Positions 1-40,373 of a stretch of 40,373 bases of DNA are shown here, one piece after another. Source of the stretch: Candidatus Omnitrophota bacterium (GTDB lineage: Bacteria > Omnitrophota > Gorgyraeia > Gygaellales > Profunditerraquicolaceae). The stretch lies in the NCBI GenBank assembly GCA_028712505.1, contig JAQTQC010000013.1, positions 1-40,373 on the forward strand, written 5' to 3'. The notes beneath the pieces were generated by a model. That model saw only the letters and a program-made list of their open reading frames with translations. It searched no databases and was not told where the DNA came from. Each line of letters opens with the position of its first letter. Positions within the stretch are counted from its first letter, which is position 1. A program made the position numbers and the translations under genes.

Positions 1-40
1 CAGCGGCTCATTACGAGGCTTCATGAATTTAGGCTAAGGC

Positions 41-970
41 TTAGGAAATATTGGATAAAACCGCTTTTTCTATATCCAGGCTGGTAAGATTATATTCTTT
101 TAAAAGATCTGCCGGTTCGCCTGATTGGCCAAAGCGGTTACGGATACCAAGACGGATAACCTTCCTGGGGCAATGTTCAGCGACGATCTCATCGACGCTG
201 GAAGCCAGCCCACCAAAAACATTATGCTCTTCACAGATAACAATAAATTTAGTTTCTTTAGCCGCCTTAAGGATAGTTTCATTATCCAAAGGCCAGACAG
301 TATGCAGGTTAATCAGGCGGGCCTTAATTCCTTTTTGGGCCAAGGTTTTCACTGCCAGCAGGGCTTCAAAAACCATCATCCCGCAGGCGATAATAGTTAC
401 GTCATCGCCTGAAGAGATTACCTGGGCCCTGGCGAATGTAAAACCACCTTTATTCTCGATAGTCGGGACTTTCGAACGGCCTAAGCGGATATAAAAAGGG
501 CCGCTGGTTTTTGCTGCGGTATTCACCGCCTCGGCTGTCTGAGGCCCATCGCAAGGAACAATGATATTCATATTCGGGAGTACGCGCATCAACGCAATAT
601 CTTCTAAAGCCTGGTGGCTGGCGCCATCCGGCCCCACAGTAATACCGGCGTGAGTAGCGACGATCTTGACATTGAAGTTATTATAACCTATGGAAACTCT
701 TATCTGATCCCAGGCGCGGCCTGCCGCAAAAACCGCGAAGGTCGAAACAAAGACTGTCTTTCCACAGCTGGCTAAACCTGCGGCAGCAGCCATCATATTC
801 TGCTCCGCTACACCAAAATTAAAGAATCTATCCGGGAATTGTTTGGCAAAAAGATTCGTACGGGTAGAGCTGGAAAGATCGGCGTCTAAAACCACGATGT
901 TCTTATCTAAGGCGCCAAGCCTTAACAACTCCTGACCATAAATATCCCTCTGATAAAGTTGCTCTGCCAT
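41..970 (-). CDS. transketolase, C-terminal subunit
   Basis: This 309-residue protein is the pyrimidine-binding and C-terminal half of a split transketolase, which moves two-carbon ketol units between sugar phosphates using thiamine diphosphate. The motif GVAEQNM contains the expected catalytic glutamate (E56) that activates the cofactor. The TFAVF stretch and the C-terminal transketolase domain follow (about residues 190-300). Its length matches the usual 305-315 residues of the archaeal and bacterial split form. The ATG overlaps the stop codon of the N-terminal subunit gene (TAATG at 968-972), so the two halves are translationally coupled and should be made in equal amounts. DXP synthase C-terminal halves look related, but the pairing with a 273-residue N-terminal half fits split transketolase. 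Confidence 0.93.
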   Translation of the reverse strand: MAEQLYQRDIYGQELLRLGALDKNIVVLDADLSSSTRTNLFAKQFPDRFFNFGVAEQNMMAAAAGLASCGKTVFVSTFAVFAAGRAWDQIRVSIGYNNFNVKIVATHAGITVGPDGASHQALEDIALMRVLPNMNIIVPCDGPQTAEAVNTAAKTSGPFYIRLGRSKVPTIENKGGFTFARAQVISSGDDVTIIACGMMVFEALLAVKTLAQKGIKARLINLHTVWPLDNETILKAAKETKFIVICEEHNVFGGLASSVDEIVAEHCPRKVIRLGIRNRFGQSGEPADLLKEYNLTSLDIEKAVLSNIS

Positions 971-1791
971 TATGATAATTCCTTTAAGGCCTTTTGGGCT
1001 TCTTCCGCAGTAGGAGCCTTGCCGTGAAAACCTATTACGCCTTCCATAAACGATACCCCTTTGCCTTTTATAGTATGAGCGATAATTATCGTGGGTTTGG
1101 ATTTTATTTTTTTGGCCTGCTCGTAGGCAGATAAAATCTGTTGTAGATCATGGCCGTCGATTTCAATCACCTGCCAGCCAAATGCCTGCCACTTAGCCGA
1201 GACCGGTTCCAGACCCATGATATCTTTGCATTTACCGTCGATCTGGCAGCCGTTAAAATCCAGAATAGCACAGAGATTATCACAAGAGAAGTGACTGGCG
1301 GCCATAGCGGCCTCCCAAACACTACCCTCCTGGATCTCACCATCACCCAATAAAACATAAACCCGGTAATCTTTTTTATCCATTTTCCCTGCCAGGCTCA
1401 TACCCAAACCGATAGAAAGCCCTTGGCCAAGCGAACCGGAGGCGGATTCAACACCCGGAGTGGAACGGGCCGGATGCCCCTGAAGCCGAGAGCCAAATTT
1501 ACGCAGGGTCATCAATTCTTCTTTGGGGAAATAACCGGATTGGGCTAATATGGCATACCAGAGCGGGCAGCAATGCCCCTTGGACATATGGAACCTATCC
1601 CTATCCGGCCATTGCGGTTCTTTAGGATTAAAACGCAGGACATTGGAATACAGGGCAACGATTAAATCCGTCGCGGAAAGACTTCCTCCGGGATGCCCTG
1701 AACCGGCTTCGGCGAGCATCTCGATAATCAGGCGCCTGGTTTCTTTAGCCTTTAATTCTAATTCTTTGATTGATAACTGCTTATTTTCCAT
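970..1791 (-). CDS. transketolase, N-terminal subunit
   Basis: The 273-residue thiamine-diphosphate-binding half of a split transketolase. GSGHPGGSLSA (residues 30-40) is the classic substrate and cofactor loop, and GDG at 149-151 followed by N180 forms the ThDP/Mg motif. The open frame extends 24 codons further upstream, but the ATG at 1791 is the right start: the product then begins MENKQLSI as in relatives, and the ATG shares one base with the TAA stop of the TPR gene. It is the partner of the C-terminal subunit directly downstream (one-base overlap). Together they act in the non-oxidative pentose phosphate pathway in the cytoplasm. Confidence 0.93.
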   Translation of the reverse strand: MENKQLSIKELELKAKETRRLIIEMLAEAGSGHPGGSLSATDLIVALYSNVLRFNPKEPQWPDRDRFHMSKGHCCPLWYAILAQSGYFPKEELMTLRKFGSRLQGHPARSTPGVESASGSLGQGLSIGLGMSLAGKMDKKDYRVYVLLGDGEIQEGSVWEAAMAASHFSCDNLCAILDFNGCQIDGKCKDIMGLEPVSAKWQAFGWQVIEIDGHDLQQILSAYEQAKKIKSKPTIIIAHTIKGKGVSFMEGVIGFHGKAPTAEEAQKALKELS

Positions 1792-2759
1792 TATTGGCAG
1801 AGTTGCAGTAATTTTTTCTTTACCTGTTCTTGGGTGGAATCCAGCTTCAGGGATTTCTCCCAATTCAGTTTTGCGCTTTCCCGATTGCCCAACTTCATAA
1901 AAACATCACCCAGATGCTCATAGATAACCGGGTCGCTTAAAAAAGAGGCTGCTTTTTCCAATCGATCTAATGCCTCTTTAAATTTACCTTTTTTGAAATA
2001 AAACCAACCCAGGCTATCAATATAAGCTCCATTTTCCGGGTCAAAACTTAAAGCCTTCTCAATCAAACGTCCGGCTTGATTAATATTCCTGTTTTGTTCC
2101 AAATAAAAATAACCCAGGAAATTCAGGGCTTCATGATAACCTGGTTTTATTTTTATCGCAGTCTTAAATTCTTTTTCTGCCGCGCTATAATCTTTTAACT
2201 CGTAATAGATGCTACCCAGGTAAAAATGCGCCTGTTCATCAAGCGGGGCCAACCCTGTAATTATCTTAAAAATTCCTTCGGCCTCTTTGAATTTACCCTG
2301 TTGCAGGTAAACCGCGCCCAAACTCTTGTAGATTTCGATATTTTCCGGTTCAAGCTTTGACGCATTTTTAAGCGCCAGGGCATACTCCTGAGTGGCCAAA
2401 TCAGCGTTATCCTGCGTTGTATAAACCAATGCCAAGATTGCATGCGGTTCTACAGCATCAGGATCAAGATCAATGGCTTTCTTTAACTCAACTATTGCCG
2501 GAGGAATTTCGTTATTCTTAATAAAAGCAGAAGCCAGGTTTAAATGTAATAAAGAACTCTCAGGGTCATTCTTTAATGCCTTACGATATTCCTGAATAGC
2601 CCTGTCTATATCGCCAAGATCCTGGCAATAAAGAGCCATTATATAATGGCTTAAACTCCGAGCATCTTCTTTATCTGCATCTAAAGCCTGGGCAGTTGCA
2701 GCAGCCAAAGCCAATGAGAGGCAAAGACAGACTAAGCTGTTAAGGTATTTTAACTTCAA
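1791..2759 (-). CDS. secreted TPR-repeat protein
   Basis: A 322-residue protein with an N-terminal signal sequence (hydrophobic residues about 7-25, ending near AQA) followed by about eight tetratricopeptide repeats that fill the rest. The repeats keep the usual W/L-G-Y-A-F-P pattern, for example repeated A-x-x-E-x-x-x-A-I-x-x-x-P blocks. TPR proteins are protein-binding scaffolds, and no catalytic domain is visible. The start codon is TTG with an AAGGG ribosome-binding site just upstream. It lies between the small ribosomal-type protein gene and the transketolase genes, overlapping the latter by one base, so it is in the same transcript. The exact partner cannot be told from sequence. Confidence 0.85.
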   Translation of the reverse strand: MKLKYLNSLVCLCLSLALAAATAQALDADKEDARSLSHYIMALYCQDLGDIDRAIQEYRKALKNDPESSLLHLNLASAFIKNNEIPPAIVELKKAIDLDPDAVEPHAILALVYTTQDNADLATQEYALALKNASKLEPENIEIYKSLGAVYLQQGKFKEAEGIFKIITGLAPLDEQAHFYLGSIYYELKDYSAAEKEFKTAIKIKPGYHEALNFLGYFYLEQNRNINQAGRLIEKALSFDPENGAYIDSLGWFYFKKGKFKEALDRLEKAASFLSDPVIYEHLGDVFMKLGNRESAKLNWEKSLKLDSTQEQVKKKLLQLCQ

Positions 2760-2807
2760 GGCACCCTTCTGAAATTACCCGCGAAGCCAAAAAGGCTAAG
2801 GGCAAAT

Positions 2808-2918
2808 TTAACCCTTACCGCCCCAAGCTCTCTTCTTCAAATGACGAAGACGACGACGCATCTTTTTGCGCTTATGGGTCTTGATTTTTTGTCTTTTTCT
2901 TTTCTTGCCGCAAGGCAT
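2808..2918 (-). CDS. tiny basic ribosomal protein of the mS38/bS22 (AURKAIP1/COX24) type
   Basis: A 36-residue, extremely basic protein beginning MPCGKKRKRQKIKTHKRKKM. More than half of its residues are K or R. This is the pattern of bacterial proteins annotated as AURKAIP1/COX24 domain-containing, which are related to mitochondrial mS38 and mycobacterial bS22, small peptides on the 30S subunit near the decoding region. The ATG at 2918 has an AGGAGA ribosome-binding site five bases away and the TAA is at 2808. It sits between hisG and the TPR gene. Family membership is recognised from motif and size; ribosomal location is known for relatives only. It is shorter than most ORF-calling cutoffs and easily missed. 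Confidence 0.8.
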   Translation of the reverse strand: MPCGKKRKRQKIKTHKRKKMRRRLRHLKKRAWGGKG

Positions 2919-2941
2919 GACACTTCTCCTCTTGCTGATGA

Positions 2942-3826
2942 TTACAAAATAACTTTATTGAGCGGATATTCAATGATCCCCTGGGCACCGGACTGTTTTA
3001 AAACAGGGATCAATACCCTGACTACTTTCTCGTCGATAATAGTCTCGATAGCAAACCAGCCATCATCACTTAATCCGGAGATAGTGGGTTTCTTTAATGC
3101 CGGGAGCCTGGCGATAACCGCTTTAAGACTCTCTTTTCTTACGTTCATCTTCAAACCAACTTTACCTTCGGCGGCGATTGCTCCTTGCAAAAGCAAGGCA
3201 ATCTGCTCCATCTTAGCCCTTTTCCAGGAATCCTTATAGGAACTTCTATTAGCGATCAACTGAGTTGTAGATTCACAAAGAGTGGCAATTTCTACTAATT
3301 TATTCGCCCGCAAAGAACTTCCAGTTTCAGTCAATTCCACTATCGCCTCAACCAGACCGCCACTAACTTTCACCTCAGTTGCACCCCAGCTAAATTCCAC
3401 TTCTACTTTAACTTTATTTTTCTTGAAATATTCTTTAGTTACATTTACCAATTCAGTAGCCACGCGTTTACCGGCTAAATCTTTAACGCTTTTTATACCA
3501 GAACCCTCCGGGACTGCTAAAACCCATCTGACTTTATTCAGACTCTGCTTGGCATAAGTTAAATCCGTTACTCTGATAACATCAGAATTATTTTCCAATA
3601 TCCAGTCATTTCCGGTAATCCCACAGTCAAGCGCCCCATCCTGGACATAACGCGACATCTCTTGGGCGCGCAATAAAACCGCCTGGATCTCCGGGTCATC
3701 AACCGACGGAAAATATGAACGCGAACTGGACAGGTTTACGTTAAAACCGGCTTTCTTAAGCATTTTAAAGGTAGACTCCTGAAGGCTGCCTTTAGGTAAA
3801 CCGATTTTTAATATCTTGTTTTTCAT
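2942..3826 (-). CDS. hisG: ATP phosphoribosyltransferase, long form (histidine synthesis step 1)
   Basis: A 294-residue HisG that joins ATP and PRPP in the first step of histidine synthesis. The N terminus ([13 protein letters not shown]) and the PRPP-binding region around [14 protein letters not shown] (about residues 170-185) are typical. The extra C-terminal domain of about 75 residues (from about 215) is the regulatory, histidine-binding domain of long-form HisG, which does not need HisZ. The ATG at 3826 is chosen over an upstream in-frame codon because it starts the conserved domain and has an AAGGAA ribosome-binding site. A good sigma-70-like promoter lies just upstream (3866-3894). No other his genes are in the window. 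Confidence 0.95.
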
Positions 3827-3865
3827 AAGAGGAATTCCTTTTTTTAACACCTTGATAGATTTTTT

Positions 3866-3894
3866 ATTATATCCACATATTGACAAATTGTAAA
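3866..3894 (-). promoter_or_regulatory. predicted sigma-70-type promoter of hisG operon
   Basis: Minus-strand TTTACA at 3889-3894 and a perfect TATAAT at 3866-3871, separated by 17 bases. It lies between the GH94 stop and the hisG start and would drive hisG, the small ribosomal protein, the TPR gene and both transketolase genes. Confidence 0.65.
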
Positions 3895-3904
3895 GCAAAT
3901 ATTA

Positions 3905-6565
3905 TCAAGCCAAGTGAATTTCCATTAAATTAAGCTTATGCTCAGGCAGCCTGGCAACCGTCTGCCTTCTGATAAGCAAAGAGCCGTTTTTATCCATAGC
4001 CAGGCCCTGGGAATTAAGCGATGCCTTGACAATCCTATATTTACCGTAGGCAAGCTTACCGGGATTAAAGAACTTTACCCTTATCCTTCTTCCGGCAAAG
4101 TCACGCTCTATGCTAACACTGTCGTGATCGCTGAAGTTCTCTGCGTTCAGTTTTGGCTCAATAACCAAATCTCCGTTTAGCCCCTTAACCCCGAAAACCT
4201 GGGTAAGCATAGTCAAGATAAACCAGCTGGCTGAACCGGTCAGGTAAGAATACATCCCCCTGCCTTCCAAATTGAAGTACTCCGGCAAGCAGGGATAAAT
4301 CTTACTGCTGGAAGTATCTGAAGCCATTTTATAAAGTGAGTTTAAAGTCTCCCAGGCTTGCCTGGCAAAGCCTTGTTTATATAAAGCGTAACTGAACATT
4401 ACGGCCATATGGCTAAAAACCGCCCCGTTCTCTTTATCTCCGTAAGAAAAAGAAAAAGCCCGTCCCAGATCAAGCTGTTCCTGCTTAAAGTCAGTATTCA
4501 GATGCACGCCGCCGGTCTTCTTATCAAGTAGATATTTATTTACGTTTTCTAATATTTTACGCACCTGCCAGGGCTCAGGAATACCCGCCATTATAGTAAA
4601 GACCTGCGCAGTCAAGGTCATTTGGACATGGCCTCCTTTCCTGCCCTCCAGACGCTTCTTACGATTATCATAATAACCGTTAAAAAAACCTTCTCTAAGG
4701 TATTCTGTCGAACGGATATGCTGTTTTATCCAGACAGATTTAGCCTTGAGGTCACTAACAATCCGAGAAAGGTCCAGGACAACTTTTTTCCCGGATAGAG
4801 AAACAGCGGTTTTAGAGAAATACTTATCTAAAAGCCTATGTTTGGAGGAGACACTTGCATAATCGATCTTTGTAAATAAAACTTCCAGTTCTTCGGCCAA
4901 CTCTATATTATTCTTGCCGGTTTTAAGCAGGATTTCAGAAAGTATTTGCAGATTCTCAGCGTACATAGCGCTAAAAGCCACACTTTCCCCATTTTCTTTA
5001 GCCATATCCAATCCATCATTCCAATCCGCTCCTTCAAGACGGATATGATTGTGGCTGCCGACATTAAAGAACTGCACCAGGTTTTGCACCAGGAGATGTT
5101 CGATAAGCGAACCCGAATAAACCTTTCCCTGCCTGGTCTTTAATTTATTACCATAAGTAGAAGTCCAATTACGATCGATATCTTTAGTACGTTTTATTTC
5201 GTGATTATAAAAATAAGTTGCATTCTCAAATAATATATCCAGGTCCCCGGTTTCATTAATGTATAAATCCAGGGTTAAAAGCGGCCAGCTGCCATGGTCC
5301 ATCCATACCCGGCTGATATTATTGCGGTCGGCAATAAATTCCCCCGGAGCCTTACCGATAATAGTAGCGTTGGAACCGTCAATTTTAACTCCGCAAAAAT
5401 TGTTAATCAGCAAGCTCCTGACTTTTCCAGGATCATTAAGGATAAGACTCAGGCAATCCTGCCATAGGTCACGCCAACCGCGGCCGCCTTTACCATAATC
5501 AAAATCCGGCAGGAAAGAACAGCCAAAAATCCTTCTTAATGTCGGCTGGATATTTACCCAGCGCAGCCAGTTATCAAAATCGCTATCTTCTGTTACGATA
5601 TCTATCCTGCGGCTTAAATCGCTCCAGTGCTCCTTAGTCTCCCGAAGGGCATGCGCAACTTTATCCGGGTGGTTAAATTTAGAAACCAGTTTTGTAATTT
5701 GACTGCTCTGGCTGGTTATCCCCATAATCAGCGTATATGTCTTCGACTGCTGAGGCTTAAGAGATACCCTCTTAAAACTTAACCCTCCCATAACTTCTCT
5801 ACCCTGGATATTACCTAGATTGCCAGTTATGTTCTTAAATACGGCCTCCGGCTCCTCGAAATCTCCCGAATCGCCACAAAACTCATCCTGAGTCGGATAG
5901 ATCCTCTCAGGAGGAGCAAATTTCTCATCCCAGCCCAGGACAAAATAGCTATCCCTATTCGGATGGTGGCCGGATTCATCAAATGATAAAGTCGGCTTAG
6001 AGATTACCCCGAATTTATGCTGGATGACCCTCTGCAACAGGCTGGTCACATGACGATGATCACGTATATTATTAGCCCCGCGGTTATACATCGGAATAGC
6101 GGCTGTAGGAATAAAACTTAGAGAACCGGCGGAAACATTCGTAAGCTTAACCTGCATTATTTCCACAGGCTCATCCGTAGCCGGGATAAAAGAAAGTATC
6201 TCGGCATCAATACCGATTGTTTTATTTTGACGGGTTATTTTCTGCCAAAGCAAACCAGCTTCTAAGCTGAATTTATCCCGGCGGATAGCACGGAAATCCT
6301 TGGAAACACCGGTAGCTGACCATATTTTATCCGGATTGATATAAACCCAGAAATTACGCGAAGAGCGTAGGTTGGCTAAATCAATGCGCGAAACAGGGGT
6401 AAGGAGAAAAGAGTTTTGGCCGCTTTTGATATCTCCGTGTAAATCCGGAGTGATCGAAGACATAATCCTGTTATTGCCCAGGGGAAAATATAAATTCCTG
6501 ATTTTATCCGCGTCAGAAGAAAGAAAACTGCCTGAATTATCCGTAAAGCTCCAAAGCTTTTCCAT
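3905..6565 (-). CDS. GH94-like glycoside phosphorylase (cellobiose phosphorylase-type)
   Basis: An 886-residue cytoplasmic protein (no signal peptide) of the GH36-type/GH94 glycoside phosphorylase group, which uses phosphate to split beta-glucosides into sugar 1-phosphate. Order: N-terminal beta-sandwich (about 1-290), helical linker, (alpha/alpha)6 barrel (about 330-790), C-terminal beta domain. The catalytic acid is expected at D514 in ADWNDGLD. The upstream GRGWRDLWQDCL block matches the substrate-binding W-R-D and Q-D residues. The N terminus (ITPDLHGDIKSG, IWSATGVSKDF) also fits. Substrate (cellobiose, laminaribiose, chitobiose and others) cannot be decided from sequence. There is no ribosome-binding site before the ATG; a promoter lies only 8 bases upstream, so the mRNA may be leaderless. 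Confidence 0.85.
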   Translation of the reverse strand: MEKLWSFTDNSGSFLSSDADKIRNLYFPLGNNRIMSSITPDLHGDIKSGQNSFLLTPVSRIDLANLRSSRNFWVYINPDKIWSATGVSKDFRAIRRDKFSLEAGLLWQKITRQNKTIGIDAEILSFIPATDEPVEIMQVKLTNVSAGSLSFIPTAAIPMYNRGANNIRDHRHVTSLLQRVIQHKFGVISKPTLSFDESGHHPNRDSYFVLGWDEKFAPPERIYPTQDEFCGDSGDFEEPEAVFKNITGNLGNIQGREVMGGLSFKRVSLKPQQSKTYTLIMGITSQSSQITKLVSKFNHPDKVAHALRETKEHWSDLSRRIDIVTEDSDFDNWLRWVNIQPTLRRIFGCSFLPDFDYGKGGRGWRDLWQDCLSLILNDPGKVRSLLINNFCGVKIDGSNATIIGKAPGEFIADRNNISRVWMDHGSWPLLTLDLYINETGDLDILFENATYFYNHEIKRTKDIDRNWTSTYGNKLKTRQGKVYSGSLIEHLLVQNLVQFFNVGSHNHIRLEGADWNDGLDMAKENGESVAFSAMYAENLQILSEILLKTGKNNIELAEELEVLFTKIDYASVSSKHRLLDKYFSKTAVSLSGKKVVLDLSRIVSDLKAKSVWIKQHIRSTEYLREGFFNGYYDNRKKRLEGRKGGHVQMTLTAQVFTIMAGIPEPWQVRKILENVNKYLLDKKTGGVHLNTDFKQEQLDLGRAFSFSYGDKENGAVFSHMAVMFSYALYKQGFARQAWETLNSLYKMASDTSSSKIYPCLPEYFNLEGRGMYSYLTGSASWFILTMLTQVFGVKGLNGDLVIEPKLNAENFSDHDSVSIERDFAGRRIRVKFFNPGKLAYGKYRIVKASLNSQGLAMDKNGSLLIRRQTVARLPEHKLNLMEIHLA

Positions 6566-6573
6566 AGATGATT

Positions 6574-6602
6574 AAATTAACATAAGCATAGGCCATATTC
6601 AA
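6574..6602 (-). promoter_or_regulatory. predicted promoter of the GH94 gene (near-leaderless)
   Basis: TTGAAT at 6597-6602, 17-base spacer, TAATTT at 6574-6579 with an extended TGT before it. Only 8 bases separate the -10 from the ATG at 6565, so transcription would start at or one to two bases before the start codon. Confidence 0.45.
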
Positions 6603-6610
6603 GTAAAACT

Positions 6611-7273
6611 CTATACACGCGCCAGTTTCTTCCCAAAAATAAAAAGCGGGACATCCTTATGCAAGATGTGCCTGAAATACGGCCTCCGGCCTTCAAACAA
6701 AAGTTGAAATGACTGTTTGGAAAAGAAATCCGCTCCAGCCCGGGAAAGTGTCGCCAAATGCACTCCAGAGATATTCTCTCTCTTAAGATAATCCAGATAA
6801 GCGTTTATCAAGGCCTTTCCGATATGCTTACCCCGAAACTCTTCTTTTATATTGATATGTAAAGTAGCCGGATATTCTTTTGTAAAATCGGGTGTCCGGA
6901 GTCCGCCATTGATCAACGCTTTCAAACAATTATAAATAAAAATCAGGTTCTTTTTGTTTAAAAAGGCTCCACTTCTCAAAGCCTTCCAAAACAAAGGAAA
7001 AACTATCTTTTCCCTGAATATCCTCTCCGCAGCGATTTTATTTTTTGCGCCAATCAGGTAACCGGCAATTACCGAATCGATCTCTGCGACAAAACAAGAT
7101 TCCGGTTCATAATCAGTGAAGTACAAATTAAGGGCGTCGCAGATAATCTCCTTTCCTTCAAAAAACAACCCGGCTGACCGGCCCATAAAAGCAGTGTCAT
7201 GGCTGATCGACCTGACCTCGTTCCTGTCTTTGTTCTCGAATTTCCGGATAACCAGGTTAAAGGCTTCCAACAC
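6611..7273 (-). CDS. GNAT-family N-acetyltransferase
   Basis: A 220-residue protein with the GNAT acetyltransferase fold. The acetyl-CoA-binding motif is EEFRGKHIGKALINAYL (about residues 142-158), matching the R/Q-x-x-G-x-G/A signature. It is preceded by the beta-strand ESCFVAEIDSVIAGYLIG (about 55-72). The start is GTG at 7273 with AGGAG six bases upstream, overlapping the 3' end of the DUF2062 gene by 17 bases. The substrate is unknown. The extra segment between the strands (about 75-130) and the C-terminal tail PLFIFGKKL are not typical of ribosomal-protein or antibiotic acetyltransferases. Confidence 0.8.
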   Translation of the reverse strand: MLEAFNLVIRKFENKDRNEVRSISHDTAFMGRSAGLFFEGKEIICDALNLYFTDYEPESCFVAEIDSVIAGYLIGAKNKIAAERIFREKIVFPLFWKALRSGAFLNKKNLIFIYNCLKALINGGLRTPDFTKEYPATLHINIKEEFRGKHIGKALINAYLDYLKRENISGVHLATLSRAGADFFSKQSFQLLFEGRRPYFRHILHKDVPLFIFGKKLARV

Positions 7274-7709
7274 GCTTTCTCCTCATCATCAACCTCTTGG
7301 ACACAAAGAATGTAATAAGATAAAATATCGCCGCGCAAATGATCCCCAGGACTACGCTACCCAGGAAAAGCGGCTGATAAAAGGAGCAAATCTTCTGGAA
7401 GGTTATATTTTTAAATACCGACCAACTTAAAGGTTCAAATCTCCCCTTAAGAATTAACCTGCCAATTTCATAACCCGCCCAGGTTATTGGAGGAACCGTC
7501 GGTGGCAAAGAAATACTCGTCCCCAAAAAAATCGCTATTTTATTGGCCGGTCGTACGAGGATAGCGGCTATAACCACCAGAATAGTATGCAAGCCATAAA
7601 CCGGCAGGATTCCGATAAAAACTCCTATAGCCACACCCAGGGAAATCTCATGAGGAGAGTTATTTAGTCTAAGCAGGCGGGCAGCAAGCTTTTTATATTT
7701 CCACTTCAA
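7257..7709 (-). CDS. DUF2062 small membrane protein
   Basis: A 150-residue membrane protein with the DUF2062 pattern: NSPHEISLGVAIGVFIGILP near residues 16-36, then a hydrophobic helix (40-65), the conserved proline-rich SLPPTVPP with WAGYEIG (about 68-85), and a final transmembrane helix (about 115-140). Members of this family are inner-membrane proteins of unknown function, sometimes fused to glycosyltransferases. The gene overlaps the following GNAT gene by 17 bases and follows a small membrane protein gene at 15 bases, so the three are probably one transcript. Confidence 0.85.
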   Translation of the reverse strand: MKWKYKKLAARLLRLNNSPHEISLGVAIGVFIGILPVYGLHTILVVIAAILVRPANKIAIFLGTSISLPPTVPPITWAGYEIGRLILKGRFEPLSWSVFKNITFQKICSFYQPLFLGSVVLGIICAAIFYLITFFVSKRLMMRRKRVGSL

Positions 7710-7724
7710 GGCAATTATCTCCTG

Positions 7725-7970
7725 TTAGAAAAAGAAGGAATAACGTAGATTTAGAATATAAATTATTGCCAAGGGGACGGCAAAAATCAGGAACAAACCC
7801 ATTAATCTGGTATTACGCACTTCCCTGGACATCGAAATCGGCTCAATACGCCAGTTGATCTTTTCATAAAACTTCTTTTGAAACTCGATAACCGCTCCAG
7901 GCCTAAAGAACATTACTAATCCGATTGCCACGGATAAAAAATAAACCACTATCGAAATTGGACAGAACAT
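7725..7970 (-). CDS. small two-helix membrane protein, function unknown
   Basis: About 81 residues with two hydrophobic helices (near residues 4-24 and 57-77) joined by a polar loop containing EFQKKFYEKINWRIEP and a MSREVRNTR segment. I do not recognise a characterised family. The frame can also begin at TTG 7988 (87 residues, AGGAG about 10 bases upstream); ATG 7970 is preferred for the usual N terminus but the choice is uncertain. It lies 22 bases after the PilZ gene stop and 15 bases before the DUF2062 gene, all in one direction. Confidence 0.6.
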   Translation of the reverse strand: MFCPISIVVYFLSVAIGLVMFFRPGAVIEFQKKFYEKINWRIEPISMSREVRNTRLMGLFLIFAVPLAIIYILNLRYSFFF

Positions 7971-7992
7971 ATTTCCGGACACACCCAAAACT

Positions 7993-8349
7993 TTAAACTC
8001 CTGGCTGCTGGGTATTGATTTTTAAAGAGACTTTTATATAGCTTATAAGATAATCTATAATCTCCGGAGGCAGGTCTACAAACTCCACCCCTACCTCGAA
8101 CTCATCGCCATAAGGCATCTGTTTAATCCACATACACTTGACCAATGTCTCAAAGCTGAACAAGGTCCTGGGGAAAGAAATCCTAATCCTCAGGCGGGTA
8201 TCTTTAGGGATAAATTCATGCGTAAAAAACCTTATGCCTCCCTGGCTGATATCTTTTGTGAGATATTGTTTTGTTGAATCTGTCGGAAGAATCTCATAAG
8301 CTATTTGCAAACTTTCAGGAACTCTGGCATATCTTCTTCTATCTTGCAT
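7993..8349 (-). CDS. PilZ-domain protein (predicted c-di-GMP binding)
   Basis: A 118-residue single-domain PilZ protein. Both halves of the c-di-GMP-binding signature are present: RRYAR at residues 3-7 (RxxxR) and DISQGG near 33-38 (D/N-x-S-x-x-G). Such proteins change the activity of partners in motility, adhesion or polysaccharide export when c-di-GMP binds. The ATG at 8349 is chosen because a strong AAGGAGGGG lies 9 bases upstream; the longer frame begins at a TTG without a site. The MEDS sensor gene immediately precedes it. Confidence 0.88.
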   Translation of the reverse strand: MQDRRRYARVPESLQIAYEILPTDSTKQYLTKDISQGGIRFFTHEFIPKDTRLRIRISFPRTLFSFETLVKCMWIKQMPYGDEFEVGVEFVDLPPEIIDYLISYIKVSLKINTQQPGV

Positions 8350-8398
8350 TACGTTAATCCCCTCCTTCGTTGAATACGTCAATTATAAGCAATACCGA

Positions 8399-8992
8399 TC
8401 AAACAAACAGGTTATTGATTTCCGAGGCCCGGAAGACCTCCCAGCCCAAATTCCGGTTAACAATGATAAAACGATGATAAGCAATAATATTTAAAATATT
8501 GGGCGTATCAATACTATCTAAGGAATAAGTACAAATCGCCTTGATCTTCATTCGCTCGATGACATTGTTAATTTCTTTCTCATATAAGTTCATTTTAAAG
8601 GCATAGGCGTTGAAAAGATCAGTTCCGTCTCCGGCAACCCGGATACCGGAAAATTCCTGGCCTAAAACCTCTTTTTCCCTTTTAATCCACCAATCAATCA
8701 TATTTAAGGCGCTAAAAACCCCATCTTGAATATAATAATCGTGATAATTGCTGATTTCAATCTGTCCCCGGTTAATATAATATTCCAGATTTTTTATCTC
8801 TTTACTCAAAACAAGCCTGGCTGTTTCCACTCCAAGCGCATCCGGCAGAGCCCATATACAAAACTCATTATTTTCCAAGCCTGCCTTAAAATATGTAGTC
8901 AGACCAGCGGCTAATTCATCCCTGCCCTTATAAAACATGCACATATGGCTACCCCAGGCAGCATTATATATAAGATCAGTCTGCATAGCCAT
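8399..8992 (-). CDS. MEDS-domain sensory protein (DcmR-like)
   Basis: A 197-residue protein that is essentially one MEDS (methanogen/methylotroph DcmR sensory) domain: GSHMCMFYKGRDEL near the start, then AGLENNEFCIWALP (about 38-51), and later RVAGDGTD. In other proteins this domain is attached to histidine kinases, anti-sigma or DNA-binding modules and is thought to bind small organic ligands. Here it stands alone. Two in-frame ATGs (8992, 8986) are possible. A promoter-like pair lies upstream (9035-9064). The neighbouring PilZ gene suggests a signalling pair, which is an inference from position. Confidence 0.82.
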   Translation of the reverse strand: MAMQTDLIYNAAWGSHMCMFYKGRDELAAGLTTYFKAGLENNEFCIWALPDALGVETARLVLSKEIKNLEYYINRGQIEISNYHDYYIQDGVFSALNMIDWWIKREKEVLGQEFSGIRVAGDGTDLFNAYAFKMNLYEKEINNVIERMKIKAICTYSLDSIDTPNILNIIAYHRFIIVNRNLGWEVFRASEINNLFV

Positions 8993-9034
8993 ATCCCCAT
9001 CAAGTCCTTCCTAAAGAATATCCATTAATAAAAT

Positions 9035-9064
9035 ACATTATCTAACTTTTCAAATTGAAGTCAA
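9035..9064 (-). promoter_or_regulatory. possible promoter of the MEDS/PilZ group
   Basis: TTGACT (9059-9064), 18-base spacer, TAATGT (9035-9040) on the minus strand, about 45 bases before the MEDS start. Confidence 0.4.
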
Positions 9065-9100
9065 CCTTTTTATCGGCGAATCGACTTATAAAATACCGAC

Positions 9101-9541
9101 TTACTCCTTCAACTTCCTAACTGCCCAGCTTATGAAACGCGCAAGTAATAAAACAAGGTAGACAAAGACTAGTTTTAAAATGAATAATTGACCAATAAAA
9201 TGACTATATATTTTAGATATATTTACCTGGCTGGAGTTTATGTATTCTGAGCTCTTCAAGGGAGATTGGATATTCGCAATCCTTATAAATTCCTTAATCC
9301 GCCTATCGATAAGTTTTTGCGAAGGGCTATAGACTTGAGCAAGAAATCGACTATAATTAGAGCCATTGCGAATCTCAGGATTTATACTGATGGAGCATGT
9401 TTCTCCGTTAGCGAATACCAATCTGTATTTAGGTAATCCTACCGGGACATTTTGAAGGACAAGAAGGGAAAAATACAAAATCACGGCCAATCCCAGAATG
9501 ATCAAACCTTCTTTCGCTATTATCCGCTTGAAACTCTTCAT
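9101..9541 (-). CDS. hypothetical protein with two membrane helices
   Basis: A 146-residue protein I cannot assign. It has an N-terminal helix (about 10-30), a polar, probably extracytoplasmic middle section (about 35-110, including KYRLVFANGETCSISINPE), and a C-terminal helix (about 115-138) followed by basic residues. It is preceded by GGGGGA as a ribosome-binding site and its own promoter. It lies alone between the initiator tRNA and the MEDS gene. Confidence 0.55.
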   Translation of the reverse strand: MKSFKRIIAKEGLIILGLAVILYFSLLVLQNVPVGLPKYRLVFANGETCSISINPEIRNGSNYSRFLAQVYSPSQKLIDRRIKEFIRIANIQSPLKSSEYINSSQVNISKIYSHFIGQLFILKLVFVYLVLLLARFISWAVRKLKE

Positions 9542-9573
9542 ATTAACTTTTTCCCCCGCTGTTTCTGGGAAAT

Positions 9574-9602
9574 ATTATAATCCCGGAATACCCTTAAAAC
9601 AA
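9574..9602 (-). promoter_or_regulatory. predicted promoter of hypothetical gene after tRNA-fMet
   Basis: TTGTTT (9597-9602), 17 bases, perfect TATAAT (9574-9579). The -35 lies inside the T-tract of the tRNA terminator, so the tRNA unit and this gene are packed end to end. Confidence 0.5.
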
Positions 9603-9630
9603 CAAAAAACCCGCCAGTTATCAGCGGGTT
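9598..9630 (-). terminator. intrinsic terminator after tRNA-fMet
   Basis: On the minus strand AACCCGC (9624-9630) pairs with GCGGGTT (9608-9614) across a nine-base loop and is followed by a T-rich tract. It begins three bases after the encoded CCA end of the tRNA. Confidence 0.8.
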
Positions 9631-9633
9631 AAT

Positions 9634-9710
9634 TGGTTGCGGGGATGCGATTTGAACGCATGACCTCAAGGTTATGAGCCTTGCGAGCTACCAGGCTGCT
9701 CCACCCCGCG
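9634..9710 (-). tRNA. initiator tRNA-fMet (CAT)
   Basis: A 77-base cloverleaf with anticodon CAT. The 5' base C1 faces A72, the mismatch that marks bacterial initiator tRNA, and the D-arm (GAGC AGCCTGGTA GCTC) matches the E. coli initiator exactly. CCA is encoded. The anticodon stem is CAAGG/CCTTG, so the usual three G-C pairs (29-31/39-41) are A-U, G-C, G-C. The T-stem ATGCG/CGCAT is complete. The gene is followed by a terminator and preceded by a copy of the 61-62 bp repeat. Confidence 0.95.
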
Positions 9711-9717
9711 AAATTGA

Positions 9718-9789
9718 GCACCAAAATTTTCTATCTGGCAAAATCCTTGATTGAACGACAGCGAAATCAAGGATAAAAGCACCAAAATT

Positions 9790-9791
<2 letters not shown>
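9718..9791. repeat. 61-bp palindromic repeat unit (copy 1)
   Basis: One 61-base unit starting GCACCAAAATTTT and followed by a second start of the unit (GCACCAAAATTTT at 9779-9791). Its core is CCTTGATT ... AATCAAGG, an inverted repeat. It lies between the tRNA-fMet gene and ftsB and its end overlaps the ftsB stop codon (9790-9792). Related copies are at 23376, 30562 and 37521. Confidence 0.8.
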
Positions 9792-11345
<1,554 letters not shown>

Positions 11346-11360
11346 TTACCCAGAAAGGGT

Positions 11361-11390
11361 GCACCGGACATCTCCGTTCAGGCCGGGTGC
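11361..11390 (-). repeat. GC-rich hairpin in the eno leader (family B copy 1)
   Basis: Minus strand GCACCCGGCC ... GTCCGGTGC forms a stem of about seven pairs with one bulged C and a loop containing GGAGA. A second small hairpin (ACCC-TTTCT-GGGT) sits between it and the ribosome-binding site. Similar hairpins occur at 20783-20810 and 23911-23936. Confidence 0.55.
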
Positions 11391-11435
11391 TAGCCCAACC
11401 AGGGTGTTAAGTTAAAGATTTAAGACAACTTCATA

Positions 11436-11463
11436 ATTATACACGCAAAAATTATCAAGTCAA
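11436..11463 (-). promoter_or_regulatory. predicted promoter of eno-ftsB
   Basis: TTGACT (11458-11463), 16-base spacer, perfect TATAAT (11436-11441) on the minus strand, about 95 bases before the eno start. Confidence 0.75.
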
Positions 11464-11487
11464 GGGAATCATGCTAAGCTAACCTGC

Positions 11488-11578
11488 CCCATCTCGTAAA
11501 ATGTATCGAAATTTCATCAAAAATCTCGATACATTCGATGGGATTAATTCGCACATTGTCTTACTCAGACTATTGTGC
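11488..11578. repeat. two palindromes in the eno/ftsH-like divergent spacer
   Basis: AATGTATCGA (11500-11509) and TCGATACATT (11526-11535) are a perfect ten-base inverted repeat, extended outside by CCCATC (11488-11493) and GATGGG (11537-11542). A second imperfect palindrome GCACATTGTC ... GACTATTGTGC covers 11551-11578. The 343-base gap 11337-11679 also holds the eno promoter and leader and the promoter of the plus-strand protease. No convincing gene is seen in it. Confidence 0.6.
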
Positions 11579-11607
11579 TCGTAAATCAAGCGCTTATTAA
11601 AAAAGGT

Positions 11608-11636
11608 TTGACTTAAGATAACGGATATGTTATTTT
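11608..11636 (+). promoter_or_regulatory. predicted promoter of the FtsH-like operon
   Basis: TTGACT (11608-11613), 17 bases, TATTTT (11631-11636), about 43 bases before the ATG. The -10 is weak. Confidence 0.45.
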
Positions 11637-11679
11637 TTATATATTGAATTACATGCCTAAATAAAAAGGCGGAAAAATC

Positions 11680-13329
11680 ATGAATTGGAAAAAAATCAGA
11701 TTTTATGTAAAACTGCACTGGCTAAAAGCTCTGCTTTTTACTTTCTTAACCGCCCTGGTAGTATCCCTGATATTTCTCGTTATTGCTGGTCTGCGCGCCT
11801 GGAATGAATCTGAATCTTATCTAAGACAGTCGCAATTAGCCATGATCCCCCTGCAATTATACCTGCAGATTATTATGGCTCTTATTTTCGGTTTTGTATA
11901 CACCTACCTGATGTATTGGCTCTATTTCAAACGCGGGGCCTCGTCATTTTCCCAAACCAGCAAGAAATCTATCGCCGGAGGGGATATAGGCGTTACCTGG
12001 GATAACGTTATCGGTATGGACGAGGCAAAAGAAGAAGCCCTGGAAGTGGTTAAATTAATTACCGACCGGGTCAGCCTGCAGCGTATCGGAGGGAAAATAT
12101 TAAAAGGTATTCTTATGCTTGGCCCTCCGGGATGTGGTAAAACCTACCTGGCTAAAGCTATCGCTACAGAAACCAAGCTTCCTTTTATCTCCATGTCAGG
12201 CTCAGAGTTTGTAGAAATGTTTGTCGGTGTAGGAGCAGGAAGAGTACGTTCCCTGTTTAAAAAAGCACAGCAATTAGCGGAATTGGAAGGCGGTTGCATC
12301 ATCTTTATCGATGAAATTGACGCGATAGGCGCGCAACGCTCGATGGATCGCGGCTTTGGAGGAACCACTGAACATAACACTACCCTGAATCAACTGCTGG
12401 TCGAATTAGACGGCTTAAAAGATAAAGATTATAATATCATTCTGATCGGCGCAACCAATGCGCCTGAAACTTACCTTGATCAGGCCCTGCTTAGGCCGGG
12501 AAGGTTTGACCGCAAGATAATCGTGGACAAACCCAACCTTGAAGACCGCGGCAAACTTTTCGCTTATTACTTAAAAAGCGTAAAATATGATGCTCAAGAT
12601 GTAAAGATTGACCGCCTGGCTCGGATTACCGTAGGCCAAAGCCCGGCTGATATTGCCAATATAGTCCGCGAAGCAGCTTTGATTACTGTGCGCAATCAAA
12701 ATACTTTAATCAGCATGAAAGAAATCGATGAAGCCAGGGAAAGAATCGCACTGGGCATAAAACGCAGGATCAAGCTGAGTGAAAAGGAAAAATGGCAAAC
12801 CGCTTACCATGAAAGCGGGCATGCCATTACCACCTACCTGCTTGCTCCTTCTAAAGATGTCTTTAAGATAACAATAACCCCGCGCGGCCCCACTGGTGGA
12901 GCAACCTGGATCCCGGAAAGAGAAGATACTTTTATTGAAGACTCTAATGAATTGCTTAGCAAAATAAAGATCAGCTTGGGCTCATACGCTGCCGAGAAAA
13001 TAAAATATAACGCGACAACCTCCGGAGTCTACGGAGACTTCTCCAGCGCCATGCATCATGCGCACAATATGGTTTGGGTCTGCGGCATGGGCAAAAGCGG
13101 TTTTTTAGGCAATTGGGAGATTGTCGACAAGATCTCCGAAGATGTCAAAGCTAAACTTGATGCCGATGTACAAGATATATTAAATAACTGCCTTAACGAA
13201 GTAACTGCCCTGCTTAAAAAAGAAGAGCCGCTTATGGACCGTTTGGCCAAAGAGCTGGTAGCTAAAAGCGAACTAAACTATGATGAAATCGAAGCTATCT
13301 TCAAAGAATTTGGCAAAAGCCGGCCTTAA
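11680..13329 (+). CDS. FtsH-like membrane AAA+ zinc metalloprotease with a shortened periplasmic loop
   Basis: A 549-residue protein: two membrane helices (about 13-38 and 60-85), an AAA+ module and an M41 peptidase domain. Walker A GPPGCGKT is at 148-155, Walker B with D211-E212, pore loop FVGVGAGR, and arginine finger region LRPGRFDRK. The zinc motif HESGH is at 377-381 with a downstream aspartate in SGVYGDFS as third ligand, so the protease should be active. Canonical FtsH is about 610-650 residues and has a periplasmic domain of about 70 residues between the helices; here only about 20 residues remain. It degrades membrane or misfolded proteins in relatives. The lipoprotein gene downstream overlaps it by 50 bases. 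Confidence 0.88.
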   Translation: MNWKKIRFYVKLHWLKALLFTFLTALVVSLIFLVIAGLRAWNESESYLRQSQLAMIPLQLYLQIIMALIFGFVYTYLMYWLYFKRGASSFSQTSKKSIAGGDIGVTWDNVIGMDEAKEEALEVVKLITDRVSLQRIGGKILKGILMLGPPGCGKTYLAKAIATETKLPFISMSGSEFVEMFVGVGAGRVRSLFKKAQQLAELEGGCIIFIDEIDAIGAQRSMDRGFGGTTEHNTTLNQLLVELDGLKDKDYNIILIGATNAPETYLDQALLRPGRFDRKIIVDKPNLEDRGKLFAYYLKSVKYDAQDVKIDRLARITVGQSPADIANIVREAALITVRNQNTLISMKEIDEARERIALGIKRRIKLSEKEKWQTAYHESGHAITTYLLAPSKDVFKITITPRGPTGGATWIPEREDTFIEDSNELLSKIKISLGSYAAEKIKYNATTSGVYGDFSSAMHHAHNMVWVCGMGKSGFLGNWEIVDKISEDVKAKLDADVQDILNNCLNEVTALLKKEEPLMDRLAKELVAKSELNYDEIEAIFKEFGKSRP

Positions 13330-14170
13330 ATTAATCCCTTTAATTCTCATCCTATCCGCTTGCACCTCTTCCACTGCCCCATCATTCATGAAGGAAGATA
13401 TTCCTAGAGCAGTAAAAGACATATGCAAAAAGGAGTACCAGCTTAATATCATAACCAAGCTTACCGGCCGCACGCTTTGGGTATATATGCCGCTGGAGAA
13501 TATCGTTGTCAAATCACCCTATCCGGAAAAATATACTGAAAGATTTCTGGTTGAAGACAAGAGAAACCAATTTAATGAAAAGGTTTTAAAGATTAACTAT
13601 ATGATTAAACCTGTCCCGGAAACGGAAAAACAACAGGAGATGTCATTAGATAAATCGGTAAATACAAAAATATTCAACGTCTTGCAGGTTATCCGTAGAG
13701 TGCTCTTTAGTATGGATAATCGGCAGGGAAAAGACAATCCTATTTTCTTTTGTATTGTTACCGCGGATATCGCAAACGGCTTTGAACTAAAGCAGATATT
13801 CCATTGTCTGGATCTAAAGAAAATCTCTTACGGCTTTATATCGCAGACTGAATACCAGCATCGGATTGTCCAGGAAACAGAAGTCTCTAGCCAAATCATC
13901 GGGGATAAAGAAGGCCAGCATTTGATTTACCATGATGTAACTTTGGAGGATTTTTTAGCTGACCAGATTCAAAACCGGATAAGAATTAAATTTCAAAAGC
14001 CAGAAGTAGAAAAAAATGTGGACATTGACCGGGAGGTCATGAAAGTAGTATCGCTTACCTTAAATACTTACGCATTTAAAGACTTCACTCTTGTAGAGAT
14101 GTCTAACCTGGACAGCGGAGCAAAAACCATCCTCAACCAGGCAGCTGTTTCATCCGGACCAAGAGAATAA
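13280..14170 (+). CDS. predicted lipoprotein coupled to the FtsH-like protease
   Basis: A 296-residue protein with an N-terminal lipoprotein signal: basic start, hydrophobic stretch and lipobox ILSAC with the cysteine at about residue 28. The rest is a soluble alpha/beta protein with no family I recognise; features include KEYQLNIITKLTGRTLWVY and a conserved-looking YRKV-type region absent. The gene starts (ATGATG) 50 bases inside the protease gene without a clear ribosome-binding site, which implies translational coupling. A lipoprotein co-expressed with a membrane protease could be an adaptor or modulator, which is inference only. Confidence 0.7.
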   Translation: MMKSKLSSKNLAKAGLKLIPLILILSACTSSTAPSFMKEDIPRAVKDICKKEYQLNIITKLTGRTLWVYMPLENIVVKSPYPEKYTERFLVEDKRNQFNEKVLKINYMIKPVPETEKQQEMSLDKSVNTKIFNVLQVIRRVLFSMDNRQGKDNPIFFCIVTADIANGFELKQIFHCLDLKKISYGFISQTEYQHRIVQETEVSSQIIGDKEGQHLIYHDVTLEDFLADQIQNRIRIKFQKPEVEKNVDIDREVMKVVSLTLNTYAFKDFTLVEMSNLDSGAKTILNQAAVSSGPRE

Positions 14171-14178
14171 AACCCCTT

Positions 14179-14763
14179 TTAACGCTTTCCTGATCCGACC
14201 TTACTGTTATAGAATAATTCGATTGCCCGGGGATAAAGTTTATGTTCCAAGGCATGGATTCTTTTTTCGAGCGAAACGAAGCTATCCCTACTCTTGATCT
14301 TTAGCCGTTCCTGTAAAATAACCGGACCATGATCCATTTTCTCGTCTACAACATGCACTGTTACTCCAGTAAAAGGCACCTTGTCTTCAAAAGCATCTTT
14401 TATAGCGTGGGCGCCTTTAAAAGCGGGAAGTAATGAAGGATGGATATTTAGAATACGGTTACGGTACCTTTCAACAAAAGCCGGACTGAGCATGCGCATA
14501 AACCCGGCCAAAACAATTAAATCTATTTTGTAGATCTTCAACCTCTGGATTATCGCCGCCTCAAAATCTTTACGGCTGGGAAAATCCCCCCGGCTGGCTA
14601 AAATAACCCGCACTCCCGCCTTTTGCGCCCGCTTAAGCACAAAAGCACCTGGATTATCACAGACCAAGATTAGCGAACGGACCCTGACCTTGCCTTCTTT
14701 TATCGCTTTGACAATCGCCGAAAAATTACTTCCGTTACCCGAAGCAAACACGGCTAAATTCAT
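14179..14763 (-). CDS. purN: phosphoribosylglycinamide formyltransferase (purine synthesis)
   Basis: A 194-residue GAR transformylase that moves a formyl group from 10-formyl-THF to glycinamide ribonucleotide. The catalytic triad N106, H108 and D144 falls at exactly the E. coli numbering (NIHPSLLP, KMDHGPVI), and the N-terminal ASGNGSNF loop binds phosphate. The ATG at 14763 overlaps the rnfB stop (ATGA), which fixes the start over an upstream in-frame codon. It ends the rnf operon and faces the plus-strand lipoprotein gene with an 8-base gap and no visible terminator. Confidence 0.95.
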   Translation of the reverse strand: MNLAVFASGNGSNFSAIVKAIKEGKVRVRSLILVCDNPGAFVLKRAQKAGVRVILASRGDFPSRKDFEAAIIQRLKIYKIDLIVLAGFMRMLSPAFVERYRNRILNIHPSLLPAFKGAHAIKDAFEDKVPFTGVTVHVVDEKMDHGPVILQERLKIKSRDSFVSLEKRIHALEHKLYPRAIELFYNSKVGSGKR

Positions 14764-15548
14764 TCTCTTATCCTTATGGTTTTGGCAGGACAAACCTTGA
14801 CACACTCTTTACAAGAAGTACACTTATGATAATCGATCACCGCCAGGTTATCTATCACATGTATTGCGTCAAACTTACATGCCTTCTCGCATAGTTTGCA
14901 GGAAATACAACCTACCGGGCATACCATCTTCACATCTCTTCCTGTATCATACGAGCTGCATGCGACATAGACAGTATTAGATACAGATATGAGCGAAAAT
15001 AGTTTCTTGGGGCAAGCTAATACGCATTTATTACATGAACGGCACTTAACTTTATCTACTACAGGTAAGCCCTCTACTGACATAGTAATTGCCCCAAATG
15101 GACATGCCTTTTGACAGGTACCAAAGCCAAGGCAGGCAAAGACGCAGGCCTTCTGCCCACCCAAAACCAATTTGGCAGAAATACAATCATTAATCCCGTT
15201 ATAGATATATCTATCTTTGACTCGTAAGCCGCCATTACAATGCAAAGTGGCTATTTTCTTAGTTTGTTTCTCCAGAGATATTCCCATGATGCCAGCAATT
15301 TTCTCCTTGATCTCCTCGCTGCAAACCCGGCAGCTTTCCACGGTACTCTTACCTTCAAGCAGGCTTTCGGCAAAGCCAAAACATCCAGGATTTCCACATG
15401 CCCCGCAATTTGCCCCGGGAAGCAAATGCTGCACTTGTTCTAATTTTGGATCGACTTGAACATTAAATTTTTTAGAAGCAACGGCTAAACCTATGCCAAA
15501 GATAAGCCCTAATGAACCCAGTATTATTACAGCAAATAAGATTTCCAT
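14760..15548 (-). CDS. rnfB: Rnf complex subunit B (Fe-S electron carrier)
   Basis: A 262-residue subunit with an N-terminal membrane anchor (about 3-24), the Fe-S domain GANCGACGNPGC followed by a fourth cysteine (about 47-75), and then several 4Fe-4S motifs: CLGFGTCQKACP, CRSCNKCVLACP, CISCKLCEKAC and CTSCKECVKVCP. RnfB receives electrons from reduced ferredoxin and passes them through the membrane complex to NAD+. It starts on the rnfA stop (TAATG) and is followed by purN. Confidence 0.95.
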   Translation of the reverse strand: MEILFAVIILGSLGLIFGIGLAVASKKFNVQVDPKLEQVQHLLPGANCGACGNPGCFGFAESLLEGKSTVESCRVCSEEIKEKIAGIMGISLEKQTKKIATLHCNGGLRVKDRYIYNGINDCISAKLVLGGQKACVFACLGFGTCQKACPFGAITMSVEGLPVVDKVKCRSCNKCVLACPKKLFSLISVSNTVYVACSSYDTGRDVKMVCPVGCISCKLCEKACKFDAIHVIDNLAVIDYHKCTSCKECVKVCPAKTIRIRE

Positions 15549-16156
15549 TAGAATTTAAACCCGCTGAACCCCATAAAACTTAAGCTTAATATTGAAGCGA
15601 TAATAAATGCCAGAGGAAAATTCTTTAACGCACTTGGTACGTTGCAAAGCTCCAACCTCTCCCTTATTCCGGACATAATAAGCATGGCCAAAGTATACCC
15701 CAGCCCCATGCAGAAACCTTGGAAAACCGAATAATAAAAACTTCCGGGAACTGCCTTGCCGTTCACAAAAAACATGTCGATATTCAATACCGCCGCACCT
15801 AATACGGCGCAATTCGTAGTAATCAAAGTAAGATAAATTCCGAAAGCCCGGTATAAAACAGGGCTGGTTTTTCTAATGACCATTTCGATCAATTGTACAA
15901 GAGCAGCAATTACCAAGACAAATGAAAGGGTGCGCAAATACGCTAGGTTAAAAGGAAGCAGGAGAAACCGATAGATAAGCCAAGTTACAATAGAAGCAGC
16001 AGTAATAACAAAAGTTACCGCCGCGCTCATGGCAAATGCCTGTTTTGTATCTTTGGAAATAGCCACAAAGGGACATAATCCTAAAAAACGCGATAATATA
16101 ACGTTGTAAATAAATACTGAAGAAATAAATATGCTCAAGAACTCTTGGATATTCAT
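15548..16156 (-). CDS. rnfA: Rnf complex subunit A (membrane)
   Basis: A 202-residue integral membrane subunit with six predicted helices. The N terminus (EFLSIFISSVFIYNVILSRFLGLCP) contains the conserved cysteine, and TTNCAVLGAAVLN holds the second cysteine; in known complexes RnfA and RnfE together bind an Fe-S cluster within the membrane and form the ion path. Its ATG overlaps the rnfE stop (ATGA). Confidence 0.95.
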   Translation of the reverse strand: MNIQEFLSIFISSVFIYNVILSRFLGLCPFVAISKDTKQAFAMSAAVTFVITAASIVTWLIYRFLLLPFNLAYLRTLSFVLVIAALVQLIEMVIRKTSPVLYRAFGIYLTLITTNCAVLGAAVLNIDMFFVNGKAVPGSFYYSVFQGFCMGLGYTLAMLIMSGIRERLELCNVPSALKNFPLAFIIASILSLSFMGFSGFKF

Positions 16157-16746
16157 GTTTTCCTGTTTTTTATAAGATTAAATAAACCTAGCAACAAACC
16201 GATTACCAATAGCGCCCCCGAGGGCATGCCAAAAACAAAAATCGGTTCAAACCCTTTGATCAAAGTATGCCCTAATATCTGACCAGATCCCAAGAACTCC
16301 CTGATTGCTGAAATAAGTATAAGCGCCAAGGTAAAACCGACCCCCATACCTAAACCATCGAAAAACGAACTAATTAAGTTGTTCTTACAAGCAAAGGCTT
16401 CGGCACGGCCTAAAACTATACAATTAACAACTATCAGCGGGACATAAATACCCAAAGCCCGGTCTAATACCGGGCTATAAGCTTTTAAACACAACTCAAT
16501 TATGGTAACAAAAGTAGCTATAATGACAATAAAACAAGGTATGCGTATTTTATTGGGAATGAAATTTTTGGCCAAAGATATAATGACGCTTGAACCCAAA
16601 AGCACAAAAGTTGCTGCCACCCCCATTCCAATAGCATTAGCCACCGACACAGAAACTGCCAGAGTCGGACATAACCCTAAAGCTAAAACAAACGTAGGAT
16701 TTTCCTTTATTATGCCTTTAGTAAATTCTTTAAAAAGGTCTCTCAT
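16153..16746 (-). CDS. rnfE: Rnf complex subunit E (membrane)
   Basis: A 197-residue paralogue of RnfA with six helices. It has the typical N terminus (ENPTFVLALGLCPTLAVS) and VVNCIVLGRAEAFA, giving the two membrane cysteines. It follows rnfD by three bases and overlaps rnfA by four. Confidence 0.95.
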   Translation of the reverse strand: MRDLFKEFTKGIIKENPTFVLALGLCPTLAVSVSVANAIGMGVAATFVLLGSSVIISLAKNFIPNKIRIPCFIVIIATFVTIIELCLKAYSPVLDRALGIYVPLIVVNCIVLGRAEAFACKNNLISSFFDGLGMGVGFTLALILISAIREFLGSGQILGHTLIKGFEPIFVFGMPSGALLVIGLLLGLFNLIKNRKT

Positions 16747-16749
16747 CCC

Positions 16750-17691
16750 TTAACTTGTCCCGTAAATCCTGTTCTTGGTATAGCGGTCAATAAAAGGCGT
16801 TGCTGCATTCATAATTAATATGGCATATGAAACCCCTTCGGGATACCCTCCCCAAATCCGGATAATTGCCGTCAACAGGCCACAGCCTATACCAAAAACA
16901 ATCTGCCCATTGATAGTTAAAGGCGTAGCCACATAATCAGTAGCCATAAAAAAAGCACCCAGGATCAGACCACCGCTTAATATATGAAATAACCAATCTC
17001 CGTGAAATAACTGTTTAGCCCCGAATATATAGGTAAAAACAGCTGTGGTTAGAATATAGGTCATAGGGATATGCCAGGAAATATATCCTTTATATAATAA
17101 AATCGCAGCGCCAATCAATAGCGCCAATATGCAAACCTCGCCGATACAACCTCCGCGTTTGCCCAGGAATAAATCCAGATAAGATATATGCTCCAGGATC
17201 TTCCCTTCTTTAAGCGCAGCCAAAGGAGTAGCCGAAGTTATCGCGTCATAACTAAGCGGTTTAACAAATGTAGTCATATATTTCGGCCAAGAAGCCATGA
17301 GGAATACCCTGCCTACAAGCGCGGGGTTAAAAATATTCTGCCCCAGTCCACCGAAAACCTGTTTTCCGACGGCGATAGAAAATACCGCACCGATGATGGG
17401 CAGCCATAAAGGTACATTAGGCGGAAGATTATATGCCAGCAATATCCCGGTGATCACCGCTGAGCCATCCATAACCGTAACTTTCTTTTTACTCCATATT
17501 TCAAATACTGCCTCGGTTAGCACCGCGGCAATAACTGCAACCAAAATAACCCACAGAGCATCTAAGCCGAATATAATTACCCCGGCAATTCCAGCCGGTA
17601 TAGTACTGAGCACAACCGTCCACATGATCCGGGAAACAGATTCCTGCTTATGAATATGCGGAGAACCGGAAACTATAAGATTATTTATCAT
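16750..17691 (-). CDS. rnfD: Rnf complex subunit D (FMN-binding membrane)
   Basis: A 313-residue subunit with about ten helices. The FMN attachment segment is TSATPLAALKEGK (about 155-168), where the threonine binds FMN covalently in relatives. GGLGQNIFNPALVGR and GGYPEGVSYAILIMNA are also family signatures. It overlaps the end of rnfG by 11 bases. The order here places G before D. Confidence 0.95.
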   Translation of the reverse strand: MINNLIVSGSPHIHKQESVSRIMWTVVLSTIPAGIAGVIIFGLDALWVILVAVIAAVLTEAVFEIWSKKKVTVMDGSAVITGILLAYNLPPNVPLWLPIIGAVFSIAVGKQVFGGLGQNIFNPALVGRVFLMASWPKYMTTFVKPLSYDAITSATPLAALKEGKILEHISYLDLFLGKRGGCIGEVCILALLIGAAILLYKGYISWHIPMTYILTTAVFTYIFGAKQLFHGDWLFHILSGGLILGAFFMATDYVATPLTINGQIVFGIGCGLLTAIIRIWGGYPEGVSYAILIMNAATPFIDRYTKNRIYGTS

Positions 17692-18205
17692 TTTTTATCA
17701 ATTCCTGTAACTCTTGTGCCTTTTTAACTACTGAATCCATTACCGCCCGGCTGGAAATCGTTGCCCCGGTAATCGCCTGTACTCCGGATAAACTCAGCGC
17801 ATCCTGATTATTAAACTGTCTGGTAAAACTATTTTCTGCAACACGCATGCCTAAACCCGGCGTCTCATTTAAAGATATTACTTTTATCGCACTGATTTTT
17901 CCATCAGCAAACATGCCGACTAAAGTTTCAATTACGCTGGAATAACCTTTGCCTCCTGCCTTAAAAACAAACCCGATTAAGTTATCCTGACTATCAAGCG
18001 CCTTGTAATATAATACTTCCTGACCTGATTTTATCTCGGTGAAGTTGGCGGCTTGAGGCATAACCTCTTTAAGCGCTGCTTGCTCTTCTGCCAAAGCTTG
18101 AGCGACAATCTTAGAGCGGGTAAGCGTATTGACCCCGGATAATAGCCCAGCGGCGATTATGCAAATTAACATTAAGATAAAACCGTAGCGCACCATTTCT
18201 TTCAT
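17681..18205 (-). CDS. rnfG: Rnf complex subunit G (FMN-binding)
   Basis: A 174-residue protein with one N-terminal helix (about 7-27) and a periplasmic FMN-binding domain. The motif ITGATISSRAV near the C terminus carries the threonine that binds FMN in relatives, and NETPGLGMRV is a second family block. It follows rnfC by a single base. Confidence 0.94.
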   Translation of the reverse strand: MKEMVRYGFILMLICIIAAGLLSGVNTLTRSKIVAQALAEEQAALKEVMPQAANFTEIKSGQEVLYYKALDSQDNLIGFVFKAGGKGYSSVIETLVGMFADGKISAIKVISLNETPGLGMRVAENSFTRQFNNQDALSLSGVQAITGATISSRAVMDSVVKKAQELQELIKNDK

Positions 18206-18206
18206 C

Positions 18207-19469
18207 TTATCTTACTCCCTCCAGCTTTGCCCTTTTAATCGTCTGCAACAACCTGCGATTTGCCGGACAGACATAATTACATATACCGCATTCAATGCAA
18301 TCGCTGGCTCCATACTCTTTAGTTAATGCCCAGAGAGATCGTTCTGACGCCAAATTAATCTGGCAAGGCATAAGCCCCACCGGGCATCCGCGGATACAAG
18401 CAGCGCAACGGATACAAGGCTTTTCTTCTAATACCTCCGCCTCAACCTTATTCATCAACAACAAACCATTGCTGGATTTTATCAGCGGCACCTCATCCGT
18501 ATACTGAGCAATCCCCATCATCGGTCCACCGATAATGATCTTGGCCGGTTCCTCATTCAAACCGCAGAATTCAATAAGGTCCTTAATCGGCGTGCCGATA
18601 CGCACCAAAAGGTTAACCGGTTCTTTGATACAAGAGCCGGTAACAGTAACAATCCTCTCGATTAGCGGCTTACCTTTATATACGGCTTCATAGATCGCAA
18701 ACATGGTGCTTACATTCTGGACAAGGGCTCCAATATCAAAAGGATATTTCCCACGGGGAAGCTCCTTACCTAAGATATTACGGATCAGCTGCTTCTCCCC
18801 TCCCTGAGGATAATCCGATTTCAGTACTTTTACCTTAATATCATCAAAACCTGAGAATGCCCTGATCGCCTCCGGCTTATTATCTTCTATTCCGATATAA
18901 ACATCTTTTATGCCAAGACAGGAAACAATCAACCTGATCCCCTTGACAATCTCTGTTGTTTTCTCAACCATCAGACGGCTATCTGCGGTCAAATACGGTT
19001 CGCATTCCGCACCGTTAATAATCAAAGTATTCACCGGCTTGGGAGGATTAAGCTTGATATGGGTAGGAAAACTCGCCCCGCCCATCCCGACGATACCTGC
19101 CTCCAAGACAATATCCCTCAATTCCTGCGCCGTAAGACTAAATGGCTGACTACGGATGGATTTGGAAAAATCCCCATCCTCCCTGCCGTCACCTTGAATA
19201 ACTACTGCTTTGGCTCGGCCAATGACCGGATGCGGACAATCTTGAATAGCCGATACCGTACCGGAAATCGAAGAGTGGATCGGCGAATATAACCCGGAGG
19301 GCAAGGAGGCAATTCTCTGGCCGCAAGAAACTTTATCCCCAACTTTGACTTCCGGAACACAGATCTTGCCCAGATGCTGGATCAAGGAGATATAAACCTT
19401 CTTTGGCAAAGGCATACTACACGTAGGTTTATTTTCTGAATGATGTTTATTTTCCGCTAACTTAACCAT
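18207..19469 (-). CDS. rnfC: Rnf complex subunit C (NADH dehydrogenase-like)
   Basis: A 420-residue soluble subunit. It has an N-terminal barrel-sandwich segment, the Rossmann-like nucleotide and FMN region (GMGGASFPTHIKL, NGAECEPYLTAD), a SLBB-like segment, and two 4Fe-4S motifs, CIRCAACIRGCP and CIECGICNYVCP. This is the NAD(H) site of the complex. The ATG has AAAGGCGG upstream and overlaps the MFS gene by 13 bases. The extended C-terminal repeats of gamma-proteobacterial RnfC are absent. Confidence 0.95.
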   Translation of the reverse strand: MVKLAENKHHSENKPTCSMPLPKKVYISLIQHLGKICVPEVKVGDKVSCGQRIASLPSGLYSPIHSSISGTVSAIQDCPHPVIGRAKAVVIQGDGREDGDFSKSIRSQPFSLTAQELRDIVLEAGIVGMGGASFPTHIKLNPPKPVNTLIINGAECEPYLTADSRLMVEKTTEIVKGIRLIVSCLGIKDVYIGIEDNKPEAIRAFSGFDDIKVKVLKSDYPQGGEKQLIRNILGKELPRGKYPFDIGALVQNVSTMFAIYEAVYKGKPLIERIVTVTGSCIKEPVNLLVRIGTPIKDLIEFCGLNEEPAKIIIGGPMMGIAQYTDEVPLIKSSNGLLLMNKVEAEVLEEKPCIRCAACIRGCPVGLMPCQINLASERSLWALTKEYGASDCIECGICNYVCPANRRLLQTIKRAKLEGVR

Positions 19470-20710
19470 GCCGCCTTTCGGTTAATGAATAAATTTACTA
19501 AACCTAACAAGCTCAATAATCCGCCCACGACAATCAAGATCAGCAAATGAGAAAATCTTTCCGCCAGCATACTGCTGACAAACATGAATACCAGAAATCC
19601 CAGGTGCATCACTATCTCAAATGAGCTGAAAATCTTGCCTAGCATATCATTATCGCTGACGCTATGGATAATAGTGTTAGAGGCAATCATAATTGGAGCA
19701 ATAACTAAACCTAGACATAAAGCCAGTAACGCAGCCATGGCAAAATTGGGATAATTATATATTCCCAGGGCAAAAATTACCAGCATTATTCCACTTAAAA
19801 TCAAGGATGTAAAAATAACTTTATAATGGGCGATCCTCTGGCCGAACCGGCCGTAAACCAAAGAACCCAAAAACAAACCAATCCCCAGGAACATCACCAG
19901 AAGGCCTAAATCCTTGGTTGTCGAATGCAGGGTATTCTGCACAAAGACAATAATTACCACATAAACCGCGCCTAATGCCGACCAAAGCGCAAAGATAATC
20001 CCGGCAGTAAAACGGATATCTTTCTTGCGGATAAAATAGAATATCCCCTCTTTGATCTCCTGGAATACAGACTTACTGATTACATCCATGATCTCCTGAC
20101 CTACTTTCTTGAAATCCATAGCGACTACAAACTTCTTGGAAATCAGGAAAATAAGTATTGCGGAAATCAAAAAAGTCATAGAATTAAGATAAAAACCGCT
20201 TTTGGCTCCCAGCCATTCCACCAGCACTCCGCTTATCCCAAACCCTAAAGTTGCGGCAATCATTCCGGTTGTATTAACCAAGGAATTCGCTATAAGCAAA
20301 TCTTTTTTATCAACTAAATCCGGGATAATCGAAAGCTTGGCCGGCACAAAAAACCTGCCGATAGAAAAAGCGATGAAAATAATCAGGTAAACCGGGGCTA
20401 AGTTTTTGGAATAGAATAAGAATAAAGGGATAGCCAAAACCAATAAGCTGCGCAGGAAATCACAAGCAAACATTGTTCTACGCCTGTCCCAGCGATCCAC
20501 ATAAACCCCTGCCAGAGGACCAATAAGAAAAACCGGGATTATGGTAAAAGAAAGAATCTTGGCAATCTGTAGGGTTGAGCCGGGAGCGCGCATATATACA
20601 AAGGCAATCAGGGCCATCTGCCCCAGCCTATCCCCCAGCTGCGAAATGATCTGACCCAGCCATAATAGGAAAAAATTACGATTCTTTAAAACTTCGCGGA
20701 ATTTAGCCAT
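19457..20710 (-). CDS. MFS transporter (exporter-like)
   Basis: A 417-residue major facilitator with 12 predicted helices and the N-terminal half typical of the EntS/MFS_3 type exporters (NFFLLWLGQIISQLGDRLGQ, then VDRWDRRRTM in the loop between helices 2 and 3). Substrate unknown. The ATG has no ribosome-binding site and lies at the edge of a 42-base tandem repeat. The gene overlaps rnfC, so it is probably the first gene of the rnf transcript. A second, similar exporter is encoded at 30693-31886. Confidence 0.85.
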   Translation of the reverse strand: MAKFREVLKNRNFFLLWLGQIISQLGDRLGQMALIAFVYMRAPGSTLQIAKILSFTIIPVFLIGPLAGVYVDRWDRRRTMFACDFLRSLLVLAIPLFLFYSKNLAPVYLIIFIAFSIGRFFVPAKLSIIPDLVDKKDLLIANSLVNTTGMIAATLGFGISGVLVEWLGAKSGFYLNSMTFLISAILIFLISKKFVVAMDFKKVGQEIMDVISKSVFQEIKEGIFYFIRKKDIRFTAGIIFALWSALGAVYVVIIVFVQNTLHSTTKDLGLLVMFLGIGLFLGSLVYGRFGQRIAHYKVIFTSLILSGIMLVIFALGIYNYPNFAMAALLALCLGLVIAPIMIASNTIIHSVSDNDMLGKIFSSFEIVMHLGFLVFMFVSSMLAERFSHLLILIVVGGLLSLLGLVNLFINRKAAWLS

Positions 20711-20787
20711 AAGTTAAAGAACTATGGTTTGCCATCCTTTTGGCAAAGCCACAAGTTAGAGAACTACGCTTTGCCATCCTTCGCCCG
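20706..20787. repeat. two tandem 42-base repeats at the MFS start
   Basis: Copy A starts at 20706 (GCCATAAGTTAAAGAACTAT) and copy B at 20748 (GCCACAAGTTAGAGAACTAC); both continue with a TTTGCCATCCTT segment. Each contains a TTTGCCA/TGGCAAA inverted pair at the junction. Copy A includes the start codon of the MFS gene. Between 20711 and 21152 the DNA holds this repeat, the next hairpin, tRNA-Thr, two divergent promoters and the csp leader. Confidence 0.75.
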
Positions 20788-20820
20788 GCCCTATTGGAGA
20801 GGCCGGTGCGCGCTTCTGCG
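20783..20820. repeat. GC-rich hairpin (family B copy 2)
   Basis: CCCGGCC, loop with ATTGGAGA, then GGCCGGTGC. A second short stem GCGC-GCTTCT-GCGC follows. Sequence and loop resemble the hairpin in the eno leader and the one upstream of the DUF3568 gene. No T-tract follows on either strand, so it is not an ordinary terminator. Confidence 0.5.
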
Positions 20821-20852
20821 CAATTAGCAAAACAATAGATTATCCATAATTA

Positions 20853-20925
20853 AGCCGATGAGTGGAATCGAACCACCGACCTTGACTTTACGAAAGTCCT
20901 GCTCTACCAACTGAGCTACATCGGC
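20853..20925 (-). tRNA. tRNA-Thr (CGT)
   Basis: A 73-base cloverleaf: acceptor GCCGATG/CATCGGC, D-arm GCTC AGTTGGTA GAGC, anticodon loop TTCGTAA giving anticodon CGT, T-loop TTCGATT. U73 is the discriminator and CCA is not encoded. It is very close to E. coli tRNA-Thr(CGU), including the 27-43 non-pair. A strong promoter is at 20938-20965. Confidence 0.95.
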
Positions 20926-20937
20926 AATTTGTCCAAC

Positions 20938-20965
20938 ATTATACCAATTCCTGAGTAATAGTCAA
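20938..20965 (-). promoter_or_regulatory. predicted promoter of tRNA-Thr
   Basis: TTGACT (20960-20965), 16 bases, perfect TATAAT (20938-20943). No clear terminator is seen between the tRNA and the MFS gene, so some transcripts may continue into the rnf operon. Confidence 0.75.
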
Positions 20966-20992
20966 TTACCCGCTTAAACTTTATAAAAAATG

Positions 20993-21020
20993 TTGACAAA
21001 TAGGTAATTCATGATATATT
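20993..21020 (+). promoter_or_regulatory. predicted promoter of the first csp gene
   Basis: Perfect TTGACA (20993-20998), 16-base spacer, TATATT (21015-21020). The predicted start near 21027 gives a leader of about 125 bases before the csp ATG. The promoter diverges from that of tRNA-Thr. Confidence 0.75.
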
Positions 21021-21079
21021 TAATGCATAAGTTCAAGTTTAGAGGAGAAGTTAAGAAATTGTTTAGCAACAAGTACAAA

Positions 21080-21127
21080 CCGCAAAGCAGCAACAAATAA
21101 CAAACCATGCTTTGCGGATTTTTTTTA
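21080..21127 (+). terminator. intrinsic terminator inside the csp leader
   Basis: CCGCAAAGCA (21080-21089) pairs perfectly with TGCTTTGCGG (21108-21117) over an 18-base loop and is followed by a run of eight Ts. It sits between the promoter and the csp ribosome-binding site, so transcripts would stop after about 100 bases unless the hairpin is prevented. The leader also has a GAGGAG site with a possible 13-codon TTG-initiated frame that ends in the hairpin loop. Confidence 0.75.
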
Positions 21128-21152
21128 TCTGTAGAGGAGGTGAGAATTAGAA

Positions 21153-21353
21153 ATGGCAAAAGGTAAAGTAAAGTGGTTTTCCAACCAAAAAGGCTACGGC
21201 TTTGTTACTTCCGAAGATGGCAAAGATGTATTCGTACATTTCAGCGCTATCACAGGAGAAGGTTATAAATCCTTAGCAGAGGGCGATGAAGTTGAATTTG
21301 AGGTTACGCAAGGCCCTAAAGGCGACCAAGCAACTAACGTAAAAAAGATATAA
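21153..21353 (+). CDS. cold-shock protein (CspA family)
   Basis: A 66-residue single cold-shock domain, an OB-fold that binds single-stranded RNA and DNA. RNP1 KGYGFV (13-18) and RNP2 VFVHF (26-30) are complete. The ribosome-binding site is GAGGAGGTGA. Relatives melt RNA hairpins and act as antiterminators, which is relevant because a terminator stands in its own leader. A bidirectional terminator follows at 21376-21415. A close paralogue is encoded at 36770-36970. Confidence 0.96.
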
Positions 21354-21375
21354 GTTTACGTATAGGAATAAAAAT

Positions 21376-21415
21376 AAAACCAGCTCTTTTCTTAAGGGCT
21401 GGTTTTATTTTTCAT
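21376..21415. terminator. bidirectional terminator between csp and the TMTC-like gene
   Basis: AAAACCAGC (21376-21384) and GCTGGTTTT (21398-21406) with T-rich tracts on both sides. The stop codon of the minus-strand gene (21392-21394) lies in the hairpin loop, so the last codons of that gene form half the stem. Confidence 0.8.
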
Positions 21416-23164
21416 TAATTGCAGGAACTTAAGGGGAACCGGATAGCCGAGTTCAACTGCCTTATCAAGATATCTGACAGCCAAATCATATTGTTTTTCA
21501 TAATAATACGCTACCGCCAGATTATTATAAGCCAGCGCCGAATCCGGGCTAGCCTTTATCACCTTTAAAAGCAAGGCTATTGCTTTCCGGTAGTAACCTG
21601 TAATTATATACGAACTCGCCAACTCCTGATTCAACATTAGATTATCTGGATCCAGCTCTAATGCCTTTAGATATGCGGAGACGGCTTCTTTCTCTTTTTG
21701 AGCTTTTGAATAAGCCTTGCCCCTTTCATAATATTCCTGCATAAGCCTTTGGTTAATCCCTTGAGCTGTATTGTACATGAGCAAGGCGTCTTTTTCCCTT
21801 CCTAGTTTATGATAAAGTTCGGCTAAATTATAATAAACCCCTACAAGATCAGGTTTAATCTCTAATGCCTTCTGGAAAGAAGCTATAGCTTCATCATTCT
21901 TGGAATCATTTTCATATTCCAGTCCCAATTCATTATAAAACCTCCAGCTATCCGGAGCGTACCTTAGTGTCCGGTTATAGAATGTAACCGGCTCTCTCCA
22001 GTACTCACTCTGCCTGAATGTTAAATATGAGTAGAAAATAAGCAAAACTGCGGCAAGCACCCTTAAAAAAAAGACTATGTTCTTGTTTTTCGGAGAAGAA
22101 CACAATACGCTTGATAAAATAGCGCAGAATCCAAATGACGGCAGATAAAGCCAATGTTCCATCATAAATGAGAAATTCAAAGGAATAATATTACTCACTG
22201 GTAAAAGCGCTGCAAAAAACCAGGCTACCGAGAGAAAAAACAAAGGGTTATTTTTTCTTTTAATAAATGCGGCACTGATCAACAGAAGAGCCAACAATAC
22301 TCCTGTTATAACTCGAAAATCCCCCAGGTTAAATAATCTGTCCCCATATTCAACACGCAAACCAAAAGGCAATAATAAAAGCCTTAAATATTCCGCCAGG
22401 GCTGCAAAAAAACCCGGTATCCTTTTTAATAAAACAAGGTAAGATACATCCGGATGCACAAAAGGGCTTAAGACAGTCAATCTCAACAAAACATAGCCTA
22501 TTACAAGTGCAAAAAACGGAATAATTTTATTAATCTCAAGGCGCTTCTTAAAGGCATAATGATAAAGCAGGATTAATACCGGGACAACCACGGCGTTCTC
22601 CTTCGAGAATAACGCCATGCTCAAACTCAATAAAGATAAAATGTTGAATGTAACAGCATGCGAACCAAAAGACTTTAAATACAGGATGAGACTCAAAAGA
22701 ATAAAAAACAGGGATAAAGAATCGCTTATCCCAGATATATAACAGACTGTTTCTGTATTAATAGGATGTACCAGGAATAACAGGCTGGCTAAGAAAGCAA
22801 TATTCGTATCATACAATATAAGCCTGACAAAGAAATAAAGGGCAATTACGGCTAAAATATGCAGGAAAATACTCGTTAGATGGTAACCTTGGACATTCAG
22901 ACCCCACAATGAATACCCGGCCATATGTAAAACCTCCTGAAGCGGCCGGTAATAATTAGACTTTGTATCGCCTCCGGAACCAAAATCACTTTTGATAATT
23001 TCCGGCAGATATTTCCAATCCTTTATATAATTATTATTCTTTAGCAGGCCATTATCATCCCAGATAAACTTTCCGTTTAAAGAATTACCATAAACCAAAA
23101 AACCTGAAATTATTAATGCGGCAATGTGAATAAAAATAAGGGTTTTAGAATTTGGTTTTCTCAC
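21392..23164 (-). CDS. TMTC-like polytopic membrane protein with C-terminal TPR repeats
   Basis: A 590-residue protein. The N-terminal half (to about 385) is a GT-C-type membrane region of roughly ten to twelve helices with the acidic pair WDDN at about 35-38 in the first extracytoplasmic loop, where GT-C glycosyltransferases keep catalytic or metal-binding acids. The C-terminal part (about 390-580) has five or six TPR repeats. This layout resembles TMTC proteins, which transfer mannose to protein, and bacterial PMT-like proteins; the sugar and acceptor here are unknown. The start is GTG with GGGGG upstream. The stop codon lies within a terminator. Confidence 0.75.
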   Translation of the reverse strand: MRKPNSKTLIFIHIAALIISGFLVYGNSLNGKFIWDDNGLLKNNNYIKDWKYLPEIIKSDFGSGGDTKSNYYRPLQEVLHMAGYSLWGLNVQGYHLTSIFLHILAVIALYFFVRLILYDTNIAFLASLLFLVHPINTETVCYISGISDSLSLFFILLSLILYLKSFGSHAVTFNILSLLSLSMALFSKENAVVVPVLILLYHYAFKKRLEINKIIPFFALVIGYVLLRLTVLSPFVHPDVSYLVLLKRIPGFFAALAEYLRLLLLPFGLRVEYGDRLFNLGDFRVITGVLLALLLISAAFIKRKNNPLFFLSVAWFFAALLPVSNIIPLNFSFMMEHWLYLPSFGFCAILSSVLCSSPKNKNIVFFLRVLAAVLLIFYSYLTFRQSEYWREPVTFYNRTLRYAPDSWRFYNELGLEYENDSKNDEAIASFQKALEIKPDLVGVYYNLAELYHKLGREKDALLMYNTAQGINQRLMQEYYERGKAYSKAQKEKEAVSAYLKALELDPDNLMLNQELASSYIITGYYRKAIALLLKVIKASPDSALAYNNLAVAYYYEKQYDLAVRYLDKAVELGYPVPLKFLQLMKNKTSP

Positions 23165-23203
23165 CTATCCCCCAATCTTACAAAGCTTAAAGCCCTAAAA
23201 CAG

Positions 23204-23230
23204 CAAAAAAGAGAAACTTGCGTTTCTCTT
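23204..23230 (-). terminator. intrinsic terminator after tRNA-Phe
   Basis: Minus strand AAGAGAAAC-GCAA-GTTTCTCTT followed by Ts, fifteen bases after the tRNA end. Confidence 0.8.
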
Positions 23231-23244
23231 GAAGAATATAAAAA

Positions 23245-23316
23245 TGCCGAGAGAGGGAATCGGACCCCCCACGCCGGCCTTTTCAGGGCCGCGCTCTACC
23301 ACTGAGCTATCTCGGC
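23245..23316 (-). tRNA. tRNA-Phe (GAA), with C at position 55
   Basis: A 72-base cloverleaf: acceptor GCCGAGA/TCTCGGC, D-arm GCTC AGTGGTA GAGC, anticodon stem CGGCC/GGCCG with loop CTGAAAA (anticodon GAA), T-stem GGGGG/CCCTC. The T-loop reads TCCGATT instead of TTCGATT, so the nearly invariant U55 is C. A73 is present and CCA is not encoded. It is followed by a terminator. It is the only tRNA-Phe in the window; whether others exist elsewhere is unknown. Confidence 0.9.
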
Positions 23317-23375
23317 TAAGATTTAACTATTTTATATATTGTACACAAATTTCTTAAAAAGAAAAGGAAAATCAA

Positions 23376-23507
23376 GCACCTTATAGTTTTTATCTAGCGC
23401 AGTCCTTGATTGAGCGTTAGCGAAATCAAGGGCAAAAGCACCTTATAGTTTTTATCTAGCGCAGTCCTTGATTGAGCGTTAGCGAAATCAAGGGCAAAAG
23501 CACCTTA
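23376..23507. repeat. two identical tandem 62-bp palindromic repeat units plus a partial third
   Basis: Units begin at 23376 and 23438 and are identical over 62 bases. Each starts GCACCTTATAG and has the core CCTTGATTGAGCG ... AGCGAAATCAAGG. A third start (GCACCTTA, 23500-23507) contains the stop codon of the DUF3568 gene (TAA at 23505-23507 on the minus strand). The 340-base gap 23165-23504 otherwise holds tRNA-Phe and its terminator. Confidence 0.9.
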
Positions 23508-23885
23508 TTTTACACCGGTAACAATCTTGACAAAAAGGTCTTGTGCCAATTCAATATTGGGAAAATGAAATTTCCGCGCAGACACCCTTATCCGGGTAGT
23601 GGCGCGGGTTAAACGGATAAGCCTTATCCAAACTTTGCTTGAATCAGCGGTTAGTTCAATATAACCCGTAGAAATATTTTCCTGCTGAGTTATACCGTAT
23701 TGTTTAGAAACATTTACTGCTGAATCCCAAAGCAGATCAAAACTTTTATCACTATCCCCCTGCACCGTATCTTTACTTATAGCATAAGCTCCTAAACCTC
23801 CGGCAGCCGCTCCAATAATTAAAGGCGCGCAACCACAGACAACCGGCAAGATAAATAAAACCAGATAAATCGATAATCTTTTCAC
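23505..23885 (-). CDS. DUF3568-type small lipoprotein
   Basis: A 126-residue exported protein with a signal sequence and likely lipobox VVCGC (cysteine near residue 19), then the typical GAAAGGLGAYAISKDTVQGD glycine-rich segment and an alpha/beta body. DUF3568 proteins have no known function. The GTG at 23885 with AAGGAGG upstream is preferred over the ATG at 23900, which would put that Shine-Dalgarno inside the coding frame. The gene at 26153-26650 has the same general layout and may be a distant paralogue. It is the last gene of the 29913-23505 group. Confidence 0.75.
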   Translation of the reverse strand: MKRLSIYLVLFILPVVCGCAPLIIGAAAGGLGAYAISKDTVQGDSDKSFDLLWDSAVNVSKQYGITQQENISTGYIELTADSSKVWIRLIRLTRATTRIRVSARKFHFPNIELAQDLFVKIVTGVK

Positions 23886-23910
23886 TTTGCCTCCTTGCAT
23901 AGAAAATGTA

Positions 23911-23936
23911 CACCGGCCAATCCAATTAGGCCAGAT
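23911..23936 (-). repeat. GC-rich hairpin before the DUF3568 gene (family B copy 3)
   Basis: Minus strand TGGCCTAATTGGATTGGCCGGTG, an imperfect stem-loop 26 bases before the GTG start. Its right arm GGCCGGTG and the ATTGGA loop match the copy at 20783, and its position matches that of the eno leader hairpin. Confidence 0.45.
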
Positions 23937-23941
23937 AATTG

Positions 23942-24046
23942 TTAACGCAGGGTACTCTTTGAGAAAACTTTAAAAAAACAGAAGGCGAGCAGACTGATAA
24001 TCAAACCCCAAGAAGAAATTATAAATATCCACCCGGATAACTTCAT
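23942..24046 (-). CDS. MetS-like small subunit of the NSS transporter
   Basis: A 34-residue single-helix peptide starting MKLSGWIFIISSWGLI with a hydrophobic core and basic tail (KVFSKSTLR). It matches the MetS family of small proteins encoded next to NSS transporters; in Corynebacterium, MetS is required with MetP for methionine uptake. The ATG at 24046 is 10 bases after the transporter stop, with GGGTGGGG as a likely ribosome-binding site. Confidence 0.82.
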   Translation of the reverse strand: MKLSGWIFIISSWGLIISLLAFCFFKVFSKSTLR

Positions 24047-24056
24047 ATTTGTTTTA

Positions 24057-25610
24057 TTACCCCACCCTTTTTCTTCGCCAGGCTATTTTGACTAAAACAG
24101 CCAAGATTACAAATATAAACAATAAACCTAACCGCGTGCAGAAAACAAATGGCTTATCTGCGATAGAGACATTTTTCATCATAATAATAGGCAGCCACTC
24201 CTGGATAAACCACATTCCCAGGATGATGAATAAAAACAAAGGCGTGATATATTTAATAATAAACTTATAAACTTTAGGCACGGACATCTGCGAGCCCTTA
24301 TGTATCTCATCCCAAGCCTGTTCCATGCCAAAAACCCAGACAAAAAGTACGGTCTCGATTGTAGCAAAAACTACCAGGAAGAATGTCCCTCCCCAGAAAT
24401 CCAGTTCATTAACCACCCCGCGGCCAAGAAAGAATACTGCCGGTTGACATAATACAAAGGCGGCTATGCCGAATATAGTAACCGCCCGCTTACGGTTAAT
24501 GTTAAATTCATCTTCCAGGAATGCCACTGCCGGTTGCGCTAAAGAAACCGAAGAAGTTACCCCGGCCAAAAATAATAAGAAAAACCAGAGAAACCCTAAT
24601 ATCGCAGACAAGGGAAGTTTGTTTAAAACCAGGGGCATAGTTACAAAACCTAGATTAAATACCCCCGATTGAGCTATGGATTTAATGTCTACCGGGCCAA
24701 AAAATACAAACGCCGCAGGTATTATTATACTTGCCCCAAATATAACTTCGGCAACTTCATTGGTAGCGGCAGCGGTAAGCCCGGAAAGGACAACATCATC
24801 GGCTTTCTTTAAATAACTGGCATAGGTAAGTATCACTCCTATGCCCACACTTAAAGTAAAGAATATCTGCCCGGCTGCCTCAAGCCAAACCTTGGCCGAT
24901 TTAAGTGCGGAGAAATCCGGGTTCCATAAGAAACCAAAGCCTGCTAAAACATTCCAATCAGGTTTGCTTAAATCCGGGGTACCCATGGTCATAACCCTGA
25001 TAATAAGCACTAACCCGAAGATAAACAAAAGCGGGAGCGCCAATTTGCAGAACTTTTCTATTCCACCCTTTATCCCATAATAGATAACCCAGATATTCAG
25101 CAAAAAAGTAAGCAAAAAGAATATATAGGCTGTCCCTATGCTGTTAAAATACTGGTTTCTCTCTAAACCCTGAAAACCGGCCAGAAAACTACGCAAAGAA
25201 TTCTGATCCATAAGAGCGGTGTATTTTCCGGTTAAAGCAAAAAAACTATAAGCTAGTGTCCAGGATTCAATGAACAAATAATAAATAAAGATTACCAGCG
25301 GGCCGAATATCCCGATTACACCAAAATATTTAATAAAACGGTTCTTCTGCCAAAGGCTGTGGAATATCCCAGGAGCTGTTCCATGACCAAAACCTCCTCC
25401 GTAACGGCCAAGAGTCCATTCAATCCACATCAGAGGGATCCCCAAAAGAAACAGAGAAATAAAATAGGGGATCATAAAGGCACCTCCCCCATTTGCCGCG
25501 GCTTTTGCCGGGAAACGCAGGAAATTGCCCAGACCGATGGCAGAACCTGCCACAGCCATGATAATCCCCAGGCGCGACCCCCAATTATCCCTTTTCTTTA
25601 CCTCAGGCAT
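24057..25610 (-). CDS. sodium-dependent amino-acid transporter, NSS family (MetP-like)
   Basis: A 517-residue neurotransmitter:sodium symporter with about twelve helices. The first-helix signature WGSRLGIIMAVAGSAIGLGNFLRFP contains the unwound substrate and sodium site; helix 6 region FFTLSVGIGVILTYASY is also typical. Relatives import amino acids with sodium. The MetS-like gene directly downstream suggests a MetPS-type transporter, perhaps for methionine or alanine. The presence of Rnf, which can pump sodium, would fit sodium-coupled uptake (inference). Confidence 0.9.
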   Translation of the reverse strand: MPEVKKRDNWGSRLGIIMAVAGSAIGLGNFLRFPAKAAANGGGAFMIPYFISLFLLGIPLMWIEWTLGRYGGGFGHGTAPGIFHSLWQKNRFIKYFGVIGIFGPLVIFIYYLFIESWTLAYSFFALTGKYTALMDQNSLRSFLAGFQGLERNQYFNSIGTAYIFFLLTFLLNIWVIYYGIKGGIEKFCKLALPLLFIFGLVLIIRVMTMGTPDLSKPDWNVLAGFGFLWNPDFSALKSAKVWLEAAGQIFFTLSVGIGVILTYASYLKKADDVVLSGLTAAATNEVAEVIFGASIIIPAAFVFFGPVDIKSIAQSGVFNLGFVTMPLVLNKLPLSAILGFLWFFLLFLAGVTSSVSLAQPAVAFLEDEFNINRKRAVTIFGIAAFVLCQPAVFFLGRGVVNELDFWGGTFFLVVFATIETVLFVWVFGMEQAWDEIHKGSQMSVPKVYKFIIKYITPLFLFIILGMWFIQEWLPIIMMKNVSIADKPFVFCTRLGLLFIFVILAVLVKIAWRRKRVG

Positions 25611-25617
25611 AAAACAT

Positions 25618-25854
25618 TTATTGCATATTCTTCAGGGCTTCCTGAATTAACGGCAGAATTCCTTCAGCTTCCTCTTTAGTCAACCTGCCTAGCTTGGCAA
25701 AGGCATATTCACCGTTTCTGTCTTTGACTTCTCTGATGATTTGGATTTTACGCGGCCCATTATTATATGAATAAACACTGACCACAATCTTACCGTTATC
25801 ATTCTCCCAAAAACGGGTAAATACCTGGGCATCTAAACTGCTATCGTATGGCAT
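25618..25854 (-). CDS. small conserved-looking protein, possibly PC4/YdbC-like
   Basis: A 78-residue protein with a predicted four-strand and one-helix layout: KIVVSVYSYN, RKIQIIREVKD, EYAFAKLGRLT, then EEAEGILPLIQEAL. This is the arrangement of PC4/YdbC single-stranded-DNA-binding proteins, but the sequence match is loose and I give it as a possibility only. Ribosome-binding site GGAGGAG is two bases from the ATG's TA. It lies 7 bases before the NSS gene. Confidence 0.55.
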   Translation of the reverse strand: MPYDSSLDAQVFTRFWENDNGKIVVSVYSYNNGPRKIQIIREVKDRNGEYAFAKLGRLTKEEAEGILPLIQEALKNMQ

Positions 25855-25872
25855 TACTCCTCCTCTTTACGC

Positions 25873-26181
25873 TTAGAATTTCTTCCCGTGCCTAAAAGGA
25901 CGGGTTTTATTATAAGCTATTTTTTTTATTAAAGCTTTTTCCAAATCAATCTTACGTGATCCGCAATAATCAAATATCCGGATACAGCAATCCGCCAGCT
26001 CCTCAGCAAGATCCTCTTTTTTACCATGATTACGCATTGCCTCTAAGGCCTCGGACAACTCCGAATGCATAAGCGCGATCAACTCGCCATCATTGCGGCT
26101 ATCCAACCACCAACCTTTGGATTTAGCGACCCGGTGGCATTCTTTAATTAAATCATTGATTGCTAATCTCTTTTTTAACAT
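25873..26181 (-). CDS. MazG-like nucleotide pyrophosphohydrolase
   Basis: A 102-residue all-helical protein with the acidic metal-binding pattern of the MazG/dUTPase superfamily: HSELSEALEAMR (ExxE, about 34-45) and EELADCCIRIFDYC (ExxxD region, about 55-68). Members hydrolyse (d)NTPs to monophosphates as a house-cleaning step. The ATG at 26181 has AAGG upstream and starts inside the end of the preceding lipoprotein gene (overlap of 29 bases). Confidence 0.85.
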   Translation of the reverse strand: MLKKRLAINDLIKECHRVAKSKGWWLDSRNDGELIALMHSELSEALEAMRNHGKKEDLAEELADCCIRIFDYCGSRKIDLEKALIKKIAYNKTRPFRHGKKF

Positions 26182-26650
26182 CGGATACCTTATCCTCTCC
26201 TGGTTTAAGTGAAGCATTGATTGCGGTAGAAATCCTCTTGGCTATATTCTCCTTGGCGTAGGTGCTGGGACTAGATACCTCGACTATAGTGCTGCCTTTT
26301 CCCTCGGGAGTAAAGAATATACCCACCGGAGTAGTATCTGTTTCCGACAAATAAACAGCCAGCATCTTCTTTTCTGCATCCTCGGCATATATATAAGAAC
26401 TGCTCTCAACTTCAGTTTCATTCTCTTTTACTTTTATTTTTTCTTTCAGGATATCTTTGACCTTGGCATAACAATCATCATAATCAATGGCGAAGGTCTC
26501 TTTAATGGCGTCTTTACGTTTGTCTTCCAAAACCTGGGTGGAGACTCCGGCAAACCCTTTAGCCGCTTCTTTAACTACCGCACACCCGGATAAAACAGCA
26601 GCTAGCAGGCAACAGGCAATAACCAAAACAAAAAACATGCTTCTTTTCAT
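26153..26650 (-). CDS. small predicted lipoprotein
   Basis: A 165-residue protein with a clear lipoprotein signal (lipobox LSGC, cysteine near 23) followed by KEAAKGFAGVSTQVLE and an alpha/beta body with DYDDCYAKVKDILKE, a strand-rich section and a final helix. No named family recognised; its layout is like the DUF3568 protein at 23505. It has a strong AAGGAGGAG ribosome-binding site. Neighbours are the patatin fusion upstream and the MazG-like gene overlapping downstream. Confidence 0.7.
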   Translation of the reverse strand: MKRSMFFVLVIACCLLAAVLSGCAVVKEAAKGFAGVSTQVLEDKRKDAIKETFAIDYDDCYAKVKDILKEKIKVKENETEVESSSYIYAEDAEKKMLAVYLSETDTTPVGIFFTPEGKGSTIVEVSSPSTYAKENIAKRISTAINASLKPGEDKVSDVKKEISNQ

Positions 26651-26681
26651 GACTCCTCCTTATAGATAAACGTATGGTTGT

Positions 26682-28694
26682 TTATTCATTAACCAGCTGC
26701 CAAATCTTATCCAGGTTATTCCTCGCCTCAATCTCTCCGCGCCTGGCGAATTCATCAGCCCTGTGCAACTCCAGCCAAAACAAACCTGCGGTATCCGGAT
26801 GTAAAACTATATCGGCTAACTCGCCTTCACGCTTGGCTACTTCTGACTGCAAAACTTCAACACTGCTAAAAATAATATCTACAATATTAAACTTAAAGAT
26901 ATCCTTCAACCGGCCAAGCCAACCAAACGGTTTACTTTTGCGGTCAGAAGATACGTGTTCCGGAATAATCCCTTCTTTGAGCCTGGCCAGCTGCCTCAGG
27001 ATATCCTCGCGCGAAGGAGTAACGTTGACAGCGATAATCTTCTTCACCCCTATCTGCATCAAAGACTCAGTAGGCAGAGGATTGGTCACTCCGCCATCAA
27101 AAAGAACTTCTTCCTTGAACTTAAAAGGTGTAAAAACTCCCGGCATAGAACAACTGGCCATTATAGCATCAACCAAAAAACCTTTATCCAGAATCCTCGG
27201 TTCTTTCCTGCGCACATCGCTGGCAATTATCTTTAAGGGAAGTTTAACATCGTAGAAAGTCTTATCCCCTAAATGTTTCTTCAAGAAACGGCGCAACTTA
27301 TTACCTTTGATAAAACCAAAACGCGGGAAAGTTATATCGATCAAACCCCAGATATGTTTAGGCTCTCTGAATTCCCGGGTTATCTCTAGGATCTCCTGGC
27401 TGCTTTTACCGATAGCCCAAAGGCTGGCGATAAGTGAACCAATACTGGAGCCAGCGATGATATCAATCGGTATTTTTTCTTCTTCGATAACTTTTAATAC
27501 CCCTATATGACAGAATCCGTAGCCTACGCCAACCCCTAAAACTAAACCCACCAGGCAGTCGCCAAGCTGCCGGGAGATCCTCCGGATTGCCTTAGAATAC
27601 TCGCAATCCGGATCATCAATGATTAAACGCTCCCCAGAATCAAATTTAATTTTAGGGATGGTCGCAAATATCTCCTGTCCCAGGATCTCGAGTTGATCGC
27701 CATAATCGATCTTGGCTAATTTATATTCATTGATAATAGTTTTTATTTTCTGGGGATCAAAATTGAAATCCATCTTGAGCCGGTTAATCAGGTTATTGGT
27801 GCGTTTTAAGTCAACCGGATCCGGGCTGCTTAATATATGGATCAGGTCTGACTGGTTGAGCATGCTGATAATTGAACGATCCATAGCCGCAGGCAGATCC
27901 AAGATGATATAATGATAGTCATTGACCAAAAGGCTTAATACCTCAATCAGCCTTTTAAGACAGGTATCGTTGCTTTCCTGATAATAGAAACAACATAAAT
28001 CGATGCCAAATTTACTCTGCACGATATAATCTTTGGGAGGGATATATACGTCGGAGGACGGAGAAAGGTCAAACACGCGCGGCTCCCCTAATTCCAGCTT
28101 TTGAGGCAGGGTATGCGTCTTATCCTGAGGCAGGATATCCAGGATAATTACCGACTTATGCGTTTCCCGACTCAGGCTAAGCGCCAAGTTTAAGGCATAA
28201 ACGGTTTTTCCCGCCTGAGAATAGGAGCTGAAGACAGAAACAACCGTACTCTCAAATATCTTTTTTTGATGGACATCTTTACGTTTAAGCCTGCGGCTCA
28301 ATGTCCGGCTCAAATCAATAGCCAACTGAGGGATATTTTTAAGCACAAAATCAAAATCACTTTTCTTGATTACCAGAATTACGCAATCGTTTATTGCCAG
28401 GCTGGTTACCGAATGCGGCTCATTAGTCAGTAGAGAGATAATCCCGAAATATTTACCGCGATGCAGATATTCCAGGATTAAGCGCTGGCCAGCTTTATCA
28501 TTAGTATAGATCTGCACCCTTCCGGAGATAATACAATAAAAAGCGCTAGGGCTTGATTTTTCTTCATAGATAACCTGACCCTTGAGGTATTCAACAATCT
28601 CGGACTTGGCGTTAATTATTGCCAGGTCTTCTTTATCAAGACCGGCAAAAAACGGCAGTTCTTTGATTATAAATTCTTTGTCTTGAGAATTCAT
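26682..28694 (-). CDS. three-domain protein: cNMP-binding, MinD/CpaE-like, patatin-like phospholipase
   Basis: A 670-residue protein. Residues about 1-120 form a cyclic-nucleotide-binding domain (GRVQIYTNDKAGQRLILEYL). Residues about 150-385 resemble MinD/CpaE ATPases, with a degenerate Walker A (FSSYSQAGKT, keeping GKT but lacking the first lysine) and a Walker B-like YIILDLPA. Residues about 395-600 are a patatin phospholipase with the glycine-rich VLGVGVGYG oxyanion loop, nucleophile S417 in GSSIG and D533 in FDGGV. The patatin dyad is intact, so lipid ester hydrolysis under regulation by a small ligand is plausible. The ATG at 28694 follows the GH1 stop by one base; the 45-codon upstream extension lies inside GH1 and is rejected. 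Confidence 0.85.
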   Translation of the reverse strand: MNSQDKEFIIKELPFFAGLDKEDLAIINAKSEIVEYLKGQVIYEEKSSPSAFYCIISGRVQIYTNDKAGQRLILEYLHRGKYFGIISLLTNEPHSVTSLAINDCVILVIKKSDFDFVLKNIPQLAIDLSRTLSRRLKRKDVHQKKIFESTVVSVFSSYSQAGKTVYALNLALSLSRETHKSVIILDILPQDKTHTLPQKLELGEPRVFDLSPSSDVYIPPKDYIVQSKFGIDLCCFYYQESNDTCLKRLIEVLSLLVNDYHYIILDLPAAMDRSIISMLNQSDLIHILSSPDPVDLKRTNNLINRLKMDFNFDPQKIKTIINEYKLAKIDYGDQLEILGQEIFATIPKIKFDSGERLIIDDPDCEYSKAIRRISRQLGDCLVGLVLGVGVGYGFCHIGVLKVIEEEKIPIDIIAGSSIGSLIASLWAIGKSSQEILEITREFREPKHIWGLIDITFPRFGFIKGNKLRRFLKKHLGDKTFYDVKLPLKIIASDVRRKEPRILDKGFLVDAIMASCSMPGVFTPFKFKEEVLFDGGVTNPLPTESLMQIGVKKIIAVNVTPSREDILRQLARLKEGIIPEHVSSDRKSKPFGWLGRLKDIFKFNIVDIIFSSVEVLQSEVAKREGELADIVLHPDTAGLFWLELHRADEFARRGEIEARNNLDKIWQLVNE

Positions 28695-28695
28695 A

Positions 28696-29913
28696 TTATA
28701 ATAAACCGGTTTTGGAGACTCTCGAGAACTTCTTTGCGCTTTCCCGAATTGTACGCCTTTGATTTTGATAATCCACGTCCACCAATCCGAAACGCGGAGC
28801 GAACCCCTCGGCCCATTCAAAGTTATCAATCAGCGACCAATAGATATAACCTAAAACATTTATTCCTTCTTCCATGGCCTTATGCACCTGCTCTAAATGT
28901 TCACGGATATAATCCCATTTTAAATCATCATCTTCGGTACATATCCCGTTTTCAGTAATAAAAACAGGTAAGTTATATCTTTTGAGAGAAGCCAAAAGCT
29001 TATATAACCCCTGCGGATAGATATCCCAGCCTAAAGAATTTTTGCGCAAAGGATGATGATTATATTTACAGGTATCCGCCAGTAAATGCACTAACCCCCA
29101 GTTTTCTACATCCACCAGGTTCCGACTATAATAATTTACACCGATATAATCCAGGGTTTTTCTTCGCAGGAGAATTTCGATAAAATAAAGGTTATACAGC
29201 TTATTCCTGAGGTAGACTGCCAGCTTATTTTTCAATGTCGGACGACAAAGCTCAAATGCCTGCAGATTAGCCGCAATACTCACCATCGGCTTGGCCAAAG
29301 CCTTATCCTGATAAATCTTATGTATAAGCGAATAGGCTTTCATATGGGCCTGGGCCATATTTAAAGTAACCTTGATAGTTTTAAATAAAGAGCGTTCCTG
29401 AGGGGGCCAGCAGCCTAAAAGGTAGGCATGCGAAGAATAAACTAACGGTTCATTGATAGTGATCCAGAATTTTACTTCACTGGCAAATTCTCTGACCATT
29501 TTTTCAACGAAACGCAGGAAATATCCTTGAAGCTTGAAATCAGTCCAGCCACCCTTCTGGCTAAACCACAATGGATTAGTAAAATGGTGCAGAGTGACTA
29601 CCGGTTCCATGCCCAAATCCCTTAATTCAGCAATAACTTTACGGTAATGCTGAATTTCAGAATCCTGGAATTTTCCCTCTTGAGGTTCAATACGGCTCCA
29701 TTCAATTGAAAAACGGTGGCAATTATGACCCAGCTCTTTAGCTATGGCAAAATCTTCCCTGAAAAGTTCATAATGCCGGCAGGCCTGTCCCGAAGGTTCT
29801 TTTAAAGTACCTCCCTGCTCAGCAAACCACCAATCATTGTGGATATTGCCACCCTCTACCTGATGGGCTGAAGTCGAAGCACCCCAAAAGAAATCATCCG
29901 GGAATTTATTCAT
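28696..29913 (-). CDS. GH1 family beta-glycosidase
   Basis: A 405-residue cytoplasmic glycoside hydrolase of family 1. The N-terminal FFWGASTSAHQVEGG signature, acid/base E155 in INEP and nucleophile E321 in ITENG are all present. Typical substrates are beta-glucosides or galactosides. It is slightly shorter than the usual 440-470 residues. No ribosome-binding site precedes the ATG, and an extended -10 promoter lies 10 bases upstream, so translation may be leaderless. It is the first gene of the group running to 23505. Confidence 0.93.
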   Translation of the reverse strand: MNKFPDDFFWGASTSAHQVEGGNIHNDWWFAEQGGTLKEPSGQACRHYELFREDFAIAKELGHNCHRFSIEWSRIEPQEGKFQDSEIQHYRKVIAELRDLGMEPVVTLHHFTNPLWFSQKGGWTDFKLQGYFLRFVEKMVREFASEVKFWITINEPLVYSSHAYLLGCWPPQERSLFKTIKVTLNMAQAHMKAYSLIHKIYQDKALAKPMVSIAANLQAFELCRPTLKNKLAVYLRNKLYNLYFIEILLRRKTLDYIGVNYYSRNLVDVENWGLVHLLADTCKYNHHPLRKNSLGWDIYPQGLYKLLASLKRYNLPVFITENGICTEDDDLKWDYIREHLEQVHKAMEEGINVLGYIYWSLIDNFEWAEGFAPRFGLVDVDYQNQRRTIRESAKKFSRVSKTGLL

Positions 29914-29923
29914 ATTGGGTTAT

Positions 29924-29932
29924 ATTATAGCA
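29924..29932 (-). promoter_or_regulatory. extended -10 promoter of GH1 (near-leaderless)
   Basis: TGC followed by perfect TATAAT on the minus strand, ten bases before the ATG. No good -35. It stands directly after a bidirectional terminator. Confidence 0.5.
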
Positions 29933-29936
29933 CCAC

Positions 29937-29980
29937 AAAAAAAGAATCCCAACAGAAATTGTCGGGATTCTTTTTTTAAA
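29937..29980. terminator. bidirectional terminator between the PG-binding lipoprotein and GH1 genes
   Basis: AAAGAATCCC (29941-29950) pairs with GGGATTCTTT (29964-29973), flanked by A-rich and T-rich tracts on both sides. It ends the minus-strand gene at 29998. Confidence 0.85.
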
Positions 29981-29997
29981 AACAGTGCAAGCTTTAC

Positions 29998-30432
29998 TTA
30001 TCTTTTATCTATATTCGAAGCGACGTTTAAATATTTACCTAATGCCTCCCAAGTCTTGGCGCCAACTTTTCCATCAGCCTTGAGGCCATTAGCACTCTGA
30101 AAATCTTCAATTGCCTTCTTGCTCTTTGGTCCAATCTTGCCATCGATACTACCGGAATAAAAACCCGCGTTCTTTAAAGCAGTCTGGATCTCGATATCGG
30201 TCGGTTTATAAGGTCCCTGAGGCGGTAAAGGCATCAATTCTTTGGATGCAACAGGCGCCGGGACGGCAACTGCCGGAGTGCTAACATCCTGTGGCATAAC
30301 CTGGGCCTGACTGGATGCACCTAAAGACTCTAAGGTAACAGGTTGCAAATCCTCCGCCTCTTGCTGCTTTGAACAACCGGACAAAGCTGCAAACATTAAA
30401 ACCGCCGATGCAAAAATTACAAACCTTTTCAT
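29998..30432 (-). CDS. lipoprotein with peptidoglycan-binding domain
   Basis: A 144-residue lipoprotein (lipobox LSGC, cysteine at about 20) with a proline- and valine-rich linker (about 50-75) and a C-terminal PG_binding_1 domain (about 78-137: IQTALKNAGFYSGSIDGKIG ... AIEDFQSANGLKADG). It probably tethers the outer membrane or a partner to the cell wall. It has a GAGAGGAGAG ribosome-binding site and its own promoter and terminator, so it is a single-gene unit. Confidence 0.88.
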   Translation of the reverse strand: MKRFVIFASAVLMFAALSGCSKQQEAEDLQPVTLESLGASSQAQVMPQDVSTPAVAVPAPVASKELMPLPPQGPYKPTDIEIQTALKNAGFYSGSIDGKIGPKSKKAIEDFQSANGLKADGKVGAKTWEALGKYLNVASNIDKR

Positions 30433-30513
30433 TTTTACTCTCCTCTCTAAATTTATAAAATTTATTAAACTGGGTATTATGACGTTTTTTGTCGTTAGAA
30501 TAGTCCGGCTTCT

Positions 30514-30523
30514 TCACCTCCTT
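30514..30523 (-). promoter_or_regulatory. orphan perfect Shine-Dalgarno sequence in the leader
   Basis: AAGGAGGTGA, a ten-base complement to the 16S rRNA 3' end, lies about 85 bases before the true ATG with no start codon at proper spacing. It may be a ribosome standby site or belong to an out-of-frame leader peptide. Confidence 0.4.
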
Positions 30524-30533
30524 GCCAATTTTA

Positions 30534-30561
30534 ATTTTAACAAAATATCTAAATAAATCAA
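30534..30561 (-). promoter_or_regulatory. predicted promoter of the PG-binding lipoprotein gene
   Basis: TTGATT (30556-30561), 16 bases, TAAAAT (30534-30539). The -35 abuts the repeat unit at 30562. Confidence 0.5.
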
Positions 30562-30661
30562 GCACCTTATATGTTTCATCCAACGAAGCCCTTGATCGAA
30601 CGATAACGAAACCAAGGATAAAAGCCCCTTACCGCTTCTACCTGAGGCAATCCTTGTGCAA
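30562..30661. repeat. 62-bp palindromic repeat unit (diverged copy) plus degenerate second unit
   Basis: A full 62-base unit (GCACCTTATATG ... CCCTTGATCGAACG ... AACCAAGGATAAAA) is followed by a decayed copy beginning GCCCCTTACCG at 30624. It lies between the MFS gene stop (30693) and the promoter of the PG-binding gene. Confidence 0.7.
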
Positions 30662-30692
30662 ATAATAGCATGAACAAGGACAGACGCCTTCC

Positions 30693-31886
30693 CTATAGAT
30701 CCTTTAAACCAGCGAATGATAAACTAATCAGGGCAAACAATGCCAGACAAAACAAACCGCAAAGCAATAATGCGGTTGAAACACCCAGGGCCTGAGCCAG
30801 ACTTCCGGAGATCAAACTCCCGAAAGGCATGATCCCGGCAAAGGTAATCATAAAAAAACTCATTACCCTGCCGCGGAATTCATCTGGGACTCTAGTCTGA
30901 AGCAGGGTATTGATTACGGCAGTCACCGGGACACTTATACCCCCTAAGAAAATCAACAGAACAACTGACCAGAGATAACTTCCAGATAAAGAAAAACTGA
31001 TCAGGAGGAATGAAAATAAGAATACTGACCAGATCAACAGCCTGCCCTTATATTTAAAATCGCCCAAGCGGGCCAGGATCAAAGAACCGGTTAAAGCACC
31101 CAACCCAACGCTGGACATCAATATCCCTAACCCCCTGGCGCCTACATGAAGTACATTATTTGCAAAAACCGGCATAAGCATTATATAGGATATGCCGAAA
31201 AGGCTCATCACTGCCACCATGCTTACCAAACCCAGAATAGAACGGTTATGGCCTATAAAGATAACCCCTTCCTTAAGATCATCCAGGGCGGAATTGTTAT
31301 TTTGCATCCTGGTTCTTCCCAAATTAATCCAAAAGAGCGCGGCAATAACTGCCAGAAAACTTATCCCATTCAGATAAAAACAACCGCTCATCCCAATTAC
31401 AGATATAAGCATTCCGGCAATTGCTGGACCGATAATCCGCGAAGAATTGAAGGCCACTGAATTCAAAGTAATCGCGTTAAAAAGATACTCCTTGCCAACT
31501 AACTCCACTATTATTGATTGCCTGGCTGGAGCATCAAATGCCATAATTATCCCATTAAGCAAGGCAATAAGCATAATCTGCTGCGGATTGATAAGCTTGA
31601 ATTGGGTTAAGGTTGCTAATATAAAGGCTAGGAACATAAAAACTATTTGAGTAAAGATAAGGATATTTCTTTTATTTACCCTATCCGCCAAAACCCCTCC
31701 GAATAGAGAAAACAGGAATATGGGGATTGCGCCTAAAAAACCAACAACTCCTAGAAGGAAGGCGGAATTTGTCAACTGGAATACCAGCCAACTCTGGGCT
31801 ACTAATTGCATGTTAGTGCCAATCAAAGACACAAACATCCCCAGCCAATAAACACGAAAATGCTTTACTTTAAGAGAAGAAAACAT
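30693..31886 (-). CDS. MFS transporter (exporter-like)
   Basis: A 397-residue, 12-helix major facilitator. The loop motif ADRVNKRNI (helices 2-3) and the N terminus FRVYWLGMFVSLIGTNMQLVAQ mark the EntS/MFS_3-type exporters, as for the 19457 gene. Substrate unknown. It is the last gene of the mnmA operon, 15 bases after yqeY. Confidence 0.85.
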   Translation of the reverse strand: MFSSLKVKHFRVYWLGMFVSLIGTNMQLVAQSWLVFQLTNSAFLLGVVGFLGAIPIFLFSLFGGVLADRVNKRNILIFTQIVFMFLAFILATLTQFKLINPQQIMLIALLNGIIMAFDAPARQSIIVELVGKEYLFNAITLNSVAFNSSRIIGPAIAGMLISVIGMSGCFYLNGISFLAVIAALFWINLGRTRMQNNNSALDDLKEGVIFIGHNRSILGLVSMVAVMSLFGISYIMLMPVFANNVLHVGARGLGILMSSVGLGALTGSLILARLGDFKYKGRLLIWSVFLFSFLLISFSLSGSYLWSVVLLIFLGGISVPVTAVINTLLQTRVPDEFRGRVMSFFMITFAGIMPFGSLISGSLAQALGVSTALLLCGLFCLALFALISLSFAGLKDL

Positions 31887-31901
31887 GCCCTGGACTTTCT
31901 T

Positions 31902-32354
31902 CTAGGAAGGAGTGCTTAACCTTTGCCTTACCAGATCGCTGACCAGCTTACCGTCTGCGCTTCCGGCAGTCTTGGCAGTTACCTCTTTCATCAGACGGCC
32001 CATATCTTTCATGCTGCTTGAGCCGGTTGCAATGACCGCCTCTTCAATCAAAACCTTAATCTGCTCAGTTGATAGCTCCGGAGGCAAATAAGCTTTAAGT
32101 ATCTCCAACTCCTTTTTCTCTTTTTCCGCCATCTCCGGCCGCAGGCCCTTGGTAAACTGCTCAATAGAATCCTGACGTTGTTTGATCTGCTTTTTAATCA
32201 CAACAACGATCTCGGCATCATCGAGCTTATCCTTTTTCTTGGCAGTTGCCTGATTTAACATATCCGCACGCAGGAAACTTAAAACCGAACTCCTTAGAGT
32301 ATCCCTGGACTTCATTGCTACTTTATAATCATCAAGAATCTTCTCTTCTAACAT
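31902..32354 (-). CDS. GatB/YqeY domain protein
   Basis: A 150-residue protein of the YqeY family, which shares the C-terminal tRNA-binding domain of the amidotransferase subunit GatB. Typical blocks are LDDYKVAMKSRDTLRSSVLSFLRA at the start, then AYLPPELST and KDMGRLMKEV near the end. The biochemical role is not settled. The ATG at 32354 has GGAGG six bases upstream; the longer frame is rejected. Confidence 0.9.
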   Translation of the reverse strand: MLEEKILDDYKVAMKSRDTLRSSVLSFLRADMLNQATAKKKDKLDDAEIVVVIKKQIKQRQDSIEQFTKGLRPEMAEKEKKELEILKAYLPPELSTEQIKVLIEEAVIATGSSSMKDMGRLMKEVTAKTAGSADGKLVSDLVRQRLSTPS

Positions 32355-32365
32355 AGATAACCTCC

Positions 32366-33265
32366 TTAGAATAAAAAACAATTCTTAAATCCAACCAGGC
32401 GTCTGCTTAAATCCTGCAGCTTAAGCCGGCTGGTCCGGTTTAATCCAAAATCCTCAATATTAAAAGATGCGGCTACCGTTCCATAAGCCAAGGCTTTTTT
32501 CAAAGTCATCGGGCTTACTTTCTGCGCCTTAGCCAGATAACCCATAAAACCTCCGGCAAATGTATCGCCTGCACCTGTAGGATCAATCACCTTTTCCACC
32601 GGGTAAGCAGGAAGAGAAAAAATAAATTTGTCGCTATAAAATAGCACCCCGTTTTCGCCCTTCTTAATCAAGACCATCCCGGCTCCATAACCTTTAAGAG
32701 CCTTTGCCGCCTTGATGATGTTATTTTCTCCGCTTAAGGCACGCGCTTCCTGATCATTAGCCACATAGATATCGATATACTTAAGTAACCGGATCAATTC
32801 TTTGCGTTTATTATTAATCCAATAATTCATACTGTCCAGACCGACCAATCTGGGGCTACGCATCTTACGTAAAAGATGCTCTTGGATTTCCGGATCAACA
32901 TTCGCCAGAAATATATTCTTAATCCTGCTTTGACCTTCAGAAATGCATGGTTTAAATCCCGCAAGCACCCCCAATTCAGTATTTAAAGTAAGTGCTGTAT
33001 TCAAATCCCCCGTGTATTCCCCTGTCCACCTGAAAGTTTTTCCCTGATCAATGATAAGAGAACTAAGGTTCAAACCCTTACCCTTCAAAAAAGAGATGTG
33101 TTTCTGCGGAAAATCTTTACCCACTACTGCTATCAGATTAACCGGAGTAAAAAGCCGGGCAGCCATGGAAAAATGCGCAGCTGAACCTCCCAAAAGTTCT
33201 TTGCGGCTACCGAATGGTGTCTTTACGCTATCCAATGCTACTGTCCCCAATACTACGATACTCAT
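32366..33265 (-). CDS. PfkB-family carbohydrate kinase
   Basis: A 299-residue ribokinase-like sugar or nucleoside kinase. It has the GGSAAHFSMAARL N-terminal substrate motif (about 26-38) and the DPTGAGDTFAGGF catalytic anion-hole motif, whose aspartate is the base. Substrate is unknown; adenosine, ribose and fructose kinases share this pattern. It has an AGGAGG ribosome-binding site, lies 9 bases after uppP and 11 before yqeY. Confidence 0.9.
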   Translation of the reverse strand: MSIVVLGTVALDSVKTPFGSRKELLGGSAAHFSMAARLFTPVNLIAVVGKDFPQKHISFLKGKGLNLSSLIIDQGKTFRWTGEYTGDLNTALTLNTELGVLAGFKPCISEGQSRIKNIFLANVDPEIQEHLLRKMRSPRLVGLDSMNYWINNKRKELIRLLKYIDIYVANDQEARALSGENNIIKAAKALKGYGAGMVLIKKGENGVLFYSDKFIFSLPAYPVEKVIDPTGAGDTFAGGFMGYLAKAQKVSPMTLKKALAYGTVAASFNIEDFGLNRTSRLKLQDLSRRLVGFKNCFLF

Positions 33266-33274
33266 AGATTCCTC

Positions 33275-34045
33275 CTACCTCAAAACCAGCCAGAATAATA
33301 AAGCAACGATCATCCGATATACTCCAAAGGAAATAAAACTGTGGCGTTTAATAAAAGCAAGCAAGAATTTAATCGAGGCAGTCGCCACTAAGAAAGAAAT
33401 AACAAAACCTATTCCTAAAGAAACGAACTGCTCCGATTTAAATACCTGGCTGCTTTTTAAAAGATCAAAAGCTGTTGCCGCAAGCATAGTAGGAACGGCC
33501 AAAAGAAATGAAAACTCTACGATATTCTTTCTTTTTAATCCTACAACCAGTCCCCCGATAATCGTAGCCGCAGACCGGGAAACACCCGGGATCATCGCTA
33601 CTGACTGGAACAAACCAATCACCAATGCCTGGGAATAGGAAACTCCGGATAACTCTTCAATGGCATCTTTTTCTTCCTTATGGAATAGCTCGAATATAAT
33701 CAAAAATAACCCGCCGATAAACAACGACCAAAGCACCACTTCATTATTGCCTAAAAGATACTGCTTTAGCGTTTTATACAACAAGGCCCCGATCAAAACG
33801 GTTGGCATAAAAGCAACCAATAACCGCTTCCAGATCTCCCAACTCTTGATAAACCTGTCCCGGTACAAAACAACCACCGAGAGTATTGCCCCCAACTGAA
33901 TAACGATTTCAAAACTTTTGATAAATTCCGTCTGGCTGATTTGAAACAGCTTTGCGGTTAGTATTAAGTGTCCGGTCGAAGAAATAGGTAAGAATTCGGT
34001 AACCCCTTCAACAATGCCAAATATTAAAACATGCAGTAACTGCAT
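33275..34045 (-). CDS. uppP: undecaprenyl-diphosphatase
   Basis: A 256-residue, eight-helix membrane enzyme that dephosphorylates undecaprenyl diphosphate for recycling of the cell-wall lipid carrier. Signatures: EGVTEFLPISSTGHLIL (13-29) and PGVSRSAATI (about 155-164). Also known as BacA, because extra copies give bacitracin resistance. It has an AGGAG site seven bases before the ATG and lies within the mnmA operon. Confidence 0.95.
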   Translation of the reverse strand: MQLLHVLIFGIVEGVTEFLPISSTGHLILTAKLFQISQTEFIKSFEIVIQLGAILSVVVLYRDRFIKSWEIWKRLLVAFMPTVLIGALLYKTLKQYLLGNNEVVLWSLFIGGLFLIIFELFHKEEKDAIEELSGVSYSQALVIGLFQSVAMIPGVSRSAATIIGGLVVGLKRKNIVEFSFLLAVPTMLAATAFDLLKSSQVFKSEQFVSLGIGFVISFLVATASIKFLLAFIKRHSFISFGVYRMIVALLFWLVLR

Positions 34046-34059
34046 TTTTTCTCCTGAGT

Positions 34060-34686
34060 TTAATTATTATCTTGCAAGAATTTTTGCATGTCTTCAGGTA
34101 AAGGCGATTCAACCGCTACAGTATCGCCGGTTTGAGGATGCTTAAATTCCAAGCATTGCGCGTGCAGGCAAACGCGCTTAAAACGCAAAGCAAAGTCTTT
34201 ACGGAAAATGAATTTAGCTTCTCCTACTAAAGGATGCTGTATGCCTTTGAAATGAATACGTATCTGGTTTGTCCTGCCGGTTAGTGGTGAAACCTCAACT
34301 ACGCTATAACTACTTCTCTCCTGAACCACTCTGTATTTTGTAATCGCGCTTTTACCTTCAATTGCAAAACCAATCTGCCCTTGCGAATGAGCCAGTTTAC
34401 CATGAACAAAAGCGACATACTTCTTTGATACCTGCCGGTTACGAAAGGCATCGGCCATTTTATTCTCGGTATTTTTACCTTTGGCATAGATTATCAGCCC
34501 GCTTGTTTCCCGATCCAGTCGATGACAAGGATACAGGCTGTAATTCAACCCCCTGTCTTTGGCATCCTGGTTTAAAATACTTGTCAAAGTACGGGATTCT
34601 TTCTTGGGGGTAGGAACACTTAATAACCCGGCAGGTTTATCAACAATCAACAGCCAATCATCTTCATAGACGATCGGTATATTCAT
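34060..34686 (-). CDS. RluA-family pseudouridine synthase (no S4 domain)
   Basis: A 208-residue enzyme with the catalytic motif HRLDRETSG (D58) and the C-terminal GRTNQIRIHF block. It lacks the N-terminal S4 domain of RluC/RluD and is of RluA/TruC length. It isomerises uridine in rRNA or tRNA; the site cannot be told. The ATG directly follows the nadA stop with no gap. Confidence 0.92.
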   Translation of the reverse strand: MNIPIVYEDDWLLIVDKPAGLLSVPTPKKESRTLTSILNQDAKDRGLNYSLYPCHRLDRETSGLIIYAKGKNTENKMADAFRNRQVSKKYVAFVHGKLAHSQGQIGFAIEGKSAITKYRVVQERSSYSVVEVSPLTGRTNQIRIHFKGIQHPLVGEAKFIFRKDFALRFKRVCLHAQCLEFKHPQTGDTVAVESPLPEDMQKFLQDNN

Positions 34687-35604
34687 TTAAATAATAGCCA
34701 ACATACGTTCTATAGCCAGGCGGGCCTTCTTCCTTATCTCGTCCGAAACCCTGACTTCATCCTTAAGTTCTTCTAAAGCCCAAAGGACTTTTTCCTGGGT
34801 AGTGCGCTTCATATTCGGACATACCGCGCGCTCACTGGCAGGATAAAACTCTTTATCCGGGTTATCCTGCTTCAGGCGGTAAACCAAGCCGGCTTCCGTG
34901 CCCACAATAAATTCCTTTGCCGGGCTCTCCTTGGCAAATTTGCCCATCTGGCTCGTAGAAAGAACTGCATCCGCCAAAGCAACTACGCTGGATAAACACT
35001 CCGGATGCACCATAACCTTTGCTTTAGGATGGAATTTCTTCTCCCGGCTTAGATCCTCCGGTAGTATTTTCACATGAGTTGGGCAAAATCCATGCCAACT
35101 GATAAGCTTTCTGCCGCATTTCTTAGACACATAGTCAGCCAGGTATTTATCCGGAACAAAAATGATCTCTTTTTTATCTTTAAGCGCATTGACCACCGAA
35201 GCGGCATTAGTTGAGGTGCAGCAATAATCCAGCTCAGCCTTAACTTCAGCCGATGTATTCACATAACCCACAGCTACCGCCTGAGGGTGCATTTGTTTGA
35301 GTTTCCTTAAATCGTCGGCATTCATCATATTAGCCATAGGGCAACCGGCGGAAATATCCGGCATGATCACTTTCTTATCCGGCGAGAGGATAGAAGCAGT
35401 CTCGGCCATAAAATACACTCCGCAAAATACAATCACTTCAGCGTCGTTTTTGGCGGCAATCCGCGAAAGCTCCAGGGAATCTCCGCGGAAATCCGCAATA
35501 TCCTGCACTTCGGGAAGTTGATAGTTATGCGCCAAGATGATCGCGTTGCGTTTCTTTTTTAGCTCTTTGATCTTCCTAATCAATTCCTTATCTTCTTTAA
35601 TCAT
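34687..35604 (-). CDS. nadA: quinolinate synthase (NAD synthesis)
   Basis: A 305-residue 4Fe-4S enzyme that condenses iminoaspartate with dihydroxyacetone phosphate to quinolinate. The three cluster cysteines are present: C88 (AGCPMA), C174 (GFCPTH) and C262 (AVCPNM). LAHNYQLPEVQDIAD is the N-terminal substrate motif. Length matches the Thermotoga form (298). It overlaps mnmA by 8 bases. nadB and nadC are not in the window. Confidence 0.96.
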   Translation of the reverse strand: MIKEDKELIRKIKELKKKRNAIILAHNYQLPEVQDIADFRGDSLELSRIAAKNDAEVIVFCGVYFMAETASILSPDKKVIMPDISAGCPMANMMNADDLRKLKQMHPQAVAVGYVNTSAEVKAELDYCCTSTNAASVVNALKDKKEIIFVPDKYLADYVSKKCGRKLISWHGFCPTHVKILPEDLSREKKFHPKAKVMVHPECLSSVVALADAVLSTSQMGKFAKESPAKEFIVGTEAGLVYRLKQDNPDKEFYPASERAVCPNMKRTTQEKVLWALEELKDEVRVSDEIRKKARLAIERMLAII

Positions 35605-36700
35605 TTTGACCTAACACTTTCTCGATTATGCCTCCGCCTAAGACTGTGTCTTTTTGATAAAATACGGCGGATTGCCCGGGGGTTATGGCAAATTGCGGTT
35701 CTTTAAAATAGATCTCCAAACCGTCTTTAACCGGAAAAGCTACAGCAGGCGATTCTTTATGATTATAACGTATCTTCACATTAATCTCAACCTTCTTTTT
35801 AAAGGGCTTGCCTAAAAAATGCACCTCCTTAACCAAAAATCCATTCCGGCATGCCTCATTACGGTTGCCCACGGTAATTTGATTATTTTTTGCGCTGATC
35901 TGTGTTACATACAAAGGATAGCCCTTGGCAATGCCCAAGCCCTGACGCTGACCTATAGTATAGAAGGGGATGCCTTTATGCTTACCAACAATACCGCCAT
36001 CTTTATCAACCAGATCCCCCGGCTGCGGCGAAGCTGATCCTGCGGCTTTAAACAAATCCCCATATTCGCCTCCAGGCAAGAAACAGATCTCCTGGCTATC
36101 CTGTTTTTCTGCCACATTAAGTTTACATCGGATGGCTATATCCCTTACCTGGGGCTTAGTATAATTACCTAAAGGGAAAAGAACCTGCTTAAGCTGATCC
36201 GGGTTTAAACGATAAAGAAAATAAGACTGGTCTTTTTTAAGATCTTTGGCTTTTTTAAGCAAATATCCTTTCCCTGACTTTACAATCCTAGCGTAATGGC
36301 CGGTAGCTAAAAACTGCGCTCCGGAATTAATTGCCTTCTGGAATAATATACCGAATTTTATAAACTGGTTACATCTGACACAGGGGTTGGGAGTCCTGCC
36401 GGACAAGTATTCCTGACGGAAGTTATCGACGACCTTGCGGGAAAAGTCCTTGTTTAAGTTTATTACATAATGGCGTATTCCAAGCTTATGGGCTACCCTA
36501 CGGGCATCTTCAATGCCCGACAATCCGCAGCAGCTCGGCTTCTTGCTATTAACCTCGGCTAGGTTAAAACACATAGTCAGGCCGGTTACTTCATAACCCT
36601 GTTCTTTTAAAAGGGCAGCAGCCACGGAAGAATCCACCCCCCCGCTCATTGCTACGAACACCCGTTTATTTAAAGATTTGCCTGGTTTAATTTTCCCCAT
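35597..36700 (-). CDS. mnmA: tRNA 2-thiouridylase
   Basis: A 367-residue tRNA-specific 2-thiouridylase that thiolates U34 of Lys, Glu and Gln tRNAs. PP-loop SGGVDS (19-24) binds ATP; catalytic cysteines are C107 in NPCVRC and one in SQEICFLPGG. A C-terminal beta-barrel follows. No ribosome-binding site precedes the ATG, and an extended -10 element lies 10 bases upstream, suggesting a leaderless mRNA. First gene of the seven-gene operon. Confidence 0.95.
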   Translation of the reverse strand: MGKIKPGKSLNKRVFVAMSGGVDSSVAAALLKEQGYEVTGLTMCFNLAEVNSKKPSCCGLSGIEDARRVAHKLGIRHYVINLNKDFSRKVVDNFRQEYLSGRTPNPCVRCNQFIKFGILFQKAINSGAQFLATGHYARIVKSGKGYLLKKAKDLKKDQSYFLYRLNPDQLKQVLFPLGNYTKPQVRDIAIRCKLNVAEKQDSQEICFLPGGEYGDLFKAAGSASPQPGDLVDKDGGIVGKHKGIPFYTIGQRQGLGIAKGYPLYVTQISAKNNQITVGNRNEACRNGFLVKEVHFLGKPFKKKVEINVKIRYNHKESPAVAFPVKDGLEIYFKEPQFAITPGQSAVFYQKDTVLGGGIIEKVLGQND

Positions 36701-36710
36701 TATTATTTGA

Positions 36711-36719
36711 ATTATAACA
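36711..36719 (-). promoter_or_regulatory. extended -10 promoter of mnmA (near-leaderless)
   Basis: TGT followed by perfect TATAAT, ten bases before the ATG. It begins at the foot of the csp terminator and has no -35 match. Confidence 0.5.
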
Positions 36720-36753
36720 AAAAAGGCCCAGCATTTTGTGCCGGGCCTTTTTG
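36719..36753. terminator. terminator after the second csp gene
   Basis: AAAAAGGCCC (36720-36729) pairs with GGGCCTTTTT (36743-36752); T-rich on both strands, so it works for the minus-strand csp and possibly in reverse. Confidence 0.85.
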
Positions 36754-36769
36754 TCGTTCCTGAATAAGG

Positions 36770-36970
36770 TTATAACTTCACTACTTTAGTAGCTTGTTCA
36801 CCTTTAGGACCTTTTTCGATGTCAAACTCGACCTCCTGGCCCTCCTCTAAAGTCTTATAGCCATCACCCTGGATAGCGGTATGATGCACAAATACATCAA
36901 CACCATTCTCAGGAGTAATAAATCCATAGCCTTTTTGATTCGAAAACCATTTTACTTTTCCTTTTGCCAT
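36770..36970 (-). CDS. cold-shock protein (CspA family), second copy
   Basis: A 66-residue cold-shock domain, highly similar to the product of 21153-21353 (the first 19 residues differ only at position 18). RNP1 KGYGFI and RNP2 VFVHH are present; the last histidine replaces the usual F. Strong AAAGGAGG ribosome-binding site. Its leader also contains an intrinsic terminator, and a 31-codon frame overlaps its start. Confidence 0.96.
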
Positions 36971-37047
36971 TTTCTTTGCTTCCTCCTTTCCAAAAAAATT
37001 CTAGCAGCTTTAAGAAGCAGAAATAAAAAAACCGTAAGGCGTGTCAT
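36952..37047 (-). CDS. possible 31-codon upstream frame overlapping csp
   Basis: ATG at 37047 lies in the terminator loop, with AAGGAG from the 5' arm of the terminator stem as ribosome-binding site. The frame encodes a hydrophobic then basic peptide ([20 protein letters not shown]...) and ends inside the csp start region at 36952. Initiation here would open the terminator hairpin and lead ribosomes to the csp start. Coding potential is unproven. Confidence 0.35.
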
Positions 37048-37061
37048 TCTTCTCCTTACGG
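37021..37061 (-). terminator. intrinsic terminator inside the second csp leader
   Basis: CCGTAAGG (37054-37061) pairs with CCTTACGG (37032-37039) across 14 bases, followed by seven Ts. It is about 30 bases after the predicted transcription start and 50 before the csp ATG. Confidence 0.75.
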
Positions 37062-37097
37062 CTAAAGATTCCTACCCCTCCACCTGCTATTAAAGTT

Positions 37098-37125
37098 ATT
37101 ATACCCTAAATCTCCCTCCTGTCAA
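37098..37125 (-). promoter_or_regulatory. predicted promoter of the second csp gene
   Basis: Perfect TTGACA (37120-37125), 16-base spacer, perfect TATAAT (37098-37103). Same spacing as the first csp promoter. Confidence 0.85.
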
Positions 37126-37136
37126 TAAGCTTTTTG

Positions 37137-37427
37137 TTATTTTAAGCTATCTACCCCTCTAAGGTTATAATAACCTAAAACCTTAACCCTGGCTTTAGAT
37201 TTACCCACCAGCCAATCATGGTATTTTTTCATGAACCGATCATGGTCGGATTTCCCCATCCATTGGTATACCGAGGCATACTGATTTCTAAACCCGTAGC
37301 GTTTCATAGTCCGGTACCCCAAGAAACCCTTGGCCTTCTTGGTATGCGCTGCCCACATCAGACTGTCTTTCCGGTATTTAATAACCTCTGCCGGTTTTAT
37401 CTCAAACAAAACAGTATGGATAAACAT
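37137..37427 (-). CDS. small ABM-like (dimeric alpha/beta barrel) protein
   Basis: A 96-residue protein with the rough pattern of antibiotic biosynthesis monooxygenase or Dabb domains: FIHTVLFEIKP as first strand, helix with YRKDSLMWAAHTKKAKGF, then GYRTMKRYG and YASVYQWMGKSDHDRFMKKYHDWL. No catalytic role can be given. Ribosome-binding site AGAGG. Promoter at 37461-37488. Confidence 0.6.
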   Translation of the reverse strand: MFIHTVLFEIKPAEVIKYRKDSLMWAAHTKKAKGFLGYRTMKRYGFRNQYASVYQWMGKSDHDRFMKKYHDWLVGKSKARVKVLGYYNLRGVDSLK

Positions 37428-37460
37428 AAAACCTCTTTCTTTAATTTAGAAATTTAGTTT

Positions 37461-37488
37461 ATTATACACTATTGAACATTTAAAGCAA
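37461..37488 (-). promoter_or_regulatory. predicted promoter of the ABM-like gene
   Basis: TTGCTT (37483-37488), 16 bases, perfect TATAAT (37461-37466). Confidence 0.5.
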
Positions 37489-37520
37489 AACATTTTGAGA
37501 ATCTATAAATCTCCGGCGAA

Positions 37521-37557
37521 TTCCTTGATCGAGCGAAGCAAAATCAGGGATATCACC
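37521..37557. repeat. shortened palindromic repeat copy at the TonB-receptor stop codon
   Basis: TTCCTTGATCGAGCG ... AAAATCAGGGATATCACC keeps the core of the 62-bp repeat. The receptor stop codon (TGA, 37553-37555) lies inside its end. Confidence 0.55.
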
Positions 37558-39349
37558 ATTGCAGCCTCACACCGGCCTCAATATACCTGCCGGGTTGAGG
37601 CACCCCTTCAATATCCTGGTACTCTACATTCAGGATGTTCTCTGCATGCAAGAAAACTTTAGAATTACGGCTTAAATTGTAATTAAGCCCGGAGTTCATC
37701 AACAACCATCCCCGGCGAGCCGGACGTTTTTTGTAAGTAAACCCTACCTCTTGCCTGCCAAAAGGAAAATCCAAGCTAAATACCGTGTTCACTAAATGTT
37801 GTGCGTAATTCGGTCCATATTTATATTGATATCCCTGGCTATCGATGCTTTTATCTGTATATGTATAGTTGGCATCTAGGCTGAATAGGTTATTCAATCT
37901 CTTATGCAAAACATACTCCACGCCAAAAACATCATCCCGGGTAAAATTTCTTGCCTGCCATTTCTGACTCGCATCAAACCTGACCCAATCGATCATCTCT
38001 TTTTCTTGCCGAAAAAATAATGATACACCATTAGAAAATCCTTCCTGTTTGTATTCAAACCCTACCTCATAACTCCAGGCCTTCTCAGAAGCCAGGTTGT
38101 CATTCCCTATTGTAATGGGATCACTGTAATAAAGTTCGGTAAAAGACGGTACGCGTATATTTCTTGAAACACCGAAATTCAATGCTGCTTCGGGTGTAAA
38201 TTTAAACTTGGCGTTTAGTGAACCGGTATAGACATTGCCAAAGCCGGAAAAATCCTCCCAGCGCAGCGAAGAACCGATATCCCATTTCTCGCCTAAATGC
38301 AGGCTATCATCCAAGAATATGCTTTTGCGCTCCCGCTGATGCCTACCCAGATTAGTGGAAGTAATCCTTTCCTGACTCCACTCTGTGCCCAAACCAACCT
38401 TACCCAAGAGCCCTATCTCCTTTTGCAAATAGATACCCGGAGTAAATATATCCGTCCGGTGCTGATTAACCGAATTGGAACGCAAGAACGTCCTGTCCAA
38501 AGTGAATTTGTCATAATGCCTACGCCAGAGGAAATTCGGCTTAATCAATAAACCGTCATAGTTTAAATTCAAACCACTGTTCAAAAGATAAGTTTCCGTC
38601 TCTTCCCTAGAGGGATAACCCAAACCAGGAGTATAAAAATCATAAGCGCCATAATTCTTTTGCTGATAACCAAAGTTATTTTCCCAAAAACCCCGGGAAA
38701 ATTCATAATTCGTACTTAACGAAGTAGTGAATTTCTTGTAATCTGTATCCTCGCGAAATCCATGCGATTGGGCATCTTCGACAGAAACCCTGAAACCTAG
38801 ATCTTTGAAACTATCAGTCAAACTGAATAACCCATAACCATTGCGCATGTTTCCCGAACCAAACTCCCAAACCATCTTCTTTTTTTTAGGCGCACTTAAA
38901 GCAAAATTTACTGCCCCGCCGATTGCATCCGGACCGAATAAGGAAGAACTGGCTCCGGGGATTAAATCTATTTTTTTAACATCTTCTTTGGTAAAAGGGA
39001 TATCTGAATTGTAGTGGCCGGTCTGAGGGTCATTAATCCGCTGACCGTCAAGCAGGATTAAAACCTGCTGAAAGGTTGCTCCGCGCAACGAAAAATCCGC
39101 CTCTATCCCGCTTTCTAGAGCCCGGCTTTGCAGATCAATGGGAAGGGTATTTAAACTCTCCAGACTAGACTGATAATCAAAAGCCTGATCATTCTTAGAA
39201 TCTGTAGAATAGATGTTCAGGAGAAATTGTTTTTGCTTACTTACAACAATCGGCTCCAATTCCTGAAAGTCGCCTTCAGCGCAAAACAATACCTTTGGCA
39301 GGATCAGTATTATAATAACAAAAAATCCGCTCCACCTTATTTTAAACAT
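37553..39349 (-). CDS. TonB-dependent outer-membrane receptor (BtuB-like)
   Basis: A 598-residue receptor: signal peptide (about 1-23, ending FCA), TonB-box-like EPIVVSKQ (about 32-39), plug domain (about 50-150; SLRGATFQQVLILLDGQRIND, IPGASSSLFGPDAIGGAVNF), and a 22-strand barrel to the C-terminal aromatic W. Length and motifs are closest to the BtuB group for cobalamin or other chelates. The ligand is unknown; no TonB, ExbB or periplasmic binding protein is in the window and no cobalamin riboswitch fits in the 53-base upstream gap. The promoter is so close that the mRNA should start at the ATG. Confidence 0.93.
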   Translation of the reverse strand: MFKIRWSGFFVIIILILPKVLFCAEGDFQELEPIVVSKQKQFLLNIYSTDSKNDQAFDYQSSLESLNTLPIDLQSRALESGIEADFSLRGATFQQVLILLDGQRINDPQTGHYNSDIPFTKEDVKKIDLIPGASSSLFGPDAIGGAVNFALSAPKKKKMVWEFGSGNMRNGYGLFSLTDSFKDLGFRVSVEDAQSHGFREDTDYKKFTTSLSTNYEFSRGFWENNFGYQQKNYGAYDFYTPGLGYPSREETETYLLNSGLNLNYDGLLIKPNFLWRRHYDKFTLDRTFLRSNSVNQHRTDIFTPGIYLQKEIGLLGKVGLGTEWSQERITSTNLGRHQRERKSIFLDDSLHLGEKWDIGSSLRWEDFSGFGNVYTGSLNAKFKFTPEAALNFGVSRNIRVPSFTELYYSDPITIGNDNLASEKAWSYEVGFEYKQEGFSNGVSLFFRQEKEMIDWVRFDASQKWQARNFTRDDVFGVEYVLHKRLNNLFSLDANYTYTDKSIDSQGYQYKYGPNYAQHLVNTVFSLDFPFGRQEVGFTYKKRPARRGWLLMNSGLNYNLSRNSKVFLHAENILNVEYQDIEGVPQPGRYIEAGVRLQW

Positions 39350-39355
39350 GGAAAT

Positions 39356-39383
39356 ATTATAAGGTGTGCGGGTTAATTGTCAA
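39356..39383 (-). promoter_or_regulatory. consensus promoter directly at the TonB-receptor start
   Basis: Perfect TTGACA (39378-39383), 16 bases, perfect TATAAT (39356-39361). Only six bases separate the -10 from the ATG, so the predicted transcript start coincides with the start codon. Confidence 0.7.
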
Positions 39384-39402
39384 CCAATAATATAACTAAG
39401 GT

Positions 39403-40365
39403 TTACGGTTGACGGCAGTGCATAACATCCCCCGAGAAAACCTTCTGCATCAGTCCTGAATCTTTACGGATCAGCAGAGCGCCATCCTGATCTATATCTA
39501 TGGCCGCCCCCTCGATATGCTTATCCTGGCAATATATCTTAACCCGCCGCCCCAGGGTAAGGCTGAAGCTCCGGCATTTATCAATTATCACCTTAGACCC
39601 CCTATCTTCCAGAAGAGAATAATTGCTTTCTATCCTGCGCAAAAGCTCCTGAAGCAGGCCAACCCGGCTTATCGACTGACCCAGCTGTTCTTTCAAAGAA
39701 GTAGCCTGGGCAATTAACGCGCTTTTATCGTTGTTAACATTTAAACCGATGCCGATAACCACAAAATTAACTTTATCCACCTCGGCATTCAATTCAGTCA
39801 AGATTCCGGCAATCTTCTTATTATTAATAAAGATATCGTTCGGCCACTTGATTTGCGCATCCAACCCGCCAACCTTTTTTACCGCCTCACAAATGCTCAC
39901 CGCGGATAAAAGCGTAAGCACCGGAGAAGCTGAAGGCGGTATTTTCGGCCTTAAAATCAAAGACAGGTAAATACCCTTGTATTTAGGAGAAAACCAATTC
40001 CTGCCCAATCTCCCCCGGCCTTTAGTCTGAGATTCAGCCAATACCAGAGTTCCGTTGGCTGCTGACTGTATACCCAACTGCATCGCCAAATCCATAGTTG
40101 AGACCAGGTAATCAAAATAATGTATTTTTTTAGCGATAAATTTGGTATTCAAACCGTGAGTTATTTCTAGAGGGAAAAGACGATCCGGACTGGAAATAAG
40201 CCGATAACCTAGATGCGGCACTGCCACGATATCATAACCTGAATCTTTTAAATCCTGGACATGCTTCCATAGCCCCTGACGGCTGATCCCCAAACGGGAG
40301 GCTATCTCATCACCCGAGAGATATTCATGTTCTTTTTTAAGATACCCGAGGATCTTTTCTTTCAT
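39403..40365 (-). CDS. birA: biotin protein ligase / biotin operon repressor
   Basis: A 320-residue bifunctional BirA: N-terminal winged helix (about 1-60, LSGDEIASRLGISRQGLWKHV), catalytic domain with the biotinyl-AMP loop GRGRLGR (116-122) and KWPND (173-177), and a C-terminal SH3-like domain (about 270-318). It attaches biotin to carboxylase subunits and represses biotin genes when loaded. The whole gene fits in the window with the ATG 8 bases from its edge. Confidence 0.95.
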   Translation of the reverse strand: MKEKILGYLKKEHEYLSGDEIASRLGISRQGLWKHVQDLKDSGYDIVAVPHLGYRLISSPDRLFPLEITHGLNTKFIAKKIHYFDYLVSTMDLAMQLGIQSAANGTLVLAESQTKGRGRLGRNWFSPKYKGIYLSLILRPKIPPSASPVLTLLSAVSICEAVKKVGGLDAQIKWPNDIFINNKKIAGILTELNAEVDKVNFVVIGIGLNVNNDKSALIAQATSLKEQLGQSISRVGLLQELLRRIESNYSLLEDRGSKVIIDKCRSFSLTLGRRVKIYCQDKHIEGAAIDIDQDGALLIRKDSGLMQKVFSGDVMHCRQP

Positions 40366-40373
40366 CGTCTCTT

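Follow-up and report, generated by a model that had tools for sequence, protein, structure and literature searches.

Conserved intrinsic terminators in the leaders of Omnitrophota csp genes and a candidate ribosome-controlled attenuator

Leader terminators at csp gene 1 and in related genomes

The window, that is the whole stretch of 40,373 nucleotides that was analysed, comes from an Omnitrophota genome of 1.4 Mb. On its + strand, csp gene 1 (21153..21353, with its ATG at 21153) encodes a cold-shock domain protein of 66 amino acids (PF00313, E 3.4e-29), preceded by the ribosome-binding site GAGGAGG (21134..21140, +). The gene stands alone on the + strand: a tRNA gene (20853-20925, - strand) and an MFS gene (- strand) are divergent from it, and a gene for a TPR protein is convergent. 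The initial annotation had placed a promoter at 20993..21020 on the + strand, and this assignment held, the site being of the sigma-70 type (TTGACA-16-TATATT, extended -10 TG) with 11 of 12 consensus matches; transcription is expected to start near 21027. Between promoter and gene lies a hairpin (21080..21117, +) with a perfect 10-bp stem, formed by CCGCAAAGCA (21080-21089) and TGCTTTGCGG (21108-21117), and a loop of 18 nt (21090-21107). After one A, it is followed by the eight T of an intrinsic-terminator tract (21119..21126, +). The ten-pair stem and eight T described earlier ahead of the csp ribosome-binding site are thus present at 21080-21126, and an RNA running from about 21027 to the T tract would have a length of some 100 nt, in agreement with the roughly 100 bases previously proposed for the terminated transcript. 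Folding gave the hairpin -15.8 kcal/mol (z -4.7), a stability equalled by none of 200 shuffles. Our standard terminator scan considered loops of 3-8 nt only and for that reason passed over it. We also considered whether the hairpin at 21080 might be the terminator of an upstream gene. This was rejected, since no + strand gene to which it could belong lies just upstream of csp gene 1, and since the promoter is located 5′ of the hairpin.

The same order of promoter, terminator and gene was found at the other csp genes of this genome. On the - strand of the window, csp gene 2 (36770..36970, 66 amino acids, identified by profile search) has a promoter TTGACA-16-TATAAT at 37098..37125 and a terminator hairpin CCGTAAGG/CCTTACGG at 37032..37061, followed by T7 (37031-37025). 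A third csp gene, on contig C27, repeats this order, so that leader terminators are present on all three csp genes of the genome, as well as on its DEAD-box RNA helicase operon. We sorted the leaders by pattern into two types. Type A, to which csp gene 1 belongs (covariance model R2), has the hairpin CCGYAAAGC/GCTTTRCGG with an A-rich loop and a GGAG 25-40 nt upstream, and occurs mainly in Profunditerraquicolaceae, the family of the source genome. Type B (covariance model R1) is represented in the genome by csp gene 2, at 36.8 kb, and by the csp gene of contig C27; its hairpin consensus is CCGYAAGG/CCTTRCGG.

The initial annotation had suggested comparing csp leaders in related genomes. We therefore assembled a set of 174 distinct csp leaders, drawn from genus and family, and the comparison bore the arrangement out. 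A terminator no more than 250 nt away from the start codon was present in 169/174 leaders but in only 5/348 dinucleotide shuffles, and among non-csp genes on the same loci 62/239 had one, which was often that of the preceding gene. A promoter scoring at least 9 was found within 110 nt 5′ of the hairpin in 147/168 leaders, as compared to 30/168 after shuffling, and the distance from the -10 box to the stem was 33-54 nt. The type A stem showed compensatory change, with 13 double changes versus 4.8 after shuffling and pairing in 99.1% of cells. All these counts come from mutually related leaders and are not independent; the genus-level and held-out tests given below lessen this kinship and do not remove it. 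Judged by these sequences, the leader terminators before csp genes are not there by chance, and control of csp by premature termination is strongly supported. Leaders with a CCG..CGG hairpin and a T run were also seen ahead of csp genes in Gemmatimonadetes (L222, L252, L253, L255, L257, L261) and Nitrospirae (L216, L217). Leader terminators before csp may therefore be spread more widely than the Omnitrophota.

Weaker matches of the covariance models away from csp led to the DEAD-box RNA helicase operon. In the source genome its leader (L292) consists of a promoter, AAAGATTAG, the hairpin GCCGCMAAGG..AACTAACCTTTGCGGC and T6-T7. Most genomes of the genus have a helicase leader with a terminator, which was recovered automatically in 17/21 and by eye in four more. 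The exact pattern of this leader matched once in each of 13/26 genomes, with 0 matches in a reversed control, and by their coordinates nearly all these matches lie just 5′ of the helicase, one (in G092) being near a contig end. We inspected 15 further R2 matches, mostly from other genera and families. Most of them were located 5′ of csp genes, and one (L340) lies 5′ of the helicase operon in another family of the class. At a further R2 match (L331, G027 C7), a divergent csp-like gene and a DEAD-box helicase gene stand together behind one leader terminator. The shared leader elements were thus mainly restricted to csp and DEAD-box helicase genes. As a separate observation, two genomes of the genus carry a type-B-like leader 5′ of a nitronate-monooxygenase-like gene (L272, L277), which in L272 is followed by a gene for a small CxxC protein.

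A conserved small Cys/His-rich ORF lies between the leader terminator and the helicase (L292:1350-1501 on G000 C33, with orthologs in L289-L312). Its product has the motif KKVKTSLKGRKCKxxHCK...YCHxHL and gave no match in Pfam. An ATT or ATC is the apparent start codon in 21/21 genus orthologs that were read, with a Shine-Dalgarno sequence just upstream. No ATG, GTG or TTG is present at the start position, although in some orthologs a GTG or ATG occurs in frame a few codons 5′ of it. In the relative of this ORF found in L340, the apparent start is ATG.

Taken from the sequences, the leader terminator that nearly all csp genes of the family possess, and that the helicase operon has as well, is a conserved regulatory feature. 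Genes for Csp proteins and DEAD-box helicases are a classic cold-shock pair, and as these are the genes that share the leader, the set looks like a cold-shock regulon. That the genes are induced by cold in this organism is an extrapolation from other bacteria. Conceivably, the terminated RNA of about 100 nt could instead be a small RNA in its own right, csp being expressed by leakage. A discrete transcript is indeed predicted, and its 3′ part is a hairpin with a U tract, as in many small RNAs. However, the leader outside the hairpin varies between genera while its architecture relative to csp is kept, and no comparably scoring copy was found apart from the csp and helicase leaders, which makes a small RNA product very improbable.

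The short ORF of type A leaders

The leader of csp gene 1 contains a Shine-Dalgarno sequence, GAGGAG (21042..21047, +), of which AGGAG is conserved in type A leaders. Eleven nucleotides after it, a TTG at 21059 opens an ORF of 13 codons (LFSNKYKPQSSNK; 21059..21100, +) whose TAA stop codon (21098-21100) is located in the terminator loop. Within the genus, this ORF has a nearly invariant start region and variable codons. The same architecture was found in other genera, where the ORF mostly starts with TTG, ATT or GTG and ends in the 5′ arm or the loop, and where the encoded peptides are unrelated to one another (IFPGTGKRP, IRKLTNRKARSSN, LHFNTVKPEKV and others). When 82 leaders with a GGAG, including some of type B, were considered together, the ORF ended in the loop in 34, in the 5′ arm in 14 and before the hairpin in 0, whereas 8.4, 7.2 and 12.9 were obtained with a shuffled spacer. 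Hence, 48/82 ORFs ended inside the hairpin, against 15.6 expected. With one leader per genus, the ORF ended in the hairpin in 11 cases versus 4.4 expected for ATG, GTG and TTG starts, and in 18 versus 6.4 with ATT, which was counted as a start codon only after the data had been seen. Since the idea of a leader ORF had been drawn from these same data, it was tested on a held-out set of ten leaders that were obtained separately, partly from related genera. Here, 7/10 ORFs ended in the hairpin versus 1.5 expected (P about 1e-5), or 4/10 versus 0.9 when ATT was left out (P 0.006), with two leaders that had been picked on the wrong strand (L187, L329) scored as failures. In two leaders with a hairpin of another sequence (L072, L090), the ORF still ends within the hairpin, and in three type A leaders (L028, L095, L120) it reads past it. 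The hairpin of L072 and L090, which are of type A, is unrelated and nested in AAAATCAGA..TCTGATTTT with two tandem T tracts, the upstream leader and ORF being kept.

Selection on the leader peptide was not evident, the codon signal being weak: synonymous changes amounted to 8/33 in frame versus 3/26 and 6/23 in the other frames. Conserved sensing codons of the trp or his type were likewise absent from the leader ORFs, whose peptides differ between genera. As the codons are not conserved, ribosome loading rather than an amino acid would be what is sensed. A competing antiterminator helix, in which upstream sequence would pair with the 3′ arm, was searched for in both types and gave no significant signal (mean z -0.5 in type A and -0.1 in type B).

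Beyond the terminator, type A leaders conserve a Shine-Dalgarno sequence together with a short ORF that ends in the hairpin, which points first to the ribosome. Promoter, terminator and gene follow one another on one predicted transcript with a structure conserved in relatives, as in attenuators with an intrinsic terminator, and a Shine-Dalgarno sequence with a short ORF overlaps the terminator, as in ribosome-mediated attenuation. Our preferred explanation, to which we assign a probability of about one half, is that the csp gene 1 leader is a transcription attenuator in which the polymerase is let through when a ribosome occupies the leader ORF and obstructs the hairpin. RNA polymerase would start at about 21027 and by default stop at the hairpin and T8, so that a transcript about 100 nt in length is released. 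A ribosome would load at the leader GAGGAG, start at the weak UUG and proceed to the stop codon in the loop; by covering the 5′ arm it would keep the hairpin from forming, so that csp is transcribed. The leader would sense the loading and progress of the ribosome irrespective of codon identity, and Csp output would track the state of translation initiation. In keeping with this, the leader start region is similar to that of csp, and overproduced CspD increased expression of tnaCAB, where a leader terminator comes after an ORF, as well as that of several operons preceded by small ORFs (PMC9765468). We infer three of these steps from sequence: termination itself, translation of the leader ORF, and prevention of termination by the ribosome. 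In E. coli in the cold, initiation factors rise about threefold relative to ribosomes (PMC6511846). For this reason the weak start codons of the leader ORF could respond to the state of the initiation factors in the cold, and a response in either direction is possible.

The hairpin could alternatively be an RNA thermometer that senses temperature alone, as thermosensors are known in the csp leaders of E. coli and Listeria (PMC6386945, PMC8079631). However, its computed stability was greater at 10 °C (-22.0 kcal/mol) than at 37 °C (-14.7 kcal/mol). A hairpin that is stronger in the cold would raise termination by cold alone and is not itself a cold-on thermosensor. Moreover, no conserved alternative structure was seen in type A leaders, and we give the thermometer very little credence. 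It is also conceivable that the leader ORF serves reinitiation by delivering ribosomes to csp, the hairpin being mainly an element of mRNA stability. The similarity of the leader start region to that of csp would fit this too, and leader genes can increase downstream translation (PMC4833913). In contrast, a stem with T6-T8 directly after it marks an intrinsic terminator, and 169/174 leaders keep this feature; reinitiation with a stability hairpin therefore appears extremely unlikely.

Type B leaders and the role of Csp proteins

In type B leaders a long-range helix surrounds the hairpin; it is formed by TAGTAAAT, close to the 5′ end, and ATTTACTA, directly 5′ of the ribosome-binding site. For csp gene 2, these strands are TAGCAG (37084..37089, -) and CTGCTA (37002..37007, -). 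Both sides had changed in 6/8 pairs of this helix, 90.7% of cells were paired, and the covariation score of the whole structure was reached by no shuffle and matched by no slide. The 3′ strand of the helix is present only in read-through RNA. Immediately 5′ of the hairpin, type B leaders carry the GUCUU-like consensus TAGAAGTCTT, which is close to the site of B. subtilis CspB, and a leader ORF, when sought in these leaders, was not consistent. The earlier view that the second csp gene shows the same arrangement with a different sequence was therefore right as to the order of promoter, terminator and gene, and has to be amended for the long-range helix, the GUCUU-like site and the absence of a leader ORF: the logic of type A is shared and the parts differ. 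That type B leaders manage without an ORF argues against attenuation by a leader ORF.

Two further pairings were noted. In some type B leaders, including that of the C27 gene, the 3′ strand of the helix was seen by eye to be complementary also to the start-codon region GGTAGTAAATAATGGC, and a second, translational switch is therefore possible in these leaders. In L001:1680-1860 and other type B leaders, likewise by eye, this alternative pairing of the 3′ strand with the csp start region (GCCRTTATTTACTA versus TAGTAAATAATGGC) could hide the start codon. Furthermore, in type B, L001 and DEAD-box leaders, AAGGATTAG, which lies 5′ of the hairpin, is able to base-pair with CTAACCTT at the hairpin's 3′ arm. 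When own pairs were compared with permuted ones, 29/5000 permutations were as good, relatedness being not fully removed in this comparison, and the pairing is a candidate antiterminator or pseudoknot.

The GUCUU-like site bears on a different explanation, namely that a Csp protein binds the leader during its synthesis and, by melting or blocking the hairpin, raises its own transcription, in an autogenous or cold-dependent manner, or, with the opposite sign, favours termination and limits itself. The consensus of B. subtilis CspB is GTCTTT(G/C), and its complex with GUCUUUA has been solved (PMC7825780). The leader T tract and the A-rich loop are single-stranded, and E. coli CspD binds nascent RNA and increases readthrough of intrinsic terminators (PMC9765468), which makes this a serious rival. 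However, no conserved GUCUU site was found in the type A leaders, to which csp gene 1 belongs; in B. subtilis the effect of CspB and CspD at several sites was to promote termination, which is the opposite sign (PMC8307031); and antitermination by Csp leaves the Shine-Dalgarno sequence and the ORF unexplained. Altogether we consider control by Csp rather unlikely. A terminator that reduces csp transcription to a fixed extent and responds to no signal would be expected from a strong promoter and a leaky terminator. Such fixed damping does not account for the conservation of the Shine-Dalgarno sequence and ORF in type A, for the covarying long-range helix in type B, or for the near-restriction of the shared elements to csp and DEAD-box helicase genes, and is distinctly improbable.

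With the attenuator as the preferred reading of type A, we tentatively propose that the Omnitrophota may run a cold-shock regulon by attenuation with no dedicated regulator. Leader terminators would hold off the csp genes and the helicase operon, release at type A leaders would be read out by initiation at weak UUG or AUU codons, and the state of ribosomes and initiation factors would be the sensor. This wider scheme we regard as possible rather than probable.

Comparison with known systems

A search of Rfam for a known RNA family of the leader returned only one sub-threshold match, to RF01766. Membership was rejected, as this match covers the csp coding part only, with 27.1 bits versus a threshold of 78. 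The cspA thermosensors of E. coli (RF01766) and Listeria resemble the present leaders in being regulatory 5′ leaders of a cold-shock gene. They act on translation via refolding and without an intrinsic terminator, unlike the leaders described here. In E. coli, cspB and cspG are subject to Rho-dependent premature termination in the 5′ UTR or ORF (PMC7815308). Termination control of csp is therefore already known in another form, which depends on Rho, whereas here it would depend on an intrinsic hairpin and T tract. The Csp antiterminators (the E. coli CspA family; CspD, PMC9765468) belong to the same protein family and act at terminators, and Csp action on its own leader is only hypothetical here. 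Searching the open literature for attenuators in csp leaders, or for control of csp through a leader peptide, we found thermosensors, Rho termination and Csp antitermination, and not this architecture. Even without the mechanism, the csp and helicase leaders share a conserved terminator for which neither an Rfam family nor, in the literature searched, a report was found.

The ribosome has long been proposed as a cold-shock sensor; to our knowledge, a direct wire from the state of the ribosome to csp transcription is lacking. If true, a csp attenuator with a ribosome-loaded ORF would provide such a link, which a short reporter could put to a direct test, and would show how the cold-shock response may be managed in an uncultured phylum. 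In the growth-rate attenuator of E. coli ampC and the pyrBI attenuator, a ribosome at or translating the leader physically blocks the terminator hairpin, and the peptide sequence is not sensed. This is the occlusion by a ribosome proposed here for type A leaders, and ampC and pyrBI are closer to them than attenuators of the trp type. They control genes for beta-lactamase or pyrimidine synthesis, whereas here csp would be controlled, through ORFs that mostly start with UUG, AUU or GUG and end inside the hairpin.
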